Origin: Bacteroidota bacterium
GTDB taxonomy: Bacteria > Bacteroidota > JABWAT01
Direction: 5' to 3'
Length of the DNA stretch: 64,000 nt
Assembly: GCA_017303995.1 (NCBI GenBank)
Contig: JAFLBE010000001.1
Span: 62,001 to 126,000 of the forward strand
Made by a program: the position numbers and the translations under genes. Below the pieces are notes generated by a model that saw nothing but the letters and a program-made list of their open reading frames with translations, did no database searches and was not told where the DNA came from. Shown here one piece after another: positions 1 through 64,000 of the stretch (position 1 is its first letter; each line of letters begins with the position of its first letter).

Positions 1-2
1 TG

Positions 3-2786
3 CCTAAAAAAACGGCAGTCAATTCATTGGCAGTTGATGCCGCCGGAAGGGTTTTTGTTGGAAGTGAAGATGAATTTGGTTTCTTTTCCAGGAATAAAGG
101 TCAGCTTGATTACACTTCTCTGATGCATCAAGTACCAGGAAATGTGAAGGCATTTGGCAAAATCTGGTCAATTGATACGCTCGGACAAACTGTTTACCTC
201 CAGGCACTTTCCGCTTTGTTTTGTGTGACCGGAGACAGTCTCACTACACTTATTCCCCGTGGAAAATTTTCGTTTATTTACCGGGCAGGATCCCGGTTAT
301 TCATTCAGGATCCGTCACATGGACTTCTTGAAATCAAAAATTCCCGTTTGATTCCGGTTGATACATCCGGTTTTTTTCGTCAAACCATCTTAACACAACT
401 GGCCCCCGCACCACAGGGAAATTTATTCCTTTTTACAAGAAAAAACGGAACGTTTCTGCACACCTCAGACGGTGTAAAACCGATGACCTTTGCTCTGGCT
501 GACCTGAGCAGAAAATACCGGTTTTATTCAATTGAAAATCTGCCTGACGGAGAGTTTTTAATCGGGACAGTGGGCGGTGGCGCTGTTATTGTGGATTCAA
601 CCGGGAAAATTCTAAACCTGCTCAATACCAACAGCGGTTTGAAAACCAATACGGTGACCGGTGCATTTTATGACGGAAACGGATCAGTCTGGTTGTGTAC
701 CTATGAAGGTGTCAGCCGGATCCGGTATCCGTCACCAGCGACTCTGTTTCGGGTCAACCAGCATTTCAGCGGACTTCCAAAATCAACAGTCAGGCATCAG
801 GGAAGTCTTTTTCAGGGAACACTTGAAAAGTTTTACCGGCTTTCTGAAGATTTCTCGTTTCCAAGTATGGAAAAATCGGGTAGTTCGTTTTTCTTTTCAC
901 CCATTGAAGGAATAAAAGAAGACTGCGGAATGGCACTTTCTGTGGGTTCAGATTTGTTCGTTTCAACAAATCAGGGCGTGTTTCTGATCAATAAAAACGG
1001 AAAAGAACTGGTCACAAAATCCTACGCACTTCCTTTAACCCAATCTGTCGCCGATCCTGACCGGATTTTTGTCGGTACTTACGGACTTCAATCCATTTAC
1101 AAAAAAAACGGAAGATGGATCGATGAAGGTTTTTATGACAATATCACCGAAGATATTTACCATGTTTTCGAGGAATCTGAACGGATTCTCTGGCTGAGAT
1201 CTTACAATCAGGGTATCCTGCGGGTGACTTTGGAACCCGGGTTTTCAAGAAAAACAAAGGTGGAACGTTATGGTTCTGAACACGGATTACCCTCACTTGA
1301 ATTTTATCCGGCAGAAGTAGCTGAAGGAAAAATCAGGTGGATGACGGAATCGGGTGTGTTTACTTTTAACGAACAAAAATCCCGTTTTGAAAAAGATACC
1401 AGTTTTTATAAAACCTTTCCAGGGGTGCCCGATGTGGTCAATTTTATTGCTCCCGGTAAACCCAATCAGTTCTGGATCACCAAAGATGGCAGAGATGGCA
1501 GTTCACTTTTTTTGTTTGAAAAAAAGGAAAATGGAAGTTATCAGAGACTCCCGGTTCCGTTTATTCTTGAAAATCAGGCAAGAATCCAAACGATATACAC
1601 CGATCATTTTGGCTTAACCTGGTTTTCGGTCACAAGTGGACTTGTCAGATATGATCCGGACGTGAAGGCTTCAAACTCAGCTTCCTTTGTCACCGAAATC
1701 AGTTCAGTTCATTTGATGCCGGCAGATTCGGTGATAGCAACCCATGTTTTTTCTCAAAATGATCAGAATATCGTTTTGAATTATCCCAATAATTCCCTGA
1801 CCTTCAGGTTTTCTGCCCTTTCCTTTTTTGATGAATCCAGAAATACCTACAAATACAAACTCGAAGGTTTTGATTCAGATTGGTCGGACTGGACAACAGA
1901 CACCCATAAAGAATATACCAATCTGAACAGTGGTGACTATTGCTTCAAAGTTCAGTCGCTGAATGCACTAGGGAGTCCAGGACAGGAAGTCTCTTTTAAA
2001 TTTGTCATATTGCCTCCATGGTGGGAAAGCTGGTGGTTCAGAAGTCTGGTTGTTCTCTTTTTAGCTTGGATCGGGTTTTTGGTTTTCCAAAGCCGGTTGA
2101 ATAAGTTAAAAAGAGAGAAAAAGGCTCAGGAGGAGTTTTCGAGGCAGTTGATCAATCTGCAGGAAAATGAAAGAAAACGGATTGCCCACGAACTGCATGA
2201 CAGTATCAGCCAGAGTTTGCTTGCCATTCATAACCGGGCTCAAATGGCCAGGGAAAAAAGCAATCAGCCAGACTGGATTTCTAATCAGCTTGAAGTCATA
2301 TTATCTTCTTCATCGGGGGCTATTCAGGAAATTAAACAGATTACGCATAATCTCAGACCCTATTTGCTTGACCGGATCGGACTTACAAAGGCACTTCATT
2401 CCCTCATCCGCCAGTTCAAAGAAACGAATCAGATTAAAATCAGTGCCGAAATTGATGATATTGACGGCAAACTAAAACCCGGTGACGATATTCACCTGTA
2501 CCGGATCATTCAGGAACTTCTGAATAATGTTCAAAAACATGCAAATGCTGATCATTTGTTTATTTCAGTGGAGTCTGAATCTGGGCAGATTAAAATTGCA
2601 GTTAGGGATAATGGTGTTGGAATGGAACTTTCACGCAGAAAGTCCGGTGAATCAACCGGAGGACTTGGCCTGGAAGGTATTTCAGAACGGGTGAGGATTT
2701 TAAACGGAAAACTCCACTTTGAATCCAAACCGGGAAAAGGAACTAGTGTGAAGATTTCGATTCCGTCAGGAGAAACCCATGGCTGA
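3..2786 (+). CDS. propeller-type sensor histidine kinase, N-terminus beyond window
   Basis: Membrane sensor kinase, 5' partial: the frame is open to the left edge, and the TTG at 27 is just an in-frame codon. Counting from 27, residues 1 to about 560 are short beta-strand repeats of the two-component-regulator propeller (e.g. LAVDAAGRVFVGSEDEFG, DHFGLTWFSVTSGLVRY). A Y_Y_Y domain follows at about 590-655 and one membrane segment at about 667-688 (WWFRSLVVLFLAWIGFLVF). The HisKA_3 box is ERKRIAHELHDSISQSLL (phospho-His in ELHD). The ATPase domain has ELLNNVQKHA (N box), DNGVGM (G1) and GGLGLEGISERV (G2). By family rule the periplasmic propeller and Y_Y_Y sense a ligand and the cytoplasmic kinase phosphorylates a NarL-type regulator. 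The next gene is such a regulator and overlaps by 8 bp. The ligand is unknown. Confidence 0.93.
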   Translation, partial: PKKTAVNSLAVDAAGRVFVGSEDEFGFFSRNKGQLDYTSLMHQVPGNVKAFGKIWSIDTLGQTVYLQALSALFCVTGDSLTTLIPRGKFSFIYRAGSRLFIQDPSHGLLEIKNSRLIPVDTSGFFRQTILTQLAPAPQGNLFLFTRKNGTFLHTSDGVKPMTFALADLSRKYRFYSIENLPDGEFLIGTVGGGAVIVDSTGKILNLLNTNSGLKTNTVTGAFYDGNGSVWLCTYEGVSRIRYPSPATLFRVNQHFSGLPKSTVRHQGSLFQGTLEKFYRLSEDFSFPSMEKSGSSFFFSPIEGIKEDCGMALSVGSDLFVSTNQGVFLINKNGKELVTKSYALPLTQSVADPDRIFVGTYGLQSIYKKNGRWIDEGFYDNITEDIYHVFEESERILWLRSYNQGILRVTLEPGFSRKTKVERYGSEHGLPSLEFYPAEVAEGKIRWMTESGVFTFNEQKSRFEKDTSFYKTFPGVPDVVNFIAPGKPNQFWITKDGRDGSSLFLFEKKENGSYQRLPVPFILENQARIQTIYTDHFGLTWFSVTSGLVRYDPDVKASNSASFVTEISSVHLMPADSVIATHVFSQNDQNIVLNYPNNSLTFRFSALSFFDESRNTYKYKLEGFDSDWSDWTTDTHKEYTNLNSGDYCFKVQSLNALGSPGQEVSFKFVILPPWWESWWFRSLVVLFLAWIGFLVFQSRLNKLKREKKAQEEFSRQLINLQENERKRIAHELHDSISQSLLAIHNRAQMAREKSNQPDWISNQLEVILSSSSGAIQEIKQITHNLRPYLLDRIGLTKALHSLIRQFKETNQIKISAEIDDIDGKLKPGDDIHLYRIIQELLNNVQKHANADHLFISVESESGQIKIAVRDNGVGMELSRRKSGESTGGLGLEGISERVRILNGKLHFESKPGKGTSVKISIPSGETHG

Positions 2787-3435
2787 TAATATGATTAAAG
2801 TTCTTATCGCAGATGATCATCCGGTTTTTCGTGCCGGGTTGTCGCAGATTTTAAAACATACAGAGGGAATCCGGCTTGTTGGTGAGGCTTCAAATGGTGA
2901 TGAACTACTGGCCATGATTGACCGTGAATCACCCGATGTCATCCTGACCGATATTGATATGCCCAAAAAGTCTGGATTTGAAGTTGCTGAAAAACTGAAG
3001 ATGAGCCAGACTTCGCCCCGAATTATTTTCCTGACATTATTTGAGGATGAAGAGTTTTTCAACAAAGCTTTGGATTTGGGTGTGTCAGGATTTCTGTTAA
3101 AAGAGAATGCAGCCGTTGACATCATTTCAGCAATCCGGTCGGTTGCAGCAGGGAAGTATTTCATCACCCCGTTTGTTTCCGATTTTATGATTAGGCGCAG
3201 TGAAGGATCCAAATTGCTGGAAGGAAAATTCCCAGAAATAAAAAACCTGACAGCAACAGAGCGAAACGTACTGTCTTTAATCAGTCAGGGGAAGACAACC
3301 CGTGAAATTTCAGATGAACTGTTTGTAAGCATTAAAACCACAGAAACCCACCGTTCAAATATCTCCAGAAAACTGAATCTTACCGGTTCAAATGCGCTGG
3401 TAAAATTTGCCCTCGAAAACAAAAATCTGCTCTAA
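2779..3435 (+). CDS. NarL/FixJ-family response regulator
   Basis: DNA-binding response regulator of 218 aa. The receiver (about 1-125) has the acidic pair in LIADDHP, the phospho-Asp in VILTDIDMP and the conserved Lys in LLKENA. A LuxR-type helix-turn-helix follows at about 152-215 (LTATERNVLSLISQGKTTRE, then VSIKTTETHRSNISRKL). The start overlaps the kinase gene by 8 bp, so the two are co-translated and almost certainly partners: a HisKA_3 kinase with a NarL-type regulator is the standard pairing. A second in-frame ATG lies four codons downstream and could be used instead. Targets are unknown; the palindrome just downstream (3492-3509) is a candidate site. Confidence 0.95.
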   Translation: MADNMIKVLIADDHPVFRAGLSQILKHTEGIRLVGEASNGDELLAMIDRESPDVILTDIDMPKKSGFEVAEKLKMSQTSPRIIFLTLFEDEEFFNKALDLGVSGFLLKENAAVDIISAIRSVAAGKYFITPFVSDFMIRRSEGSKLLEGKFPEIKNLTATERNVLSLISQGKTTREISDELFVSIKTTETHRSNISRKLNLTGSNALVKFALENKNLL

Positions 3436-3470
3436 CCCTCCGCTTTAACCTCCTTTCAACCCCTAGAAAA

Positions 3471-3509
3471 ATCAGGGTTTTCCTCAGCGAAATCAGGGTT
3501 TACCCTGAT
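3471..3509. promoter_or_regulatory. triple ATCAGGGT half-site (putative operator)
   Basis: ATCAGGGT occurs at 3471-3478 and again at 3492-3499, exactly 21 bp apart (two helical turns). The second copy forms a perfect inverted repeat with ACCCTGAT at 3502-3509, two bases between. This lies between the NarL-type regulator and the lone receiver gene, just upstream of a TTGACA-like hexamer (3521-3526) and TATAAA (3545-3550; 18-bp spacer). That arrangement fits an activator or repressor site. Which protein binds is inference; the preceding NarL-type regulator is the nearest candidate. The TATAAA is only 5 bp from the ATG at 3556, so if used the mRNA would be nearly leaderless. Confidence 0.5.
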
Positions 3510-3555
3510 GGTTCATAAAATTGACAAATCCCATCTTTACATCATATAAAACAAG

Positions 3556-3915
3556 ATGGAAAAAATGCTGCCAACTGTTGTAATTGTGGATGACAACCAG
3601 GAAATGAGGGAAATACTGAAAAGTATTGTCCACGATCTTGCAACCGTTGTCGAAGAATGTGAAGACGGAAGCGAAGTCCTGAATTGCTACCTCAGATTGA
3701 AACCTGATTGGGTGCTGATGGATATCTCCATGAAAAAAATGGATGGGATTTCAGCGACAAAAATCCTGATCAGCCAGTTTCCTGATGCAAAAGTGGTTAT
3801 CGTTTCCAATTATGATGATGATGAAATGAAAAAAGAATCAGAAAAGGCAGGAAGTATCGGTTTCGTTCCGAAGGAAAAATTGAGCAGTGTAAGACGTTTT
3901 TTTATAATCGGTTAA
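3556..3915 (+). CDS. single-domain response regulator (CheY-like receiver)
   Basis: A 119-aa receiver with no output domain. It has the acidic pair in VIVDDNQ, the phospho-Asp in VLMDISM, Ser in VIVSNYDDDE (the Thr/Ser switch position) and Lys in FVPKEKL. The last helix is short and ends at RRFFIIG. Such proteins pass phosphate to another protein or control it by contact. It follows the kinase-regulator pair by 120 bp and may act in the same pathway. The 20-bp gap to the next gene, with a good ribosome site there, suggests it may be co-transcribed with the LamG-type secreted protein. Confidence 0.88.
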   Translation: MEKMLPTVVIVDDNQEMREILKSIVHDLATVVEECEDGSEVLNCYLRLKPDWVLMDISMKKMDGISATKILISQFPDAKVVIVSNYDDDEMKKESEKAGSIGFVPKEKLSSVRRFFIIG

Positions 3916-3935
3916 ATAAATCAGGGGAGAGAAAA

Positions 3936-6920
3936 ATGGAAAGTGGATCAAGAGTAAGTACAAAAAATCAGGTCAGATTTACCTTTTGGTTATTGCTGAT
4001 CGTGGTCATTCTGTTTGGAAAAACCACAATGGCGCAAACGCCAACAACCGATCAACTCAGTTTATATTTCAGAGCAGACACTTTAACAACACTAATGCCC
4101 GGATATAATTATGTAACAAAATGGACTGATATTTCTCCAAAAGGCTATGAACTGATTCAAAATGTTGGCTGGCCTGATCTCTACACAGATGGAATCAACA
4201 AAAAACCGGGTTTAAAATACAATGGATCACCCTATTATGTCGTTCCGTTGGCCGGACATGAAATCCAGAATACTGATTTCGATTTATTTTTCCTTGTAAA
4301 AACATCCGCTACAGAAACCCAGGGGTTGTTAAGCGCCAATGGCATGAGCGGGTTATCCATCAATAACGGTTCCGGAATCAAATTTACAAATGGGACGGCC
4401 ACGCTGACTACCGGAAATATGAATGATTTTACCAATGATGAAATGGTGATCATTAATGTTCAGGGTTCGGCAACTGGCGGAAAACTTTTTGTCAATGGTA
4501 TTGAAGTGGCTTCAACAACAGATAATTGCCTGATTCCGGCTTCAAATATCTACCTCATGGCAACTAATACATTATCGTCCCGGTTTCGGGGTGTACTTTC
4601 AGAATTGATCCTATACAAGAAAAACCTGACTACACAGGAACGTGCAGATATCATCTCATATTTTCAAAAGCGATATAACCTGCTCACACCAGATGTTCAG
4701 GTTTCTGAGTTGCAGTTGTCAGGCGTGACCTCATCGCAGATTATGGTGAATTTTGTTGCCGGCAGTGGAACCAAACGTATGGTTCTTGGAAAAGCAGGCG
4801 GACCCATTACGGCTGAACCACTAGATAGTATAACCTATCCTTATGGATATGAATTTGAAGACGGGTCAATTGTTTATTATGTCGGAACCGGAACCTTTTT
4901 TCCGGTTTATAACGGAAGGTTTAATACAACTTATCACTTTAAAGCCTTCGAATTCAATGGCAGAGACGGATCAGAAAATTACCTCAGAACTGGAGCGCCT
5001 GAAGCATCTGCAACCACACTTTTTGAACAACCGTGGGTATCAATTAACAGTATCCAAATGGAATCTCTTACTTCGGTAAGGGTATTTTTTGAAATCAATG
5101 CTAATGGTGATTCGACTACGTTCAGGATTGCTTATGGAACCGATTCTGATTTTCTTTCTGATACCACAGCTGCTGAGAAAACTTTTAATGACTATGATGC
5201 TCCCGAATTATCATTTGAGCGGGTTATCACGGGTCTTGAAGCTGGTGGGTATTACTATTTTAAAGTAATAGCTACCAACCGGGGTGGATCTGATTTCAGA
5301 CAATATTCTATCAATCTGGATGTTAGACCATCTGCCTATATTAATGAAGTATCCACACTGAGGGGTGATTCTGTTGTCGTGAGTACCTCAGTTAATGCAA
5401 AAGGATATTCAACGTCAGCCCGGATTCTTTACGGAACAAACCCTGAAGATTTAACCAGTTTTACTCCGCTTGTCGATATCGGTTCTGGTAAAAATTCAGT
5501 TTCGGTCGATTTTACGATTCATGGTTTAAACCAGGGAACCACGTATTTCTTTTCAATAGCAGCTTCCAATGCGGGCGGCGAAAAAATCTCTTCTCCCTAT
5601 CAATTTTATGCAGATTCCATCATGACAAGACCCAATCTGGTCTCCTGGTTGCGTGCTGATGATGGGTTGAGCAGTTACTATCCTGATGATCCAGTTTCCT
5701 CATGGGGAGCTTCTGCCGGTTCAGGTGCTTATACCTATAACGGTGAAAACAATCCGGTTTACAGAACACAGGGCATCAACGCAAAACCATCAGCAGAATT
5801 CACTTCCGGAAGTAATCTTTTTATGGATCCGCTTTCCTATATGAGTTTTTCGGAAAGTGATTTTGATATTTTTATTCTTTTTCAGTCATCTGAATCAGCT
5901 GAACAAATACTTTTTACCAGCGATGCAGGAACACTTGCATTAAACAGCAGCGGGTACGGCGTTTTTGTTTCAGATGCCGGTAATCTCCATAATGCTGGTT
6001 TTGGAAGTTCTGGTCTTTATACTAACGGCACGCCGAATTTAATTAACTTCAAAGCGAATGCTGAAGGTTATTCAGTTATCGTTAATGGTTTGGAGGTTAT
6101 TTCCTCAACTGATGATATCAGGTTTGCTTTCCCTGAGTCTCCCCAAAACACGGTATTTGGAAATAACGGAATAGGCGGATTTACAGGATACATTTCAGAA
6201 ATGGCCTTTTACAACCGGAGCCTTACCAGTTCTGAAAGAATTGGCATCCAGATGTATCTCGGACAAAAATACAATATTCAGGCCAGTACGCTTCCCGTTG
6301 AACTTTCTTCCTTCACCGGCAGACTTTCTGATGACAAAATCATTCTCAGCTGGTCAACAGCTTCAGAAAAGAATAATTCGGGTTGGGAAGTTCAGATTGG
6401 AAGGGCGGAGCCTGAGGCTCTCGAAGGCTCTGCCTCAGAGCTCTCAAATCAGGACCCTTCGAGAACCTCAGGGTCCAGATTAGAATGGGAAACGATCGGA
6501 TTTGTATCCGGAAAAGGAACCACCACTGAAGCACAGTCTTATGAATTTTCGTCCCTTGTCCCAAGTCCCTTGTCCCCGGCGGTTTACCGTCTCAAACAAC
6601 TCGATCTCGACGGAACGGTTTCTTACAGCCAGATTCTGACGATTGAGGGCAAACCAGGAAAATTTTCCCTGAATCAAAACTATCCTAATCCATTCAATCC
6701 GTCAACCAACATTGGGTTCAGTCTGCCCCAAACAGGGAAAGTAAAACTGGTTGTGTATGATCTGCTGGGCAGGGAAGTCGTCACCCTGCTGAATAAAGAA
6801 ATGGAAGCCGGAAACCATGCCGTAGTTTTTGGAGCTTCGTCACTTTCTGCCGGACTTTATTTCGCACGTATCTCCTTTGAGGGAAAAGTCTTAATCAAGA
6901 AAATGACCTTGCTGAAGTAA
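3936..6920 (+). CDS. secreted LamG-like/Fn3-like protein with T9SS sorting domain
   Basis: Exported 994-aa protein. The N-terminus is basic, then hydrophobic (FTFWLLLIVVILFG), with likely cleavage after MAQ (about residue 34). Two concanavalin/LamG-type jellyroll domains lie at about 38-245 (from LYFRADTLTTLMPGYNYVTK) and 565-780 (from LVSWLRADDGLSSYYPDD). Between them are two Fn3-like beta modules. The C-terminal T9SS type A sorting domain runs from about 910 (QNYPNPFNPSTNIGFSLP) to KKMTLLK. LamG folds usually bind carbohydrate or adhere to surfaces; here that is inference. AGGGGAG precedes the ATG. Oddity: about 75 nt at 6404-6479 look like an intergenic palindromic repeat inserted in frame just before the sorting domain, and GTCCCTTGTCCC-type repeats sit at about 6561-6578. 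Confidence 0.88.
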   Translation: MESGSRVSTKNQVRFTFWLLLIVVILFGKTTMAQTPTTDQLSLYFRADTLTTLMPGYNYVTKWTDISPKGYELIQNVGWPDLYTDGINKKPGLKYNGSPYYVVPLAGHEIQNTDFDLFFLVKTSATETQGLLSANGMSGLSINNGSGIKFTNGTATLTTGNMNDFTNDEMVIINVQGSATGGKLFVNGIEVASTTDNCLIPASNIYLMATNTLSSRFRGVLSELILYKKNLTTQERADIISYFQKRYNLLTPDVQVSELQLSGVTSSQIMVNFVAGSGTKRMVLGKAGGPITAEPLDSITYPYGYEFEDGSIVYYVGTGTFFPVYNGRFNTTYHFKAFEFNGRDGSENYLRTGAPEASATTLFEQPWVSINSIQMESLTSVRVFFEINANGDSTTFRIAYGTDSDFLSDTTAAEKTFNDYDAPELSFERVITGLEAGGYYYFKVIATNRGGSDFRQYSINLDVRPSAYINEVSTLRGDSVVVSTSVNAKGYSTSARILYGTNPEDLTSFTPLVDIGSGKNSVSVDFTIHGLNQGTTYFFSIAASNAGGEKISSPYQFYADSIMTRPNLVSWLRADDGLSSYYPDDPVSSWGASAGSGAYTYNGENNPVYRTQGINAKPSAEFTSGSNLFMDPLSYMSFSESDFDIFILFQSSESAEQILFTSDAGTLALNSSGYGVFVSDAGNLHNAGFGSSGLYTNGTPNLINFKANAEGYSVIVNGLEVISSTDDIRFAFPESPQNTVFGNNGIGGFTGYISEMAFYNRSLTSSERIGIQMYLGQKYNIQASTLPVELSSFTGRLSDDKIILSWSTASEKNNSGWEVQIGRAEPEALEGSASELSNQDPSRTSGSRLEWETIGFVSGKGTTTEAQSYEFSSLVPSPLSPAVYRLKQLDLDGTVSYSQILTIEGKPGKFSLNQNYPNPFNPSTNIGFSLPQTGKVKLVVYDLLGREVVTLLNKEMEAGNHAVVFGASSLSAGLYFARISFEGKVLIKKMTLLK
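6404..6479. repeat. palindromic repeat carried inside a coding sequence
   Basis: Within the LamG-protein gene two adjacent hairpin-forming units occur: GAGCCTGAGGCTC-type palindromes (about 6407-6445) and GACCCT...AGGGTC (about 6453-6475). The second contains TTCGAGAACCTCAG. The reverse complement of that appears in the non-coding stretch at 24829-24841 (CTGAGGTTCTCGAA). The flanking protein sequence reads continuously across it: EVQIGR before and LEWETIG after resemble the usual pre-sorting-domain linker. So the repeat looks like an in-frame insertion of about 25 residues. Related units lie at 9958-9976 and 40105-40171. Confidence 0.5.
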
Positions 6921-7007
6921 GAACGATAAAAATGATTTTGGGTTCAGGTTATTTACACCTTGGATATAAAAGCCAGAGTTTTAAAAATAGAAAAAAGGGA
7001 AAAAGTT

Positions 7008-8567
7008 ATGAAAAAAACGATTACCATAATCTGCCTTGTGCTTTTTGCATCAGTTCCGGCAATTGCCCAGACCGGAAGTCTGGACCCATCCTTTTCTGAT
7101 GATGGAATGGCCATCACTGATTTTAATAAAACAGATGATCAGGCGTATGCAATAGCCGTTCAGGCAGATGGAAAAATAATTGCAGCTGGTGATACCGGCG
7201 ATGACGGATTGCTTATTTGCCGGTATAATTCTGATGGAACTCTTGATACCGGTTTTTCGGGTGACGGGAAATTTGTCACTTACCTGGGAAGGAATCTTGA
7301 TATCCGGGCAGTTTCTATTCTTTCTGATGGCAAAATCGTAATTGCAGGTTCAGTTGTTGATGAAAATTACTACCGAAGTGTTTTTGTAGGCCGTCTGAAC
7401 GCAAACGGAACCTGGGATACCTCCTTTAAAGACACAGGCTACCAGAATTATTTCATTTCAAACAACTCCGATAAAGCCTTGGCAATGAAAGTTTACCCGG
7501 ATGGTAAAATATTACTTGCCGGTCAAGCCTACAGCGCCGGTATTACCAGCTTTTTGGTGATGAAATTAAAAGAAGACGGAAATTATGATACATCATTTAG
7601 CGGTGACGGAATTACGTTAACAACCAACATCGGACCAGGTGGCACTGATAACCTGACCGGAATGGCTGTCGATGCAAATGGTAAAATTTATCTGGCAGGT
7701 ACTGCCATGCAGAGTGATTTCAAAGATTTTCTTGCGGTTGTTAAAATTAATGCAAACGGGTCACGTGACAATACCTTCGGTACCTCATCAAAGGTCGTAA
7801 TCCCTGCCTATAATGACCGTGTTAAAGTTGCTGTGCAGGATGACGGAAAAATTATTCTGGGAAGTAATATTTATCAGAACCAAAAATCAGATTTTCATCT
7901 GGTGAGACTCAATACAAACGGAACCATTGATACCACTTTCGGCGAAAAAGGATTCGTCATAAAAAACTATGGAAATGTATATAATTTCTTTTCTGATTTG
8001 ACCATTCAGTCAGACGGTAAGATTCTGATGACCGGTTTTCTGGATATGCTGGTTTCACCTGCTGAGATGCTGATAGCCAGATTTAATGCGGACGGAAGCA
8101 CGGATGAATCATACGGAACAGGTGGCTCAGTTCAGATTAAACCAGCCCAAACAGGTTTATACCCATCGTCATTTGCTTTCCAGGCTGATGGTAAACCTCT
8201 TGTTTGTGGGTATGCACTGATCAATGAAAAATATGATTTTGCAGTTGTCCGCCTGAAAAGTGATGTGGCAACTTCTGTTGAGAATGAAGGTTCTGAAAAA
8301 ATAGCAGATTTCACTCTTCTCCAAAACTATCCGAATCCGTTTAATCCGTCAACAAACATTGGGTTTAATCTGCCCCAATCAGCACATGTAAAACTGGTGG
8401 TGTTTGATCTGCTTGGAAGGGAAGTTGTAACGCTGGTGAACAAAGTAATGGAAGCGGGAAGTCACTCGGTGGTTTTTGAAGCCAACTCTCTTTCTGCCGG
8501 ACTTTATTTCGCCCGTATTTCTTTTGGTGGAAAAGTTATGACTCAGAAAATGACGTTATTGAAGTAA
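7008..8567 (+). CDS. secreted delta-60-repeat beta-propeller with T9SS sorting domain
   Basis: Exported protein of 519 aa. I place the start at the ATG at 7008 (MKKTITIICLVLFASVPAIA, cleavage after AIAQ), with GGGA seven bases upstream. A TTG 48 bp earlier in frame would only add a charged leader. Seven delta-60 repeats are visible, each with a DGKI-type core (ADGKIIAAG, SDGKIVIAG, PDGKILLAG, ANGKIYLAG, DDGKIILGS, SDGKILMTG, ADGKPLVCG) followed by a D-x-F-G turn, consistent with a seven-bladed propeller. The T9SS domain starts at about 435 (QNYPNPFNPSTNIGFNLP) and is close to identical to that of the preceding gene, so the two tails are recent duplicates or have been converted. Function beyond surface exposure is unknown. 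Confidence 0.88.
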   Translation: MKKTITIICLVLFASVPAIAQTGSLDPSFSDDGMAITDFNKTDDQAYAIAVQADGKIIAAGDTGDDGLLICRYNSDGTLDTGFSGDGKFVTYLGRNLDIRAVSILSDGKIVIAGSVVDENYYRSVFVGRLNANGTWDTSFKDTGYQNYFISNNSDKALAMKVYPDGKILLAGQAYSAGITSFLVMKLKEDGNYDTSFSGDGITLTTNIGPGGTDNLTGMAVDANGKIYLAGTAMQSDFKDFLAVVKINANGSRDNTFGTSSKVVIPAYNDRVKVAVQDDGKIILGSNIYQNQKSDFHLVRLNTNGTIDTTFGEKGFVIKNYGNVYNFFSDLTIQSDGKILMTGFLDMLVSPAEMLIARFNADGSTDESYGTGGSVQIKPAQTGLYPSSFAFQADGKPLVCGYALINEKYDFAVVRLKSDVATSVENEGSEKIADFTLLQNYPNPFNPSTNIGFNLPQSAHVKLVVFDLLGREVVTLVNKVMEAGSHSVVFEANSLSAGLYFARISFGGKVMTQKMTLLK

Positions 8568-8583
8568 TATTAAATAGTTAAGC

Positions 8584-8620
8584 TGTCATCCCGGCCAGGG
8601 AGCCGGGATCCAGTATTTTC
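8584..8620. repeat. TGTCATCCCGG-type palindromic repeat
   Basis: REP-like unit starting TGTCATCCCGGC, with arms TCCCGGC/GCCGGGA, ending in GGATCCAGTATTTT. It lies between the convergent 3' ends of the delta-60 gene and the endonuclease-like gene and may serve as a terminator. It belongs to the family seen at 14095, 34225, 40003 and 62851. Confidence 0.65.
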
Positions 8621-8643
8621 CCCTTTTGAGACAACCCCCAAAT

Positions 8644-9804
8644 TTATTTCACCAAGACCAATTTCCCGGTTTTGGTGAATCCTCCGCTTACCAGGTTGAC
8701 AAAGTAAATTCCAGTCGATACTTCCCGGTTGAACTGATCTTTTCCATCCCAGCGAACGGAATGATTTCCGGAGCTTTGGTTTTCAAAATCCCACCTTCTG
8801 ATTTCCTGCCCGATAGAATTGTAAATCATGACTGACACGTTTTGTGGCAAAGGTAAACGGTAAGAAATTGTCGTTTCCGGATTAAAAGGATTTGGGTAGG
8901 AGGGAAATAGTGCAAAATTATTTTTTGAATCTGAATAACCGTAAACTGACGAACCGGTACTGGTTTTTAAAAAAGTTGTCATAACGCCAAGATGATCTGA
9001 ACAGAAAAGGGATGAGCTATACGGTTTATTCATAATAAGTTCAGATGATTGAATGGTTAAATCTCCGTCCTTTTTATAAAAAATAAAATCAATCCGGGAG
9101 GATGGGCTGTTCGATGGGATTGTGTTTCCTGTGGCAGATGGGTTGGCAGTTTTAAACGTATCCAAAAATCGGGGATTCATATCAGTTAACAATAAGAGTG
9201 GGGAGGTTCCGGGAGTTGTATTAAAATCGCCTGTTAAAATCGTAGAACCTGATGGAAAAAGAGTTTCTTTTTCAGTAATGAAAGTTTTTATCTCTTTGAT
9301 TTGTTCAACCCTAACTGATGTATTCAGATAATCGAGATGGGTGTTGAAAAAATTGACACTTCCAAATGAAGTTTGAATCTGGTTCCAGATTGCCTTCCGT
9401 GGAAAGGCACCCAGGGTTAACGAAATCGATCCTTTTTGCAAAACCGGGAATTTGCTGATAATACCAATTTGTTCTCTAAACTGGTTATCCCATGAGAGAT
9501 GTGACGTGATTGAATACAAGTAATAGGGGATTCCGAAGAACGCACTTAATGAATCTGCAATGAGCTTTCCCTGATTATCCGATCCACTTAACGTTACCGC
9601 TTCATTGATTTCCTGAAGTCCGATGATGTCTGGGTTCAGTGTCTTCAGATTTTGAATAATATGGAAAAGCCGTTTGTCAGGATCGGTTCCCGGTTTTCTG
9701 CCGGCAAGGTTAAAAGAGATGACCTTTAGTGTATCCTGTGCAAAAAGCAGATTTTCATCAGTGATGAATAGAAAAATGAAACATAAAGAGAGAATTTTAA
9801 TCAT
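8644..9804 (-). CDS. secreted endonuclease/exonuclease/phosphatase-family protein with T9SS domain
   Basis: Exported 386-aa protein with signal peptide MIKILSLCFIFLFITDENLL, cut after FAQ. The EEP fold is clear: NLAG near the start, LNPDIIGLQEI (metal-binding Glu), NTHLDYLN, TGDFNTTPG, RIDFIFYKK and CSDHLGVMTTF (catalytic Asp-His). This family hydrolyses phosphodiesters: DNase, sphingomyelinase or inositol-phosphatase. The substrate cannot be told here. A T9SS domain begins at about 305 (SYPNPFNPETTISYRLPLP) and ends TGKLVLVK. It is convergent with the upstream gene and separated from it by a palindromic repeat. Extracellular nucleic-acid scavenging is a reasonable guess. Confidence 0.88.
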   Translation of the reverse strand: MIKILSLCFIFLFITDENLLFAQDTLKVISFNLAGRKPGTDPDKRLFHIIQNLKTLNPDIIGLQEINEAVTLSGSDNQGKLIADSLSAFFGIPYYLYSITSHLSWDNQFREQIGIISKFPVLQKGSISLTLGAFPRKAIWNQIQTSFGSVNFFNTHLDYLNTSVRVEQIKEIKTFITEKETLFPSGSTILTGDFNTTPGTSPLLLLTDMNPRFLDTFKTANPSATGNTIPSNSPSSRIDFIFYKKDGDLTIQSSELIMNKPYSSSLFCSDHLGVMTTFLKTSTGSSVYGYSDSKNNFALFPSYPNPFNPETTISYRLPLPQNVSVMIYNSIGQEIRRWDFENQSSGNHSVRWDGKDQFNREVSTGIYFVNLVSGGFTKTGKLVLVK

Positions 9805-9981
9805 CTGATCTGACCTTCCCGTTTTGGAAAAACCAAATTACAACATTTTTGGGTTGTCTGAAAGGATTCAGAGGTTTATTGCAATTTTCCCAAGAACTAA
9901 AAGTTTGCTGAAAGATAAACCACTCAATTTATTTTGAATTTACCTAACAGCCAACCCTTCGACTCCGCTCAGGGACCACAG

Positions 9982-11190
9982 CTAGTTGCCTGTTCCTTTA
10001 AGACAATAAAGACTTCCATTAGTGCTGGTAAAAAGAATCAGATTTCCCGAAATAACCGGTGTTGAAAAAATACCGCCCAGTTCACATTCAACTTCAAGAA
10101 AATGTTCATTTGATCTGATGATTGAATAAATATCGTTGCGGTAAGTATCATCCGGTTTGAAATATTTTGATCGGTTGGCCAGGTAAGACCCGGTTTCAAA
10201 ACTCCACTTTTTCATTCCGTCCTTTATTCCGATACCGTGTAATTTTCCGATGGTCGTACCCACAACCAATATGCTGTCGGTGAAGGCATTGTTTCCGAAA
10301 ATCAAAAACTCCATCGGTAACTTCCAATTTTCCTGTCCGGTGGATGGATCCGCAGAAATCAAAACCCGTTCATCAGCAGAACCGATATATAAAACGGAAT
10401 CATTGACAGACGGATTCAACCCCCAGCCCCGGGTAAAAGCTTTATTCCAGTGGCAAAAACCCTTTTTCTGATCCAATGCATAAACATTGTAATCCCGTGT
10501 ACCGATGAAAACGAGTCCATTGAAAGCAACCGGTGAACCCTGAACTTCCCCAATCGGGAAATACCGGTGACCAACCGTTTTAAAAGACCAGATCAACTTT
10601 CCGGTTGAAGCGGATAGTGCATAAACCTGACCATCAAATGATCCGAAAAAAAGTTTTCCATTGTCAATTGCCGGCGTGGTATGAACGATATTCAGGGTCT
10701 GAAATGACCAGGCCATTTTCCCGGTTTTTGCATGAAGGGAATACATATTTCCGTCACCCGAACCGAAATAAATCCGGTCTTTGAAAAATACCGGGGAAGA
10801 ATGGAAATAATCTGCGAAATCATATTTTTTTTCACCTTTTGTTTTGAAGCTCCAGTGTAGTTTTCCGGTTTGAACATCCAGAGAGTATAACTTGCCATCT
10901 CCGCCATTGAGATAGAGATTCTTTCCGTTGATACAAACCGTGGACCTGATTTCGCCCTTCGTCCGGAAACGCCAGTTTTCCTTTCCGGTTGTGAGGTCAA
11001 CAGCGTAAAGAGTGCTGTCAAGTCCGCCAAAAAATACCAGGTTTTCTGATACGACTGGAGATGAATAAATAGACTTTGAGGTTTTGAATTCCCATTTCAA
11101 TTCTGGAAGTGAACTGAAATCGTGATATGAAGACTGACCGTGACCTGTCCAAGTCCAAAAACCACAGAGGAAAAAAAGAATGAATTTCAT
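9982..11190 (-). CDS. secreted PQQ-like (BamB-type) beta-propeller protein
   Basis: Exported 402-aa protein, signal peptide MKFILFFLCGFWTWTGHGQ. It consists of PQQ_2-type repeats with the pattern VYALDxxTGKxxWxF: LYAVDLTTGKENWRF, LYSLDVQTGKLHWSF, MYSLHAKTGKMAWSF, VYALSASTGKLIWSF, VYALDQKKGFCHWNK and further weaker blades, giving about eight blades. No enzyme motif or T9SS tail is present. Such propellers act as scaffolds or, with PQQ, as dehydrogenases; cofactor ligands are not evident, so a scaffold role is more likely. GGGAAG lies upstream of the ATG. It stands alone, between a 177-bp gap downstream and the repeat cluster at 11231-11432. Confidence 0.87.
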   Translation of the reverse strand: MKFILFFLCGFWTWTGHGQSSYHDFSSLPELKWEFKTSKSIYSSPVVSENLVFFGGLDSTLYAVDLTTGKENWRFRTKGEIRSTVCINGKNLYLNGGDGKLYSLDVQTGKLHWSFKTKGEKKYDFADYFHSSPVFFKDRIYFGSGDGNMYSLHAKTGKMAWSFQTLNIVHTTPAIDNGKLFFGSFDGQVYALSASTGKLIWSFKTVGHRYFPIGEVQGSPVAFNGLVFIGTRDYNVYALDQKKGFCHWNKAFTRGWGLNPSVNDSVLYIGSADERVLISADPSTGQENWKLPMEFLIFGNNAFTDSILVVGTTIGKLHGIGIKDGMKKWSFETGSYLANRSKYFKPDDTYRNDIYSIIRSNEHFLEVECELGGIFSTPVISGNLILFTSTNGSLYCLKGTGN

Positions 11191-11233
11191 AGCTTCCCGG
11201 ATTCCATTTTATTGAGTTGATCCTGATCTGTAA

Positions 11234-11291
11234 CCCCGACCTCCCGGTCGGGAAATTGAATCAAAAAGAAGCCCCGACCGGGAGGTCGGGG
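11234..11291. repeat. 19-bp perfect inverted repeat (GC-rich)
   Basis: Arms at 11234-11252 (CCCCGACCTCCCGGTCGGG) and 11273-11291 are exact reverse complements, separated by 20 bp. Each arm is also partly palindromic. It lies between two minus-strand genes. A shortened relative (ACCGACCTCCGGTCGGT) is at about 24868. REP-like, possibly a transcript-end structure for the DUF5686 gene. Confidence 0.65.
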
Positions 11292-11345
11292 CTACAAAAC
11301 GTAAGGTTTTGATTTGATAACAATTAAGCAAATAATCCAGGAAAA

Positions 11346-11432
11346 ACCACCCCGCCTACGGCACCCCCCGAAAGCGTTCGGGGCAGGCTCTCCTTGAGAA
11401 GTTGAAAATCCCGATTTTATCGGGAGAGGGGA
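11346..11432. repeat. CCACCCCGCC...CTCCTTGA repeat, copy 1
   Basis: GC-rich interspersed repeat reading CCACCCCGCCTACGGCACCC, then CTCCTTGAGAAGTTG, then ATCCCGATTTTATCGGGAGA (a hairpin), then GGGGAATT. A close copy is at 17689-17752, and a copy in the other orientation at 44658-44701. It fills most of the 293-bp gap together with the 19-bp inverted repeat. The last 35 bp before the next gene (TAATAGCTAACAGCCAACAG) are degenerate heptamer-type repeat. Confidence 0.7.
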
Positions 11433-11483
11433 ATTTAATTTGAAATTACCTAATAGCTAACAGCCAACAGCTAATTGCCTATC

Positions 11484-13943
11484 CTAAAAAAGGCTTCCCA
11501 ACCCGACTGTGGTCACCCAGTCTTTTCGTGACGTGTAAGTTACATCCACACGGAATAACCCGAAAAGCCGGGAAACGCCACCGTAAACTTCCCAGTACGG
11601 TTTGGTTATAACCGGTTTCCCGAAAGAAGTTGATTTTTGAGATGCGGAGAAAAAGCCACCACCGGTGTTGATCTCAATTGCTTTTTCTGCAACCCAGTCG
11701 AGGTAAATCCATTGAAAAGGCACACTTCTCCAGTTGTGTTCTGCCCAGACAGAAACCATTCGGTCGCCGTAAATCTCCCACGGTTTTAATCCGTTGAATA
11801 CACCCGAAACCGTTACCCGGTCAAGTGCAGTTGATGGCGTAAAAATCTGTCTGAAAGTCGGTTTCCCGAAGGCTCCCATGAGTTCGGTTCTGATGAGCAG
11901 GTAAGGGGCGAGCAGATTTTGGCTGTATAGTGTTGGAATTCTTACCTGTCCGTTTAACATGACTGAAGTGTAATTAAAATCACTGCCCAGCCACGATTTT
12001 GAAAAATCTGTCCGGATGATCAGCCCGTTTTGCCGGGAAACTGAAAGCCCGGTTGGATCTTGTCCCCAACGGAACTGAAGGGAAGCTTTTGAATCCCAAC
12101 CCTCCGGAACAGTTGGGTTTTGACGGAAATTGGTCGTCCGGTTAAATAGGGAAAGTGGCGTGTGTGCCCGTTCATTCCTGATTTGCTCACTGGTGAATTC
12201 GGCACGAACCGTTAGGGAATCAGTAAAAAAATAGGAGAATCCGCCTGAAAATCCTGAGTTTAGGGTATAATTCCAGGGATCCGAGCCAAAAATAGTGTGA
12301 AGAATAGTCACTTCAAGCGGATCGTGAACACTCCATGCCGGGTAGGGTTTTACCTGGTGGAAAAGGGTTAAATCAACCTGATCAAGAAAGTCTGAACCCA
12401 GATACCAGCCACCGGTTAACTGACCTTCAGGTTGTTTGAGTGAAAAAGCATAACCTGCTTCACTCTTGAAAAACCAGGGTGTCGTCAGCGAATCATAATC
12501 AAAACCGAATCCCAGATAAAGTCCTTCGACCCGGTTGTTTCTGATGGAGCCGTATTTAAAAACCTGCTCACGAAGGGTCTCGTGCCACGCTTTTTCTTTC
12601 TTTTTTTCTGATCCGAAATTAACCGTCGCCATACCGCTTAAAACCCCCTTTGGCTTGATGAGATCTTCAAGTATTTTGGTTGAATCGAGTTCCTTAAAAG
12701 CAGCAATTTCAAGATCAGAAAGCGGAACAGGACGAAGGGTGTCTTCAAGGGTTGCCGTAAACTCAACCGGTTTTTCAGTTGGAGTCGTTCGAACAAATCG
12801 TTCATCCGGCGGATTTTTGGATCGGCGTTTTTTCATCCAGTCGGGAAGTTTCGTTTGTCCGGTTGTATCGGTTGTAAATCCGCCATAAACCGATTTTTTT
12901 GCTTTTGCAATTTGAGGTGGAACGTCTGCATTCACTTTAACTGAAGTCATGGCGTAACTCTGAGAAACTTCAATTTCATCCAGGGAAATCAATCCGCCAA
13001 AATTAACAACCAGAGAAGCAGTTGAAACCGTGACTTGTGGAATCCAGTACCCGTTATACTGGGTAAAAGTCTGGCTGTAATTCAACCGTAATTTTTCAAC
13101 ATAAGGAATTTTAACGCCTTCACTGTTACCCAGATTGGCGCTGACCAGTGCATATTTGTCACCTTCAATCGTAACCGTTCCCTTTGAAAGCGGACTCACT
13201 CTGCTTTTCGGAATCACTGAAATGGTATAAAAAGAATGCAACCCGTCAGTTTTGGTACTCAGTAATTTAAAATCATAATAGTCAAAGGCATCATCAGCCA
13301 AAGGAAGGATAATGGAAACATCATCACCAAATTTTAGCCGGTTTTCGGTAAGATCAATAAACTGATTCAACGTGGGAGCACGCATTCGGGAAGTTTTGAT
13401 ATTCTCTGTTTTCCGGATGGAACGGACAAATTCTTTGAGAGGCTTACCGGTTTCCTGAACGCCATCAAGAAAAGTTTCCTGAACAAAAGCCATTTTCCCG
13501 TCAGATTTCAACCAGGATTTTGAATAAGCTGCAAAAGAAAAGGATTTCAACCCTTTCAAGTTATCTTTTTTATTCCGGATCGCAGCCCGCATGATCGCAA
13601 TTCCCGGATCTTCGCTTGCGTTAATGGTCACTTCCGGAAATAATATATCCATCGGAACCATTTTGTGATCAAGCTGACCTGACTTTGTTAAGCTGATTGA
13701 AACAGTATCTGTTCGGTAACCCACATAACTAAAAATGAGCTTATGTTTTCCGGATGGAAGATCGAGCTGGTAATTGCCATCGGCATTTGAAATGGTCCCT
13801 GAAGTTGTACCCCCAACCCGAATGGAAGCGGCAACCAGGTTTTCGCCGGTTTTTGAATCGGTAAGTTTGCCGGTTAGCCGGGGATTATTGGGCGATTCTG
13901 CGGTTGTGGTAATGTTTAGAAGTAAAAGTAAGGTTAACAGCAT
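11484..13943 (-). CDS. DUF5686 / carboxypeptidase-regulatory-like outer-membrane protein
   Basis: Envelope protein of 819 aa typical of Bacteroidota and relatives. It has a signal peptide (MLLTLLLLLNITTTAES). A CarboxypepD_reg-like beta domain lies at about 20-105 (RLTGKLTDSKTGENLVAASI, DGNYQLDLPSGKHKLIFSYV). The DUF5686 region follows (DPGIAIMRAAIRNKKDN, then SFAAYSKSWLKSDGKM). The C-terminal half has alternating beta-strand pattern and ends on aromatic Phe (TTVGLGSLF), as in outer-membrane barrels. There is no TonB plug and no T9SS tail. The role of DUF5686 proteins is not established; outer-membrane location is inference from the pattern. The gene stands alone on the minus strand with degenerate repeats just upstream of its start. 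Confidence 0.88.
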   Translation of the reverse strand: MLLTLLLLLNITTTAESPNNPRLTGKLTDSKTGENLVAASIRVGGTTSGTISNADGNYQLDLPSGKHKLIFSYVGYRTDTVSISLTKSGQLDHKMVPMDILFPEVTINASEDPGIAIMRAAIRNKKDNLKGLKSFSFAAYSKSWLKSDGKMAFVQETFLDGVQETGKPLKEFVRSIRKTENIKTSRMRAPTLNQFIDLTENRLKFGDDVSIILPLADDAFDYYDFKLLSTKTDGLHSFYTISVIPKSRVSPLSKGTVTIEGDKYALVSANLGNSEGVKIPYVEKLRLNYSQTFTQYNGYWIPQVTVSTASLVVNFGGLISLDEIEVSQSYAMTSVKVNADVPPQIAKAKKSVYGGFTTDTTGQTKLPDWMKKRRSKNPPDERFVRTTPTEKPVEFTATLEDTLRPVPLSDLEIAAFKELDSTKILEDLIKPKGVLSGMATVNFGSEKKKEKAWHETLREQVFKYGSIRNNRVEGLYLGFGFDYDSLTTPWFFKSEAGYAFSLKQPEGQLTGGWYLGSDFLDQVDLTLFHQVKPYPAWSVHDPLEVTILHTIFGSDPWNYTLNSGFSGGFSYFFTDSLTVRAEFTSEQIRNERAHTPLSLFNRTTNFRQNPTVPEGWDSKASLQFRWGQDPTGLSVSRQNGLIIRTDFSKSWLGSDFNYTSVMLNGQVRIPTLYSQNLLAPYLLIRTELMGAFGKPTFRQIFTPSTALDRVTVSGVFNGLKPWEIYGDRMVSVWAEHNWRSVPFQWIYLDWVAEKAIEINTGGGFFSASQKSTSFGKPVITKPYWEVYGGVSRLFGLFRVDVTYTSRKDWVTTVGLGSLF

Positions 13944-14000
13944 GAATAAGTGATAAGTTATAAGTTACAAGTGATAAGTGATAGGTGGTCAGTGATATGT
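13944..14000. repeat. degenerate 7-8 bp tandem repeat (GTGATAAG-like)
   Basis: Head-to-tail variants of a short unit: GTGATAAGT, TATAAGT, TACAAGT, GATAAGT, GATAGGT, GGTCAGT, GATATGT. The same kind of low-complexity array, with different wording, fills other gaps: 11447-11481, 24786-24822, 27945-27985, 44605-44636, 47789-47830 and 47935-47972. Here it directly abuts the start of the DUF5686 gene, so it probably lies in that gene's leader. Confidence 0.55.
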
Positions 14001-14026
14001 GTTTCAAAGTTCGGGGCTGTCTAAAA

Positions 14027-14126
14027 AGAAAAAATACTGGATTCCCGCCTTCGCGGGAATGACAATCTCGTGTTTTTTTGCAATTCTGAGCAGTTGTCAT
14101 CCCGGACTTGATCCGGGATCCATGAC
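14027..14126. repeat. composite palindromic repeat, copy 1 (about 100 bp)
   Basis: Two hairpin units in fixed order. The first is ATTCCCGCCTTCGCGGGAAT (14041-14060), preceded by AATACTGG. A roughly 34-bp spacer containing GTGTTTTTTTG follows, then TGTCATCCCGGACTTGATCC onward (14095-14126). An almost identical arrangement is at 62785-62882, so the pair behaves as one unit. Both halves also occur alone elsewhere in the window. ORFs read through it (WIPAFAGMT, CHPGLDPGS) are artefacts. Confidence 0.75.
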
Positions 14127-14279
14127 TTTTTCACCAACATCATTTCTTTTTTTGACCCGCGCCTTAGCGTGCACATTTTCCCATTCATTATCCCAACTAC
14201 TTTTCCTTTCAATGGATTAAAAAAGGGCTTTTATATTGTGCAGAAAATAATTATATAATTATAATATATAGCATAAAAA

Positions 14280-14310
14280 TTTGACTAAAAATTAATTATA
14301 GTTACCTTTG
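14280..14310 (+). promoter_or_regulatory. Bacteroidota-type promoter of the metalloprotease gene
   Basis: TTTG at 14280-14283, 19 bp, then TACCTTTG at 14303-14310: an exact match to the Bacteroidota -33 (TTTG) and -7 (TAnnTTTG) elements at the usual spacing. The surrounding 60 bp are strongly AT-rich. Transcription would start near 14316, giving a leader of about 30 nt to the ATG at 14347, with AAGGCG upstream of that ATG. Confidence 0.7.
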
Positions 14311-14358
14311 TTAAGGTTCCACAATAAAAGTATAAGGCGAAAAGAAATGAAACCGATA

Positions 14359-14380
14359 CACACACACACACACACACACA
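14359..14380. repeat. (CA)11 microsatellite in metalloprotease start region
   Basis: Eleven uninterrupted CA units directly after ATG AAA CCG ATA (14347-14358). With 11 units the ATG frame ends at a TAA at 14398-14400 after 17 codons. With 12 or 9 units it would read into the metalloprotease frame and supply the missing N-terminus of its signal peptide. Dinucleotide tracts of this length are prone to slippage. Confidence 0.9.
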
Positions 14381-14425
14381 ATTGCGAAATTCCTCCATAA
14401 AATTCAACTCTCTTTAACTGGCATT

Positions 14426-16651
14426 TTGCTTTTCGTTGTTTTTTTTCCGTCAAATGATGCAATCTCCCAAACCAGGGATGAATTTTGCCCCGATTTAAGT
14501 ACTTCCAGTCTGCCAAGAATAATTGCAAATCCTACCATGCAACAAAGAGGCAAGTTCAAACCGGCTATTACCGGTGAAAATCAATATTTCCGTATATTGT
14601 TTGTATTTGCCGAGTTTGAAGGAAACACCTATTCATCACCATCCTGGCCTTTAAATTCTTTACCGGCATGGGCAAACGATTTGATTGACCCGATTCCTGA
14701 TTCCTACCGACCACTTACCTTTTCAAAATTCTGGGATACCATGTCTATGGGGCAGTATGATGTAATCGGTGATGTTTACCCGACAATTGTTAAAGTGAAA
14801 AGTGAGGATTATTATGATACCGGTGGTTTTAATTTTACAGAAAGTAACCGCGATGTTTTTAAGGCATTAGATCATGACCCAAGTGTAAACTGGGCCAGGT
14901 ACGACAACTGGAAATATAATTCTTCAACAGATGCCTTTGAATTTTTGGCAGGTGCCGCAGACAATACGGTTGATATGATTTTTGTAATTTACAGGAATTC
15001 GAGATCAATGCCAGACGGAAGTGCAGGTTGGTTTACATCAAAGACAGGTTACAGAAATAATGTATGGTTTAATGTTGGCCACTTTGCAGGAATTGCAAGT
15101 CTTGGGGAAGGGCCCTTCCCTACCATCTATACCACAGATGATGGAAAAAACATAAATGCAACTTATTCCACTTTAGGAAGCGGTATTACAATTAGAAATG
15201 CTATCAATTATTCTTCAGCTTTTCAAATTAATGATCTTCTGGCACATGAATTGGGTCATTATCTGCTTGGAGAACATATTTTTAATTCTTATGGAATGAT
15301 GTCGGTTTACCCGGAATTAAGAGATGGTCAATTAAGTTCAATTGAAAGAGAAAAGCTGGGGTACCTGTCGTTTATTTATCAAACACAGTTGACTCAAACT
15401 TTTCCATTGCCCGATGTTCTCACTACCGGTTACGTTTTGAAAGTACCTTTTCCGCTAACTGTTCCGGGCGGTTACCCGAATTATGATTCAGACAAGTATT
15501 TTCTTATCGAAAACCATCAGAGAGTGTCACCGTTTAACCAAATAGCAAAACCAGGTGGATCAGCTAATCCTGCAGGAACCATGGGAAAAGGGCTTTATGT
15601 TTTCCTTGTCAGATACTCAGATAACTTAATTAAAAATGCGGATGGTTCATTTCATTGGTCTAATCCTGAAGGAGATACATACATTGGAACAGTGAAAGTA
15701 CCACTTTTAACAAAAACCGCGGTTTGGCGGGATGCATGTTTTGGTGACCGGAACTGGAATGATTTTCGTTATAACCCGGGTAGCGACTATGGTTATGCTC
15801 CTTTTCATGTCAAAAACCCACTTACCAAACAATGGGAATTAACCTGGGCTTGCTATGGTGATGATAAAGATGCCTTCAATCTGCACGGAACCAAAATATT
15901 TACACCATGGAGTAACCCAAGCAGTGCTGTAAGTATAAATGAACCGACTGGCTATTCTTTTGAAATTACTAACCAAAGTACACAATCAACAAGTATTAAA
16001 TTTTATATAGACCCAAATGATGGTTTGGCACTTGCTCCTTCCAAACCCCAACTTTTTAAGCTTTCTTCTGAAAATATGTCACCAAGGCTCAATTGGTCGC
16101 CCAATATCGAACCGGATATGAAGGATTATCGTATTTACAAAGCCGTGACAACTGGTACCGTTCCGACTTCATGGACTTTAGTTGCTACCGTTTCAAAAAC
16201 ACTTTCCACGTATCTTGATGAGGCCGTGACTGCTGGGAATTTAACGGAATCTAAAAAAATATTTTATACCATAAAGGCCAGGGATACTCAATTGAAAGAG
16301 TCTGAATTTTCTGACTATGACTGGTTATATTACAACCCTCAAATACAGAAAATCACAAACAGCAATGGAGACGAAAGTGACCTTATAACATCTTTCAGAA
16401 TAACCAAAGCCTTTCCAAACCCGTTTAACCCAACCTCCACCATTGAATTTACTTTGCCAGAATCAGGTAACGTCAGTTATGAGTTGGTGGATATTGAGGG
16501 GCGAATTGTCGTTTCTTCTAATCAAAATAGTTATCCTGTTGGTCGAAATACATTAAGCGTTATTGGTTCCCAACTTTCTAGCGGGATGTACCTGATTCGT
16601 TTGACTTTTAAAAATCAAATACAAACCCATAAATTATATTTACTTAAATAA
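14426..16651 (+). CDS. secreted zinc metalloprotease with T9SS sorting domain; 5' end frame-shifted at (CA)11
   Basis: Exported zinc peptidase with HELGHYLLGEH at about residue 272 (HExxH; the final His could be the third ligand), followed by the M-turn-like SYGMMSVYPELRDGQ. A Fn3-like module lies near 540-640 and a T9SS domain from about 661 (FPNPFNPTSTIEFTLPESG). The overall plan resembles M6-type secreted peptidases; the substrate is unknown. The coordinate given is the first usable codon (TTG), but the signal peptide is then truncated (MLFVVFFPSNDAISQ). In-frame sequence upstream reads AKFLHKIQLSLTGIL, a proper n/h-region with no start codon. The natural start is probably ATG 14347, one CA unit out of frame. 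In this assembly the gene looks phase-OFF. Confidence 0.85.
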   Translation: MLFVVFFPSNDAISQTRDEFCPDLSTSSLPRIIANPTMQQRGKFKPAITGENQYFRILFVFAEFEGNTYSSPSWPLNSLPAWANDLIDPIPDSYRPLTFSKFWDTMSMGQYDVIGDVYPTIVKVKSEDYYDTGGFNFTESNRDVFKALDHDPSVNWARYDNWKYNSSTDAFEFLAGAADNTVDMIFVIYRNSRSMPDGSAGWFTSKTGYRNNVWFNVGHFAGIASLGEGPFPTIYTTDDGKNINATYSTLGSGITIRNAINYSSAFQINDLLAHELGHYLLGEHIFNSYGMMSVYPELRDGQLSSIEREKLGYLSFIYQTQLTQTFPLPDVLTTGYVLKVPFPLTVPGGYPNYDSDKYFLIENHQRVSPFNQIAKPGGSANPAGTMGKGLYVFLVRYSDNLIKNADGSFHWSNPEGDTYIGTVKVPLLTKTAVWRDACFGDRNWNDFRYNPGSDYGYAPFHVKNPLTKQWELTWACYGDDKDAFNLHGTKIFTPWSNPSSAVSINEPTGYSFEITNQSTQSTSIKFYIDPNDGLALAPSKPQLFKLSSENMSPRLNWSPNIEPDMKDYRIYKAVTTGTVPTSWTLVATVSKTLSTYLDEAVTAGNLTESKKIFYTIKARDTQLKESEFSDYDWLYYNPQIQKITNSNGDESDLITSFRITKAFPNPFNPTSTIEFTLPESGNVSYELVDIEGRIVVSSNQNSYPVGRNTLSVIGSQLSSGMYLIRLTFKNQIQTHKLYLLK

Positions 16652-16663
16652 ATTATTTAGATC

Positions 16664-16705
16664 ACCCCGTAACCTGCAAATTTATTATAACCATGGTAAC
16701 GGGGT
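16664..16705 (+). terminator. possible hairpin terminator after the metalloprotease gene
   Basis: ACCCCGTAACC (16664-16674) and GGTAACGGGGT (16695-16705) pair over 11 bp with one mismatch, 13-31 bp past the stop codon. There is no clean T-run, only a T-rich stretch (TTCGTTCTTTG), so termination is possible rather than certain. Confidence 0.4.
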
Positions 16706-16740
16706 TCGTTCTTTGATCTTTATTTTTATAGTGGAAAATT

Positions 16741-17622
16741 ATGAAAAAGCTGCTATTTCTTTTATGCCTGATACTTTTCTATTCCAATTTGTTTGCGCAG
16801 TTTGGCTTTAACTTCCCTTTAAAATCTGGAAATACCTGGGTCTATAATTATTATGACAGAATTTCAGGGGAGGTTTTGGGCGGTTATAAAATTTTGGTTT
16901 CTGATAGCATTTCTTTGGAAAACGGGTTTACTTATTTTAAAATAAATGACCCCGCATTTGATACGGGATATTTTTCATTTGTCCGAAAAGCAAATGACGG
17001 AAATTATTATTCATATGGGAATGGGGGGGTAGAGTTTTTAGAATTCAAACCAACTCCGGTTTCCGGAGAAAAATGGCAATGGGACTCTCAAATGGGTCCT
17101 GAATTTGATATTGATGTTAAAGTTACAGATATTTTTTATTCCGAGGTATTTGGGAATTTAAGTAAATTAATTGAAATGAGGTATGATTACGATCTTATTT
17201 CATTTATTAATTTATATTCTGAAAAATACGGATTATTGAAAAAAAGTATGTCTGAAAGTACCGAAAGTTCCAGTCTTAAAGGATGTGTTCTTGATGGTGT
17301 TGTTTACGGCGATACCACCAGAACAATTGTCGGGGTAAAACAAGAAACCCAAAAACCCAAACAGGTCATTTTGGGTCAGAATTATCCCAATCCTTTTAAT
17401 CCTTCAACAACTATTCCATTCAGGTTAATCCAAGCGGGTTCTGTAAAACTTTCAGTTTTTGATGTGTCAGGAAAGGAAATCCGGGTTTTAACTCAGGGTT
17501 TTAGAAGTGCCGGTGATCACCGGGTTACCTTTTCAGGTGACGATCTGCCTTCAGGCTTGTATTTAGTCAGGCTGGAAACCCAGAATCAGACTTTTACGAA
17601 AAAGATGATGCTGGTGAAATAG
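16741..17622 (+). CDS. small secreted protein with T9SS sorting domain
   Basis: Exported 293-aa protein with signal peptide MKKLLFLLCLILFYSNLFAQ. The central part (about 21-190) has no motif I recognise: beta-rich, with many aromatic residues (SGNTWVYNYYDRISGEVLGG; SYGNGGVEFLEFKP), reminiscent of small lipocalin-like secreted modules but not assignable. The C-terminal T9SS type A domain starts at about 210 (QNYPNPFNPSTTIPFRL) and ends FTKKMMLVK. It lies 89 bp after the metalloprotease gene in the same direction and may share its transcript if the hairpin between them is leaky. Confidence 0.83.
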   Translation: MKKLLFLLCLILFYSNLFAQFGFNFPLKSGNTWVYNYYDRISGEVLGGYKILVSDSISLENGFTYFKINDPAFDTGYFSFVRKANDGNYYSYGNGGVEFLEFKPTPVSGEKWQWDSQMGPEFDIDVKVTDIFYSEVFGNLSKLIEMRYDYDLISFINLYSEKYGLLKKSMSESTESSSLKGCVLDGVVYGDTTRTIVGVKQETQKPKQVILGQNYPNPFNPSTTIPFRLIQAGSVKLSVFDVSGKEIRVLTQGFRSAGDHRVTFSGDDLPSGLYLVRLETQNQTFTKKMMLVK

Positions 17623-17688
17623 TGGGGATGAAAAAGGTTGAATGTTAAATGTTTAAGGGTAAATTGGATTCTGGAGAGGAATTGCAAA

Positions 17689-17835
17689 ACCACCCCGGCT
17701 TCGCCACCCCTCCTTGAAAAGTTGTAAATCCCGATTTTATCGGGAGAGGGGAGTTTTTTTCTTGTATTAACCCCTAAAAAAGAATTTGTATTTCTCTGCA
17801 TTTTCTCTGCGTTCTCCGTGCCTCTGCGGTAAATA
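17689..17835. repeat. intergenic repeats: CCACCCCGGC copy 2 plus CTCTGCG unit
   Basis: 17689-17752 is a second copy of the repeat at 11346 (CCACCCCGGCTTCGCCACCC, CTCCTTGAAAAGTTG, then ATCCCGATTTTATCGGGAGA). 17790-17832 is a separate low-complexity unit, TTTCTCTGCATTTTCTCTGC followed by GTTCTCCGTGCCTCTGCGGT. Together they fill the gap between two convergent genes. No coding potential. Confidence 0.65.
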
Positions 17836-17836
17836 A

Positions 17837-19240
17837 TCAAAGCCATTTCAACAACACTTCAATGACCAGTTTTTTAAACCAGGTATAGGGCGGATAGGCC
17901 AGTTTCATCGTCGTTAAGCCACGGCGCTGAATGAAGATGGATCTTTCATTTGTAAACGCCAGAAATCCTGCTTTCCCGTGTGCTTTCCCGATTCCCGAAT
18001 TATTCACACCGCCAAATGGCAATCCCGGATGAACAAAATTCAGAGTCGTTTCATTTACTGCAACTCCACCTGAGGTTGTTGAATCAATGAAATGCTGAAT
18101 GTTCTGTTTTGATTTGCTGAAAATGTAAGCCATCAACGGTTTTTCCTGAGAATTCATCCAGCCAATCACCTCATCAATATGTTTAAAAGACAGAATAGGC
18201 ATGACCGGCCCAAATATTTCCTCTTTCAGAATCGGACTTTCCAAAGTGACGTCAGATAAAATGGTTGGCGGAATCATCCGTTCAGTTACCGAAATTCCAC
18301 CTCCGAGAATTTCTCTGGCGCCTGATTCAATCGTACTGAAAACCAGTTTGGCGATTCGTTGGGTGTGGCGTTCATTCACAACACGGATCCAGTCTCCTGA
18401 CGTAATCTGGTTTTTATGATCCGGATACAATTTTTCAAAAGCCTTTACCAATTCCACTTCCAATTGAAGTTTTACTTTTTCCTGAACAAAAACAGCATTC
18501 ACAGAAACACACGACTGTCCGTTATTGAGCAGTTTTCCCCAGATCAGTTTTTCGGCAGCATCCTTCAGATTGGCAGTTTCATCAACTACAACCGGATTTT
18601 GTCCGCCAAGTTCGAGGGTCACTGAAGTTAAATGTTTTGAAGCGGCGGCCATGACGATTTTGCCAACTTGTGGACTTCCGGTAAAGAAAATGTGATCCCA
18701 TTTCAGTTCAAGCAGGCTCTGTGAAACTGAAGCATCGCCCTGAATAACTGTTACTTCTTCTGGTGGAAATAGATCCGTTGCAAACCGCTCTAGAAGGGCT
18801 GAGGTATTTGGTGTGAGTTCCGATGGTTTGATAACGGCGCAACAGCCGGCGGCAATAGCAGAAATAAGCGGATTAACCGCCAGCATGAAAGGGAAATTCC
18901 ACGGTGCAATAATCAGGGTTACGCCCTTGGGTTCGTGCAGAATCCCCGATTTTGATCCGAGCAGATAAAGCGGACTTGAAACGGCATGATATCCGGACCA
19001 GTCATCCAAATGGCGGGTAGTGTGATCAATTTCAGCCAGAAGGGGTTTGATTTCAGACAAATCGACATCTTCGGGTCCTTTTCTGAAATCCAGAAAAACG
19101 GCGTGCTGAATCTCTTTCCGGTTGGCCATGATCCATCCCCGGAGTTTCTTCAGTTTTTCTTTCCGGATCCGAAGCGGAGCAGGTTTTACAACTGAAAGAA
19201 AATGGGCTCTTTGCTGGTCGAAAATCGATTGAAAATCCAT
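17837..19240 (-). CDS. aldehyde dehydrogenase (ALDH3-like)
   Basis: NAD(P)-dependent aldehyde oxidation. Of its 467 aa, key sites are IIAPWNFPFMLAVNPLI (Asn of the oxyanion hole), CAVIKPSELTP (cofactor Lys), FFTGSPQVGK, VTLELGGQNPVVVD (general-base Glu) and NNGQSCVSVNAV (catalytic Cys). Length and the hydrophobic C-terminus (WFKKLVIEVLLKWL) fit class-3 fatty-aldehyde-type ALDH, in which the tail anchors to membrane. Family-level knowledge suggests medium- or long-chain aldehydes. It begins 8 bp after the Kef-like gene with GAGG upstream, so it is co-transcribed with it; a direct functional link is not obvious. Confidence 0.92.
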   Translation of the reverse strand: MDFQSIFDQQRAHFLSVVKPAPLRIRKEKLKKLRGWIMANRKEIQHAVFLDFRKGPEDVDLSEIKPLLAEIDHTTRHLDDWSGYHAVSSPLYLLGSKSGILHEPKGVTLIIAPWNFPFMLAVNPLISAIAAGCCAVIKPSELTPNTSALLERFATDLFPPEEVTVIQGDASVSQSLLELKWDHIFFTGSPQVGKIVMAAASKHLTSVTLELGGQNPVVVDETANLKDAAEKLIWGKLLNNGQSCVSVNAVFVQEKVKLQLEVELVKAFEKLYPDHKNQITSGDWIRVVNERHTQRIAKLVFSTIESGAREILGGGISVTERMIPPTILSDVTLESPILKEEIFGPVMPILSFKHIDEVIGWMNSQEKPLMAYIFSKSKQNIQHFIDSTTSGGVAVNETTLNFVHPGLPFGGVNNSGIGKAHGKAGFLAFTNERSIFIQRRGLTTMKLAYPPYTWFKKLVIEVLLKWL

Positions 19241-19248
19241 AGTATGCC

Positions 19249-21075
19249 TCAGCTGATAATTTCTTGTCTGGCACCAAGTAACCTGATCTGGTCATCCCGG
19301 AAACGGTTAAGCACTTTCTGATCCTGATCAAGTAAAAGATGAAGCTGGGATTTTAAATGTTCAGCTGCAAGTATCCGCGGAAGAAAAACGTAATCGGCAC
19401 CTTCCTGATACATTTTGAGTGCACGTGCGGTACTTTCTGCAGTCACCACAATTCTCGCATGCGGGCAGAGTGATTTGATTGCTTTGATCATTTTCAGATT
19501 ATCAGTTCCAACCAGAATATTATCGGGGATGGTTGAAACTACCAGTTTTGCTTCGTGAATGCCGGCGTGGTGAAGCGTATCCAGATGGCTGATATCTCCA
19601 TAAATGGCTTTGATTCCCAAAGAATGAAGTGTGTTGTGTACTTCCGGATTAAAATCAACCACCAGAATTTTATCCTTCAGATCAGACTTTGGGTCATCCA
19701 TGGTTTCCCGGATGAGAGAACTGGCAACCCGGAAAAACCCGAGAAGGGCAATTTCCTTTCCTTCATCCTTTTCATCTTCATCTTCCGATTTGTGACTTTC
19801 TACATCTTTAAGTCCGATGGTGATGAGTCCTTTGGCAAGAACTCCCTGTACCTGCTGGTTAAACTGAATCAGGTAAGTTGATGAAATTGAGGTGATTACA
19901 AAGGTGAACATGATGACGGTAAGAATATCCTGACTGATATGTCCGGCAGCAAAACCAAGCGAAGCAATAACGAGAGAAAATTCAGAAAGTTGAGCCAGAT
20001 TGATGGATGTAAGCAGACTGACCCGGTGGCCATTTTTTAGTCCGTACAAAATAGGGTAAACCGAGATAAACCGGGAAAGAATCAGGAAAAGAGCCGTAAT
20101 CAGCGCAAGTCCCAGAAGTTCAGGTTGTAAAAACGGATTCGGAATCTGCATACCGAGCGCAACAAAGAACAGGGTGACAAAGAAATCACGGATGTTAATG
20201 ACTTTGGCAATCACATCAAGGTTGTAGGGAAATGTTGAAATGGAGACACCGGCAATCAGCGCACCCATTTCAGCCGACATTCCAAGCTGGACGGAAAGTC
20301 CGCAAAGCGCAAAACACCAGCCAAGAGAAGCCACCAATACCATTTCGGGATTTTTTCCGATCCGTTTGAAGAGTTTCGGAAGCAGATATTTGCTGGCAAC
20401 CAGGGCAATCAAGACCAGTAAAACTCCTTTAAGGAGTGAACCGAAAATGGCAAGAACATCAGGATTTGCCAGATTGGGCTGAATACCCAAAACCAGAATG
20501 GCCCAAATATCCTGAAACACCAGAATTCCGAGTGTTAACCTGCCGGCGAGCGTATCCAGTTCAAATTTGGAATACAACAACTTGACTGCAATGGCCGTAC
20601 TGCTCAGTGAGCAACAAATGGCGAGGTAAAGCAGGTCATAATTTCCGTTGGAAATGGTGAAGCCGATCAGGGCAAAAAAACCGAGACCAATTAGCGTGTT
20701 GATCAGAAACTGACTGATTCCTGACGTTATCAAAGAGGTTCCTGAATCCATCAACTTCTTGACGTCAATTTCCAGTCCGATCAGAAAAAGAAGCAGAATT
20801 AACCCGATGTGGGAGATGGTTTCAATATCAGCCTGATTGCTCACCCATCCGAATCCGATCAGTGGACCAATCAGCATTCCGGTGGCGAGATAGGCCAGCA
20901 GCAGCGGTTGTTTTAAAAGATGGGCAAGGTAAGCAAGAACGGTTGCGGCAATAATCGAAATTCCTACACTGTTCACGAGAGTCGAACCGCCTTCACCGCC
21001 ACTTGCAAAAGCCGAAGAGGTGAAAATGAATCCGGTTGCAAAAAGAACAGAAAAGACAAGTTTGGTTTTATTCAT
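19249..21075 (-). CDS. Kef-type (CPA2) cation:proton antiporter
   Basis: Inner-membrane monovalent cation/H+ antiporter, 608 aa from the ATG at 21075. An upstream TTG adds only a run without signal character. It begins with a signal-like segment (MNKTKLVFSVLFATGFIFTS) and then about 12-13 membrane spans of the Na_H_Exchanger fold (LLLAYLATGMLIGPLIGFGW, LLLFLIGLEIDVKKL, FALCGLSVQLGMSAEMGALI). A C-terminal Rossmann KTN/TrkA-N domain lies at about 450-600. Its glycine motif is degenerate (LLGFFRVASSL in place of GxGxxG), so nucleotide binding may be altered. K+ efflux or pH control is the usual role. It heads a two-gene unit with the ALDH. Confidence 0.88.
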   Translation of the reverse strand: MNKTKLVFSVLFATGFIFTSSAFASGGEGGSTLVNSVGISIIAATVLAYLAHLLKQPLLLAYLATGMLIGPLIGFGWVSNQADIETISHIGLILLLFLIGLEIDVKKLMDSGTSLITSGISQFLINTLIGLGFFALIGFTISNGNYDLLYLAICCSLSSTAIAVKLLYSKFELDTLAGRLTLGILVFQDIWAILVLGIQPNLANPDVLAIFGSLLKGVLLVLIALVASKYLLPKLFKRIGKNPEMVLVASLGWCFALCGLSVQLGMSAEMGALIAGVSISTFPYNLDVIAKVINIRDFFVTLFFVALGMQIPNPFLQPELLGLALITALFLILSRFISVYPILYGLKNGHRVSLLTSINLAQLSEFSLVIASLGFAAGHISQDILTVIMFTFVITSISSTYLIQFNQQVQGVLAKGLITIGLKDVESHKSEDEDEKDEGKEIALLGFFRVASSLIRETMDDPKSDLKDKILVVDFNPEVHNTLHSLGIKAIYGDISHLDTLHHAGIHEAKLVVSTIPDNILVGTDNLKMIKAIKSLCPHARIVVTAESTARALKMYQEGADYVFLPRILAAEHLKSQLHLLLDQDQKVLNRFRDDQIRLLGARQEIIS

Positions 21076-21283
21076 AAGGGCAAAATAAAATTGAATTAAA
21101 AAGGAGTTGATTTGCACGAAAATAAACAAGAACTCCCTCAGAAAAAAAATCTGGCTGTTTATCCGTGCAATCGGCGGGATCAGCAGGAAAAAAATAAAAA
21201 AGCCCAGGCTGCACCAGATTTAAATCTGACACAAACCTGAGCATATTGAATTAAGCTTATTCCTTACGCTTTAAACCTTACGC

Positions 21284-22048
21284 CTATCCGTGAACCAGAG
21301 CATGGCGGTTCAGCTTGATAATCCTGAGCCAGGAGAGCACTTTCATGATCGGGTAAACCGGATCAAACTCAAACCAGCGGGAAGCAAAGTTGGGGCTGTT
21401 GGGAAATTTGTGGTGGTTATTCTGGAATAATTCGCCCATCATCAGAAAATCGAGAACCAGTGTGTTTTTCGATTTGTCGCCATTATCGAAATTCTGGTAG
21501 CCATATTTATGTCCGGCCCAATTAACGATGGCACCATGAACTGGTCCCATCAGAAAATGAACGGGAAGTAGCAAATACATCCACCATTCCGTGGCAAAAA
21601 AGAAATAAAACGAGGTGTAAAAAACGCCCCAGAAAATGTGAGAAACCCAGGTTCCGCCAAAATGATCAAGTGAATTCCAGATTGGATAATTTCCCAGGAA
21701 TTCTTTGCTGGTTTGGACCTTGTTTCTCAGTACATCATAGTAAATGTCTTTCGTACGCATCATCATCGACACCACATCTTTGAAGAAATGGGGAGAATGC
21801 GGGTCTTTTTCAGTATCACTGAAGGCATGATGCATCCGGTGAAGGATGGCATAAGCGCGCGGATTCAGGTAAGAGGATCCCTGAGTGAGGTAAGTAAACA
21901 GATGGAAGAATTTTTCCCAGAATTTGTTCATGGTAAACATTTTGTGGGCAGAATACCGATGAAGATAGAAAGTCTGGCTAAAAAGAGAAAGAAACCAATG
22001 GGCAATAAAAAAGGCGAGAATGATTAGCAGGCTTTCGGTTGTCGTCAT
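21284..22048 (-). CDS. fatty-acid (acyl-CoA-type) desaturase
   Basis: Membrane di-iron desaturase, 254 aa. The three histidine boxes of the delta-9 family are present: [10 protein letters not shown] (HxxxxH), [10 protein letters not shown] (HxxHH) and [13 protein letters not shown] (the third box reads NNHH, as in acyl-CoA desaturases). Hydrophobic spans flank them. It inserts a double bond into acyl chains and raises membrane fluidity, often in response to cold. It is last in a tightly packed five-gene operon (8-bp gap from the cyclic-nucleotide-binding gene), which suggests that membrane state, ion flow and a nucleotide signal are coordinated. Confidence 0.92.
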
Positions 22049-22056
22049 ATTTTCCT

Positions 22057-22572
22057 TTATCGTTTAGTTAAAGCTAGAGAGAAGGCAGTTGTCAGTTTCA
22101 AAATATCAACGTTAGCTTTCCCGAGTCGTTTGGCGAGGGTTTTTGAAATATTCAGCATAATTCTGAATCCAACTTCAAAGTCACTCTCAGCCATTCCAAG
22201 AAAATCTTTTCTTTTAATGACAGCGACTCGTACCGAAGATAACGTCTTAACGGTGGCAGTTCGTTTCGATTCTTCATCAAATAAACTTAATTCACCAATA
22301 AAAGGTTTGTAACTGCCGTTCAATTTGATGAGAGACTTTTCCGGATTGGTATTGGGCGAATCAGGTAGAAGCGTCATCATTTTGGTGATTTCAACATCAC
22401 CTTCCAGCAGAATAAAAACACAATCACCAAAATCACCGTCCAAAATAAGTTTTACATCCGGACCGTGGCTTTCGTAGGTGATGATATCCAGCAGTTTCGC
22501 AAGTTTTTCTTTCGGGACGCCAATAAACAGCGGCATTCCGGCAAGTTCATCAACCGATAGATGTAATGGCAT
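22057..22572 (-). CDS. stand-alone cyclic-nucleotide-binding domain protein
   Basis: A 171-aa protein made of one cNMP-binding beta-roll (about 10-140) and a short helical tail. The phosphate-binding cassette is recognisable in [20 protein letters not shown], with the Gly-Glu and the Arg that hold the cyclic phosphate. There is no helix-turn-helix, so it is not a Crp-type regulator. There is an insertion in the beta-roll ([18 protein letters not shown]). It lies 2 bp after the K+ channel gene. In many channels this domain is fused to the channel; here it is separate and may act as a detachable sensor for the channel or the desaturase. That role is inference. Confidence 0.85.
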
Positions 22573-22574
22573 GA

Positions 22575-23759
22575 TCAGGCTCCCAGCACTAATGCTAATT
22601 CGTTGGCTTGAATAACATAGGATAGGGCAGGATTGATGGTAACCTGTACCTGATCAGATTTTTCAGCGCCAATGCCGGCTTCTTTGAATTTTTTCTGGAT
22701 GAATACATCAATTGCCGACATATCATTTGATAGCAGGGCGTTTAAATCAATGGGTTCTTCCTTCGAAATAAAGCCCATCACCAATACGTTTTGGTTTGCT
22801 TTAAATTCCGTAAGTAAATCCTGATAGGTTTTACCTACATAAAATCCGGGAATATCCATAACCTTGAGGTTTTGACTGGCATTCAGGGAAACCATTTGTT
22901 TGACGGCCTGGGTTGCGCCCGGTGAAATAATAAAATTGGCAATCAGCTCACCAGAAATTTCATCTGAAATGATGTAACCATCAATGCCGGCCCGTTTCAA
23001 GTGAGGAATGAGCTCTTTATCAACCACATGCGTGAAAATTTTCGCATTTGGAGCAATCTGTTTCAACGTTAAAACCGTCATCAGCGTCATTTCATCGAAT
23101 TTGCTGTTCACCTTGTCATGGCTGATATCAGGAAGGATGATGACCGATTGCGCATCCTTGATTTTTGCCTTTTCAAGAAAAACCTCATTCGAAAAATTAC
23201 CCCTGACGAAATGAAGGTTGTTTTTTGAAAATTCGCTCAGAAGCAGGTCAATGGTATCCTGTTCATAATCATTAATCAGTACCAGAACGGCATGGGAATC
23301 CTGCTTGTACAATGATTGAATCACATTCCGGATCGTTGGGAAATACCCGCAGATCACAATGTGATTTTTGACGTAAATATTCATAAGACCACGCTGAGTT
23401 TGGATTTTTCTGGAAACGAGAATCGATGAAATAGAAGCGGTAAACAGTGACATGATGACAATTCCAAAAAGCATCATGGTTCCTGCAGCAACCCGGCCAA
23501 TGGTCGTTTTAGGAACGATATCACCATAACCTGTTGTCGAAATGGTGACGACTGCCCAATAAATGGAATCTTCAATGGTTGAATAAAGCGGATTTGCATC
23601 AGCTTCAATAAAATGGACAATGATTCCGCCAATGATGATCAGAGATAAAACTGCCGTCGCAATTTTATACAGCTCATGCGGAAGATCAGTTACCAGAGAC
23701 TTGAAAAAAAGGAAGTAACTCCGATAATAATGGCGGATTATTTTAAATGGCTTGTTCAA
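22575..23759 (-). CDS. two-TM potassium channel with RCK/TrkA domains
   Basis: Inner-membrane K+ channel, 394 aa. TM1 is about 33-52 (AVLSLIIIGGIIVHFI), then a pore loop with selectivity filter TISTTGYGDIVP (TGYGD), then TM2 (GTMMLFGIVIMSLFTASI). A cytoplasmic RCK N-lobe starts at HIVICGYFPTIRNVI, whose glycine motif is degenerate, and an RCK C-lobe lies at about 300-394. The start is TTG, overlapping the NUDIX stop as TTGA; no better in-frame ATG exists. The family opens or closes in response to ligands on the RCK ring. In this operon the candidate ligands are a cyclic nucleotide (next gene) or ADP-ribose-type compounds (previous genes). Confidence 0.91.
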   Translation of the reverse strand: MNKPFKIIRHYYRSYFLFFKSLVTDLPHELYKIATAVLSLIIIGGIIVHFIEADANPLYSTIEDSIYWAVVTISTTGYGDIVPKTTIGRVAAGTMMLFGIVIMSLFTASISSILVSRKIQTQRGLMNIYVKNHIVICGYFPTIRNVIQSLYKQDSHAVLVLINDYEQDTIDLLLSEFSKNNLHFVRGNFSNEVFLEKAKIKDAQSVIILPDISHDKVNSKFDEMTLMTVLTLKQIAPNAKIFTHVVDKELIPHLKRAGIDGYIISDEISGELIANFIISPGATQAVKQMVSLNASQNLKVMDIPGFYVGKTYQDLLTEFKANQNVLVMGFISKEEPIDLNALLSNDMSAIDVFIQKKFKEAGIGAEKSDQVQVTINPALSYVIQANELALVLGA

Positions 23760-24241
23760 ATCTGATCTGAATCAAATGGAAATTCGCTGAGTACGTGATC
23801 GATAACTTCTCTGTGGTCAAAAGCCAGAGTTGGCAATTTTTGGATGGGATACCATTTTGCATTTGCTGCATCATCACCGGCTTTGGTTTGATCCATGGCA
23901 TGTTCCCAGTCTATCCTTCCGATAAAAAGAGATGTAATCACCCGTCCTCTTGGGTCACGGCCCGGATCGCCATACGTCCAAAACTGTTCAATGCCAACTT
24001 CATGAATTCCGGTTTCTTCTTTCAATTCTCTGAGGGCTGATTGTTCGAGGGTTTCATCCATGTCAATAAATCCGCCGGGTAAAGCCCAGTAATATTTAAA
24101 CGGATCATTTTTTCGTTCAATTAAAAGAATATGCCAGTCTTTATGATCTTTTTGGGAGAAAAGTGCAACATCACAGGTAACCATTGGGCGCGGATAGTCA
24201 TAAACGAACTGTCCTTTAGGCTGGTGCATGCAAAACCTCAC
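23756..24241 (-). CDS. NUDIX hydrolase (ADP-ribose pyrophosphatase-like)
   Basis: A 161-aa NUDIX enzyme. The box GFIDMDETLEQSALRELKEE followed by TGI fits Gx5Ex7REUxEExGU fully. The start of the domain (MVTCDVALFSQKD) and the Tyr-Gly-Asp-Pro-Gly-Arg-Asp-Pro-Arg-Gly segment (WTYGDPGRDPRG) are typical of the ADP-ribose/NrtR-like group, but no DNA-binding domain follows. The likely reaction is ADP-ribose to AMP and ribose 5-phosphate. Its start lies inside the macro-domain gene (26-bp overlap), and its stop overlaps the channel start by 4 bp, so the three are translationally coupled. Confidence 0.88.
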   Translation of the reverse strand: MRFCMHQPKGQFVYDYPRPMVTCDVALFSQKDHKDWHILLIERKNDPFKYYWALPGGFIDMDETLEQSALRELKEETGIHEVGIEQFWTYGDPGRDPRGRVITSLFIGRIDWEHAMDQTKAGDDAANAKWYPIQKLPTLAFDHREVIDHVLSEFPFDSDQI

Positions 24242-24740
24242 GGATTTTGGTGATGAATTGAAGGTTTGAATCGGTTATCTGTATCGAAGGTGGATTTTCG
24301 GAGGGCGGACGGCGGGAAAGTGCAGAGGCAATTAATCCGGCTGCATCCTGCCAGGAAATTCCGAATGTGGAAGCGTTTAAAGAACCGATTGAGAGTGACT
24401 TAATTTCTTTTTTTTCTGCAAGAGCAAAAGCTTCATCAAGTGCAAGCGCAATTGAAGCTTTCAGAGGGGGTTCTGATGATATATTCAGATGGATAATGGA
24501 CTTGATCTGTCGCATGGCCAGACGGTAAGGTGATGAGTAATAAGCTCCTTCCCGTTTTGCATGGTTTTTAATGTCCCGTTCCAGATCTTTTCCGGCGAGT
24601 TGCAGCACCTGACGGCAAACTCCGTTATCGTGTCTTCCTCCAAACTGACAAGGACAGATAAGTGCACCGGAGGGTAAAAAAAGCAGGTCACCGATGGTGA
24701 TTTCAATGTTGGAACTGGCAGTATTTTCGTTCTTTTTCAT
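24216..24740 (-). CDS. macro-domain-like protein (ADP-ribose binding)
   Basis: About 174 aa from the ATG at 24740. This start fits the promoter at 24746-24776, which would begin transcription almost at the ATG. The layout matches a macro domain: IEITIGDLLFLPSGALICPC (the 'GDI..DAIVN' strand), FGGRHDNGVCRQVLQLAGKD (the 'GGGVxxAIxxAAG' loop and helix) and SIGSLNASTFGISWQDAAGL (the second ligand loop). The canonical Asn-Ala-Asn after strand 3 is absent (ICPCQFG), so assignment is by pattern. It would bind or hydrolyse ADP-ribose groups. It is first in the operon with NUDIX, channel, cNMP-binding protein and desaturase. Confidence 0.62.
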   Translation of the reverse strand: MKKNENTASSNIEITIGDLLFLPSGALICPCQFGGRHDNGVCRQVLQLAGKDLERDIKNHAKREGAYYSSPYRLAMRQIKSIIHLNISSEPPLKASIALALDEAFALAEKKEIKSLSIGSLNASTFGISWQDAAGLIASALSRRPPSENPPSIQITDSNLQFITKIREVLHAPA

Positions 24741-24745
24741 AACCG

Positions 24746-24776
24746 GAAAGTTAAGAATAAGTGAGGGGATAAACAA
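24746..24776 (-). promoter_or_regulatory. Bacteroidota-type promoter of the macro/NUDIX/channel operon
   Basis: On the minus strand, TTG (24776-24774), 20 bp, TAACTTTC (24753-24746; seven of eight to TAnnTTTG). The predicted start of transcription falls within a few bases of the ATG at 24740, so the first gene may be leaderless. Confidence 0.5.
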
Positions 24777-25363
24777 GAAGGAGAAAATGGTTAATGATTA
24801 ATTGTAAATGGTTAATGGCCCGGACACTGAGGTTCTCGAAGTGCCGGCGGATGGCCTTTTCGTAACACCGACCTCCGGTCGGTATTCCTCTTCAAACAAG
24901 GATATTCAGGATAGGCAGGATGAAATACAATTTGTTGGAAAAAACCGGATTCGGTATGTGTCACCCCGACGGGGTGATATGTTTTTAGCCCCGGGTGCCA
25001 ACCCGGGGTAAAGTTATTAAAGGATACACCCGCCCGGCCACCATCCCCAACATGAAATGCCAACCTCGTGCGGGCGGAAATGAAAATACGATTCCCGCGG
25101 ATCTCACGGATTACACGGAAATAAAATACAATTAAACAAGGATGATTAGGATAATCAGGATAAATACAATTTGTTTGTAAATAAAGGAATTAGGTTGTCC
25201 TCACCCCATCGGGGTGATATGTTTATAGAAAACCGGCACCAATTAAACCAAACCGCCCGGCCAAAATACTTAAATATTGAGAGAATCTATTTCCGAGCGG
25301 AATATTGTTAGAAAACGCACCATTAAAACGAGATCCGCAACAAAGGTGCGGAACGTGGTTTAT
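24777..25363. repeat. 587-bp gene-free region filled with interspersed repeats
   Basis: 24786-24822 is degenerate TTAATGGTTAAT-type repeat. 24826-24845 is a GGACACTGAGGTTCTCGAAG unit related to the insert at 6404-6479. 24892-25018 and 25130-25238 are two copies of a longer element: CAAGGAT.nTCAGGAT.nnCAGGAT, then ATACAATTTGTT, about 30 bp, CACCCCGACGGGGTGATATG, in copy 1 followed by GCCCCGGGTGCCAACCCGGGG. A third copy is at 26946-27077. No gene is supported; the ORF reading GWHPGLKTYHPVGV is made from the repeat. Remaining sequence shows nothing recognisable. Confidence 0.7.
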
Positions 25364-25780
25364 TCACCGTTCAGTAGGGTAACCTTTATAAAGCCAGCCG
25401 CCGAATCCGTCTGATAAATAGATGACATTCTTAAAGCCCATTTCCTTTAACAAAGGGAAAATTTTGGTATCGCAAACGGCAGTACTGCAATAGACTATCA
25501 AAGATTTTGATGTGTCAAGAAGAGCCAGGGTTAGTCGTGCCGTTCCACCTCTTTCATCAGCCGGAAAGGCACCTTTAATATGCAGTTCTTCATAATCTGA
25601 GAAATGCCGGGTATCAATAAAAACATAATTGGTATCATTGATTTTATCAGATACCTGAGACGAATTTTTGATGATGTATCCGAACTGTGCAAGCTGTTCC
25701 TGATCGGTGGGGCCTTTTTTATCGGAAGTACAACCGATCGTAAACAGGAAGAAAAATGCCGGTAATATATAAGCTTTCAT
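25364..25780 (-). CDS. rhodanese-domain lipoprotein
   Basis: Exported lipoprotein of about 138 aa. The start at 25780 gives MKAYILPAFFFLFTIGC, a lipobox with the lipidated Cys at 17; an ATG at 25801 (MKKPKLHMKAY) would give a longer n-region and is equally possible. A single rhodanese fold follows: YVFIDTRHFSDYEELHIKGA, then the active-site loop YCSTAVCDT with nucleophilic Cys, then MGFKNVIYLSDGFGGW. The loop lacks the Arg of CxxGxR sulfurtransferases, so the substrate is open: sulfane sulfur or another thiol reaction in the periplasm. It is a single gene; a 40-bp repeat lies upstream (25914-25955). Confidence 0.85.
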   Translation of the reverse strand: MKAYILPAFFFLFTIGCTSDKKGPTDQEQLAQFGYIIKNSSQVSDKINDTNYVFIDTRHFSDYEELHIKGAFPADERGGTARLTLALLDTSKSLIVYCSTAVCDTKIFPLLKEMGFKNVIYLSDGFGGWLYKGYPTER

Positions 25781-25913
25781 GTGCAGTTTTGGTTTTTTCA
25801 TTGAATTTAAAATGGGGGTTCTGTTTTTTTCTGACCCAAATAAGAAAAGATTGGGGTTGACAAAGCTTTGGATGAAACAATCACCGTTTAAAGTCATTCT
25901 GAGAAGCTCATCC

Positions 25914-25955
25914 ATTATAAGGAAAATAAAAGGGTTTTTGAGGTGCCATTAGAAA
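25914..25955. repeat. ATTATAAGGAAAATAA...GGTTTTTGAGGTGCC repeat end
   Basis: TCCATTATAAGGAAAATAAA, then GGGTTTTTGAGGTGCC. This is the same right end as the element at 41792-41880, here without a visible left end. It lies 130 bp upstream of the rhodanese start. Confidence 0.55.
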
Positions 25956-26020
25956 TGAAACTAACAAGTAAAATGAAACGAAAGGCTGGTTGAGGTTCGG
26001 AAGTAAATGCTGGCAGAGAC

Positions 26021-26284
26021 TTACAATTTGGAGATGATTTTAATTTTTAACTCCTGGTTTTCAACCTGGGGAATTTCATCCTGATTTTCATGTTGATGAT
26101 GTCGGTCGATCAGTTCATCCAGAATGTGACCTTGTTTTTCATATTCAAGGCAGGCTTTGCACAAGGAGGTGTGAACCTTTAACTGAATATTTTCCAACCA
26201 GTTTAGCGGAAAGACCGATTCTTTATCTATCAGCTCACTAGCTTTTTTACAGGAAAATACCAGTTTTTTCATGATCCCGTTCAT
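26021..26284 (-). CDS. putative zinc-finger (ZAS-like) anti-sigma factor, soluble
   Basis: An 87-aa protein downstream of and overlapping (ATGA) the ECF sigma gene. It contains CKKASELIDKE near the start and HTSLCKACLEYEKQ, i.e. the Cys...HxxxCxxC pattern of ZAS zinc-binding anti-sigma domains. There is no membrane segment, so it would be a cytoplasmic anti-sigma or co-regulator. A His-rich stretch (RHHQHE) could bind metal. Release of the sigma factor by oxidation of the zinc site is known for relatives and is only inferred here. Confidence 0.72.
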   Translation of the reverse strand: MNGIMKKLVFSCKKASELIDKESVFPLNWLENIQLKVHTSLCKACLEYEKQGHILDELIDRHHQHENQDEIPQVENQELKIKIISKL

Positions 26285-26865
26285 AATGCAACCTTATTAA
26301 ACCAGTTGACTTCAAGGCATTTTCTGAGCTGAAGTTTAGACCTGTGGATGACTTGCCAGAAATTAGTCGGGGTGACTTCAAGTTCCTGACAGATTTCATC
26401 TCCGCTTTTTTCTTCAAAATATTTCAGTTGAATAGCAGTTTTCCATTGGAGTGGTAATTTTTTCAGACAGTTCGAAAGAATCAGTTTAAATTCGTCCTGA
26501 TCCATGATTTCATGTGCATCATCTGTCCAGGGTTGCGGAGTTTCTTTTGAATTCCAATTTTCATCTTCGGTGAAAATGCCATCAAGGAAAGAATTTTCTA
26601 AAGGTACCGGTTTTTTGAAATTTGAGCGGTAATGATCCAGGATTTTATTTTTAAGGATAGCCATGAGCCAGGTTTTTGGCTGACTTTTTCCTTCAAAGCG
26701 ATGGTAAGATTGTAACGCAGCAAGAAAGGTTTCCTGAACCAGATCTTCTGCGACTTCCCGGTCTGACGTTTTATGCAAAGCCCAGGAAAAAAGACTGTCA
26801 GAGTACAGGTCTACCCAGGTTTTTATGGTTTCTGAGGTTGGTTTTTCTTTTAACTGATCGGTCAT
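26281..26865 (-). CDS. ECF-family RNA polymerase sigma factor
   Basis: A 194-aa sigma factor with region 2 (DLYSDSLFSWALHKTSDREV, AEDLVQETFLAALQSYHRF, KTWLMAILKNKILDHYR) and region 4 (LPLQWKTAIQLKYFEEKSGD, EICQELEVTPTNFWQVIHRS). The linker is longer than usual (ENSFLDGIFTEDENWNSKE). It forms a two-gene operon with the ZAS-like protein. Its target promoter is not identifiable here, and no sign of autoregulation was seen in the repeat-rich upstream gap. Confidence 0.92.
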   Translation of the reverse strand: MTDQLKEKPTSETIKTWVDLYSDSLFSWALHKTSDREVAEDLVQETFLAALQSYHRFEGKSQPKTWLMAILKNKILDHYRSNFKKPVPLENSFLDGIFTEDENWNSKETPQPWTDDAHEIMDQDEFKLILSNCLKKLPLQWKTAIQLKYFEEKSGDEICQELEVTPTNFWQVIHRSKLQLRKCLEVNWFNKVAL

Positions 26866-27098
26866 GTTTTAAAAGTTGGGTTACGCCGGTCCCCGAGTTC
26901 AGCCAAAGGCTGATTATCGAGGGGCCCGGACGAAAATGAAAATTCGTTTTTAACAGGGATGATCAGGATAGTCAGGATAAATACAATTTATTGGTAAATA
27001 CAAATTTTGATTTTATTCTCACCCCAGCGGGGTGACATCTTGCCTGCCCGCGGCGAAGCTTTGGGGTAGAAAACAAAACAACCAAAACAAAAAACACC
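26866..27098. repeat. gene-free region with third copy of the CAGGAT/CACCCC element
   Basis: 26891-26935 contains GGTCCCCGAGTTCAGCC...GGCTGA...CGAGGGGCCC, an imperfect palindrome. 26946-27077 is a third copy of the long element at 24892: AGGGATGATCAGGATAGTCA, ATACAATTTATT, then CACCCCAGCGGGGTGACATC. No other signal seen. Confidence 0.6.
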
Positions 27099-27875
27099 CT
27101 ATTTTAACAAAACAATCTCAGACGTTCTGAAATTCATCAAGAACTCCATGAAATTTTCTCCAGGATTTACCCGCTGAACATAACTCCACTTGTTAAGTGA
27201 CTGTATATTTTTATAAGTCCCTTTACCAAGGTAAAAAGAAGAAAGTACTTTCCCATTTTTATCATAAAGGGATTTGTATGGAAAAACAGCATTATTAAAA
27301 GCTGTATACACCATTTTCCCGGTCACAAGAATTCCGGTATAACCTTTGATTTTTTGAATTGCTTCAACCTCAAATTCACGTAATTCTGGTAAAATCGCTG
27401 AAGAAATCCCGACATTGAAAACGGAGAATTTGTTTCCTTCTGTTAAAACTACCGGAATGACTGGGATTTGTAAACGGGTTAAGGTTGGTGTTTTAGTTGT
27501 GTCAGAAGTTAAATCTGTTGTTTTTAGAAAACTTGAATAATTTCCTTTTCCAGCACCAAAACTTTGAATTTGATAGTACTTGTTTTTTGAAATAAGAAGG
27601 GTATCAACCTGATGATCTTCGTTTGAAAATGTAAATGAAAATGCAATTACTTTAAAATAGGTGGTGTCTTCAGATTCCCATTTTTCGGTAAACTGATATT
27701 CTGAATAAGACCCTTCATAATAAAAAATGGTGTCTTCATTTTCTGCGATTTGCCCAGAAATAAACGCCAGTTTTTGTCCAACCTGGTAGTCAACGATAAC
27801 CTGATCCTTTGGATCAGATTGGTCTGAACAGGCTGAAATAAGAAAAATTAGGGCAGGAAGAAAAAATGATTTCAT
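27099..27875 (-). CDS. uncharacterised lipoprotein
   Basis: A 258-aa exported lipoprotein from the ATG at 27875 (MKSFFLPALIFLISAC; lipobox Cys 16). The rest is beta-rich with no motif I recognise (VDYQVGQKLAFISGQ, FYLGKGTYKNIQSLNKW). It ends FRTSEIVLLK, which is similar in wording to the last residues of T9SS tails but lacks the NPFNP block. An ATT/TTG-type upstream start would place a charged stretch before the signal and is less likely. A 9-bp inverted repeat lies 25 bp upstream. Single gene. Confidence 0.75.
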   Translation of the reverse strand: MKSFFLPALIFLISACSDQSDPKDQVIVDYQVGQKLAFISGQIAENEDTIFYYEGSYSEYQFTEKWESEDTTYFKVIAFSFTFSNEDHQVDTLLISKNKYYQIQSFGAGKGNYSSFLKTTDLTSDTTKTPTLTRLQIPVIPVVLTEGNKFSVFNVGISSAILPELREFEVEAIQKIKGYTGILVTGKMVYTAFNNAVFPYKSLYDKNGKVLSSFYLGKGTYKNIQSLNKWSYVQRVNPGENFMEFLMNFRTSEIVLLK

Positions 27876-27899
27876 TTTAAAACCTTTCGGGATGGAGAT

Positions 27900-27933
27900 G
27901 TTGATTTTACTTGTTTTAAAATAAAAAATCAAC
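27900..27933. promoter_or_regulatory. inverted repeat GTTGATTTT / AAAATCAAC
   Basis: Perfect 9-bp arms at 27900-27908 and 27925-27933, separated by 16 AT-rich bases, ending 25 bp upstream of the lipoprotein ATG. Position and arm spacing suit a regulator site or an mRNA leader hairpin; which is unknown. Confidence 0.4.
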
Positions 27934-27985
27934 ACTGTTCCACGGTATTAACCTTATTTCTTACACCTTACCTCTTACGCCTAAC

Positions 27986-29902
27986 CTATTCCACATCCAG
28001 CAGATAAGCCGTGGTTTTGGTGAATTCAACGGGCATGATTTCCTTGATAATTTTCGTCTGACCTTTCATCCCGAAATACCGGTAAGTAGGCAGAGCAAGC
28101 CGTAACAGATTTCTGAATGCACGTACTTTAAGCGTATGCCAGTAAGAGCTTTCATCTGAAACAATTTCGTGATCGCCTACCAGAATACTTCCTTTAATTC
28201 CTTCAGTTTCAAGAATTTCGGCAAGTTTGATTTCTTCCATGTAGCCGTACCTGATCACAATGGAGACCATATTTTCAGGAAGTTCATACCGGACAACCCT
28301 TGCCCCGGTCCAGACTGGTCTCGGACTAATCTGAACGGTTATAAATGATAATCCTGACGGTAGCATGTGATACCGGGTGATAAACGTCTGAAGAGAAAGT
28401 GCAATCAGGCTATTTTCATCGGTAACCGGTGAGGGAGAAAAGAAATTGATTTTTGACGGCATCCGGCCTTGCCATTCCACACCCTTAAGTGCAAATAAAT
28501 CACCCAGCGTTAGAGTTGCCTGCCTGTAAACTTCGCCCAATTTTCCGCGTCCCCAGTTCCAGAGCCACATGACTGAGAAAAGGCCAAGTCCGATGAGAAC
28601 CGGAACAAATCCGCCATGAAGGAATTTAAGTGTATTGGCTGTAAAAAAGGTAAAGTCTATGGCAAAAAGGAAGAAAATAACCGGTGCAACCCAAAGTTTA
28701 TTCCAATTCCAGACCTGAGTTGCAACAATGAAGAATCCGAAAGTGGTTATAGACATCGTTGCTGTTACTGTTAGCCCATAGGCAACTGCAAGATTAGAAG
28801 AACTCTTAAAGGCCAGAACCAAACTGATACAACCGATCATGAGCAGCCAGTTAACCGCTGGCATATAAATTTGTCCGTGAAGATCGTGACTGGTATGAAC
28901 AATTTTAACACGGGGAAAATAGCCGAGACCAATTGCCTGTTGTGTGAGGCTGAAGGCTCCTGAAATTAAGGCTTGTGATGCAATAACGGTCGCCATGGTG
29001 GCAAGAACTACCAATGGAATCAGAAACCAGTCCGGGGAAAGCGAATAAAATACATTTCCACCTGAAACTTCATTTCCACCAAGCAGATAGGCGCCCTGGC
29101 CGAAATAATTGAGTACCAGACAAGGATAAACAATAAAATACCAGGCAAGTCTGATCGGTGTCCGGCCAAAGTGACCCATATCGGCATAAAGGGCTTCTCC
29201 ACCAGTTATACAAAGAGTAACGGCACCTAGAACAAAAAGAGACTGCATTTTATGGGAAATCAGGAATGAGAGTCCGTTTAACGGATTCAACGCTTCAAAA
29301 ACCTGCGGGTGATTTATAATATGCGGAATTCCCAACGCACCAATCGTTGAGAACCAAACGAGCATAATGACCCCGAAATACTTGCTGATCAGACCGGTTC
29401 CGATCCGTTGAACAGAAAAAAGGAGAATAAGAATGGCAACGGTAATGGGCACAACGGCAGATTTAAAACCTGGCGCAACAATTGCCAGCCCTTCAACTGC
29501 AGAAAGAACTGAAATTGCAGGAGTAATTAATCCTTCCGCATAAAGTAAACAGGCTCCAAAGGCGAGCAGGAATGAAATGGCGGTAATGAACTTAGTTTTT
29601 TTACCGGTCGATTGAATCAGCGAAAGTTCAGAAAAAACGCCACCTTCACCATGGTTATCTGCTCTGAGGATGAAAACGAGGTATTTTACAGAAATAACCA
29701 TCGTAAGTGCCCAGAAAAACAAGGAAAGAACACCCACAATATCGTCGGGTGTTTTCGAGAGCGGGTAATGACCAAAAAAGGTTTCATTAAAAGCGTAAAG
29801 CGGACTCGTTCCGATATCGCCGTAGACAACACCCAACGCGCCAAAAGCCAGAAATAAATTCCGGACACGTTTATTGGCAGCAAGTCTTGATTCTGAACTC
29901 AT
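27986..29902 (-). CDS. kup: Kup-family potassium uptake protein
   Basis: K+ uptake permease in the inner membrane, probably K+/H+ symport, 638 aa (Escherichia coli Kup is 622). The signature ALGVVYGDIGTSPLYAFNET is at about 17-36, followed by 12 predicted spans (FWALTMVISVKYLVFILRAD, VVLATMATVIASQALISGAF) and a hydrophilic C-terminal domain from about 470. It is the first of three neighbouring monovalent-cation transport genes on the same strand (with 30017 and 31503), but terminators and gaps between them argue against one operon. Confidence 0.95.
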   Translation of the reverse strand: MSSESRLAANKRVRNLFLAFGALGVVYGDIGTSPLYAFNETFFGHYPLSKTPDDIVGVLSLFFWALTMVISVKYLVFILRADNHGEGGVFSELSLIQSTGKKTKFITAISFLLAFGACLLYAEGLITPAISVLSAVEGLAIVAPGFKSAVVPITVAILILLFSVQRIGTGLISKYFGVIMLVWFSTIGALGIPHIINHPQVFEALNPLNGLSFLISHKMQSLFVLGAVTLCITGGEALYADMGHFGRTPIRLAWYFIVYPCLVLNYFGQGAYLLGGNEVSGGNVFYSLSPDWFLIPLVVLATMATVIASQALISGAFSLTQQAIGLGYFPRVKIVHTSHDLHGQIYMPAVNWLLMIGCISLVLAFKSSSNLAVAYGLTVTATMSITTFGFFIVATQVWNWNKLWVAPVIFFLFAIDFTFFTANTLKFLHGGFVPVLIGLGLFSVMWLWNWGRGKLGEVYRQATLTLGDLFALKGVEWQGRMPSKINFFSPSPVTDENSLIALSLQTFITRYHMLPSGLSFITVQISPRPVWTGARVVRYELPENMVSIVIRYGYMEEIKLAEILETEGIKGSILVGDHEIVSDESSYWHTLKVRAFRNLLRLALPTYRYFGMKGQTKIIKEIMPVEFTKTTAYLLDVE

Positions 29903-29962
29903 TTATTTATTGTAAAATTGGAAAATGGTTGCTGAATAGCAGGTAGATTGTGACGTCCTTTC

Positions 29963-30004
29963 AAAATTAAAAAAGGCCGGAATACTTCCAGCCTTTTTAA
30001 TTTT
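29963..30004 (-). terminator. bidirectional hairpin terminator
   Basis: Stem GGCTGGAA/TTCCGGCC (one G-T pair) flanked by A- and T-runs, 13-54 bp past the stop of the permease gene at 30017. It would end minus-strand transcription before kup, so kup needs its own promoter in the next 60 bp; none is clear. Confidence 0.75.
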
Positions 30005-30016
30005 GAATTACGATGA

Positions 30017-31351
30017 TCAGTGATGCATTTCTGTATTTGGTTTTTCTGATTCAGTTTTGTGAGTCTCATGTGGTTGCCATCCCCAAATTGCAAGCAGGAT
30101 GAAAAAACCGACAACGTAGGCAAGTGCCACAAACCAACCATGCTTAATGTATGCTCCGACCGATTTTGCTTGTGGAAACATATTTGAAAGGGCAACACCT
30201 GCTGATGATCCAAACCAGATCATCGAACCACCGAAACCAACCGCATAGGCTAGCATACCCCAGTCATAACCGCCCTGATCCAGAGCAAGTTTGGTCAGCG
30301 GAATATTGTCAAAAACGGCAGAAATAAAACCAAGAGAAAGAGCCGTAAACCAGGAAGCGGGGGGAAGTTCTTCAACCGGCATCATAGAGGCACACATAAC
30401 TAACGAAAGCAGGAAAAGACTGCCTTTTACTGAATTCGGAATTTCCTGCCAGTGGGTTTTGGTAACCATTGCACCTAACAGAATCGCAATCCAGACACCA
30501 AGTGCAGGGAAGTCAAAATAAACATTGGTAATAATGGCGCCTGCAAGAATGAGAACAACAACCCCGATTTTTGTCCAGTCAATCGAAGCAGAGGTGTCTG
30601 CATCTTTGGAAATAGGTTGAAATGCATGTTGTTTTTTTGCAGCGAAATAGGCGAAAATAAGAAGAGCAGGTACAGCAGCAACATAGGCGTGAAATACATC
30701 TATTGCGGCAACCCCGTCAATCCACATCATGGTGGTGGTTGTATCGCCAACTACTGAACCGGAACCTCCTGCATTACTTGCGGCAATAATACCGGCGAGA
30801 TAGGCGATATCCACTTTGTTTTTGAAGACGACAAGTGCAATCGTTCCACCAATCATGGCTGCTGCAATATTATCCAGGAAGGATGAAAGAATGAATACAA
30901 GAACCAGAAGTACAAATCCGCCCTTCCAGTCATCCGGGAGAAATTTAGGAAGGATAGAGGGAACATTTGATTCTTCGAAGTGTTTGGCAAGCAGAGCAAA
31001 ACCGATCAAAAGTCCGAAAAGATTGAGCAGAATCGGCCATTCGCCCTGTCTCATATCTTTGTTCATCAGCTGATCCATAATAGAATTACTGCCGATGAGG
31101 TGGTGCCCGAGGTCAAACCCGGGAATAAAGGCAAATTTGAGAATAAGAATGGAAATTAACCCTACCAGAGCAACTTCAAGCACATGATGGTGAAATAAGG
31201 CTACACCAATAAGGGTAAGTGCAAATAGGAGGAATTCAGCCCGGATGCCCAGAACGATTGGTCCGTGTGGTGAAACTCCTGTTAAAAAAACGGCAAGAAA
31301 AATACAGAAAATGGCGAAAACGCCAATAAGAGCCATGATCGTTTTACTCAT
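30017..31351 (-). CDS. ArsB/NhaD/CitM-superfamily permease (probable Na+/H+ antiporter)
   Basis: Inner-membrane permease, 444 aa, about 11-12 spans. The two half-repeats each contain the superfamily's discontinuous helix with an Asp-Asn: SSFLDNIAAAMIGGTIALVV and ISAVFDNIPLTKLALDQGG. Another motif, SNAGGSGSVVGDTTTTMMWI, is typical of NhaD- and citrate-type carriers. Next to NhaB and Kup, Na+/H+ exchange is the best guess; an organic-acid or arsenite substrate cannot be excluded. The start is supported by AGGAGAG upstream of the ATG. Confidence 0.82.
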   Translation of the reverse strand: MSKTIMALIGVFAIFCIFLAVFLTGVSPHGPIVLGIRAEFLLFALTLIGVALFHHHVLEVALVGLISILILKFAFIPGFDLGHHLIGSNSIMDQLMNKDMRQGEWPILLNLFGLLIGFALLAKHFEESNVPSILPKFLPDDWKGGFVLLVLVFILSSFLDNIAAAMIGGTIALVVFKNKVDIAYLAGIIAASNAGGSGSVVGDTTTTMMWIDGVAAIDVFHAYVAAVPALLIFAYFAAKKQHAFQPISKDADTSASIDWTKIGVVVLILAGAIITNVYFDFPALGVWIAILLGAMVTKTHWQEIPNSVKGSLFLLSLVMCASMMPVEELPPASWFTALSLGFISAVFDNIPLTKLALDQGGYDWGMLAYAVGFGGSMIWFGSSAGVALSNMFPQAKSVGAYIKHGWFVALAYVVGFFILLAIWGWQPHETHKTESEKPNTEMHH

Positions 31352-31473
31352 TGTTTTCTCTCCTGAAAGTTGGTTGGTGGTTCCATTTACGCAATATAAA
31401 TGAATCAGACCGAAATATCATGAAAAGAATGGGTTCAGAGCATTTAAAACGAAAATTTTTTATAAAATTAGTA

Positions 31474-31496
31474 GAGTCGGGTCTCAGACCCGACTC
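31474..31496. repeat. perfect palindrome GAGTCGGGTCT / AGACCCGACTC
   Basis: Eleven-bp arms around a single C, 7 bp past the stop codon of nhaB (minus strand). It can act as a transcript-end hairpin; on the minus strand it is followed by TACTAATTTT rather than a T-run. GC-rich and REP-like in an AT-rich gap. Confidence 0.65.
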
Positions 31497-31502
31497 CGTC
31501 AA

Positions 31503-32981
31503 TCAGAGAAAATAATAAGCTGCAAGTGACAAAATCACAGTGTAAGGAAACGCAAGTTTCAGCATTTCAAAGTAGGACAGGTGAATCTTGGAGGCAATTG
31601 CCGAAGTCAAAAGAAATAAAAAGGCTGCTTGTCCGTTTGGAGTTGCAACCGATGGGATATTGGTTCCAACGTTGATGGCGATAGCAAGTTGCTCAAACTG
31701 TGCCCGGTCAATGATTCCTGAAGTGAAAGCTTTCTGTGCTTCAGTGATGTAAATTGTGGCGACAAAAACATTGTCACTGATTGCAGAAAGAACGGCACTG
31801 GCAATAAAAAAGGCATTTAACTGATCCTGACCCTTGAAAGAAAGCGCCCAGTCACTTATCGGCGTAAACAGATGCAGATTATGAATCATGCCTACAATTC
31901 CAAAAAAGACAACCAGTAAAGCAGTAAAAGGAAGTGCCTCTTCGAAAGCCTTTCCGATCTGGTGTTCATCAGCTTTTCCGGTAAAAGCAGTCAGGAAGAT
32001 GATAACCGAAAGTCCGATAAGTCCAACTTCGGCAAGGTGAAGCGCCAGCGCAATTACTAACCAGATCGCACCAATTCCCATAATCCAGAGTTTAAACACA
32101 TCAGATGAGGTGCGTTTTTTTGTGTCTTCATCAGCCTGACTTTTCAGAACCAACCTTACCCGTTCGGGTAACTGGAATCCAAATCCAAAAACCTTGAACT
32201 GTTCTGTAAGAATGCAGGTGAAAAGACCTGCAACAAAAACAGGAAGTGAAACGTGGAGCATTTTGAAAAAGAAATCGGGAAAATTCCACCCCATTACATT
32301 TCCGATGAGCAGGTTTTGGGGTTCACCGACCAATGTTGAGACGCCACCCAAGGCTGTACCCACTGCAGCATGCATGAGTAAGTTCCGTAAAAATCCTCTG
32401 AAATTTTCCAGATCTTCTCTGCCGGTCTGCTCTCTTGCTGCTTCATCGGCAATCCCGGGAACCCGTTCCTCGTAACTGGCAGAATTGTAGATCTGAAAAA
32501 AGGCCACTGAAACGGCAATGATCACGGCAATGACGGTTAGTGCATCAAGCCAGGCAGAAAGAACCGCTCCGGCAATCAGAAACATCAGGGACAAAAGCAT
32601 TTTACTTCTTGTCGAAAAAAGAATTTTGGTGAAGGTAAAGGCGAGAAAATCTTTCATGAAATAGATGCCGGCAACCATGAACATCAACAGAAGAATGACA
32701 GGGAAATTGGCAAGTGTCTCCTTATAAATAACCTCAGGAGTTGCCAAACCCATGAAAACTGTTTGAACGGCCAGCAAACCGCCAGGAAGCAGCGGATAAC
32801 ATTTCAATGCCATCGCCAGGGTGACAATAAATTCGATAAGAATGATCCAGCCGGTAATGAACGGACCAACTGCCAGGAGGATAAACGGGTTCAGAATCAA
32901 TGCTCCTAAAACGGAGTATTTATACCAGTCAGGTGCCTGACCCATAAAAGTTGTCAGTACAATTTTCGAAAATTTTTGCAT
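31503..32981 (-). CDS. nhaB: NhaB-family Na+/H+ antiporter
   Basis: Na+/H+ antiporter in the inner membrane, 492 aa. The N-terminus (FMGQAPDWYKYSVLGALILN) matches the NhaB hallmark GxAPDWYK, and the core has about 12 spans including SAWLDALTVIAVIIAVSVAF, GVSTLVGEPQNLLIG and SAISDNVFVATIYI. NhaB exports Na+ with H+ uptake and works at neutral to mildly alkaline pH. AAAGGAGC precedes the ATG. It is divergent from the sigma-54 activator; a TGGCA...TTTC sequence upstream only loosely resembles a sigma-54 promoter. Confidence 0.94.
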   Translation of the reverse strand: MQKFSKIVLTTFMGQAPDWYKYSVLGALILNPFILLAVGPFITGWIILIEFIVTLAMALKCYPLLPGGLLAVQTVFMGLATPEVIYKETLANFPVILLLMFMVAGIYFMKDFLAFTFTKILFSTRSKMLLSLMFLIAGAVLSAWLDALTVIAVIIAVSVAFFQIYNSASYEERVPGIADEAAREQTGREDLENFRGFLRNLLMHAAVGTALGGVSTLVGEPQNLLIGNVMGWNFPDFFFKMLHVSLPVFVAGLFTCILTEQFKVFGFGFQLPERVRLVLKSQADEDTKKRTSSDVFKLWIMGIGAIWLVIALALHLAEVGLIGLSVIIFLTAFTGKADEHQIGKAFEEALPFTALLVVFFGIVGMIHNLHLFTPISDWALSFKGQDQLNAFFIASAVLSAISDNVFVATIYITEAQKAFTSGIIDRAQFEQLAIAINVGTNIPSVATPNGQAAFLFLLTSAIASKIHLSYFEMLKLAFPYTVILSLAAYYFL

Positions 32982-33143
32982 GTTTCGTTGCTCCTTTTCA
33001 CCGGGTTAAAAAGTGATTGAATTGTCAAGATAGAAAATTTATTGCCAGAGGAAAAGCAAAATCCGAAAAACCGGATTACCTGTAACCCATTATGAATGTT
33101 TAACATGGGAAAGGAATCATTTGGTTTCATTAGATTTTCCAAC

Positions 33144-33180
33144 CCTTTTAAGGTGGATGAATACCTGACACCTTAAAAGG
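33144..33180. promoter_or_regulatory. 12-bp inverted repeat in nhaB / sigma-54 activator intergenic region
   Basis: CCTTTTAAGGTG (33144-33155) and CACCTTAAAAGG (33169-33180) are exact reverse complements separated by 13 bp. Each arm is itself nearly palindromic (CCTTTTAAGG). It lies 60 bp upstream of the activator's ATG, in the divergent promoter region. It may be an operator for either gene, perhaps autoregulatory, or a leader hairpin. Confidence 0.5.
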
Positions 33181-33239
33181 AAATTTTTATCTGACAAAAA
33201 AAACGCATATCATTGAAATATTCTAAAAATGGTTTTTTT

Positions 33240-34208
33240 ATGACTCATTCGATGAGTTTGGTTACCCAAAACCCCGTCATGCGAAGTCTTTTGGCAGAAC
33301 TTGACCGTTTTACCCAAACTGATGTTTCGGTTCTGCTGATTGGTGAAACCGGTGTTGGCAAAGAGCTTTTTGCCGAATACGTTCACCGGACAAGCGAAAG
33401 AATGAACAAAACTTTTGTGAAATTGTCACTGGCATCCCTGCCTGAAGAATTACTTGGAAGTGAACTTTTTGGACATGAGAAAGGGTCTTTCACCAGCGCA
33501 ACTTCTGAGAAAAAAGGGCTGTTTGAGATTGCTAATCTGGGTACCATTTTTCTGGATGATATTGATGATGTTCCATTGGACATTCAGACTAAACTGCTTC
33601 GGGTTCTGGAAAATGGTGAGATTTTCAGAGTTGGCGGAATCAAACCCATAAAAGTTGACGTCAGATTGATTGCTGCAACGAAGGTGGATTTAAAAGAACG
33701 GGTGAAGGAAGGGCGTTTCCGGTCTGATTTATACTACCGGATTCATGTTTACCCGGTAACAATTCCGCCCCTGCGTGAAAGAAAAGATGACATTGTGATT
33801 CTTGCGGATCATTTTATAAAATTATTTGCCGGTCACAAAAATGTGATTTTGCATCCCCGGACGGTCCAATTTCTGCAGAATTATGAATGGCCGGGAAACG
33901 TTAGAGAATTAAAAAATGTGATGCAGCGTCTGGTTTTTCTTGCCGACAGTGAGATTTTACCCGAACATCTCCCTGCTGATATTCATCAAACAAACGGGCT
34001 TGATGTTCAGTCGGGTCAGTGTATTAATTGTCTGGTTGAACAGTCGATGAATCATGAAGAAATTCTCTCCTGTCTGGAGCAAAAACTGATTCATTATGCC
34101 TTGGAACAGGCGAAGGGAAATAAAACTCAGGCTGCTAAAAGACTCGGGTTAAGTCCGTCGACCTTCAGGGATAAATGTCACAAGTACGGATTAAACGGAA
34201 CAGAGTAA
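33240..34208 (+). CDS. sigma-54-dependent transcriptional activator without sensory domain
   Basis: Enhancer-binding protein of 322 aa from the ATG at 33240 (an upstream TTG is weaker). The AAA+ domain starts at once: LLIGETGVGKELFAEYVHR (Walker A), GHEKGSFTSATSEKKGLFEI (the sigma-54 contact loop), TIFLDDIDD (Walker B) and LYYRIHVYPVTIPPLRERKD. The Fis-type helix-turn-helix is KTQAAKRLGLSPSTFRDKCH. Two departures are notable: the loop is GSFTSA instead of GAFTGA, and Walker B ends Asp-Asp instead of Asp-Glu. A CINC motif lies between the two domains. Absence of a sensor domain resembles PspF, which is controlled by a partner protein. It faces the hydrogenase operon, whose promoter is sigma-54-like, so that operon is its likely target. 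Confidence 0.93.
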   Translation: MTHSMSLVTQNPVMRSLLAELDRFTQTDVSVLLIGETGVGKELFAEYVHRTSERMNKTFVKLSLASLPEELLGSELFGHEKGSFTSATSEKKGLFEIANLGTIFLDDIDDVPLDIQTKLLRVLENGEIFRVGGIKPIKVDVRLIAATKVDLKERVKEGRFRSDLYYRIHVYPVTIPPLRERKDDIVILADHFIKLFAGHKNVILHPRTVQFLQNYEWPGNVRELKNVMQRLVFLADSEILPEHLPADIHQTNGLDVQSGQCINCLVEQSMNHEEILSCLEQKLIHYALEQAKGNKTQAAKRLGLSPSTFRDKCHKYGLNGTE

Positions 34209-34224
34209 GGTTTTGGGTTCCTGT

Positions 34225-34253
34225 TGTCATCCCGGATCAAGTCTGTGATGACA
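34225..34253. repeat. TGTCAT...ATGACA palindromic unit overlapping a gene end
   Basis: A degenerate member of the TGTCATCCCGG family: TGTCATCCCGGATCAAGTC, then ATGACA. The stop codon and the last few codons of the hydrogenase protease gene lie within it. Confidence 0.5.
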
Positions 34254-34722
34254 TCTGTAATTTCCCCTTTTCCAGTTTCCCAACCAATTCCAACACCTTG
34301 TTCGCCAGTTCCGGAATTTTATCTTCAATTCCTTCCGACAACTGATCTGAAATATCCTGAAAATGACTTACCGAAACGGCAAACAGAAAAATCTCAGGAG
34401 TGTACCCCAGTAATTGTGCCGATTGCACCAGATCGTGAAGTCCGATGTCGTGGGCTGAAAGGGAAGTGGGGTAATCAGAAGCAAACCGGGGTTTCACAAG
34501 TCTGATGGTTCCATCCGGATTTTCATCCAGACTCGCATCAATCATGATGATAGGGTCATAATTCTCGAAATACTGAAGCAGGGTAAATCCCCCGGTTCCG
34601 CCGTCCTCCGCATCCCACCCATCCGGAATTCCCGTTTTGGTCAGCACTTCAATCAAATGGGGGCCGATCCCTTCGTCCCCCATTAAAATATTTCCGATTC
34701 CGAGAATCAATCCTTTTTTCAT
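34237..34722 (-). CDS. hyaD: [NiFe]-hydrogenase maturation endopeptidase
   Basis: HyaD/HybD-type protease of 161 aa that clips the C-terminal extension of the large subunit after nickel insertion. Metal-binding residues are in place: GIGNILMGDEGIGPHLIEVL (Glu/Asp), IMIDASLDE (Asp) and LSAHDIGLHDLV (His). It overlaps the cytochrome b gene by 4 bp and is last in the operon. Its substrate, the large subunit encoded two genes upstream, still carries the extension after DPCLACAVH. The C-terminal six or so residues (QMSSQT) come from a palindromic repeat. Confidence 0.93.
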   Translation of the reverse strand: MKKGLILGIGNILMGDEGIGPHLIEVLTKTGIPDGWDAEDGGTGGFTLLQYFENYDPIIMIDASLDENPDGTIRLVKPRFASDYPTSLSAHDIGLHDLVQSAQLLGYTPEIFLFAVSVSHFQDISDQLSEGIEDKIPELANKVLELVGKLEKGKLQMSSQT

Positions 34723-35441
34723 TTTTTTGCAGGCTCAGGTTTTTTCTGGTTTTTTCGAAGGAATTTATCCTTGGTTACAAATTTCCAACCGCCGGCCATC
34801 GAAGAAAGAACACCGCTTCCGTCAACATAATCATGGTAGAAGACCAGATAAACATGGAAAATGGTAAAGACCACGAAAAACCACATGGTGACATGGTGAA
34901 TCATTCTCAGAATCAGATCGCCTCCAAAAAAGGGAATGACCCAGTGAAACAAACTGCTGAACCAGTTGTCACTCATGGCAGAATACATCCCGAATCCGGT
35001 AACCACAGAAAGCAGGAAAGCCAGAAAGGTCAGAAAATAAGTGAAATTGGCAACTGCATTGTGTCCTGCCGTTTCAATGTCTTTCTTTTTGATCATCAGG
35101 ATGTCAACCATCAAAACATCCCACATATTCTGGAAGTGTTTTTTGGAATAGGGAAAATAATTTTTCCAGTCTGAATATTGGTTGCCTACAAAACCCCAGT
35201 AAATCCTGACAATAAAATTGATCAGAAAAACATAGGCGGCAGCAAAATGGATAAACCTGATCCAACCGAAAAAGTACAGCATAGAGGCATCATTGCCCCC
35301 ATGCTGTAAAACAATCGGATTTCCGATCAGGTATCCCGTAACGCATAAAACCAAAATGCAGAGCGCGTTCAACCAATGATAAATCCTGACAGGACGTTCC
35401 CAGACATAAACCCGGAACAGGGCTATTTCTTTTTTGCGCAT
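34719..35441 (-). CDS. hyaC: Ni/Fe-hydrogenase b-type cytochrome subunit
   Basis: Membrane di-heme cytochrome b of 240 aa that anchors the hydrogenase and takes its electrons to quinone. Four spans with His ligands are seen: YVWERPVRIYHWLNALCIL, GWIRFIHFAAAYVFLINF, AVANFTYFLTFLAFLLSVVT and MIHHVTMWFFVVFTIFHVYL. Length and motifs are standard for HyaC. It starts 12 bp after the large-subunit gene and overlaps the protease gene. Confidence 0.94.
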   Translation of the reverse strand: MRKKEIALFRVYVWERPVRIYHWLNALCILVLCVTGYLIGNPIVLQHGGNDASMLYFFGWIRFIHFAAAYVFLINFIVRIYWGFVGNQYSDWKNYFPYSKKHFQNMWDVLMVDILMIKKKDIETAGHNAVANFTYFLTFLAFLLSVVTGFGMYSAMSDNWFSSLFHWVIPFFGGDLILRMIHHVTMWFFVVFTIFHVYLVFYHDYVDGSGVLSSMAGGWKFVTKDKFLRKNQKKPEPAKK

Positions 35442-35453
35442 AAGGTTATCCTT

Positions 35454-37172
35454 TCAGAAGGTGTCAATCTGATGAACGTATCGTCCCTTTTCGTCATAAA
35501 TATGAACGGCACAGGCCAGACACGGATCAAAACTGTGAATCGTTCTGAGCACTTCGAGCGGATTTTCCGGATCAGCAATCGGCGTTCCGATCAGAGAAGC
35601 TTCATAAGCAGACCGCTGACCATTTGCATCACGCGGCGATGCATTCCAGGTACTGGGAACAACCAGCTGATAATTGGCTGTCTTTTTGTCTTTGATGACA
35701 ATCCAGTGAGCCAGTGCACCCCGTGGGGCTTCTGTCATCCCAACACCTTTTGCTTCTGCAGGCCAGGTATCCGGATTCCTGAATTCCTGATTGACGGTAC
35801 GTGAATCACCGTTTTTAATATTGGTGATCAGCATATCGTAAAACTCAAGTGCCCAGTTGGCGACCAGACGGGTTTCAAGTCCGCGTGCAGCCGTTCGGCC
35901 AAGAGTTGAGAACAGTGCGGTAACCGGAACGTCAAGTTTGGTGAGGGCTTCGGTAACAACTTCTTTGTATTCCGTTTTTCCGGATGCAAAACCCACCAGC
36001 ATTCTGGAGAGCGGACCCACTTCCATCGGGTTTCCTTTCCAGCGTGGTGTTTTGAGCCAGGAGTATTTTTTATCGACATCTAGATAATCATACGGCGGTT
36101 TCGGACCAGAATAGGCCAGTTTGGTTTCACCTTCCCAGGGGTGAAGTCCGGTTTCATTTCCACCAGAATAATCATAATACGATCTGGAGATGAATTCCTT
36201 GATTTGCTCACCGTCTTTTCCATCAACCGGAATCACTTCATTCAGATTTCTTCCCATTATAATTCCTCTGGGGAATTTAAAGGAAGAAACATCGCTGTAT
36301 CCGTTTGTTGGCAAGTCACCATAGGCAAGATAGTTTTCAAGTCCGCCGCCGATGGCACCCCAATCTTTATAGAAGGAAGCAATAGCCATGAGATCGGGAA
36401 TGTAAACCTGCTCGATGAAAACTTTGGCGTCATCAAGAAGATGTTTGACCTGCGCCAGACGTTCAGCATTGATGGCGTTCACTTCATTGATATTGAGTGA
36501 ACAGGCAACACCGCCCACGAGATAATTAGGATGCGGATTTTTTCCGCCGAAAATCGCATGAATTTTCACGATTTCTTTTTGCCATTCCAGAGCTTCAAGA
36601 TAGTGGGCAACACCCATTAAATTGGCTTCTGCCGGCAGTTTGTAAGCTTTGTGACCCCAGTAGCCGTTGGCGAAAATGCCAAGCTGTCCGCTGTCAACAA
36701 AACCTTTCAGGCGTTTTTGAAGATCACGGAAGTAGCCCGGTGAACTTTTTGGCCAGGAAGAAATACTCTGGGCAAGATTTGAAGTTGCAACCGGATCAGC
36801 ACTGAGCGCACTAACCACATCAACCCAGTCAAGGGCATGCAAATGGTAAAAGTGAACCACGTGATCCTGCATCATCTGGGTAACAAACATCAGGTTGCGG
36901 ATGAGTTCAGCATTTTGCGGAATTTGCCAGTTAAGCGCATCTTCAACTGACCGGACTGAGGCAAGGGCGTGAACGGTGGTGCAAACGCCGCAAACCCGTT
37001 CAACAAAAGCCCATACATCACGGGGGTCACGGTCTTTTACAATCAGTTCAATTCCACGAACCATTGTGCCGGAACTGAAAGCATCAACAACTTTTCCGTC
37101 TTTAACTTCAAGTTCAACCCGAAGGTGTCCTTCAATACGGGTTACCGGGTCAATTACTATTCGGTTTGCCAT
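35454..37172 (-). CDS. hyaB: [NiFe]-hydrogenase large subunit (group 1, uptake)
   Basis: Catalytic subunit, 572 aa, oxidising H2 at the Ni-Fe(CN)2CO site. All four Ni-ligand cysteines are present: ERVCGVCTTVHALASVRS (N-terminal pair) and DPCLACAVH (C-terminal pair). A 15-residue extension after the final His (IYDEKGRYVHQIDTF) marks the precursor form cut by HyaD. The N-terminal sequence RIVIDPVTRIEGHLRVELEV is typical of group 1. It is exported with the small subunit's Tat signal and lies on the outer face of the membrane. It is 5 bp after the small-subunit gene. Confidence 0.96.
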   Translation of the reverse strand: MANRIVIDPVTRIEGHLRVELEVKDGKVVDAFSSGTMVRGIELIVKDRDPRDVWAFVERVCGVCTTVHALASVRSVEDALNWQIPQNAELIRNLMFVTQMMQDHVVHFYHLHALDWVDVVSALSADPVATSNLAQSISSWPKSSPGYFRDLQKRLKGFVDSGQLGIFANGYWGHKAYKLPAEANLMGVAHYLEALEWQKEIVKIHAIFGGKNPHPNYLVGGVACSLNINEVNAINAERLAQVKHLLDDAKVFIEQVYIPDLMAIASFYKDWGAIGGGLENYLAYGDLPTNGYSDVSSFKFPRGIIMGRNLNEVIPVDGKDGEQIKEFISRSYYDYSGGNETGLHPWEGETKLAYSGPKPPYDYLDVDKKYSWLKTPRWKGNPMEVGPLSRMLVGFASGKTEYKEVVTEALTKLDVPVTALFSTLGRTAARGLETRLVANWALEFYDMLITNIKNGDSRTVNQEFRNPDTWPAEAKGVGMTEAPRGALAHWIVIKDKKTANYQLVVPSTWNASPRDANGQRSAYEASLIGTPIADPENPLEVLRTIHSFDPCLACAVHIYDEKGRYVHQIDTF

Positions 37173-37177
37173 GATAA

Positions 37178-38299
37178 TTAATCTCCTTCCTGATCCCGGT
37201 CAGGGACTGCGCTGGTTTCAATATGCTCATTGATTTCATCTTTTTTGCGGATGTTGGTGATCACTGCATGGGCTGCAATACCGACTGCAGCACCCACACC
37301 AAGTCCAAGACCAATGGTGTCGGCGGTGGTTTCAATTCCAAATCCGGGGAAGGAGGCAAGATGCTGATAAAATGGACCGTGATCCCAGAAATTGGCTTCC
37401 GAGCAACCAAGGCATCCATGTCCGGCCTGAATCGGGAAACTCGTTCCGCCATTCCATTTGGTAACCGCACAGGCATTGTAAGTCACCGGACCCCGGCATC
37501 CGACCTTGTACAAACAATATCCCTTTTTGGCGTTTTCATCATCAAATTCTTCGACAAATAAACCGGCATCGTAGTTAGGCCGGCGATAGCAGGTGTCATG
37601 AACCCTTCGGCCATAAAAGGCCATTGGCCGACCCTGACCATCCAATTGCGGAATGGTACCGAAAGCCAGAATGTGAACAATGATACCAGCCATGACTTCG
37701 CCGATTGGCGGGCATCCCGGTACTTTAATCAGAGGTTTCCCGCTGATGATTTTATGAATCGGAGTTGCTGTAGTCGGGTTGGGATTTGCTGCCTGAACAC
37801 ATCCGTTTGAAGCACAATTACCCCAGGCAATCACAGCTTTTGCACCTTCGGCAGCTTCTTTAAGCCTGGCTTCTGCAGTCTGACCGCCGATACAGCAATA
37901 AACGCCATCGTCACCCGTAGGAACAGATCCTTCAACAAGAAGAATATATTCACCCCAGTTATCTTTCATGCTTTTTTTCATGGCAGCTTCTGCCTGATGA
38001 CCGGCTGCCGCCTGAAGGGTTTCTGTGTAATCGAGAGAAATATTGTCAAGAATAATATCGGCTACGATAGGATGGGAAGACCGGATGAACGATTCACTGC
38101 AGCAGGTACATTCCTGAAGGTGAAGCCAGATGACTGCCGGCCGTTTTTTTGTTTCCATTGCCCGGACAACCGTAGCAACTCCGGTTGATTCAACACCGAT
38201 AAAGGCACCCATCCAGGCACAGAATTTTAGAAAATCACGGCGGGAGTAGCCCTTATTCTGCATTTCCTCCCAAAGTGTCAGTTGTTTATGATCAGCCAT
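37178..38299 (-). CDS. hyaA: [NiFe]-hydrogenase small subunit, six-cysteine O2-tolerant type
   Basis: Iron-sulfur subunit, 373 aa, passing electrons from the Ni-Fe site to cytochrome b. The N-terminal Tat signal is SRRDFLKFCAWMGAFIGV. The proximal-cluster region reads QECTCCSESF and GNCASNGCVQAA plus VPGCPP. Standard enzymes have Gly at two of these positions, so both supernumerary cysteines of O2-tolerant [4Fe-3S] enzymes are present. Distal and medial cluster residues include VHDTCYRR, YCLYKVGCRG and HGCLGCSE. The C-terminus has one anchor span (IGLGLGVGAAVGIAAHAVI). It is first in the hyaABCD-type operon, about 90 bp downstream of a sigma-54 promoter. Confidence 0.96.
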   Translation of the reverse strand: MADHKQLTLWEEMQNKGYSRRDFLKFCAWMGAFIGVESTGVATVVRAMETKKRPAVIWLHLQECTCCSESFIRSSHPIVADIILDNISLDYTETLQAAAGHQAEAAMKKSMKDNWGEYILLVEGSVPTGDDGVYCCIGGQTAEARLKEAAEGAKAVIAWGNCASNGCVQAANPNPTTATPIHKIISGKPLIKVPGCPPIGEVMAGIIVHILAFGTIPQLDGQGRPMAFYGRRVHDTCYRRPNYDAGLFVEEFDDENAKKGYCLYKVGCRGPVTYNACAVTKWNGGTSFPIQAGHGCLGCSEANFWDHGPFYQHLASFPGFGIETTADTIGLGLGVGAAVGIAAHAVITNIRKKDEINEHIETSAVPDRDQEGD

Positions 38300-38335
38300 A
38301 ACAAACTTCCCTTCACGATTTCATTGATAAACAGG

Positions 38336-38363
38336 TCGGACATGTTTTTATTTTTATGTCCGG
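38336..38363. promoter_or_regulatory. leader hairpin CGGACAT / ATGTCCG upstream of hyaA
   Basis: Seven-bp perfect arms separated by about 12 AT-rich bases, between the predicted transcription start and the hyaA ATG. It would form a stem-loop in the 5' leader. No known riboswitch is recognisable. Confidence 0.4.
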
Positions 38364-38400
38364 ATTGGATTGATCATTTATGATTGCGATTGTCACAGTA

Positions 38401-38417
38401 TTGCAATTAGCCTGCCA
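38401..38417 (-). promoter_or_regulatory. sigma-54 (-24/-12) promoter of the hydrogenase operon
   Basis: The minus strand reads TGGCAGGCTAATTGCAA. This matches TGGCAcG-N4-TTGCa with GG and GC exactly 12 bp apart. Predicted transcription start is near 38390, giving a leader of about 90 nt. With a sigma-54 activator gene 4 kb away beside the operon, this is a credible functional promoter. Confidence 0.72.
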
Positions 38418-38535
38418 GAAAAGTATCAGAAAACATATATTAAGGTCGTATTATCTTAAAAGCGATTGCAACATACTCAAGCCAATTTCACTGAAATCCG
38501 ATGATCGAAATGAAGAAACCAGGTCTGGTAGTAAA

Positions 38536-38585
38536 CCAGAAACCCACGGATTTCCGTGGGTTTCTGGGCGGAAAACCGTGGGTTT
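38536..38585. promoter_or_regulatory. 32-bp palindrome plus half-site (candidate enhancer)
   Basis: CCAGAAACCCACGGA (38536-38550) and TCCGTGGGTTTCTGG (38553-38567) form a perfect palindrome with two central bases. CCGTGGGTTT is repeated at 38576-38585. It lies about 150-195 bp upstream of the predicted hydrogenase transcription start, the usual place for a sigma-54 activator site. It is also 35 bp past the stop of the ZIP gene, but no T-run follows, so a terminator is less likely. Confidence 0.6.
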
Positions 38586-38600
38586 GGAAGTTAAATCAGG

Positions 38601-39894
38601 TTATTCCAGGGTTTTAAAGAAAATGGCAGCAAGGAATCCCATCAGCGTCGCAATACCGGTTATTGATCCGCCCTTTTCAAAAGCTTCCGGAAGCATCGTT
38701 TCTGCGATCATGGTAAGCATGGCACCGGCTGCCAATCCTTCAATGACTGCAAAAAGTGTCGGTGGGGCGCCAATAAAAAAGATATTGCCAACGTAGGCAC
38801 CCAACCCAGTGATTATGCATAGCGACATCCACATCCAGAAAATCCGATTAAAGCTGTACCCCTGATGTTTCATTCCTGCTGAACTGGAAAGGGCTTCGGG
38901 ATAGTTTGAGAGAAATAAACCGGCAAGCAACGAAAAACTGATCGAAGAGTGAATAATACTGGACCCGATAACCAGCGATTCCGGAATTCCATCGAGTAAA
39001 ATTCCGAGCCAGATTGCAAGCGGTGCACCGCCATGTTCCTTTACGGCATCATTTACGTCTTTATCTGTAAAATGAATGGACCGGTTTTTCAGGTTGTTTA
39101 CCAAAGATTCAGCCCATTGATTTGCTGATTCTTCACTGATCTGCCGGGTTTCTTTCAGATCCAGAATCCGGCTTTCGACCAGTTGCCTCAATGAATCCTG
39201 TAAAGTAACTGAAGAACTGATTAGCTGATCAAAATTTTCTTTCAGGATCATCCAGGCTTTGACTTCAGAGGTACAGACAGCAGTTGCAGACCGTGGTGCG
39301 CCGGTTACCAACGCCATTTCACCCAGCACATCTTCATCGTGAAGGGTTGCCAGTTTTTTCATATTATCCCGCACGTTGATAATATCAACGGTTCCTGAAA
39401 CAATAATGTACATACTGTCGCCGGGTTCACCCTGACGGAGAATGGTAGTTCCGTTTGGGAAAACACGTTCTACAATATTTGGAACGATGGAATTGATTTG
39501 TTCAGGGGGAAGGTGATGGAACAGGGGAATGTGCGATAATTTATCAGACAGTTCTTTGTATTCTTCAAGTTTCTTTTTCCGCAGGAAACTGAGGGTGGTT
39601 GCTGCCTTTCTTAAAAAACCCACCTTGAGAATTGATGATGGCATTGAGCCCCATATAAAACAAACCACCCAGAATACATCCGGCGGCAAGCGGATAAAAG
39701 TGGCCGGCCTCAAGTGCAGAACCAACCAGGTCAATAGTTAAAGCAGCAAGTAAAGCACCGCCGCCAAAAGCCATTAATCCGGATGTCCATTTGTCACTGG
39801 GGCGCCAGATGAGCAGGGTTATTGCGCCTAAAGGGAGGGAAATTGCACTGATAATTCCAAACAGAAAGGCATCTAATGACATGTCACCGGTCAT
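38601..39894 (-). pseudogene. ZIP-family metal transporter with inserted cNMP-binding domain, frameshifted
   Basis: Read together, two overlapping frames (39565-39894 and 38601-39734) encode one transporter of about 425 aa. Spans 1-3 of a ZIP carrier come first (LFGIISAISLPLGAITLLIW, LMAFGGGALLAALTIDLVG, YPLAAGCILGGLFYMGLNAI). Then comes a cytoplasmic cyclic-nucleotide-binding domain (ILRQGEPGDSMYIIVSGTVD, LGEMALVTGAPRSATAV). The remaining ZIP spans follow, with DGIPESLVIG (metal-binding helix 4), SNYPEALSS and a C-terminal half. The frame changes at a T6 run on the coding strand (39613-39618). One T fewer restores GGFLRKAATTLSFLRK. This could be real decay, phase variation, ribosomal slippage or a sequence error. 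The domain order suggests divalent-metal transport gated by a cyclic nucleotide. Confidence 0.75.
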
Positions 39895-40217
39895 AAAACC
39901 CCCAGAATTATGAATAAATCAAGGGGAAAAACTACGGATTTTTTTTCGGATGGATGATTAAGATCAGATTAGAATATCTGTTTATCCAAATAAAGAAATA
40001 GATGTCATCCCGGACTTGATCTGGGATCCATGCCGTTTTCTTCATCCAGGATATCCAGATTTCAGGGACTAGAGGATAGTATTATAATTTATCGCATTAA
40101 GACGGGCACTGAGTCCCTCGATACTATTTTTCACTTTGTGAAAAATCACTCGGGATGACACGCTCAGTGCCTGCCTTAATCACTTACCACGTACAACGTA
40201 CCACGTAACACCGGCAT
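39895..40217. repeat. 323-bp gene-free region with REP units
   Basis: 40003-40033 is a TGTCATCCCGGACTTGATCT-type unit. 40105-40171 is a long imperfect hairpin: GGCACTGAG (40105-40113) pairs with CTCAGTGCC (40163-40171), and inside it ATTTTTCAC (40126-40134) pairs with GTGAAAAAT (40138-40146). 40186-40212 holds ACCACGTACAACGTACCACG-type short tandem repeat. 39939-39958 has a T8 run preceding CGGATGG. No gene is supported. Confidence 0.6.
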
Positions 40218-41750
40218 TTACAGGTCAAACTTGATTCCCTGTGCCAGCGGAACTGTTGATCCGTAATTGATGGTCACGGTTTGCCTGCGCATGTACATTT
40301 TCCAGGAATCCGAACCCGATTCATGTCCGCCGCCGGTTTCTTTTTCACCACCGAAAGCACCACCGATTTCTGCTCCGGACGTACCGATATTCACGTTTGC
40401 AATTCCGCAGTCAGATCCAACCGGAGAAAGAAATTGTTCCATTTCCCGCATATTGTTGGTAAAAATGGCCGAACTGAGTCCCTGTGCAACTCCGTTCTGG
40501 TAAGAAATGGCTTCGTCAATAGTTTTATAACGGATGAGATATAAAATCGGAGCAAAGGTTTCTTCCTGAACGATGGGATAGTCATTTTTTGCTTCACAAA
40601 TGGCAGGACGAACGTAGGTTCCGGTTTCGTAACCTTTTCCTGATAGGACTTCACCACCAAATACCACTTTTCCGCCTTGCTCTTTCAGTTTTTTCAGAGC
40701 TTCCTGCATGGTATGAACTGCTTCTTTGTCGATCAGCGGACCAACGTGATTATTTTCATCGAGCGGATTTCCGATTCTCAGCGTTGAATAAGCCGTAACG
40801 AGTTTTTCCCGGATGGATTCATAAATGGAATCATGCACGATTAACCGGCGGGTTGTGGTACACCGCTGACCGGCAGTACCGACTGCACCGAAGACAATGG
40901 CCGGAAGTGCAAGTTTTAAATCTGCTTCCTGTGATAGGATAATGGCGTTGTTTCCGCCCAATTCAAGAATGGTTCTTCCAAAACGTTCTGCACAGGCTTT
41001 CCCGACAATTTTTCCCATGCGGGTTGATCCGGTTGCAGAAATAAGCGGGACCCGGTGATCCTGAGTAATCCGTTCACTGATTTCACGGGTGTCACCGGTA
41101 ATCAGGCTGAAAACACCTTCCGGGACATTATTTTCCTTCAAAACATCAGCAATGAGGTTTTGTGTGGCAATTGCAGACAACGGGGTTTTATGAGAAGGTT
41201 TCCAGATGACCACATCACCGCAAACAGCGGCAATCATGGCATTCCAGGCCCAAACAGCAACGGGGAAATTGAAAGAGGTTACCACACCAACGATGCCAAG
41301 CGGCTGCCAGGTTTCCATCATTCTGTGATTGGGACGTTCTGAGGCGATGGTGAGTCCGTAAAGCTGACGGGAGAGACCGACTGAAAAATCACAGATGTCG
41401 ATCATTTCCTGAACTTCGCCCATACCTTCCTGAAGCGATTTTCCCATTTCATACGAAACGAGCTGACCCAAAGAACGTTTATTTTCTCTGAGAACATTGC
41501 CAATTTGTCTGACTATTTCTCCCCGTTTGGGAGCAGGCATCACCCGCCAAAGCTGAAAGGCTTTTTCAGCAGTTGCCAAAACCTGGTCATATTCTTTGGC
41601 TCCGGCCTTGTTGATTTTACCAATGAGTCCGCCATCAACAGGTGAGGTAATGGTAGTTTGTTTTGATGAATCGCAGGTTAACCAGTTGACGCCGGTCGAA
41701 GCGCCCTGATTAACGGGTTCGAGTCTGAGTAAATGAAGAAATTCTTGCAT
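40218..41750 (-). CDS. ALDH7-type aldehyde dehydrogenase (aminoadipate-semialdehyde/piperideine-6-carboxylate type)
   Basis: NAD-dependent dehydrogenase, 510 aa. Landmarks are VVTSFNFPVAVWAWNAMIAA (oxyanion Asn), VVIWKPSHKTPL (cofactor Lys), ISATGSTRMGKIV, LELGGNNAIIL (Glu), GTAGQRCTTTRRL (catalytic Cys) and KETGGGHESGSDSWKMYMRR near the end. The C-terminal run and overall layout match the antiquitin family (ALDH7A1, bacterial AmaB/Pcd), which oxidises 2-aminoadipate 6-semialdehyde in lysine breakdown or betaine-type aldehydes. No lysine-pathway neighbour is present, so the substrate is by family only. It is a single gene with AGAGAAG upstream. Confidence 0.92.
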   Translation of the reverse strand: MQEFLHLLRLEPVNQGASTGVNWLTCDSSKQTTITSPVDGGLIGKINKAGAKEYDQVLATAEKAFQLWRVMPAPKRGEIVRQIGNVLRENKRSLGQLVSYEMGKSLQEGMGEVQEMIDICDFSVGLSRQLYGLTIASERPNHRMMETWQPLGIVGVVTSFNFPVAVWAWNAMIAAVCGDVVIWKPSHKTPLSAIATQNLIADVLKENNVPEGVFSLITGDTREISERITQDHRVPLISATGSTRMGKIVGKACAERFGRTILELGGNNAIILSQEADLKLALPAIVFGAVGTAGQRCTTTRRLIVHDSIYESIREKLVTAYSTLRIGNPLDENNHVGPLIDKEAVHTMQEALKKLKEQGGKVVFGGEVLSGKGYETGTYVRPAICEAKNDYPIVQEETFAPILYLIRYKTIDEAISYQNGVAQGLSSAIFTNNMREMEQFLSPVGSDCGIANVNIGTSGAEIGGAFGGEKETGGGHESGSDSWKMYMRRQTVTINYGSTVPLAQGIKFDL

Positions 41751-41791
41751 GGTCTTCTCTGTGGTCTAATGTTTTTATTTGTAAGAATTAC

Positions 41792-41880
41792 GGGGCGCCT
41801 CTAAAAACCTCAACTCTGTCATCCTCAACTTGATTGGGGATCCATTATAAGGAAAATAAGAAGGTTTTTGGTGGTGCCCT
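41792..41880. mobile_element. MITE-like repeat with inverted ends
   Basis: An 89-bp unit. The left end GGGGCGCCTCTAAAAACCTC and the right end AAGGTTTTTGGTGGTGCCCT are imperfect inverted repeats (core GCrCC...AAAAACCT). It contains TGTCATCC and TCCATTATAAGGAAAATAAG. The right end recurs at 25914-25955. The 270-bp gap it sits in otherwise shows only an AT-rich leader for the receiver-GAF gene. It has no coding capacity, so it would be moved in trans if mobile. Confidence 0.5.
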
Positions 41881-42019
41881 GCAAGATTGCAAGATATAAA
41901 ATGCCGGTTCAAATTAAAATCAGTTGTTTTCTCTCTCAGAATTTGCAAAATTAGAAAAAACGGGTTTCCAACCTCATTTTTAAGTGGTATCTTAACAGGA
42001 TATTGAAAAGGCTATAGCT

Positions 42020-43012
42020 ATGAAAGACATTCTCATTGTTGATGATGATACCTCCATCCACGTGATGGTCGGGAAACGGCTTACCAAAGCAGGTTATCAA
42101 TGTCATTTTGCCTATAATGCCCAGCAGGGTATCAACATCCTGAAAACCAGAAGTATTAATCTGGTCATTACGGATATTCTCATGCCGGGTGAAGGTGGAT
42201 TTTCTTTTATTGAATCGGTTAAAGCTGATAAAGTCATCACCAAAATCCCGATGATTGTCATCAGTTCACTGCCAGCCAACTTTCTTGAAACCGAAGGAAA
42301 AAAAGTGGGTGGTGTCGATTATGTTACCAAGCCCATCGACTTTGATAAACTCGAATCTCTTGTCTTCCTGAATATTTCAAACCATCACACGATCCCCGAT
42401 GACGGGCTTGATGACCTTGAACTTCGCCGGAAAAAACAGAAAGTCATCAACAAGATTGCTGAATCAAGTAAATCTGAAAATCAGTCAATTGTTGCCAATG
42501 TTTTGGTTAATGCCATTCTGCAGTTTATGGGTGCAGAAAATGTGTCATTCTGGGTGAAGTTGGGTGATGCTGCTGCTGAAGAAGGAAAAATGATGAAGCT
42601 GGCGCATGCCGGTGTGTTTGGCTATGAACTCCCGATGGATGAAATTGAAATTCATTCACAGGACGCACTTTCAGAACTGATGCACAATAAGCGTGGTGTT
42701 CTCGTCAACAATGCATTTCGTTCTGGACGGGTGATAAATGAAGGCTGGGCGAAGGAAATCGGATTGATCTGCGAAGCGGTGTTCCCTGTTTTTGATGTTC
42801 ACGAAAAAGTGTTTCTGATGGGATCAAATATTGACTATGCCAAACAGAATGTCTTTGGTGTTATCGTGATTCACAAAAGTCAGCTCATGACCGAACCCGA
42901 ATTTGAAATTATGGATAAACTTGTTAAGCAAATGTCAGCGATTCTGGCTCACGTTTACCGCATGGAAATGAAGAAAGATAAAAAAGGTACGTGGGATAAT
43001 TTGCTGGATTGA
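42020..43012 (+). CDS. response regulator with receiver and GAF-like domains
   Basis: A 330-aa cytoplasmic signalling protein. The receiver (1-120) has ILIVDDDTSIH (acidic pair), LVITDILMPGEGG (phospho-Asp), IVISSLP and DYVTKPIDF (Lys). After a helical linker, a GAF-like domain lies at about 150-315 (IVANVLVNAILQFMGAENVS, VFGVIVIHKSQLMTEPEFEI). No DNA-binding, kinase or cyclic-di-GMP domain follows. It probably combines phosphorylation and small-ligand sensing and works by protein contact. AAAAGG lies upstream of the ATG. It stands alone; its partner kinase is unknown. Confidence 0.87.
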   Translation: MKDILIVDDDTSIHVMVGKRLTKAGYQCHFAYNAQQGINILKTRSINLVITDILMPGEGGFSFIESVKADKVITKIPMIVISSLPANFLETEGKKVGGVDYVTKPIDFDKLESLVFLNISNHHTIPDDGLDDLELRRKKQKVINKIAESSKSENQSIVANVLVNAILQFMGAENVSFWVKLGDAAAEEGKMMKLAHAGVFGYELPMDEIEIHSQDALSELMHNKRGVLVNNAFRSGRVINEGWAKEIGLICEAVFPVFDVHEKVFLMGSNIDYAKQNVFGVIVIHKSQLMTEPEFEIMDKLVKQMSAILAHVYRMEMKKDKKGTWDNLLD

Positions 43013-43057
43013 TTGGGTAGGGGATTAATTTTTTAAATGTTGGATAGAATACTGAAT

Positions 43058-43140
43058 TCCTCCCGATTGCGGGACGGGAATGACAGCCCCGATTTTTCCT
43101 GTTCTAAGAGAAATGTCATTCCCGCGAAGGCGGGAATCCA
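43058..43140. repeat. pair of REP units in opposite orientation
   Basis: 43058-43082 (GAATTCCTCCCGATTGCGGG, then ACGGGAATGACAG) faces TGTCATTCCCGCGAAGGCGG onward at 43114-43140. The pair has about 30 bp between units and lies between two convergent genes. Same family as 14041-14060 and 62796-62815. Confidence 0.65.
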
Positions 43141-43165
43141 TGCATTTTGAACCCCAAATCTACCC

Positions 43166-44494
43166 TTAGTCCGCCGTAGAATTTAAATCAGCCTTTTTAC
43201 TAACCAGAATTTTATCAACCCGCCGGCCATCCATATCCATGATTTCAAATTTGAAATCACCTTCCACCAGAATTTCTCCTTCTTTCGGGATATGACCAAG
43301 CCGGTCCAGAATAAATCCGCCAAGTGAATTAAATCCTTCCCATTCCATATCCTGACCGCCAAAGTCTGTTTGCTCTGCAAATTCATGAAACGGATACATG
43401 CCATCAATCAGAATTGACCCATCTTCTCTTACAAAAAAGCCAGATTCAACCGGTTCATTAATCCCGGCAGATTCACCAACAAGGGTATTGATGATATCAG
43501 TGAGGGTAACAATTCCCTGAATGAGTCCATACTCATCGATGATAACAGCAAGATGCTGATTGTTTTCTTTGAGTTTTCGCATCAGTTCAGAAACAGAAAG
43601 CGTTTCAAGAACGAAAAACGGCTCAGTTAACGAAGATTTCAGATCATCCCCGGTGGTTCCGCGTCCGTTGATGAAAAGTGTATTCACTGATACCAGACCG
43701 AGTAACTGGTCAAGATCACCATCTGCAACCAGAAATCGTGAAAAACCCGACTCGGCAATTAATCGTTTGTTTTCACCCGACGTATCCTGAACATCCAGCC
43801 AGGTGACCATTGGACGTGGCGTCATAACCTGGGATACTCTGAGATCGTTTAGTGAAAATGCATTTTCAACCAGGTTCTCTTCCATTCTTTCAATCACACC
43901 GGCACTTGCACCCTGCCTTACCATAATCCTGATTTCTTCTTCACTGACGCCGGGCGACTGATCTGGCTTTATGCCGAAAATCCGCAAAACCAGTTCAGTT
44001 GATTTGCTCAGAAACCAAACCAGGGGTTTTGTTAAAAAGGCGATGAAACGTAAAGGTGTGATGACATGACTGGCAATGGATTCGGGATTTCCAAGTGCGA
44101 TTCGTTTGGGCACAATTTCACCAAAAACCAGGGAAAAGTAGCCAATGATAATAACCACCGAACCCAGACTTAAACCGAGGCTGTAAGGCGCAAAAAGGGG
44201 AATGGCAGAAAGGTACTGATCCAGAAAGGCTGTAAGGGTAATACCACCGAAAGCACCCATAAAAATGCCGATCAGCGTGATTCCAACCTGAATGGTTGAT
44301 AAAAAGGAAGTGGGTTCTTCCAAAACTTCAAGGGCACGTTTTGCACCGGAGTCTCCCGACTCTGCTTTATGCTGAAGGCGGGTTTTTCTGGATGACATTA
44401 CGGCCATTTCAGAAAGGGCAAAAAGTCCGTTGACCAGAACCAGAATTCCAAGAATTACCAGTTCAGCTACAACATCAGCAAAAGGGATTGGCAT
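43166..44494 (-). CDS. CNNM/CorC (hemolysin-C-like) transporter
   Basis: Inner-membrane protein of 442 aa with the standard plan. A DUF21 membrane domain of four spans comes first (LVILGILVLVNGLFALSEMA, FLSTIQVGITLIGIFMGAFG, VVIIIGYFSLVFGEIVPKRI). Two CBS modules follow (LRVSQVMTPRPMVTWLDVQD; LKENNQHLAVIIDEYGLIQG, IVTLTDIINTLVGE), then a CorC_HlyC domain at the end. The family is linked to Mg2+ or Co2+ efflux and to Na+-coupled transport. Family annotation as 'hemolysin' is historical. A single gene, flanked by repeats on both sides. Confidence 0.93.
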   Translation of the reverse strand: MPIPFADVVAELVILGILVLVNGLFALSEMAVMSSRKTRLQHKAESGDSGAKRALEVLEEPTSFLSTIQVGITLIGIFMGAFGGITLTAFLDQYLSAIPLFAPYSLGLSLGSVVIIIGYFSLVFGEIVPKRIALGNPESIASHVITPLRFIAFLTKPLVWFLSKSTELVLRIFGIKPDQSPGVSEEEIRIMVRQGASAGVIERMEENLVENAFSLNDLRVSQVMTPRPMVTWLDVQDTSGENKRLIAESGFSRFLVADGDLDQLLGLVSVNTLFINGRGTTGDDLKSSLTEPFFVLETLSVSELMRKLKENNQHLAVIIDEYGLIQGIVTLTDIINTLVGESAGINEPVESGFFVREDGSILIDGMYPFHEFAEQTDFGGQDMEWEGFNSLGGFILDRLGHIPKEGEILVEGDFKFEIMDMDGRRVDKILVSKKADLNSTAD

Positions 44495-45358
44495 TTAGTT
44501 TCCGTTTAAATCGACTAAAATCGGTGAATTTAATGAAAAAGGGTAATAATCTGCAAGAAAAGACCAAGTTTGCTTGCTGAAGCAGGAAGACCGGGTGGAA
44601 AATGGTGTAACAGCTGTTAGCTCTTAGCTGTTGGCAGAAAGGTGATTGCAAAATAAATTCCCCTCCTTCTCAAGGAGGGGTGCCGTAGGCGGGGTGGTTT
44701 GGTTTTCTGCAACTACCACCCGGGCATTTGTAAGGGCGAAAAATCTTTCGCCCCTATCCTAAACACCGGGTGGAACCGGGATTGCCTCACGCACCCAAGC
44801 AAGGGGACTTGCCGGGTTAAAAGATCACGCGGATTTTTAAGGAAGGGGAAAATGCAAGTTAACAGGGATATTCAGGATGGACAGGATGATGATCAATGGA
44901 TAATGGTCAATGGTTAATGAATTTTGAATCTTAAAACCTCATTGCCCAAGACATTCATGTCATTAGCCGGGTTGCAACCTGCGAGGGTTAAAATGACTGT
45001 TTCATAACTTGCTCAGACCAGCTTGTAATAAAGGACTGTGCACGGCGTCCGATTTTGGAAATTGGGATCGGCATTTGGGTTGTAAGGAAAAGCTAAACTG
45101 GCAGTTAAATTTAGAACTCATCTGTGTTCTGAAATTCCCTTAAAGTACAGTTAAGGGGGGATAGGTAAAAGAAGCGGGGGGAAGGTATCATTTGTGCAAG
45201 GTTGGACTAATATTTGAAAAACCTACCCAATCGAATCGTTTGTTAATCTCCTTCTGGTTAAAAGGCGAACTTAATAGTTGATAAAAGTAAAAATTGGGGT
45301 TAAGTTTATTCCAACGAGATGCCGAACCCTAAAACCTTTTTATTTTCAATGCTTATTT
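44495..45358. repeat. 864-bp gene-free region with several repeat types
   Basis: 44605-44636 is a TAGCTCTTAGCTGTT-type repeat. 44658-44701 is an inverted third copy of the CCACCCCGCC element. 44734-44753 is a perfect hairpin GGGCGAAA-AATC-TTTCGCCC. 44865-44920 is the start of the AGGGATATTCAGGAT element followed by AATGGATAATGGTCAATGG repeat. 44960-44985 is CCGGGTTGCAACCTG. From 45000 to 45358 I see no repeat or ORF, only an unremarkable leader for the lipoprotein gene. A decayed gene cannot be excluded. Confidence 0.55.
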
Positions 45359-46501
45359 ATGAAATATACTTTCCTTGGGTTAATTCTTCTTTCGCTTTTT
45401 TCCTGTAATGACCCTGACAATTCAAAAGAAAACAAAACTTGTGAATTCCCGGCTGGAAACAGAAACTTCACCTGGAGAGTCGATACGGTTGGCTGGTGGC
45501 CTTCTGAAATGGGAGGAGTCTATGCTTTTTCTGATGATGATGCATATGCTGCGGGTTACTTTTCTGATAAAAAAGGTAATATAAATTCGGTTCTTCACTG
45601 GGATGGGAAAAAATGGAGTCCGGTGATCTTTTCAAATCCAATTGCGGAATTAGGGAATAACCCTAATGATGTGACCGGGGATGGGGAAATAATGGTTACT
45701 GTAGGTCTATATGATTATAGTTCCCCGAAACCAGGTATTGGCGAGTACAACAATTCAACTAAAAAATGGAAAGGATATCAGTTTCAAAATGATGGCGGCT
45801 TAAATTCTGTCTGGACAGATGGTCAGGGATATTTTATCGCCGCAGGAGATAATGGAATAATATTTGAAAAGGATGGTTATAATGCTGGTTGGGTTTATAA
45901 AAAACTCAATTCGGATTTCACTTTTTATAAAATAGCGGGTATTTCAAAAAATGAAATTTTCATTTTGGGATATAAGGATCCTGTTGCACAAAAGGCTACT
46001 AACCAAGTGTGGTCTAAAGGGAAATCCGGTTGGAGTAAAATATTTGACGATCGGGATACTTCAGGTATGCCTTTGAAAATACCAGAAGGATATGATAGTT
46101 ACGCAGGTATTTCTGCATTTAGATGTGAAATAGAAAATTCACTGAATATTTACCTTGTGGGTTGGGAATCTGTGTTGTATAAGGCTAAAGGGCCGCCAGG
46201 TAAATTTGAAATAACGAATCTTGCCAATCTGGGTCTGACATTAAGGTCTCAACGGAAATATGCAAGTGATATTACATTGTTTTCACCCAATGACTTTTGG
46301 ATATCAGGTGAAAATTATAGTTTTTTTCATTGGAATGGTTCAAATTTTCAGCCAATAAAAATACCAATTCTGCCAGAAAATATTTCATCAGTTCCAAGAA
46401 CAAAAAGATTTTTTAAAACAAATACTGGAAAAATATTTATTCCTTCAGAACTCGAAACCGATCAAATTTTAGCTGTTTTGCAAGGAATTCAAATAAAATA
46501 A
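45359..46501 (+). CDS. uncharacterised lipoprotein, propeller-like
   Basis: About 380 aa from the ATG at 45359 (MKYTFLGLILLSLFSC, lipobox Cys 16). An upstream start would put an unlikely basic stretch before the signal. The body has repeated aromatic, Gly-Asp-rich strands (VYAFSDDDAYAAGYFSDKKG, VLHWDGKKWSPVIFS, SVWTDGQGYFIAAGDNGIIF) like a six-bladed propeller of the BNR or photosystem-assembly type. No catalytic motif is seen. It probably sits on the outer membrane. Codon use looks more AT-rich than in neighbouring genes. It ends at a strong terminator shared with GAPDH. Confidence 0.72.
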   Translation: MKYTFLGLILLSLFSCNDPDNSKENKTCEFPAGNRNFTWRVDTVGWWPSEMGGVYAFSDDDAYAAGYFSDKKGNINSVLHWDGKKWSPVIFSNPIAELGNNPNDVTGDGEIMVTVGLYDYSSPKPGIGEYNNSTKKWKGYQFQNDGGLNSVWTDGQGYFIAAGDNGIIFEKDGYNAGWVYKKLNSDFTFYKIAGISKNEIFILGYKDPVAQKATNQVWSKGKSGWSKIFDDRDTSGMPLKIPEGYDSYAGISAFRCEIENSLNIYLVGWESVLYKAKGPPGKFEITNLANLGLTLRSQRKYASDITLFSPNDFWISGENYSFFHWNGSNFQPIKIPILPENISSVPRTKRFFKTNTGKIFIPSELETDQILAVLQGIQIK

Positions 46502-46533
46502 TTTAAACCAAAAAAAAGCATTTCCCTTAAAAC

Positions 46534-46563
46534 AAAAAAGTCCGGCAGTTGCCGGACTTTTTT
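46534..46563. terminator. strong bidirectional Rho-independent terminator
   Basis: Perfect 14-bp arms AAAAAAGTCCGGCA and TGCCGGACTTTTTT around GT, between the convergent lipoprotein and GAPDH genes. The A- and T-runs give a proper terminator on both strands. Confidence 0.93.
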
Positions 46564-46586
46564 GCAAAGAAACAAGTTGAGGTAAG

Positions 46587-47731
<1,145 letters not shown>

Positions 47732-48078
47732 CGGAATGACATTAGAATGTGAAGGAAAGTTTGGGTTTAACGGAATTCTAAGGAAGGGGGCAGAAGTTAG
47801 AAGTGAGAAGGTAGAAGATAGAAGGAAGAATAATGCAGAGGATCAAGAGTCGTCCCCTATTTTATTTTAACTTCTCCTTTCTGGTCTGAACAGAATGATA
47901 GGCAAAGCGCCATAGGGTTTTAATAGTTTTTATTCTAACTTCTACCTTCTTTCTTCTAACTTCTTCCCTTTGCCTTCCGCAATTATTATAAATTCATTAA
48001 AATTTAAGTATGATTCTAATTGGTTTATTTTATATTTTCAGGCTCAGGAATTTAAATAGTAGTCTGGAGTGGTTCTGA
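47732..48078. repeat. 347-bp gene-free region with facing GAAGTTAGAAG arrays
   Basis: 47789-47830 is a purine-rich array (AAGTTAGAAGTGAGAAGGTA and similar). 47935-47972 is the complementary array (TTCTAACTTCTACCTTCTTT), so the two could pair over about 35 bp with a loop of about 100 nt. The rest is the AT-rich leader of the hybrid kinase gene. No ORF is supported. Confidence 0.55.
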
Positions 48079-50208
48079 ATGGCAGTTATCGGATGTAAAA
48101 TTGAGGTAAGTTCCCCTGAAAAATTGGGGAAAATAAAATCCATTGCTGCCGGTGAGGGCTTCAATCTGACAAATGAAAATCCGGAAGCATTGCTCGTTAT
48201 TTCGGATGTCTGGACGGGAACTCTCCAGGAAACACTTGGTATTCCGGTAAGAAAACTGGTTTGGGCCTCTGCTGCTTCTGACCACACCGAAATTGCCATT
48301 GTTTCAGACAAAGCAACAGACTCAGAAATCAGACAGGTTCTCAGACGCCTGAGAAGAGAGTTAGGTCTTGAAGTTGAAGTTCACCGGCTTCAGAATGAGC
48401 TGGTGATTTCACGTAAACAGGAAGAAAAATTCAAAAAAATATTACAATCTACCCCTGATGCAATTGTGATCGTTGATGGACAAGGTGTCATCACTTTTAC
48501 CAATGATCAGACCCAATCCCTTTTTGGTTACCTGCCTGATGAACTTATCGGACAAACCCTTGAAATTCTTATTCCCGATCATCACCGTCACCAACACCCG
48601 GCCCATCGTGAAAAATTTATGCATAAACCAAATGCAAGACCGATGGGAACTGGTCTTGATCTGATGTGCAGACGAAAAGATGGAACCCACCTGACTGTTG
48701 AAGTAAGTCTGAGTCCGATTATGACAGAAACGGGAATTCAGATTGCCAGTGCGATTCGGGATGTGACGCCAAGAAAAATGGCTGAAGAAGAAATAAAACG
48801 TGCCCGGGATGAAGCTCAGAATGCCAACAAAGCCAAAAGTGAATTTCTGGCAAATATGAGTCATGAACTTCGCACGCCATTAAATGCCATTTTGGGTTAC
48901 AGTCAGATTCTTGAAAAAGATAAAACACTTCTCACTTCCCAGCGGGAAGGTCTTGAAATTATCCGTCGAAGTGGTGAACACCTTCTCACCCTGATCAATG
49001 ATATCCTTGACCTGTCTAAGATAGAGTCAGGCCACATGGAGCTTCACAGGTTTGATTTTGATTTCATCGATTTTCTTGAAAGTATTGCTGAAGTTGCCCG
49101 GCTGAGGGCAAGAGAAAAAGGAATTGCCTTTATTTTCGAAAAACTGTCTGATCTGCCGGCGGCTGTTCATTCCGATGAGAAAAAACTCCGTCAAATATTA
49201 TTCAATTTATTAAGCAATGCAGTTAAGTTTACTGATGAAGGCGGGGTTGCCTTTAAAGTTGGCTATCACGAAGGGAAAATCAGGTTTCAGATTGAAGATA
49301 CCGGTGTTGGAATTGCTCCTGAGAAGGTCGAAGAGTTGTTTCTGCCCTTTCATCAGGTTGGCGATAAAGCCCGCCATGTTGAAGGCACCGGGCTGGGTCT
49401 TGCCATCAGTCAGCGGTTGGCGAAAATGCTCGATTCTGAGGTGAAAATTAAAAGTATTCCCGGCGAAGGAAGTACCTTTTGGTTCGAGATTGATTTAGTC
49501 GAGGTTGAAGGATTTACTGCAGCACCTAAAGTAAATGAAAGATCAGTTATTGGTTATTCTGGCGAACGCAAACGGGTTCTGATAGTTGATGATAAATGGG
49601 AAAATCGTTCCGTTCTGGTGAAAATGCTCACTCCGCTCGGCTTTGAAATCATGGAAGCTAAAGACGGTTTTGAATGTCTGAATAAGGTCGTCCATTTTAA
49701 ACCCCATGTGATTCTGTTGGATTTGAGAATGCCAGAAATGGACGGTTTCGAAGTCGCAAGAAGAGTTCGGGATACCAGAAGAAAAAGTGAAACCGTTATT
49801 ATCGCTGTTTCTGCCAGTGTTTTTGAGCATAACCGGGAAGACAGTGTCCGCTCGGGTTGTGATGACTTTATAGCAAAGCCGTTTCAGTTAAGTCGGATTC
49901 TCGGGTTGCTTCAGAGTCATCTTTCCATCAGCTGGGTTTATGAAAATGAATTGACAGAAGAAACTGAGACACGGAACTTACCCGCAGAACATTCCTTTAT
50001 AATCATTTCAGAAAAGTTTTCTGAAGCGATTTATCAGGCTGCCATGATGGGTGATGTTGAGGAACTTCTGATCATTGCCGACCGAATGGAAATTGAAAAC
50101 AGAGAAAACTTTCTTGCTGCAAAAATGATCAGAAAATGGGTAAAAGCATTCGAAATCAGCCGCATTACGAAAGTTGCTCAGGAAAAAGGTTTTTTCTATG
50201 ATGAATAA
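48079..50208 (+). CDS. hybrid sensor histidine kinase (PAS-HisKA-HATPase-receiver)
   Basis: Cytoplasmic hybrid kinase, 709 aa. Residues 1-105 form an unassigned alpha/beta region resembling a receiver without its Asp (LLVISDVWTGTLQETLG). PAS follows at about 120-235 (TPDAIVIVDGQGVITFTNDQ, with the PAC-like SAIRDVTPRK), then HisKA (KSEFLANMSHELRTPLNAIL). HATPase has LFNLLSNAVKF, DTGVGI and GTGLGLAISQ. The receiver at about 495-615 has VLIVDDKWENR, ILLDLRMPEMDG (phospho-Asp) and DDFIAKPFQ. The C-terminal 90 residues are helical and end without an obvious HPt His. The next gene overlaps by 11 bp, so the two act together. Confidence 0.93.
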   Translation: MAVIGCKIEVSSPEKLGKIKSIAAGEGFNLTNENPEALLVISDVWTGTLQETLGIPVRKLVWASAASDHTEIAIVSDKATDSEIRQVLRRLRRELGLEVEVHRLQNELVISRKQEEKFKKILQSTPDAIVIVDGQGVITFTNDQTQSLFGYLPDELIGQTLEILIPDHHRHQHPAHREKFMHKPNARPMGTGLDLMCRRKDGTHLTVEVSLSPIMTETGIQIASAIRDVTPRKMAEEEIKRARDEAQNANKAKSEFLANMSHELRTPLNAILGYSQILEKDKTLLTSQREGLEIIRRSGEHLLTLINDILDLSKIESGHMELHRFDFDFIDFLESIAEVARLRAREKGIAFIFEKLSDLPAAVHSDEKKLRQILFNLLSNAVKFTDEGGVAFKVGYHEGKIRFQIEDTGVGIAPEKVEELFLPFHQVGDKARHVEGTGLGLAISQRLAKMLDSEVKIKSIPGEGSTFWFEIDLVEVEGFTAAPKVNERSVIGYSGERKRVLIVDDKWENRSVLVKMLTPLGFEIMEAKDGFECLNKVVHFKPHVILLDLRMPEMDGFEVARRVRDTRRKSETVIIAVSASVFEHNREDSVRSGCDDFIAKPFQLSRILGLLQSHLSISWVYENELTEETETRNLPAEHSFIIISEKFSEAIYQAAMMGDVEELLIIADRMEIENRENFLAAKMIRKWVKAFEISRITKVAQEKGFFYDE

Positions 50209-51370
50209 CAATCTGAAAAAGCACACTGTTTTAATGGTTGATGACAACCCAACCAATCTGAATGTTTTATTGGATGCGCTGAAGCACCATGGTTTTAAAT
50301 TACTTGCAGCAAAAAGCGGGGAAGAAGCTATTCAGCGGGCACTATTTGCAAAGCCTGATCTTATTCTTCTTGACGTTTTAATGCCAGGAATTGATGGATT
50401 TGAAACCTGCCAAAAATTAAAAGAAATCCCAGAAACCGCTGAAATTCCAATTATTTTCATGACGGCGCTTGCTGATACAGTTGATAAAGTAAAAGGATTT
50501 TCGTTTGGTGCAGTAGATTATATCACAAAACCCTTTCAACATGAAGAAGTGCTTTCCAGAGTTAATGCTCACCTGACCATTCAGGATCTGAAACGGAATC
50601 TGGAACAGAAAAATGCGGAAATGGAAGAAAAAAACCGGTTGCTTGATGAAGCGCTGAAACACGAAAAAGAATTGAACCGCTTGAAAACCGGTCTGGTTGG
50701 TATGGCATCTCATGAACTCAGACGTCCGTTGACGGTTATCTCACTTTATTCCAGATCACTGTTTCCAAAAGAAAACGGAAATGCTCCTGAACAACATGAA
50801 GGATACACAAAAATTCAGAAATCTATCCGCCAGATGACTCAGTTATTGGATGATATTTTGCTGGCAACCCAATCTGAAATGGGTAAACTCACGTTTGAAC
50901 CAGAAGTTGCGAACCTGGGTGAACTCTGCAGTAAAATTGTTCAGGAGTCAGAACTGATTGATGATTCTGCCCATAGCCTTCATTTTACAGTCACAAATAA
51001 TGCTGAAAATGCCCTTGTTGATCCAAGGTTGATTCAAAGAATTATTTCAAATCTGCTGTCCAATGCCGTAAAATATTCACCTCACGGAACCAATATCTGG
51101 TTCGACCTGAATACCCATGATGCACAGGCAACTTTTATTGTAAAAGATGAGGGCATCGGAATTTCTCCCGAAGATCAGCAAAAGCTTTTTGAAAATTTTC
51201 AAAGGGGAAGTAATGTTGGCAAAACCCCGGGAACTGGTTTGGGGCTTACTATAGTAAAGCAATGTGTAGAGCTTCACAGTGGAACTATGATGTTTTCGAG
51301 TGAACTTGGCAAAGGAACAACTTTTGAGGTTACTTTGCCAATTGATGTAAACATTGAGAATATGGTTTAA
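50198..51370 (+). CDS. receiver-histidine kinase fusion protein
   Basis: A 390-aa cytoplasmic protein: receiver (about 8-130: VLMVDDNPTNLN, LILLDVLMPGIDG with phospho-Asp, DYITKPFQH), coiled-coil linker (DLKRNLEQKNAEMEEKNRLL), HisKA (LVGMASHELRRPLTVISLYS) and HATPase (ISNLLSNAVKYS, DEGIGI, GTGLGLTIVKQ). An input receiver on a kinase lets one kinase control another. With the hybrid kinase just upstream this looks like a phosphorelay. The start is placed at ATG 50198 (or 50201), overlapping the upstream stop; a longer ORF start at 50174 lies deeper in the preceding gene. Confidence 0.93.
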   Translation: MMNNNLKKHTVLMVDDNPTNLNVLLDALKHHGFKLLAAKSGEEAIQRALFAKPDLILLDVLMPGIDGFETCQKLKEIPETAEIPIIFMTALADTVDKVKGFSFGAVDYITKPFQHEEVLSRVNAHLTIQDLKRNLEQKNAEMEEKNRLLDEALKHEKELNRLKTGLVGMASHELRRPLTVISLYSRSLFPKENGNAPEQHEGYTKIQKSIRQMTQLLDDILLATQSEMGKLTFEPEVANLGELCSKIVQESELIDDSAHSLHFTVTNNAENALVDPRLIQRIISNLLSNAVKYSPHGTNIWFDLNTHDAQATFIVKDEGIGISPEDQQKLFENFQRGSNVGKTPGTGLGLTIVKQCVELHSGTMMFSSELGKGTTFEVTLPIDVNIENMV

Positions 51371-51371
51371 A

Positions 51372-53726
51372 TCATCTCAGCAGCATTACCTTTTGTGACT
51401 GAACCCGGTTTCCTGACCGTAACCTCACCAGATAAAGTCCGGAAGCAAGATGATCCCCCTTTAAGATAAACGAAGAAATTCCGGCACTGACATTTTCATT
51501 TTCCGCCAGAACGGCCACCCTTCTTCCCGTCAGATCAAACACATCCACCGAAATGACTTCCTTCTGAAAGGCTTCAACTCTAATCGTTGTTTCCGGGTTG
51601 AAAGGATTTGGATATGCCGATAACAGGGTTATCCTTGTTGCCTTTGCCGAACTTTCAGGCTCAACTGAGACAGTTGTTTTCTTTCCGGGTGATGGTTGAT
51701 CGGTAATCTGCCAATCGCCTCCGCCATCCGGAATCCGTGCAAAGGAATTATCAGTTGGAATCAGGGGGAAGGTGAGGGTGTCAGCAGCATAATAACCGCC
51801 TGCCGTTTTGTTGTAAAGTCCGATAAACTCACCACCCGCTGCAAGTTTAAAATTTGCATGCCACTTCCCTTGTTTTCCGTCAGAATCTGCCCAAACCAGT
51901 AAATGTTCACCCGGTTGAAGGGTTGTATCAGGCAGTTGAAACTGATTTTCGTTGGTTCTGCTATCGGTTAAGTACCAACCGTTTGTTGAAACCGGAATGA
52001 TATCAGCGTTAATTAATTCAACCCAATCATCAAACTGCCCGGCTTCATCTGAGAAGGTTGATGAATTGTCTGCCTGAAGTTCATTGATCAACAGACGTGG
52101 CAAACCAGAACTGACCGGAATCCAAACCGGATATTTGGGTGCAAAATCGGGATAGATTGAAGACCGGGTATCAGAATCAGTTGCCTTCAGATAATAACCT
52201 AAAAAAGCTTCATTTGATGGGGCAGCAAGAATAAAAATGAATTCACGGTCACCGGCAACTTTATCAGGAAAAATCCCGTCGTCTTTCATTAATCCGGCTT
52301 CACTCCACTGCGCATTTTGGCGGGTAAATACCTTAATTTGATTTAAAACACTTTCAGCGTCAACTCTTGCAGTAATAACAAGATTTCCACCGGCAGGAAC
52401 AGTAGTGAGATTTTGGGTAACCCGCACAAAAACCGGTGGGACAGCTGTTGTGCTGGTTTGTGTTTTTGCCGAATTGTATCGGGTTTGGATAAAGGGTTTC
52501 AGGCCAAAGGTAACATGATTCCCCAGCGCCTGATCATAAGACTGATGAAATTGCTGAATGGTAAATCCATAATCACGGGGGCGATAGGGGTCAGCTTCTG
52601 CCCAAGGTGTGATCTTGGTATGAATCACATCAATTTTCGGATTTTGAAAAGTTGGATTATAGGTTGTATTCATCAGCTGGCGAAGAAAAAACGAATACCG
52701 GGCTTTAAAAACCGTTTGTGCCATGATTCGGGTCATGAGTGGACGTGGCTCGTTCGGGTTTCCCCAGGTGTATACATTCCGGCTGCCGATATTTCCATTT
52801 TGAATCACATCCCACCAGATTCCGAGCGTGTTGTCATAATCATAGGGTACCCACTCAAACCGGTTTGATGACGGATCATGATAGAGATAAAAATTATTTT
52901 TCAAAATCCAGTAATTGTCCCAGCTTCCAGCAAGAACATCGACCGCCATACTTTTCAAAAAAGCATTGACGTTAAACACCCTCTGAATTTCCCTGACGAA
53001 AATACTGTCAGGGGTTTGATGTAAGACTTTCATGAATGCTAAAAAACCAGAATAATCATCGGCTGTTTTATTGGTCATAAGTTCATAAATACGCCTGCCG
53101 TTTGACATTTTTTTCCAGGAATTGGCTGAACTTCCAAGCCATTCCAGATCAGATGGCCACAGGCATTTGTAAAGATTTCCCTTGTCAGAGCCAAAACGGT
53201 CATCAACGAAATTTTCATCGACATGTTCAACATTGATCTGCAGGCCAAAATACTCGCCATTAATATAAACCCGTGCGTAAGCAGCACGGGAAGAGGGAAC
53301 ACCTGCCTGGTTACTGATATCCCATACCAGCTTACTTCTGATAATTGACGGATCATTGTGTTCACCATTCAGATTCAGTTTTTCGAGTCCATGCCATTTT
53401 CTTCCGGACTTGAAAGTATTAAATGAGATTTTAAAAGATTTTTTCTCTGAGTTCCGGGACGTATTGCCACGAAGACGGAGCCCGACATTTTCAACAGTAT
53501 CCAAAACCATAGAATTTCTGAAGATGAATCTTGCAGGGTATTCATGATCACTATGTGCACTGTCTGCAGATAATATCAAGGAAAGAGAATCAGGATGGAG
53601 GCTGAGTTCAATAACAGCGATTGAAGTATCCAGAAAAACCGGATTGAATTTGATTGGAAGTGGTTGACTTTGTGATGCAAACGAACCAAATAATAAAAGA
53701 AGCAGGGCAAAAACGAATCTGAACAT
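51372..53726 (-). CDS. secreted CotH-family kinase-like protein with lamin-tail and T9SS domains
   Basis: Exported protein of 784 aa from the ATG at 53726 (MFRFVFALLLLLFGSFASQS), with GGAG upstream and a TAACTTTG -7 box at 53817-53810. The CotH domain spans about 50-430: GLRLRGNTSRNSEKKSFKIS, YARVYINGEYFGLQINVEHV and WVPYDYDNTLG (the Asp-x-Asp catalytic pair). A lamin-tail domain follows at about 560-690 (LLINELQADNSSTFSDEAG, DDWVELINA). The T9SS domain starts at about 700 (SAYPNPFNPETTIRVEAFQ). CotH is a protein kinase of atypical fold in spore coats. Secreted versions are thought to modify surface proteins; here that is inference. Its 3' end meets the receiver-kinase gene with a 1-bp gap. 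Confidence 0.9.
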   Translation of the reverse strand: MFRFVFALLLLLFGSFASQSQPLPIKFNPVFLDTSIAVIELSLHPDSLSLILSADSAHSDHEYPARFIFRNSMVLDTVENVGLRLRGNTSRNSEKKSFKISFNTFKSGRKWHGLEKLNLNGEHNDPSIIRSKLVWDISNQAGVPSSRAAYARVYINGEYFGLQINVEHVDENFVDDRFGSDKGNLYKCLWPSDLEWLGSSANSWKKMSNGRRIYELMTNKTADDYSGFLAFMKVLHQTPDSIFVREIQRVFNVNAFLKSMAVDVLAGSWDNYWILKNNFYLYHDPSSNRFEWVPYDYDNTLGIWWDVIQNGNIGSRNVYTWGNPNEPRPLMTRIMAQTVFKARYSFFLRQLMNTTYNPTFQNPKIDVIHTKITPWAEADPYRPRDYGFTIQQFHQSYDQALGNHVTFGLKPFIQTRYNSAKTQTSTTAVPPVFVRVTQNLTTVPAGGNLVITARVDAESVLNQIKVFTRQNAQWSEAGLMKDDGIFPDKVAGDREFIFILAAPSNEAFLGYYLKATDSDTRSSIYPDFAPKYPVWIPVSSGLPRLLINELQADNSSTFSDEAGQFDDWVELINADIIPVSTNGWYLTDSRTNENQFQLPDTTLQPGEHLLVWADSDGKQGKWHANFKLAAGGEFIGLYNKTAGGYYAADTLTFPLIPTDNSFARIPDGGGDWQITDQPSPGKKTTVSVEPESSAKATRITLLSAYPNPFNPETTIRVEAFQKEVISVDVFDLTGRRVAVLAENENVSAGISSFILKGDHLASGLYLVRLRSGNRVQSQKVMLLR

Positions 53727-53809
53727 GCAAACTCCGGGTAAAAAGATAATCCAGCCTGATTTTAAGGAATAATCGGGTGAATTCCGAATCTTGATGTTGA
53801 TACCCATCA

Positions 53810-53867
53810 CAAAGTTAGAAAAGATTTATTGTTAGGTTGCTTTTATGTAAATATAAGTTTATCATTG
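53810..53867. promoter_or_regulatory. divergent Bacteroidota-type promoter region
   Basis: Minus strand: TAACTTTG (53817-53810), an exact -7 match for the CotH gene; no clear -33 element. Plus strand: TTG (53837-53839), 20 bp, TATCATTG (53860-53867; seven of eight) for the GTG-started gene at 53896. Confidence 0.5.
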
Positions 53868-53895
53868 TTTCGGAAAATTAAGACGGAGAATCCCG

Positions 53896-55215
53896 GTGAA
53901 AAAAATCGTAACCTTATTTTTGATGGTCACTTGTACTGTCATTTCATTTGCTTCCGGATCTGATAACGGAAAGAAATCAATTGAAAGTCCTAATCAGGAA
54001 AACTTTTCTGTTTCAGCCATTCAAAAAAGAAATTGGGCACCCGAGGCAGCTTTTGGAAATACACCGCTAACTGGCAATAGCTGGTTAACAAAAACGAGGG
54101 TGGTATACCAAATCAATGAAAATTCAGTTCTGGAAGAATCAGGTAAAAGTGTTTATGAAGCATCTTCTGACGGTCGTTTGCAGAAAAGTTCAAAATACAG
54201 TTGGATTGGGGGTACATGGGTTCAAACTTCTGAGGCTGAATACAAATGGAATAATGGTTTTCTCGAGAAAAGTTTTTTTACATCATTTAAAACCATGTAT
54301 TCCATGGCTGGTATTTGGGAATCATATTACCGTTACGAGAATGGATTAATGGTTAAAAACGAAGAGTTTAATATTTCTGAAACCCGGGCAAACCCGAAAT
54401 ACGAAACCTACTTTTTATATAACGATTTGGGTCTTAAATGTGAACAAATTGATTATGTCTATGTAGAAGGTGTTAAAGTAAAAACAGAAAGACAAAAGTA
54501 TACCTACGGAAAGAATTCAGAAATTACTTCAAAGGCAATCTACCGTTATTCCGGTGGTTATTATGAATTCCTGTCTGACAGTACTTTTTATGAGAACGAT
54601 TCATCAGAAGTCCTTCAATCTGTTAATTATAAAAGTTTTCAACACCCTGAAAGCAGTACATTTGATCGTTACCTTTACAGCGAATCAAAAGATAACATCC
54701 TTATTAAAAAATATGGGTTTGATTCAAATGGCAAAAATTGGGGCATTCAATTCCGTGAGAGATTCCTTTTTCAGGATGACAATCTGAGGGAAATGAGCTC
54801 TGAATACTATGGTAATGTCACAGTAAGGAATTATAAATGGGATTCACAAAACCGGATTTCAGAATGTAAGAAAACATACAATGGCGAAGAAATTGAAAGA
54901 ATTGTTTTTTCCTATGAAAAAGTAACAAGTGTTTCAGATTTTTTTGTTCCTGAAAACTTAGACCTGATTTCGGGGTACCCAAATCCATTTAATCCATCGA
55001 CTACTCTGAAATGGAATCAGCCGGTTTCCGGAACTGCCAGTATTCTGGTAACAAACCTTTTAGGGCAAACCGTCAGGACTGAATTCGTTCATTCAACTGC
55101 CGGTAAACAGACCCATCAGTTGGAAATGGGTGGATTTGGAAGTGGTGTTTATTTCGTAAGAATAGAATCTGGCGGACGGTTCTCAAACGTTTTAAAACTG
55201 ATATTACTGAAATAA
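53896..55215 (+). CDS. secreted repeat protein with T9SS sorting domain
   Basis: Exported 439-aa protein with GTG start, signal peptide (VKKIVTLFLMVTCTVISF, cut near FAS) and GACGGAG upstream. The central 60-350 region is built of imperfect beta-hairpin repeats rich in Tyr, Trp and Asn (SKYSWIGGTWVQTSEAEYKW, NGLMVKNEEF, YTYGKNSEITSKAIYRYSGG), like MORN or YD-type units. I cannot name a function. The T9SS domain starts at about 353 (SGYPNPFNPSTTLKWNQPV) and ends VLKLILLK. It is divergent from the CotH gene, from which it may share promoter control. Confidence 0.82.
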   Translation: MKKIVTLFLMVTCTVISFASGSDNGKKSIESPNQENFSVSAIQKRNWAPEAAFGNTPLTGNSWLTKTRVVYQINENSVLEESGKSVYEASSDGRLQKSSKYSWIGGTWVQTSEAEYKWNNGFLEKSFFTSFKTMYSMAGIWESYYRYENGLMVKNEEFNISETRANPKYETYFLYNDLGLKCEQIDYVYVEGVKVKTERQKYTYGKNSEITSKAIYRYSGGYYEFLSDSTFYENDSSEVLQSVNYKSFQHPESSTFDRYLYSESKDNILIKKYGFDSNGKNWGIQFRERFLFQDDNLREMSSEYYGNVTVRNYKWDSQNRISECKKTYNGEEIERIVFSYEKVTSVSDFFVPENLDLISGYPNPFNPSTTLKWNQPVSGTASILVTNLLGQTVRTEFVHSTAGKQTHQLEMGGFGSGVYFVRIESGGRFSNVLKLILLK

Positions 55216-55219
55216 ATTG

Positions 55220-55245
55220 AAACCGGGTTTATCCCGGTTTTTTTT
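55220..55245 (+). terminator. Rho-independent terminator
   Basis: AAACCGGG (55220-55227), five-base loop, CCCGGTTT (55233-55240), then Ts to 55245, directly after the stop of the GTG-started gene. The T-run runs into the stop codon region of the convergent ABC-F gene. Confidence 0.88.
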
Positions 55246-57133
55246 ATCCTTCAGCAATCTCAGTCAGTTCCATCCATCTCATCATTGCCGTTTCCAGCCC
55301 AGTTGTGAGTTCACCGATCCGTTTCGAGGCATCCATGAGTTTCTGATAATCAGCACCGTGACTGTTCAGAAGGGAAGTGAGATCAGCTTTTTCCTGCTCC
55401 AGTTTCTCAATGTCTTTGCCAATCTGCTCCAGTTCCCGTTGCTCTTTGTAAGACAGTTTCCGCTTGTTTTCGATTTTGGGTTTGGAATTAGGGGCAGACT
55501 TTAATTCAATTTTTCGGTTTGAAGCTTCCGTCTTTTCAGCCTGAACTGCATTTTCTTTTCTTTCAAGATAAGCTGAATAATTTCCCGGATATTGCTTAAT
55601 AATTCCGCCTTCTTCAAAGGCATAAATAAAACTAACAGTACGGTCAAGAAAAGACCGGTCGTGGGAAACCACGATCAGACATCCACCAAAATTATCGAGA
55701 TAAGATTCCAAAGCTGAGAGTGTATCCAGGTCAAAGTCATTGGTTGGCTCATCAAGTAAAAGCACATTCGGATTGTGCATCAGGATTCTGAGCAGGGAAA
55801 GTCGCCGGCGTTCACCACCAGAAAGGGTTTTTACTTTTGAAAAATGCTGATTGGGTGAAAAAAGAAACTGATCGAGCAAATCTTTGGGCGTGAGATACCG
55901 TTCACGTCCGATCCCCACATCAATAAATTCTGCAATCTCTTTCAAGGAACCGATAACCGATTGTTCCTCAGACAAATCGTTAATTTCCTGGCGGAAATAT
56001 CCGATTTTTACTGTTGAACCAATTTTAAGTGTACCGGTATCTGGTTCAATTTGTCCGCCCAAAACTCTCAGAAACGTTGTTTTCCCGCTTCCGTTCGGAC
56101 CAATAATTCCGAACCGGTCACCCGGAGCAGTGGTGATGGTAAAATTTTTAAATAGTTCTTTTCCGCCAAGTGATTTACTGATGTTGACGGCATCAATTAC
56201 CCGGGCACCCAAAAAGGCATTTCCCAGTTCAATCTTGATGTTTTTTTCTTCCTGCGGCTTTGGTGCCGATTGCATATCAGAAATCCAGTCAATCCGGCTT
56301 TTCTGTTTGGTACGGCGGGCACGTGCGCCTCTGGCAAGCCAGGCAAGTTCTGTTCTTAATTTATTTCTAAGGTGATCTTCAGCCGATTGTTCAGCTTCGG
56401 CAACAGCTGTTTTCCTTTCGAGAAACTGTTCATAATTTCCCGGATAATGGATGATTTTCTGGCGGTCAAGTTCAAGGATTTTATTCGTTACGGCATCGAG
56501 AAAATACCGGTCGTGGGTGATGAGTAAAAGTGCTCTGGGAGATTGTTGGAGATAATCCTGCAGCCATTGAACTGAATCAGCATCGAGGTGATTGGTTGGT
56601 TCATCGAGAATCAATAAATCAGGATCAGAAAGAAGTACTTTTGCAAGGGCGACCCGTTTCCTTTGCCCGCCGGAAAGAGTTGTTACATCGGCATCCAGCT
56701 GATCCATTCCCAATTTGTGAAGCATTTTGGTTGCTTCGGTTTCTAGATTCCAGCCATTCAGATGATCAATATCATGAAGCAGGGATTCCAGCCGTTTCTG
56801 ATCAGGAGAATGAGTTTCAATGAGTTGATGATATTCCATCAGCTGGGAAAAAACTTCAGGCCGGGCTTTTAAAACTGTGGTAAGAACCGATTCTTTTTCT
56901 TTGAATTCGGGTAACTGAGGCAAATATTCAAATCTGACCGTTTTATTCCACGCAACAGATCCCAGATCGGGTTCTTCATCACCGGCAAGAATTCTGAGCA
57001 AAGTGGTTTTTCCGGCACCGTTCCGGCCAATGATTCCGATTCGTTCACCATCTTCCATACCAAAAGAAATATTCTCAAACAAAAGTCTGAGGTGGTAAGA
57101 TTTAGAGAGCTGGTAGGTGGTAAAGAGGGTCAT
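55244..57133 (-). CDS. ABC-F family ATPase (Uup-like)
   Basis: Cytoplasmic, non-transport ABC protein acting on ribosomes, 629 aa (Escherichia coli Uup is 635). Two ATP cassettes are present. First: GIIGRNGAGKTTLLRILAG (Walker A), TLSGGQRKRVALAKVLLSDP, LLILDEPTNHLDADSVQWLQ. Second: GIIGPNGSGKTTFLRVLGG, TLSGGERRRLSLLRILMHNP, LLLDEPTNDFDLDTLSALES. Between them lies the ABC-F linker (RTELAWLARGARARRTKQKS). A C-terminal coiled-coil domain (LSYKEQRELEQIGKDIEKLE) distinguishes Uup from EttA. ABC-F proteins resolve stalled or wrongly structured ribosomes. Resistance function is not suggested. It ends at the convergent terminator. Confidence 0.92.
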   Translation of the reverse strand: MTLFTTYQLSKSYHLRLLFENISFGMEDGERIGIIGRNGAGKTTLLRILAGDEEPDLGSVAWNKTVRFEYLPQLPEFKEKESVLTTVLKARPEVFSQLMEYHQLIETHSPDQKRLESLLHDIDHLNGWNLETEATKMLHKLGMDQLDADVTTLSGGQRKRVALAKVLLSDPDLLILDEPTNHLDADSVQWLQDYLQQSPRALLLITHDRYFLDAVTNKILELDRQKIIHYPGNYEQFLERKTAVAEAEQSAEDHLRNKLRTELAWLARGARARRTKQKSRIDWISDMQSAPKPQEEKNIKIELGNAFLGARVIDAVNISKSLGGKELFKNFTITTAPGDRFGIIGPNGSGKTTFLRVLGGQIEPDTGTLKIGSTVKIGYFRQEINDLSEEQSVIGSLKEIAEFIDVGIGRERYLTPKDLLDQFLFSPNQHFSKVKTLSGGERRRLSLLRILMHNPNVLLLDEPTNDFDLDTLSALESYLDNFGGCLIVVSHDRSFLDRTVSFIYAFEEGGIIKQYPGNYSAYLERKENAVQAEKTEASNRKIELKSAPNSKPKIENKRKLSYKEQRELEQIGKDIEKLEQEKADLTSLLNSHGADYQKLMDASKRIGELTTGLETAMMRWMELTEIAEG

Positions 57134-57165
57134 TTTTGCTTTTATTATGGACGGTGAAAATCGAG

Positions 57166-57382
57166 TTTGGGCTAAAGCCCAGGATTGTTTGAGTTGATTT
57201 TATCCGTCAGCTAAAGCAGACGGCAATGAAATTATAAAAGATCTGTTTCAAAAAGATTCTTAATAGTTTGGGCAATTGCTGTTTTTTAGATTAAGGAAGA
57301 TCCAATTCCTCAGTTTTTATTGCCGTCTGCTTTAGCTGACGGAAAATGAAATCCAAAAAAAATACTGGGCTTTAGCCCAAAT
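57166..57382. repeat. 217-bp transposase-flanking repeat, copy A (uninterrupted)
   Basis: Starts TTTGGGCTAAAGCCC and ends GGGCTTTAGCCCAAAT, the outer ends being reverse complements. Inside, CCGTCAGCTAAAGCAGACGG (57204-57223) and its exact reverse complement CCGTCTGCTTTAGCTGACGG (57323-57342) repeat the pattern. The unit is thus two REP-like arms facing each other. The transposase stop codon (57372-57374) falls inside its right end. Confidence 0.85.
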
Positions 57383-57830
57383 CTGATTTGTTTCCTTGCT
57401 CAGCAGAAATCAGCCAATTGTACTTTTTATTGAACTCTTCAATTTCCATTGAAAATGATTTTTTCTTATGGTGATCTTCCTGATTCCTGATATAATTCTG
57501 AACTGATTCTATTTGTGATTCACTAATGGAAACTGCAAAATAATCATCTTGCCAGGCAAATTTACCGGCAATAATTTTTTCTTTATTTATCCAAAATGCA
57601 GATTCACCCTTTATTAACTGAGCAACTTGCGAAATAGTTTGATTTTTATTTAATGATATCAAACAGTGAATATGTTCGAGGTGCCCGTTTATTTCAGTAA
57701 GAAAAATTCCCTTTTCCCGGCAATTAACTTGAATGTGATTAATTACAAGGGGTCGGATTTCTTTTGTAAAGAAAGGATACCGGTCTTTTGTTGAAAAAAC
57801 AAGATGAACCCAAATCCGGACAAAAGACAT
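57372..57830 (-). CDS. IS200-like / REP-associated (HUH, single-Tyr) transposase
   Basis: A 152-aa Y1 transposase. IWVHLVFSTKDRYPFF is the family's opening strand. GHLEHIHCLISLN holds the HUH metal motif. The catalytic Tyr is in ESQIESVQNYIRNQEDHH. Full length for IS200 TnpA (about 150 aa). It cuts and joins single-stranded DNA at hairpin-bearing ends. It is flanked by two direct 217-bp copies of a palindromic repeat and its own stop lies in one of them, as in REP-associated transposases (RAYTs) that act on neighbouring REP sequences. It appears intact. No TnpB is present. Confidence 0.9.
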   Translation of the reverse strand: MSFVRIWVHLVFSTKDRYPFFTKEIRPLVINHIQVNCREKGIFLTEINGHLEHIHCLISLNKNQTISQVAQLIKGESAFWINKEKIIAGKFAWQDDYFAVSISESQIESVQNYIRNQEDHHKKKSFSMEIEEFNKKYNWLISAEQGNKSDLG

Positions 57831-57840
57831 AAAATACCCT

Positions 57841-58169
57841 TTTGGGCTAAAGCCCAGGATTGTTTGAGTTGATTTTGTCCGTCAGCTAAAGCAGACGGCA
57901 ATGAAATTATAAAAGATCTGTTTCAAAAAGATTCTTAATAGTTTGGGCAATTGCTGTTTTTTATTACTCCGGTGGATAAATAGGAATCACGAAAATCCAA
58001 ATTTGTCAGTCTGAGTAATCCTGCTTGCAGGATTATATCGAAGACTTTAAACGCTATTTAACCACCGGATTAATAGATTAAGGAAGATCCAATTCCTCAG
58101 TTTTTATTGCCGTCTGCTTTAGCTGACGGAAAATGAAATCCAAAAAAAATACTGGGCTTTAGCCCAAAT
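57841..58169. repeat. 217-bp transposase-flanking repeat, copy B (split by an insertion)
   Basis: Same order and nearly the same bases as copy A (57166-57382), in direct orientation, but with 112 extra bp (110-bp element plus one TA) after GCTGTTTTTTA. 329 bp minus 112 gives exactly 217. It starts 10 bp upstream of the transposase ATG. One change seen is TTTTGTCC for TTTTATCC. Confidence 0.85.
57964..58073. mobile_element. 110-bp TA-flanked MITE-like insertion
   Basis: Ends TTACTCCGGTGGATAAATAG and, inverted, TTAATCCGGTGGTTAAATAG: 18 of 20 bases match. It is flanked by TA at 57962-57963 and 58074-58075, while the empty site in copy A has a single TA (TTTTTTAGATT). This is the signature of a TA-targeting (IS630/Tc1-mariner-like) non-autonomous element. 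An inner perfect palindrome TAATCCTGC-TT-GCAGGATTA is at 58016-58035. No ORF. Confidence 0.82.
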
Positions 58170-58199
58170 GTATTTCAATTAAAATTCAACCTTTAAAAT

Positions 58200-59099
58200 T
58201 CAGATGGAAGCTTCCTGTTTCCATCTGGCCATTGGGTGTTTTGCACAGTCATCAGAACAGGCACCATTATGTTCAGGTTCACAGGTTTCACAAACAATAA
58301 TCTGTTTGTTGCAGGCGGCATTGGTACAATTAATATACCGGTCTGAAGGTTTTTCACAATACCGGCAGGTTGAAATGACAGTATCTTCAAGCTGATTCAC
58401 CGGTACAGAAATCCGTCCGTCAAAAACGTAACATTTTCCTTCCCAGTTTTTACCGCCGGTTTTTTGGCCATAAGTGATAATGCCGCCGTGAAGTTGGTAA
58501 ACATGTTTGAATCCGGCCTGAAGCAAAACTCCCGTTGCTTTTTCACAGCGGATCCCACCAGTGCAATAGGCCAGGATTTTCTTATCCTTCAGATTTTCGA
58601 TGGATTTTACATAGTCAGGGAAGTCCCTGAAATTGTCAATATCGGGAGTAATGGCATTTTTAAACCGGCCGATTTCCGATTCATAATTATTTCGGGTATC
58701 GAGAATCACCACATCGGGGTCATTTTCCATCATCTCAAGAAATTCCTGAGGTTCAAGATAGGTGCCGGTAAGTTCATTTGGGTTCAGATCGGGTGCACCC
58801 AGATGAACAATTTCATCTTTCGCACGGCAATGCATTTTTTTGAATGGCTGGCGATCCCAAAATTCAGTTTTAAATTCAATTCCGGCAAATCGGGAATCGG
58901 CTGTAAGATGAGCCTTATAGGTTTCAGTTTGTTCAGCAGAACCGGCAACGGTACCGTTAATGCCCTCACCCGCAACAATGATCCTGCCGGTCAGGCCAAG
59001 GTTTTTGCAAAATTCAAGATGCTCTTTTGCGAACTCCTGTGGGTTTTCAAGGGTTGTATATTTATAATAAAGGAGAATGACAATCTGATCCATCTGCAC
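58200..59099 (-). CDS. trhO: tRNA uridine(34) hydroxylase TrhO
   Basis: Rhodanese-fold enzyme, 299 aa, that hydroxylates U34 of tRNAs to ho5U using O2. It has the N-terminal acylphosphatase-like domain (GLTGRIIVAGEGINGTVAGS) and the rhodanese domain (DVVILDTRNNYESEIGRFKN) with active Cys in LAYCTGGIRCEKATGVL. A C-terminal zinc-binding region is rich in Cys (STCRYCEKPSDRYINCTNAA, CETCEPEHNGACSDDC). Length and order match bacterial TrhO/YceA. A TATCTTTG -7 box lies about 25 bp upstream (59129-59122) with a short leader. Confidence 0.95.
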   Translation of the reverse strand: MQMDQIVILLYYKYTTLENPQEFAKEHLEFCKNLGLTGRIIVAGEGINGTVAGSAEQTETYKAHLTADSRFAGIEFKTEFWDRQPFKKMHCRAKDEIVHLGAPDLNPNELTGTYLEPQEFLEMMENDPDVVILDTRNNYESEIGRFKNAITPDIDNFRDFPDYVKSIENLKDKKILAYCTGGIRCEKATGVLLQAGFKHVYQLHGGIITYGQKTGGKNWEGKCYVFDGRISVPVNQLEDTVISTCRYCEKPSDRYINCTNAACNKQIIVCETCEPEHNGACSDDCAKHPMARWKQEASI

Positions 59100-59121
59100 T
59101 ATTTCTTTTCTGGTTGGGGTG

Positions 59122-59129
59122 CAAAGATA
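59122..59129 (-). promoter_or_regulatory. -7 box TATCTTTG of trhO
   Basis: Exact TAnnTTTG on the minus strand, 23 bp upstream of the trhO ATG. The -33 position reads TTTC rather than TTTG. Confidence 0.45.
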
Positions 59130-59220
59130 AAAAATTCCCCGTTAAGGAGAAATTGTGTCCGGTTTTATTGTTTAAAATTTTTGATTTTGCCATGTTTAAC
59201 GTTCCAAACGTGAGTACGTT

Positions 59221-60798
59221 ATGAAATTCCTCATATTCCTTTTCCTTTTTTCCCCTGTTTTCGTTGGCGCCCAGACAGAACTTCCACAAATTGAAATAAA
59301 TACAAATGGAGTTTCTATACCCAATGAACCCAAAATTAAAGCACTTCTACTTATCAAAGAGAATGGAATCCTAAAATTTTCATCTCAGATTGGAATTGAA
59401 ATGAGGGGAAGTTCCTCTCAGGATTTGTTTCCAAAAAAATCATACGGTGTTGAACTCTGGACTGAAGCCGGTGAAGATACTTCACTTTCTCTGCTTGGTT
59501 TTCCGAAAGAAAGTGACTGGGTTCTGTATGCACCTTACACCGATAAAACCATGCTCAGGGATATTCTTGCCTTTTACCTTTCATCAAAAATGGGGCATTA
59601 TGCAAGCAGGTTTCGATTTGTAGAATTAACACTGAACGGTGAGTACGAGGGTGTCTATATCCTTTTGGAAAAAATAAAAAGAGCAAAAAGCAGAGTTAAC
59701 ATTACAAAAATGGAATCAGGTGAAAGTGCACCAGATTCCTTAACCGGTGGCTATATTCTTAAAATTGATAAAACAACTGGTGACTGGAGTGGTGGATGGT
59801 GGTCACCCTATCAGACAAACGGAAAAAGTCTGCTTTATCAGTTTGAATATCCGAAAGCCGAAAATGTTACTTCAGATCAATTTGCCTATATACAAAATTG
59901 GATTACTAACTTTGAACACATGATGAAATCTGAGACATTTGCCGATCCGATCTCGGGTTATCCAAAATGGATAGATGTGAATTCCTTTGTTGATTTCCTC
60001 ATTGTGAATGAAGTGGGAAAAAACATAGACGGGTATAGGTTGAGCTCATTTTTATATAAAGACCGTGACAGCAAAGGTGGGAAGCTGGTGGCAGGTCCTG
60101 TGTGGGATTTTAATCTGGCTTTTGGCAATGCAGATTATTTCGATGGATATCGGGTAACTGGTTTTCAGTACGAGTTTAATGTTGAATGGGACTGGTACCA
60201 AAATCCCTTTTGGTGGAAAAAACTAATGACTGATTCCACTTTTCAGAATCTTGTAAAAACCCGCTATTCACAGCTCAGAAAAACCATTTTAAGCAATGAT
60301 TCTCTTTCAACCTGGATCCGGAATTATGAAGCGGCCCTGGAACCTGCAGTTGCCCGTAATTACGAAAAATGGCCGATTTTAGGGCAGTATGTCTGGCCGA
60401 ATTACTATGTTGGTGAAACTTACCATGACGAAATAAACTGGATGATTAACTGGATAAAGATGAGAGTAGCCTGGCTGGATGTTTACCTTCCGGGAAAAGT
60501 GTTAACCGGTATTGAATCGCAGGAGTTGCCCGAAAATCTATCCGTTTCGGAGCTTTATCCGAATCCATTTAACCCTGAAACCCGTTTTTCAATAAAAACC
60601 AATAAAAGACAATCAGTAACTGCTGATCTTTATGACCTGACCGGCAAAAAAATCAGTCAGTTGTTTTCAGGGGTTATAAATCCTGAAAGTTCAACCAGTA
60701 TTGTGTTCAGTGGTGCAGGACTCTCAAGCGGAATTTATTTCATCCGGGTTAATTATTCGGGCGGATTTGTTTCAAGAAGAGCAGTTTTGATTAAATAA
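59221..60798 (+). CDS. secreted CotH-family kinase-like protein with T9SS sorting domain
   Basis: Exported 525-aa protein (signal MKFLIFLFLFSPVFVGAQ). The CotH domain spans about 30-400: IGIEMRGSSSQDLFPKKSYG, FVELTLNGEYEGVYILLEKI, GYILKIDKTTGDWSGGWW and GPVWDFNLAFGNADYF. The last motif is Asp-Phe-Asn where many CotH proteins have Asp-x-Asp, so kinase activity may be altered. The T9SS domain starts at about 440 (SELYPNPFNPETRFSIKTN) and ends RRAVLIK. It is a second, diverged CotH member in the window (other at 51372) lacking the lamin-tail module. Likely surface-anchored. Confidence 0.9.
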   Translation: MKFLIFLFLFSPVFVGAQTELPQIEINTNGVSIPNEPKIKALLLIKENGILKFSSQIGIEMRGSSSQDLFPKKSYGVELWTEAGEDTSLSLLGFPKESDWVLYAPYTDKTMLRDILAFYLSSKMGHYASRFRFVELTLNGEYEGVYILLEKIKRAKSRVNITKMESGESAPDSLTGGYILKIDKTTGDWSGGWWSPYQTNGKSLLYQFEYPKAENVTSDQFAYIQNWITNFEHMMKSETFADPISGYPKWIDVNSFVDFLIVNEVGKNIDGYRLSSFLYKDRDSKGGKLVAGPVWDFNLAFGNADYFDGYRVTGFQYEFNVEWDWYQNPFWWKKLMTDSTFQNLVKTRYSQLRKTILSNDSLSTWIRNYEAALEPAVARNYEKWPILGQYVWPNYYVGETYHDEINWMINWIKMRVAWLDVYLPGKVLTGIESQELPENLSVSELYPNPFNPETRFSIKTNKRQSVTADLYDLTGKKISQLFSGVINPESSTSIVFSGAGLSSGIYFIRVNYSGGFVSRRAVLIK

Positions 60799-60833
60799 AA
60801 AAAAAGGGGCTGTCATCGACAGCCCCTTTTTTT
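60797..60833. terminator. bidirectional Rho-independent terminator
   Basis: GGGGCTGTC (60806-60814), ATC loop, GACAGCCCC (60818-60826), bounded by nine A and seven T. It lies between the convergent CotH and aldo/keto reductase genes and serves both. Confidence 0.93.
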
Positions 60834-61836
60834 ATTTAAGAATTTCCTCAATCTTTCGAAGTTCTTCCTGACTCAGTGTCATATTTTTGACGGCTTCAAC
60901 GGCATCTGAAATCTGACTTACCCGGCTTGCACCAATAAGAGCAGATGTCACTTCCGGATGCCTTAAAATCCAGATGACAGCCAATTGTGCCAGTTTTTGC
61001 CCTCTTGCTGAAGCGATTTCGTTTAATTTGATTACCTTTTCTCTGACTTCCGGGGTGACCTGATCTGCTTGCAAAAACCCGGATGGTTTGGCTGCCCGTG
61101 AATCTTCAGGAATTCCCTTCAGGTATTTATCAGTCAGAAGTCCTTGTGCCAGTGGCGAAAAGGCAATACTCCCCATTCCTGATTGAGCCAAAACGGGCAA
61201 CAATCCATCTTCTTCAACCCAACGGTTAAACATGCTGAATTTGGGCTGATGAATAATGATCGGAGTTCCCAGCCGGTTCATAATTTCCACAGCCTTTTTT
61301 GTTTGCTCAACCGGATAGTTAGAAATCCCGGCATAAAGTGCTTTTCCACTTCTTACAATTGAATCCAAAGCACCCATGGTTTCTTCAAGTGGTGTTTCAG
61401 GGTCAAACCGGTGCGAGTAAAAAATATCCACATAATCCAGTTCCAACCGCTTCAAACTCTGATCAAGACTTGAAATCAGATATTTGCGTGAACCCCATTC
61501 GCCGTAAGGACCTTCCCACATTTTATATCCGGCTTTTGAAGAAATGATCAGTTCATCCCGGTATGCGGCGAGTTCTGACTTTAAGATTTTCCCAAAGGTG
61601 GTTTCTGCACTTCCCGGGGGCGGACCATAATTATTTGCCAGGTCAAAATGGGTGATGCCATGATCAAAGGCGTAAGTCAACATTGACTTGCAATTTTCAT
61701 AATTGTCGATTCCGCCAAAGTTGTGCCAGAAGCCAAGGGAGATGACGGGCAATTTGAGACCGGTTTTTCCGCAACGACGATACGGAATGGTTTCATACCG
61801 TTTTTCTGATGGAAGGTAAGTTGAAGGTGTACTCAT
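60832..61836 (-). CDS. aldo/keto reductase (YghZ / L-glyceraldehyde-3-phosphate reductase-like)
   Basis: NADPH-dependent reductase, 334 aa, TIM barrel. It has YRRCGKTGLKLPVISLGFWH at the start and the catalytic tetrad: Asp/Tyr in FDLANNYGPPPGSAE, Lys in ISSKAGYKM, His in YSHRFDPETPLEE. The cofactor region has FSPLAQGLLTDKYL and LIGASRVSQISDAV. Best family match is YghZ/Gpr, which acts on L-glyceraldehyde 3-phosphate and methylglyoxal; a potassium-channel-beta-like relative is also possible. AAAGGATACC precedes the ATG. It is 12 bp from the epimerase gene, so both are in one operon of sugar-phosphate handling. Confidence 0.92.
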   Translation of the reverse strand: MSTPSTYLPSEKRYETIPYRRCGKTGLKLPVISLGFWHNFGGIDNYENCKSMLTYAFDHGITHFDLANNYGPPPGSAETTFGKILKSELAAYRDELIISSKAGYKMWEGPYGEWGSRKYLISSLDQSLKRLELDYVDIFYSHRFDPETPLEETMGALDSIVRSGKALYAGISNYPVEQTKKAVEIMNRLGTPIIIHQPKFSMFNRWVEEDGLLPVLAQSGMGSIAFSPLAQGLLTDKYLKGIPEDSRAAKPSGFLQADQVTPEVREKVIKLNEIASARGQKLAQLAVIWILRHPEVTSALIGASRVSQISDAVEAVKNMTLSQEELRKIEEILK

Positions 61837-61848
61837 TTGGTATCCTTT

Positions 61849-62679
61849 TTAGAAAGATGTTAAAAGTTGGCTGCCTGTCCAGGTTTGCCCGGGATTTAAC
61901 AAGATTGGATTTTCGATTGTGGCCGGTTCAACACAAAGAAATTGCTGATATCCGTTTTTATCGAGGTCGGCTAGTTTTGCCCCGGTTTCTTTCCACGGAT
62001 TCCAGACCACAGCATCTTTGAATCCGGCAGATTCAATTTTCAGAATGGGTTTCCCTGCCTGATTAATAAAAAGTGGATGGATTGCATCCAGATAAATTCT
62101 GTCCGTTTCTTCACTGAACGAAAGGTGGTCCAGCAAGGAAGTTACTTTTTCATTATTCTTCAGGGAATCGGTGTAAATCAGCCCGTTTAACCCGTTCAGG
62201 GTTGTTGATTGAATATCCTGAACTGAAAAATAAGAATGAAGTGCTGTGGTAAACGAATAAGACTGAACACCGTTGTTATAAATTGAAAGGGTTGTCTGAA
62301 GTTGGTTTGTGGTTAATTTTACCTGGTAGGTTGCCATAAACCGAAAAGGCCAGATGTAACGGGATTCGGGAGAATCATCCAGCGTGAAGGTAATGAAAGA
62401 TTCCGTTTCTCCCTCAGTAATTTCTGTGAGTTCCCATTCTGCCAATCTTGCAAAACCATGTTTGGGTAACGGACCCCTGTTCGAGAATTGGGGAAAAATG
62501 ATAGGTATTCCGCCCCGGATTGCAGTTTTTCCGGAAAGGTCAGATTTTTTGCTCAGATAAAGCTGGTTTTCAGTTCGGTTGGCAGGAATCCAGGATAAAA
62601 CATGAGCACCAAAGTCAGAAATGGTGACAATTGCTCCCGATTTTGTTGAAATCTGATGGCTGGAAACTGCTTTTTTCAT
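61849..62679 (-). CDS. D-hexose-6-phosphate mutarotase (YeaD-like)
   Basis: Galactose-mutarotase-fold enzyme interconverting anomers of glucose 6-phosphate, 276 aa. I start it at ATG 62679 (MKKAVSSHQIS); a TTG 27 bp upstream is poorer. Features are SDFGAHVLSWIPA, AIRGGIPIIFPQFSNRGPLP (Arg and Pro-rich substrate loop), HGFARLAEW (catalytic His region), ALHSYFSV (second His) and FLCVEPATI (catalytic Glu). It precedes the aldo/keto reductase by 12 bp. A TAACTTTC -7-like box lies upstream near 62721. Confidence 0.92.
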   Translation of the reverse strand: MKKAVSSHQISTKSGAIVTISDFGAHVLSWIPANRTENQLYLSKKSDLSGKTAIRGGIPIIFPQFSNRGPLPKHGFARLAEWELTEITEGETESFITFTLDDSPESRYIWPFRFMATYQVKLTTNQLQTTLSIYNNGVQSYSFTTALHSYFSVQDIQSTTLNGLNGLIYTDSLKNNEKVTSLLDHLSFSEETDRIYLDAIHPLFINQAGKPILKIESAGFKDAVVWNPWKETGAKLADLDKNGYQQFLCVEPATIENPILLNPGQTWTGSQLLTSF

Positions 62680-62784
62680 CTTCACTCTTTTTGATGATTG
62701 AATCAAGTTTGAAAGTTAGCCAAATCATGAAAAAGAAAAAAGAAATAAGGAAGGAAAGTCATTGTAGGTGGCTGCCAATTGCAG

Positions 62785-62882
62785 GAAAAATACTGGATTC
62801 CCGCCTTCGCGGGAATGACAATGTCGGTGTTTTTTGTCAACCTAAAACGTTGTCATCCCGGACTTGATCCGGGATCCATGAC
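62785..62882. repeat. composite palindromic repeat, copy 2 (about 98 bp)
   Basis: Same order as 14027-14126: AATACTGG, ATTCCCGCCTTCGCGGGAAT (62796-62815), spacer with GTCGGTGTTTTTTGTCAA, then TGTCATCCCGGACTTGATCC onward (62851-62882). It sits between the epimerase gene and the possible small RNA unit. Confidence 0.75.
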
Positions 62883-62923
62883 ACCCATATATCCCAGATC
62901 TAACTCAGGTAGGTTTTTCAGGC

Positions 62924-63032
62924 AAAAAAAAACCCCGGTGACCAAACCGGGGCAAACCATGAAGATACAGAAAAGGAGATTCAATAACTGGTTAAATTAT
63001 TGGCTCTTTCTGACGGTATGACCAGTACCATC
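62924..63032 (-). ncRNA. possible small RNA (promoter-terminator unit without gene)
   Basis: On the minus strand a consensus-like promoter (TTG 63068-63066, 20 bp, TAACTTTG 63045-63038) starts a transcript near 63032. A textbook terminator follows at 62952-62924: CCCCGGT (62952-62946 read inversely), six-base loop, ACCGGGG, nine T. The product would be about 108 nt. The only ORF is a 16-codon frame starting a few bases after the start site (MVLVIPSERANNLTSY). It could be a regulatory RNA or a short-peptide mRNA. No known RNA family is recognised. Confidence 0.42.
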
Positions 63033-63037
63033 AGGAG

Positions 63038-63068
63038 CAAAGTTAAGAATCCGGAAATTAATTGTCAA
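63038..63068 (-). promoter_or_regulatory. Bacteroidota-type promoter without downstream gene
   Basis: TTG (63068-63066), 20 bp, TAACTTTG (63045-63038): exact -7 element at normal spacing, reading toward the terminator at 62952-62924. The rest of the 380-bp gap up to the MBL-fold gene shows nothing I recognise. Confidence 0.6.
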
Positions 63069-63261
63069 TAGTTTGGAATCCCTTCCACTTAAAAAAAGTG
63101 GTTGACCTTTAATTCGCCTCCGACAATATTGTAAAAAACACGATGTTCGACTTTAATAAGTAAAGTTTGGGGGTAACCATATTTACAAGTATTTCAGAGA
63201 AATGTTTGGGTGGTTTTCGAAATATCAAAAAGAGATAGTGTAGTATGCTTTTGTAACCGAA

Positions 63262-64000
63262 TTATATGCGGATGACGTCGCCTTTTTCCGCATATTTCTT
63301 TCCTGCAATAACCTTGCATGCAGAGATTGCCGGATCATGTTCGAAAAAGAGTGTCCAGTTTGCTTCCACTGCCTGATTCAGCAGTTTTTTCTTTTCTTCA
63401 AGCATCAGCATGGGTTGAATGTCGTATCCCATAATCCACGGAACTGGAATGTGAGCAGATGTTGGAATCAGATCAGCACAATAAACAAGCGATTCACCAT
63501 CACCTTCAACCTGGATACATTGCATGCCAATGGTATGTCCGTTTGAAACAATTGCCCTGATGCCGGGCAGGATTTCGGTTTCACCATCAACAAGAACCAA
63601 TTTGTTTTGCTGGAAGAGAGGCTCGAAGTTTACTGCAAGATAACTGGCCCGTTCACGTTCATTGGGGTTTCTGGCCCAGTCAAGATTGGCTTTCTGAATG
63701 TAATAAGTGGCGTTTGGAAAAGCTGGGATAATTTCCCCGTTTTTAATTTTGGTTGCACCACCGGCATGATCAAAGTGAAGGTGAGTTAAAATTACATCGG
63801 TAATATCGTCAGGAGTTAATCCTTCAGCCTGTAAAGAATTTTCCAGGGTGTAAGTTTCATTGTTGAGGTGATACATTCCTTTTTGTTTATCATCCCACTT
63901 GTCACCCATTCCCGTATCAACCAGAATGGTACGGCCATTTCCTCTGATTAATAGGGTTCTTAAGGCCATTTCAATCCGGTTTGACTGATCTGCGGGGATT
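63262..64000 (-). CDS. MBL-fold metallo-hydrolase (lactonase-like), N-terminus beyond window
   Basis: Metallo-beta-lactamase-fold hydrolase. The reading frame continues through the right edge: upstream of the first internal Met the frame encodes IPADQSNRIE, which fits the family's usual pre-core segment, so the real start is outside. Zinc ligands are VILTHLHFDHAGG (HxHxDH), NGHTIGMQ (His), YCADLIPTS (Asp) and FFEHDPAIS (His). The plan matches AHL-lactonase and related quorum-quenching or glyoxalase-like enzymes; the substrate cannot be told. At least 245 residues are inside the window. Confidence 0.9.
   Translation of the reverse strand, partial: IPADQSNRIEMALRTLLIRGNGRTILVDTGMGDKWDDKQKGMYHLNNETYTLENSLQAEGLTPDDITDVILTHLHFDHAGGATKIKNGEIIPAFPNATYYIQKANLDWARNPNERERASYLAVNFEPLFQQNKLVLVDGETEILPGIRAIVSNGHTIGMQCIQVEGDGESLVYCADLIPTSAHIPVPWIMGYDIQPMLMLEEKKKLLNQAVEANWTLFFEHDPAISACKVIAGKKYAEKGDVIRI

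Follow-up and report, generated by a model that had tools for sequence, protein, structure and literature searches.

A (CA)11 tract between the start codon and signal peptide of a T9SS-sorted, M6-like protein is a candidate phase-variable switch in a Bacteroidota bacterium

In the window, a 64,000 nt stretch of a Bacteroidota draft genome, eleven CA units separate an ATG codon from a 766 codon frame encoding an M6-like T9SS cargo protein. This arrangement is probably that of a slipped-strand contingency (phase-variable) locus, of which the assembled consensus represents the OFF state; the number of units, n, would then vary within the population.

Organisation of the gene start

The features of the locus are as follows:

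14280..14310, + strand: Bacteroidota-type promoter, as a consensus match; TTTG at 14280-14283, 19 nt, then TACCTTTG at 14303-14310 (TAnnTTTG)
14334..14337, + strand: AAGG, Shine-Dalgarno-like in sequence, 9 nt before the ATG and followed by an A-rich stretch
14347..14349, + strand: start ATG, as read from the sequence
14347..14400, + strand: OFF product at 11 CA units, a 17 codon frame from the ATG encoding MKPIHTHTHTHNCEIPP, then a stop
14351..16651, + strand: open frame of 766 codons, with its stop at 16649-16651, encoding the M6-like T9SS cargo protein
14359..14380, + strand: (CA)11 tract, at which slippage is proposed to act as the switch, ON when n = 0 mod 3
14381..14470, + strand: long-frame stretch that encodes the signal peptide, IAKFLHKIQLSLTGILLFVVFFPSNDAIS/Q, from hydropathy and the ortholog, with no start before TTG 14426
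14426..14428, + strand: TTG, first conventional in-frame start of the long frame, which would leave MLFVVFFPSNDAISQ, with no charged n-region
15245..15277, + strand: zinc-protease motif HELGHYLLGEH, of which the HExxH and G are invariant in five aligned homologues
16412..16636, + strand: T9SS type A C-terminal sorting domain (PF18962, TIGR04183)
16741..17622, + strand: downstream T9SS cargo gene of 293 aa

The tract begins three codons (AAA CCG ATA) past the ATG, and in silico translation from this start is closed after 17 residues by the TAA at 14398-14400. The long frame is one frame off the ATG: it opens right after the TGA at 14348-14350, which overlaps the start codon, extends to 16648 and, on scanning the sequence, has no ATG, GTG or TTG upstream of the TTG at 14426. 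When the length of the tract was altered in silico, n = 9, 12 and 15 gave proteins of 766, 768 and 770 aa, all beginning MKPI(HT)nIAKFLHKIQLSLTGILLFVVFFPSNDAISQTRDEFCP; every other n between 7 and 14 gave 15-24 aa. The n, h and c regions of a signal peptide are visible in the long frame by hydropathy, and the ATG reaches them only at n = 0 mod 3. The earlier note's account of this region is thus borne out base for base as regards the (CA)11 after the ATG, the frame ending at 17 codons and the long frame lacking a usable start ahead of its signal peptide coding, whilst the simulations at n = 12 and n = 9 reproduce its proposal that the gain of one CA, or the loss of two, joins the ATG to the protease frame. 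The ribosome site that it placed before the ATG corresponds to the AAGG, and its promoter, of which the element TACCTTTG is 44 nt upstream of the ATG, holds as a match to the consensus.

In the proposed switch, the promoter at 14280-14310 would drive transcription and the ATG at 14347, presumably the start codon in use, would initiate translation, with replication slippage in (CA)n altering n. At n = 9, 12 or 15, the ribosome would translate a His-Thr n-region and carry on into an ordinary signal peptide, and the T9SS-sorted, M6-like putative metalloprotease would be exported; any other n, including the assembled 11, would lead to a stop within 15-24 codons and no protease. The population would consequently mix producers and non-producers, and the downstream gene may also be affected. 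As regards the criteria for SSR contingency loci, the repeat is longer than the genome background and lies in the 5' coding region, and a change in unit number switches between a truncated and a full product.

The encoded protein

The sorting domain scores 40.9 bits against PF18962 (cut-off 27) and 41.2 against TIGR04183 (cut-off 23), and the genome encodes the T9SS machinery protein SprA (TIGR04189, 1242 bits; cut-off 200). In common with the M6 family of T9SS-dependent metalloproteases (TIGR03296), the protein has an HExxHxxG motif and the sorting domain, together with weak similarity; however, its score against the M6 domain model is 21 bits, below the curated cut-off of 110.8, and a PDB profile search with the protein found no relative by sequence. 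Searching genome contigs for homologues returned only a distant match in Prolixibacteraceae, through the sorting-domain end (residues 604-756). On account of the HELGHYLLGEH motif and the weak M6 similarity, the protein is M6-like, and is not assigned here as a member of the M6 family. Of its previous description as a T9SS metalloprotease, the first part is upheld by the sorting domain and the HExxH motif fits the second, whilst the shortfall against TIGR03296 leaves 'metalloprotease', and enzymatic activity, as a prediction.

Repeat tracts within the genome

A pattern search of the whole 4.31 Mb genome found a single occurrence of (CA) with at least eight units, which is the tract at 14359-14380, and none of (GA) with at least six. 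In 1.37 Mb of the genome, AC runs of 6, 7, 8, 9 and 10 nt numbered 163, 54, 13, 1 and 1 respectively; beyond 10 nt there was just one, the 23 nt run corresponding to the window tract. By geometric extrapolation, about 3e-6 runs of at least 22 nt would be expected per genome. Since the tract is unique and its length falls off the distribution of AC runs, it is a non-random microsatellite grown through slippage.

No second locus of this kind was found in the same genome, in which none of the six G/C tracts of at least 10 nt is at a start codon. These tracts, of 10-13 nt, are found at C44:47631, C40:109581, C1:202873, C24:27281, C35:36000 and C51:21578; two, both G10, are close to ORF 3' ends, the others being intergenic, and the G11 of C1 is upstream of a gene with an ATG start and near a TAnnTTTG match. 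Intergenic 7 bp tandem repeats of 4-11 copies are also present, both in the window (13946-14001) and at L143, L081, L129 and L130, with up to 11 perfect copies and differing units.

Comparable loci elsewhere in the phylum

Tracts of at least ten CA units were detected in 12 of 394 sampled genomes from the phylum, being absent from the other 382; at a threshold of nine units, a scan of one other class found them in 19 of 391 genomes, and no other genome among four from the window's class had one. Two or more further lineages were found to have independent instances of the arrangement seen in the window. One is represented by a secreted protein in genome G437, the gene for which reads ATG AAA AAT ACC GTA A(CA)9 and then continues into a signal peptide, such that it is OFF at nine units and would be ON at 8 or 11. 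A paralog, 55% identical, has an in-frame G10 at the equivalent position; hence, of this pair (L205/L222 and L223), one is OFF with (CA)9 and the other ON with G10, each tract lying between the ATG and the signal peptide core.

The other is the genus g162, three species of which (genomes G364, G394 and G395) have at least 17 genes for secreted proteins with (GT)5-14 inside the signal peptide, following the pattern MTKAKTFSANR(VC)nYTLLFAMTLPALAQ. This paralog family has no Pfam match. Four of the 17 tabulated loci are in frame (ON) and 13 out of frame (OFF), a further copy with 16 units having been left out; one pair of orthologs, 98% identical, has 13 units in one species and 12 in another. 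Several copies of the family (L167-L187) are at contig ends, and more probably exist.

Genome G300 has a (CA)13 tract (L107:1501-1526) that splits an N6_N4_Mtase DNA methylase gene into parts of about 520 and 400 codons, which 12 or 15 units would rejoin into about 900 codons, making the gene a candidate phasevarion. Phasevarions, which are phase-variable DNA methyltransferases, share with the window locus a repeat tract in the coding region but differ in the type of gene; none of this type was found in the window's genome, G300 providing the example from the phylum. In G057 (L106 and L118), (TG)10 and (TG)12 occur at the matching site of two nearly identical segments, ahead of a gene with a signal peptide-like protein start, MSATQKIGLGLLLLTLSWSLYAW. 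Elsewhere in the phylum, many CA/TG tracts are intergenic or within 5' UTRs, and several of these lie upstream of exported proteins; tracts in these positions, or in frames closed by stops, were not counted as analogues. The look-alikes in G437, g162 and G300 encode proteins that are not related to one another and come from different families of the phylum; hence, so far as sequence can indicate, slippage of dinucleotide tracts at the starts of genes is recurrent in this group.

These loci bear on the main rival explanation, that the assembled 11 units are a consensus error for a fixed 12 (or 9), the gene being constitutively expressed with an odd His-Thr n-region. The genome is a draft in 127 contigs, assemblers make errors at repeat tracts and the ORF is fully intact. 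However, an error would leave unexplained the presence of a unique, long dinucleotide tract at exactly this site; at 22 nt, (CA)11 is well inside the length of a short read; and about two thirds or more of the look-alike loci are out of frame, which fits free slippage better than errors around an ON state. We therefore regard a consensus error as unlikely.

Orthologs and gene integrity

An ortholog in G001, a genome of the same genus, is 59% identical and begins with a plain ATG and the signal peptide MSLFAPPNPREICILTNFRSVVLSGLLSVTALNATMGQD, without a tract; hence the tract is not a conserved trait. Directly downstream of this ortholog, as in the window, is the 293 aa T9SS cargo gene, at 49% identity. 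G002, the other genome of the genus, has no full-length homologue, with matches only at the sorting-domain end, so the gene is dispensable, a point that might be taken to favour a recent and effectively permanent inactivation, in which the tract has slipped and the gene is heading for decay. Against this, there are 766 codons without an internal stop or other damage, with the catalytic motif and sorting domain both intact, and a CA tract of 22 nt is expected to revert often; permanent loss is accordingly rated as improbable.

Choice of start codon

Amongst 41 proteins with PxPFNP tails in the sampled genome, read by eye, 37 have an in-frame start, mostly ATG, before the signal peptide. The remaining four are L090, which has a GTG further upstream; L137, with a short signal peptide from an ATG; L144, with no evident signal peptide; and the window gene, the only one of the 41 to combine a clear signal peptide with no usable start. 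From this survey, the natural reading is that a frameshifting tract has come between the ATG at 14347 and its signal peptide.

Little credence is given to the alternative that translation begins downstream, at the ATT at 14381 or the TTG at 14426, with the tract affecting only the 5' leader. The peptide from the ATT, IAKFLHKIQLSLTGILLFVVFF, would alone make a good signal peptide, but ATT start codons are very rare; the TTG falls inside the signal peptide's hydrophobic core, and beginning there would remove the charged n-region. Furthermore, the other cargo genes of the genome have an ATG, or rarely a GTG, immediately ahead of the signal peptide, and the G001 ortholog likewise starts at an ATG. 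The (His-Thr) run of the 17 codon ORF gives it a superficial resemblance to his or thr leaders. It is extremely improbable that this ORF is a His/Thr-rich leader peptide governing the downstream gene through attenuation, since no terminator hairpin was called between 14310 and 14460, the RNA fold is weaker than that of shuffled sequences (z = +1.1), the following gene encodes a secreted protease and not an amino-acid gene, and the long frame would still be left without a start; this candidate was rejected.

Relationship to known systems and implications

Within this phylum, most of what is known of phase variation concerns the inversion of DNA. The examples from Bacteroides given in a 2025 review are invertible DNA segments (PMC11868660), hence they share with the window locus the phylum and an involvement in secreted or surface functions, but rely on inversion rather than repeat slippage. 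A closer likeness is to H. pylori, in which oipA has a hypermutable CT tract in the signal peptide region, the repeat number setting the frame and so the ON or OFF state (PMC10564699; PMC2715451), sabA likewise being a CT-repeat contingency locus. In these genes, as at the window locus, a dinucleotide tract in the signal peptide region of an exported protein determines the frame; they differ in having CT rather than CA tracts, and in encoding outer-membrane proteins of a gastric pathogen instead of a T9SS cargo protease of a Bacteroidota-type bacterium. Variation has been proven across isolates in H. pylori, whereas the window tract is known from one assembly.

The ON/OFF switch drawn in its OFF state by the earlier note is supported by the unique and non-random tract, the intact gene and its ortholog, the lack of an alternative start and the look-alike loci of the phylum. 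Its view that such a locus would be unusual stands in so far as no direct precedent for repeat-slippage phase variation in Bacteroidetes was found in the open-access literature; it does not extend to the sequences themselves, as comparable loci exist in the phylum. We lean, by a small margin, towards the view that the switching of exported proteins by slippage is genuine, recurs across the phylum and has largely escaped description, CA, GT or G tracts having been placed independently, in unrelated lineages, between start and signal peptide, with the window protease as one case. Where the assembled consensus reads OFF, genes of this kind will be overlooked or cut short by gene prediction.

If the switch is as proposed, a repeat-slippage mechanism would control a T9SS exoenzyme in a bacterium for which no adaptation to a host is known, and a clonal population would split into protease producers and non-producers, with a bearing on public-goods cheating, exposure to phage or predators, and polymer degradation.

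Follow-up and report, generated by a model that had tools for sequence, protein, structure and literature searches.

The locus and its 110-bp insert

The window, by which we mean the whole 64,000-nucleotide stretch of DNA analysed here, contains two copies (A and B) of a 217-bp repeat on either side of a gene for an IS200-type Y1 transposase of 152 amino acids on the minus strand (PF01797, E=1.6e-27; Table 1). The gene passes the NCBIfam IS200/IS605 model NF033573 (68.9 bits, cut-off 55) and fails the model for REP-associated tyrosine transposases, NF047646 (24.8 bits, cut-off 80). Once the insert and one TA are discounted, a single position of 217 separates the repeat copies. Copy A is uninterrupted (57166-57382), and copy B is split by a 110-bp insert into the halves 57841-57963 and 58074-58169, so that the window holds one empty and one filled copy of the same site, as a preliminary description of this DNA had claimed.

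Table 1. Features of the repeat and its insert (window coordinates).
Feature	Position	Strand	Basis
217-bp repeat, empty copy (A), itself a quasi-palindrome	57166..57382	+	repeat comparison
Y1 transposase gene (IS200-type), flanked by the repeat copies; distinct from the proposed helper	57372..57830	-	PF01797
217-bp repeat, filled copy (B), with the MITE after position 57963	57841..58169	+	repeat comparison
TA target-site copy, left	57962..57963	.	single TA in empty sites
MITE (non-autonomous element), 110 bp	57964..58073	+	empty sites in copy A and in G002
Left terminal inverted repeat TTACTCCGGTGGATAAATAG	57964..57983	+	18/20 against right end
Internal hairpin after TGTC (CTGAGTAATCC..GGATTATATCGAAG), of the type also dispersed outside MITEs	58008..58046	+	fold, alignment, pattern search
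Right terminal inverted repeat TTAATCCGGTGGTTAAATAG, minus-strand reading	58054..58073	-	18/20 against left end
TA target-site copy, right	58074..58075	.	single TA in empty sites

The limits of the insert given in the preliminary description (57964-58073) proved exact on re-checking, as did the match at 18 of 20 positions between its terminal inverted repeats (TIRs), TTACTCCGGTGGATAAATAG and TTAATCCGGTGGTTAAATAG. TIR-like matches within 3 mismatches were absent from 100 dinucleotide shuffles of the sequence. The earlier claims of a duplicated TA and of a gene-less insert also stand: TA lies on both sides, compared with a single TA in the empty sites, and no open reading frame of at least 80 amino acids starts inside the 110 bp. 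The insert is predicted to fold with -36.1 kcal/mol (z=-5.8 against shuffles), far more stably than shuffled sequence. An Rfam scan of positions 56900-58400 gave nothing close to the gathering score and a promoter scan gave nothing above chance; terminator-like sites are located in the host repeat and none in the MITE. No effect of the insertion on a neighbouring gene was shown.

The host repeat is a nested palindrome (GGGCTAAAGCCC, CCGTCAGCTAAAGCAGACGG). Segments of it, about 20-70 bp long, are scattered through the genome at many positions, but a scan around the other Y1 genes of the three genomes detected neither palindrome.

Empty sites and age of the insertion

The window's own genome (G000) was compared with that of a sibling species of the same genus (G002) and with two further genomes (G001 and G003). 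At the orthologous locus of G002 (contig C29), the Y1 gene and both repeat copies are in place, with no MITE and a single TA; the alignment ends at GTTTTT and restarts at TAGATTAA, a gap that corresponds precisely to the MITE plus one TA. In G001, the two neighbouring genes adjoin and the joined outer flanks match continuously at 69%, with no transposase and no repeats. Since G001 has neither transposase nor repeats and G002 has both but no MITE, the gain of the Y1 locus, or its loss in G001, preceded the arrival of the MITE. Within the Y1 gene itself, 272 bp (window 57406-57677) are identical between G000 and G002, with flanks several percent apart, which could reflect gene conversion, transfer or strong constraint.

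The preliminary description had taken the nesting to mean that the insert is younger than the repeat duplication, a claim now backed by the orthologous empty site and which can be sharpened to a tighter date. The duplication occupies one and the same position in the two species and is therefore older than their split. Against the single difference between copies A and B in G000, the G002 copies differ at 16 of the 217 positions (insert and one TA removed), and the two species differ at 12 positions between A copies and at 9 between B copies. The near-identity of the G000 copies thus suggests that they were homogenised after the split. Because positions that tell the G002 copies apart are found both left and right of the point of insertion, the simplest order of events puts the MITE after this homogenisation. 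The window insertion would then have taken place in the G000 lineage, after both the split from G002 and the homogenisation of the repeat.

An alternative history starts from an old insert in both repeat copies, followed by precise loss from copy A in G000 and from both copies in G002. Although such a site might in principle be restored by IS630-type excision or by recombination, three precise losses would be needed, together with a homogenisation in G000 that spread neither state. Moreover, excision of IS630/Tc1-type elements usually leaves a footprint, whereas every empty copy of the site shows a clean single TA. We therefore regard this history as very unlikely.

Flanks were also joined computationally at nine sites and searched for in the other genomes. 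A precise empty locus was recovered for the window site. Three others (G2_C6, G2_C11 and G0_C13) match continuously in another genome, with imprecise alignments near the junction and a poor alignment for C13; G0_C69, G0_C79, G2_C21, G2_C31 and the site of the IS element described below were uninformative.

An IS630-family element with matching ends

Contig C18 of G002, which in the public collection is JAIUNL010000006.1 from a Bacteroidetes MAG, carries an intact IS630-family element of 1110 bp with TA on both sides, an open reading frame of 344 amino acids and the ends TTACCACGGCGGATAAATAG and TTACTCCGGCGGATAAATAC. Its product matches the NCBIfam IS630 model NF033545 (E=4e-70) and contains Pfam DDE_3 and helix-turn-helix domains. 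In G000, contigs C67 (gene start), C41 and C83 (gene end) stop inside this element, each end being identical to that of G002 over 125 of 125 bp. A DDE_3 search returned one hit in G002 and none in G000, in which the middle of the element is unassembled, nor in G001 and G003, which hold neither the element nor such ends. A short-read assembly would be expected to miss the middle of an element present in several copies; as that middle is absent and no transposase domain was found, we infer, rather than observe, an intact helper in G000.

The left TIR of the window MITE differs from the right end of the IS630 element at 2 of 20 positions and from its left end at 3 of 20; the right TIR differs from the IS630 ends at 4-5 of 20. 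The preliminary description had predicted an IS630-like helper with the same ends elsewhere, and such an element is present intact in G002 and with both ends in G000. Thus both a transposase with matching ends and further copies of the MITE (see below) exist, the two things whose absence had been named as fatal to that proposal.

A search of the contig collection with the transposase found 2 loci. Diverged relatives with 40-53% amino acid identity occur in 12 of 394 genomes of the phylum (G002 included), and one relative at 59% identity lies in a Proteobacteria MAG. The ends of these relatives begin with TTA(A/C)TCC(G/A)GC, TTAAGCCGGC, TTA(A/C)TTCAG or TTAACCCGGC, adjoining TA; among relatives at 43-59% amino acid identity, they are of the TTA(A/C)TCCGGC or TTAACCCGGC type. 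They come from an automatic search that delimited ends for 9 of 21 IS630 loci, several of which are copies in one genome and one of which is L105; for the other 12 loci, including L214 of G002 (truncated at a contig end), none was found within the limits of the search. The outer part of the MITE end is thus a hallmark of this IS630 lineage. Two genomes hold several copies of related IS630 elements, G172 (four: L215, L226, L229 and L231) and G102 (five: L222, L227, L230, L232 and L233).

Other copies of the MITE

The search for other copies that the preliminary description had advised found them in both the window's genome and G002. In its own genome, the element matched further copies at 92, 83 and 75% identity (one as two pieces), together with weaker ones; with 92% as the highest value, none of them can be recognised as the source of the window MITE. 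The TIR pattern, with at most 3 mismatches, occurs at 11 places in G000, 11 in G002 and none in G001 or G003, and a reversed control pattern at none in all four genomes. Paired ends were present in 13 of 24 loci inspected, two of them being the same element, which leaves 12 two-ended elements in G000 and G002; the remaining 11 loci (decayed, one-ended or unrelated) were left out of the counts. The 12 elements measure 83-171 bp, with a main class of seven at exactly 110 bp. TA abuts 20 of their 24 ends, and only 8 of the 12 have TA on both sides. Two pairs are orthologous between G000 and G002 (C117=C26 and C104=C18), so that the elements represent 10 independent sites, not 12, and a binomial P computed on them overstates their independence; these two insertions, common to both species, must be old; one of them exists as 96-bp and 156-bp alleles that differ within the hairpin region.

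MITE DNA was detected in 2 of 60 genomes of the wider phylum, G000 and G002 included, and plasmids and phages gave no match. A covariance-model census (E <= 0.1) returned 34 matches in G000, 42 in G002, 2 in G001 and 1 in G003; since the weak ones are mostly free hairpins, it was not used for copy counts. At L069 (G000:C24:93065), several hairpins of this type stand in a row after a one-ended MITE-like element.

The divergence of the other copies, several of which are decayed, could indicate an immobile relic spread only by recombination or assembly error. This we consider remote: the difference between the orthologs is exactly bounded by TA, and the other copies sit in unrelated flanks. Mis-assembly is itself unlikely, given that the exact stretches common to the repeat copies (86 and 96 bp) are shorter than the contig-end overlaps of about 126 bp.

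The internal hairpin

The centre of the MITE forms a hairpin, TGTCAGTCTGAGTAATCC-TGCTTGCA-GGATTATATCGAAGACT. Across seven aligned copies of 110 bp, 94.6% of helix cells are paired and three pairs are changed on both sides. The corresponding pattern, CTGAGTRATC...GATNNTATCGAAG, was located at 11 places in G000, 14 in G002 and one in G001, and G003 has none. At 9 of these 26 places, at least one IS630-type end lies within 80 bp at no more than 6 mismatches (L159 being borderline). The other 17 have none, so the hairpin is an independent repeat, which the MITE carries. TGTC or CGTC precedes it at 24 of 26 places.

An origin of the MITE by internal deletion of the IS630 element was considered and rejected, as similarity between the two ends at about 20 bp per end. 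With blastn, the best matches of the 12 elements to the IS630 element are between their ends, over about 16-28 bp, and interior matches are short and at or near chance (best E 0.022). The interior thus seems to have been acquired from the dispersed TGTC-tagged hairpin repeat and not to be a remnant of IS630. More tentatively, a TGTC-tagged palindrome may have been captured between IS630 ends and spread as MITE cargo, and some free hairpins might be former MITEs stripped of their ends, or else the free hairpins might have supplied the material for the MITE; we hold this to be possible, though rather unlikely. If it were true, IS630 activity could scatter palindromic repeats, even into a repeat belonging to an unrelated Y1 transposase, and would offer a testable route for the spread of palindromic repeats without a dedicated transposase.

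Its position within a repeat that flanks a Y1 transposase, and its palindromic hairpin, could make the insert a REP/REPIN-type element of that IS200-like system. However, IS200-type insertion makes no target duplication, and here TA is duplicated and the 20-bp inverted ends match an IS630 element. Furthermore, no such hairpin lies near any of the other 12 Y1 genes of the three genomes or near the G002 ortholog, the sole match among the 14 loci being the window MITE. We give this interpretation a negligible probability. The same scan of 14 loci led us to reject the hairpin as a REP of another Y1 transposase, the pattern being near no other Y1 gene. The Y1 enzyme is likewise an unlikely helper for the MITE, its mechanism being unrelated to that of IS630.

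Two further observations concern palindromes. A free hairpin at orthologous places in G000 (L197, contig C36) and G001 (L198, contig C2) is letter-for-letter identical, with different flanks. In the window, palindromes of the form TGTCATCCCGG...CCGGGATCCA at 14027-14132, 40000-40040 and 62783-62888 resemble published CGTC/TGTC-tagged repeats.

Proposed mobilization by an IS630-family transposase

Taken together, the matching ends, the TA duplication, the several copies, the empty sites and the IS630 element itself, with such ends and the element both missing from G001 and G003, point to the 110-bp insert as a MITE mobilised in trans by the transposase of the 1.11-kb IS630-family element with the same ends, a reading to which we assign a probability of about 0.93. 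The transposase would bind the ends of about 20 bp, excise the MITE and insert it at a TA, which would be duplicated. Of the IS630/mariner-type cut-and-paste movement proposed in the preliminary description, the IS630 assignment is supported by the matching ends and the TA duplication; the cut-and-paste mode, like the action of the transposase on the MITE and the intact helper copy in G000, is deduced from sequence comparison.

The element represents a new MITE family of a known kind, presumably moved by an IS630 transposase. Among the open-licence full texts searched, we found no paper combining MITE, IS630 and Bacteroidota, and none containing the literal sequence of the MITE end. A MITE is seldom accompanied by its probable helper element, by empty sites of both the paralogous and the orthologous kind, and by a homogenised repeat that gives it a relative date.

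Comparison with known systems

Palindromic repeats tagged with CGTC or TGTC are described as lacking a dedicated transposase and as having a stem of 8-9 bp and a loop of 4-5 nt (PMC3733652). TGTC likewise precedes the window hairpin, and most free hairpins begin their pairing with AT; the stem of the window hairpin, however, is longer and bulged and its inner loops are variable, and for these reasons it does not fit that definition as the source words it.

Two other systems can be likened to the window MITE by their descriptions. The cyanobacterial MITE Nezha was assigned to an ISNpu3-like helper by similar ends (PMC3049150); the window MITE is likewise assigned to an IS by end similarity, although family and host differ. 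Correia/NEMIS elements of Neisseria have TA termini, a target duplication and two length classes, of about 107 and 155 bp, that differ by an internal segment. The window family shares the TA ends and, with 83-171 bp and a main class of 110 bp, a variable length; unlike it, Correia elements have no autonomous partner named in the accounts consulted.

Among described systems, RUP of Streptococcus pneumoniae with IS630-Spn1 comes closest. According to the accounts cited here, RUP is about 107 bp long, gene-less and tightly folded, targets TA, and is present in about 108-110 copies per genome; its TIRs resemble those of IS630-Spn1 in the same genome, and movement in trans was proposed (PMC3049150, PMC2229807). 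RUPs have been described within or close to IS elements, but PMC3049150 itself doubts this association in a fuller genome. The window MITE differs in sequence and host phylum, in having about a dozen recognisable copies in two genomes, and in its interior, since those accounts report no dispersed hairpin within RUP. In line with RUP, however, it is short, gene-less and folded, has IS630-like ends and a TA target, and lies inside a repeat beside another transposase.
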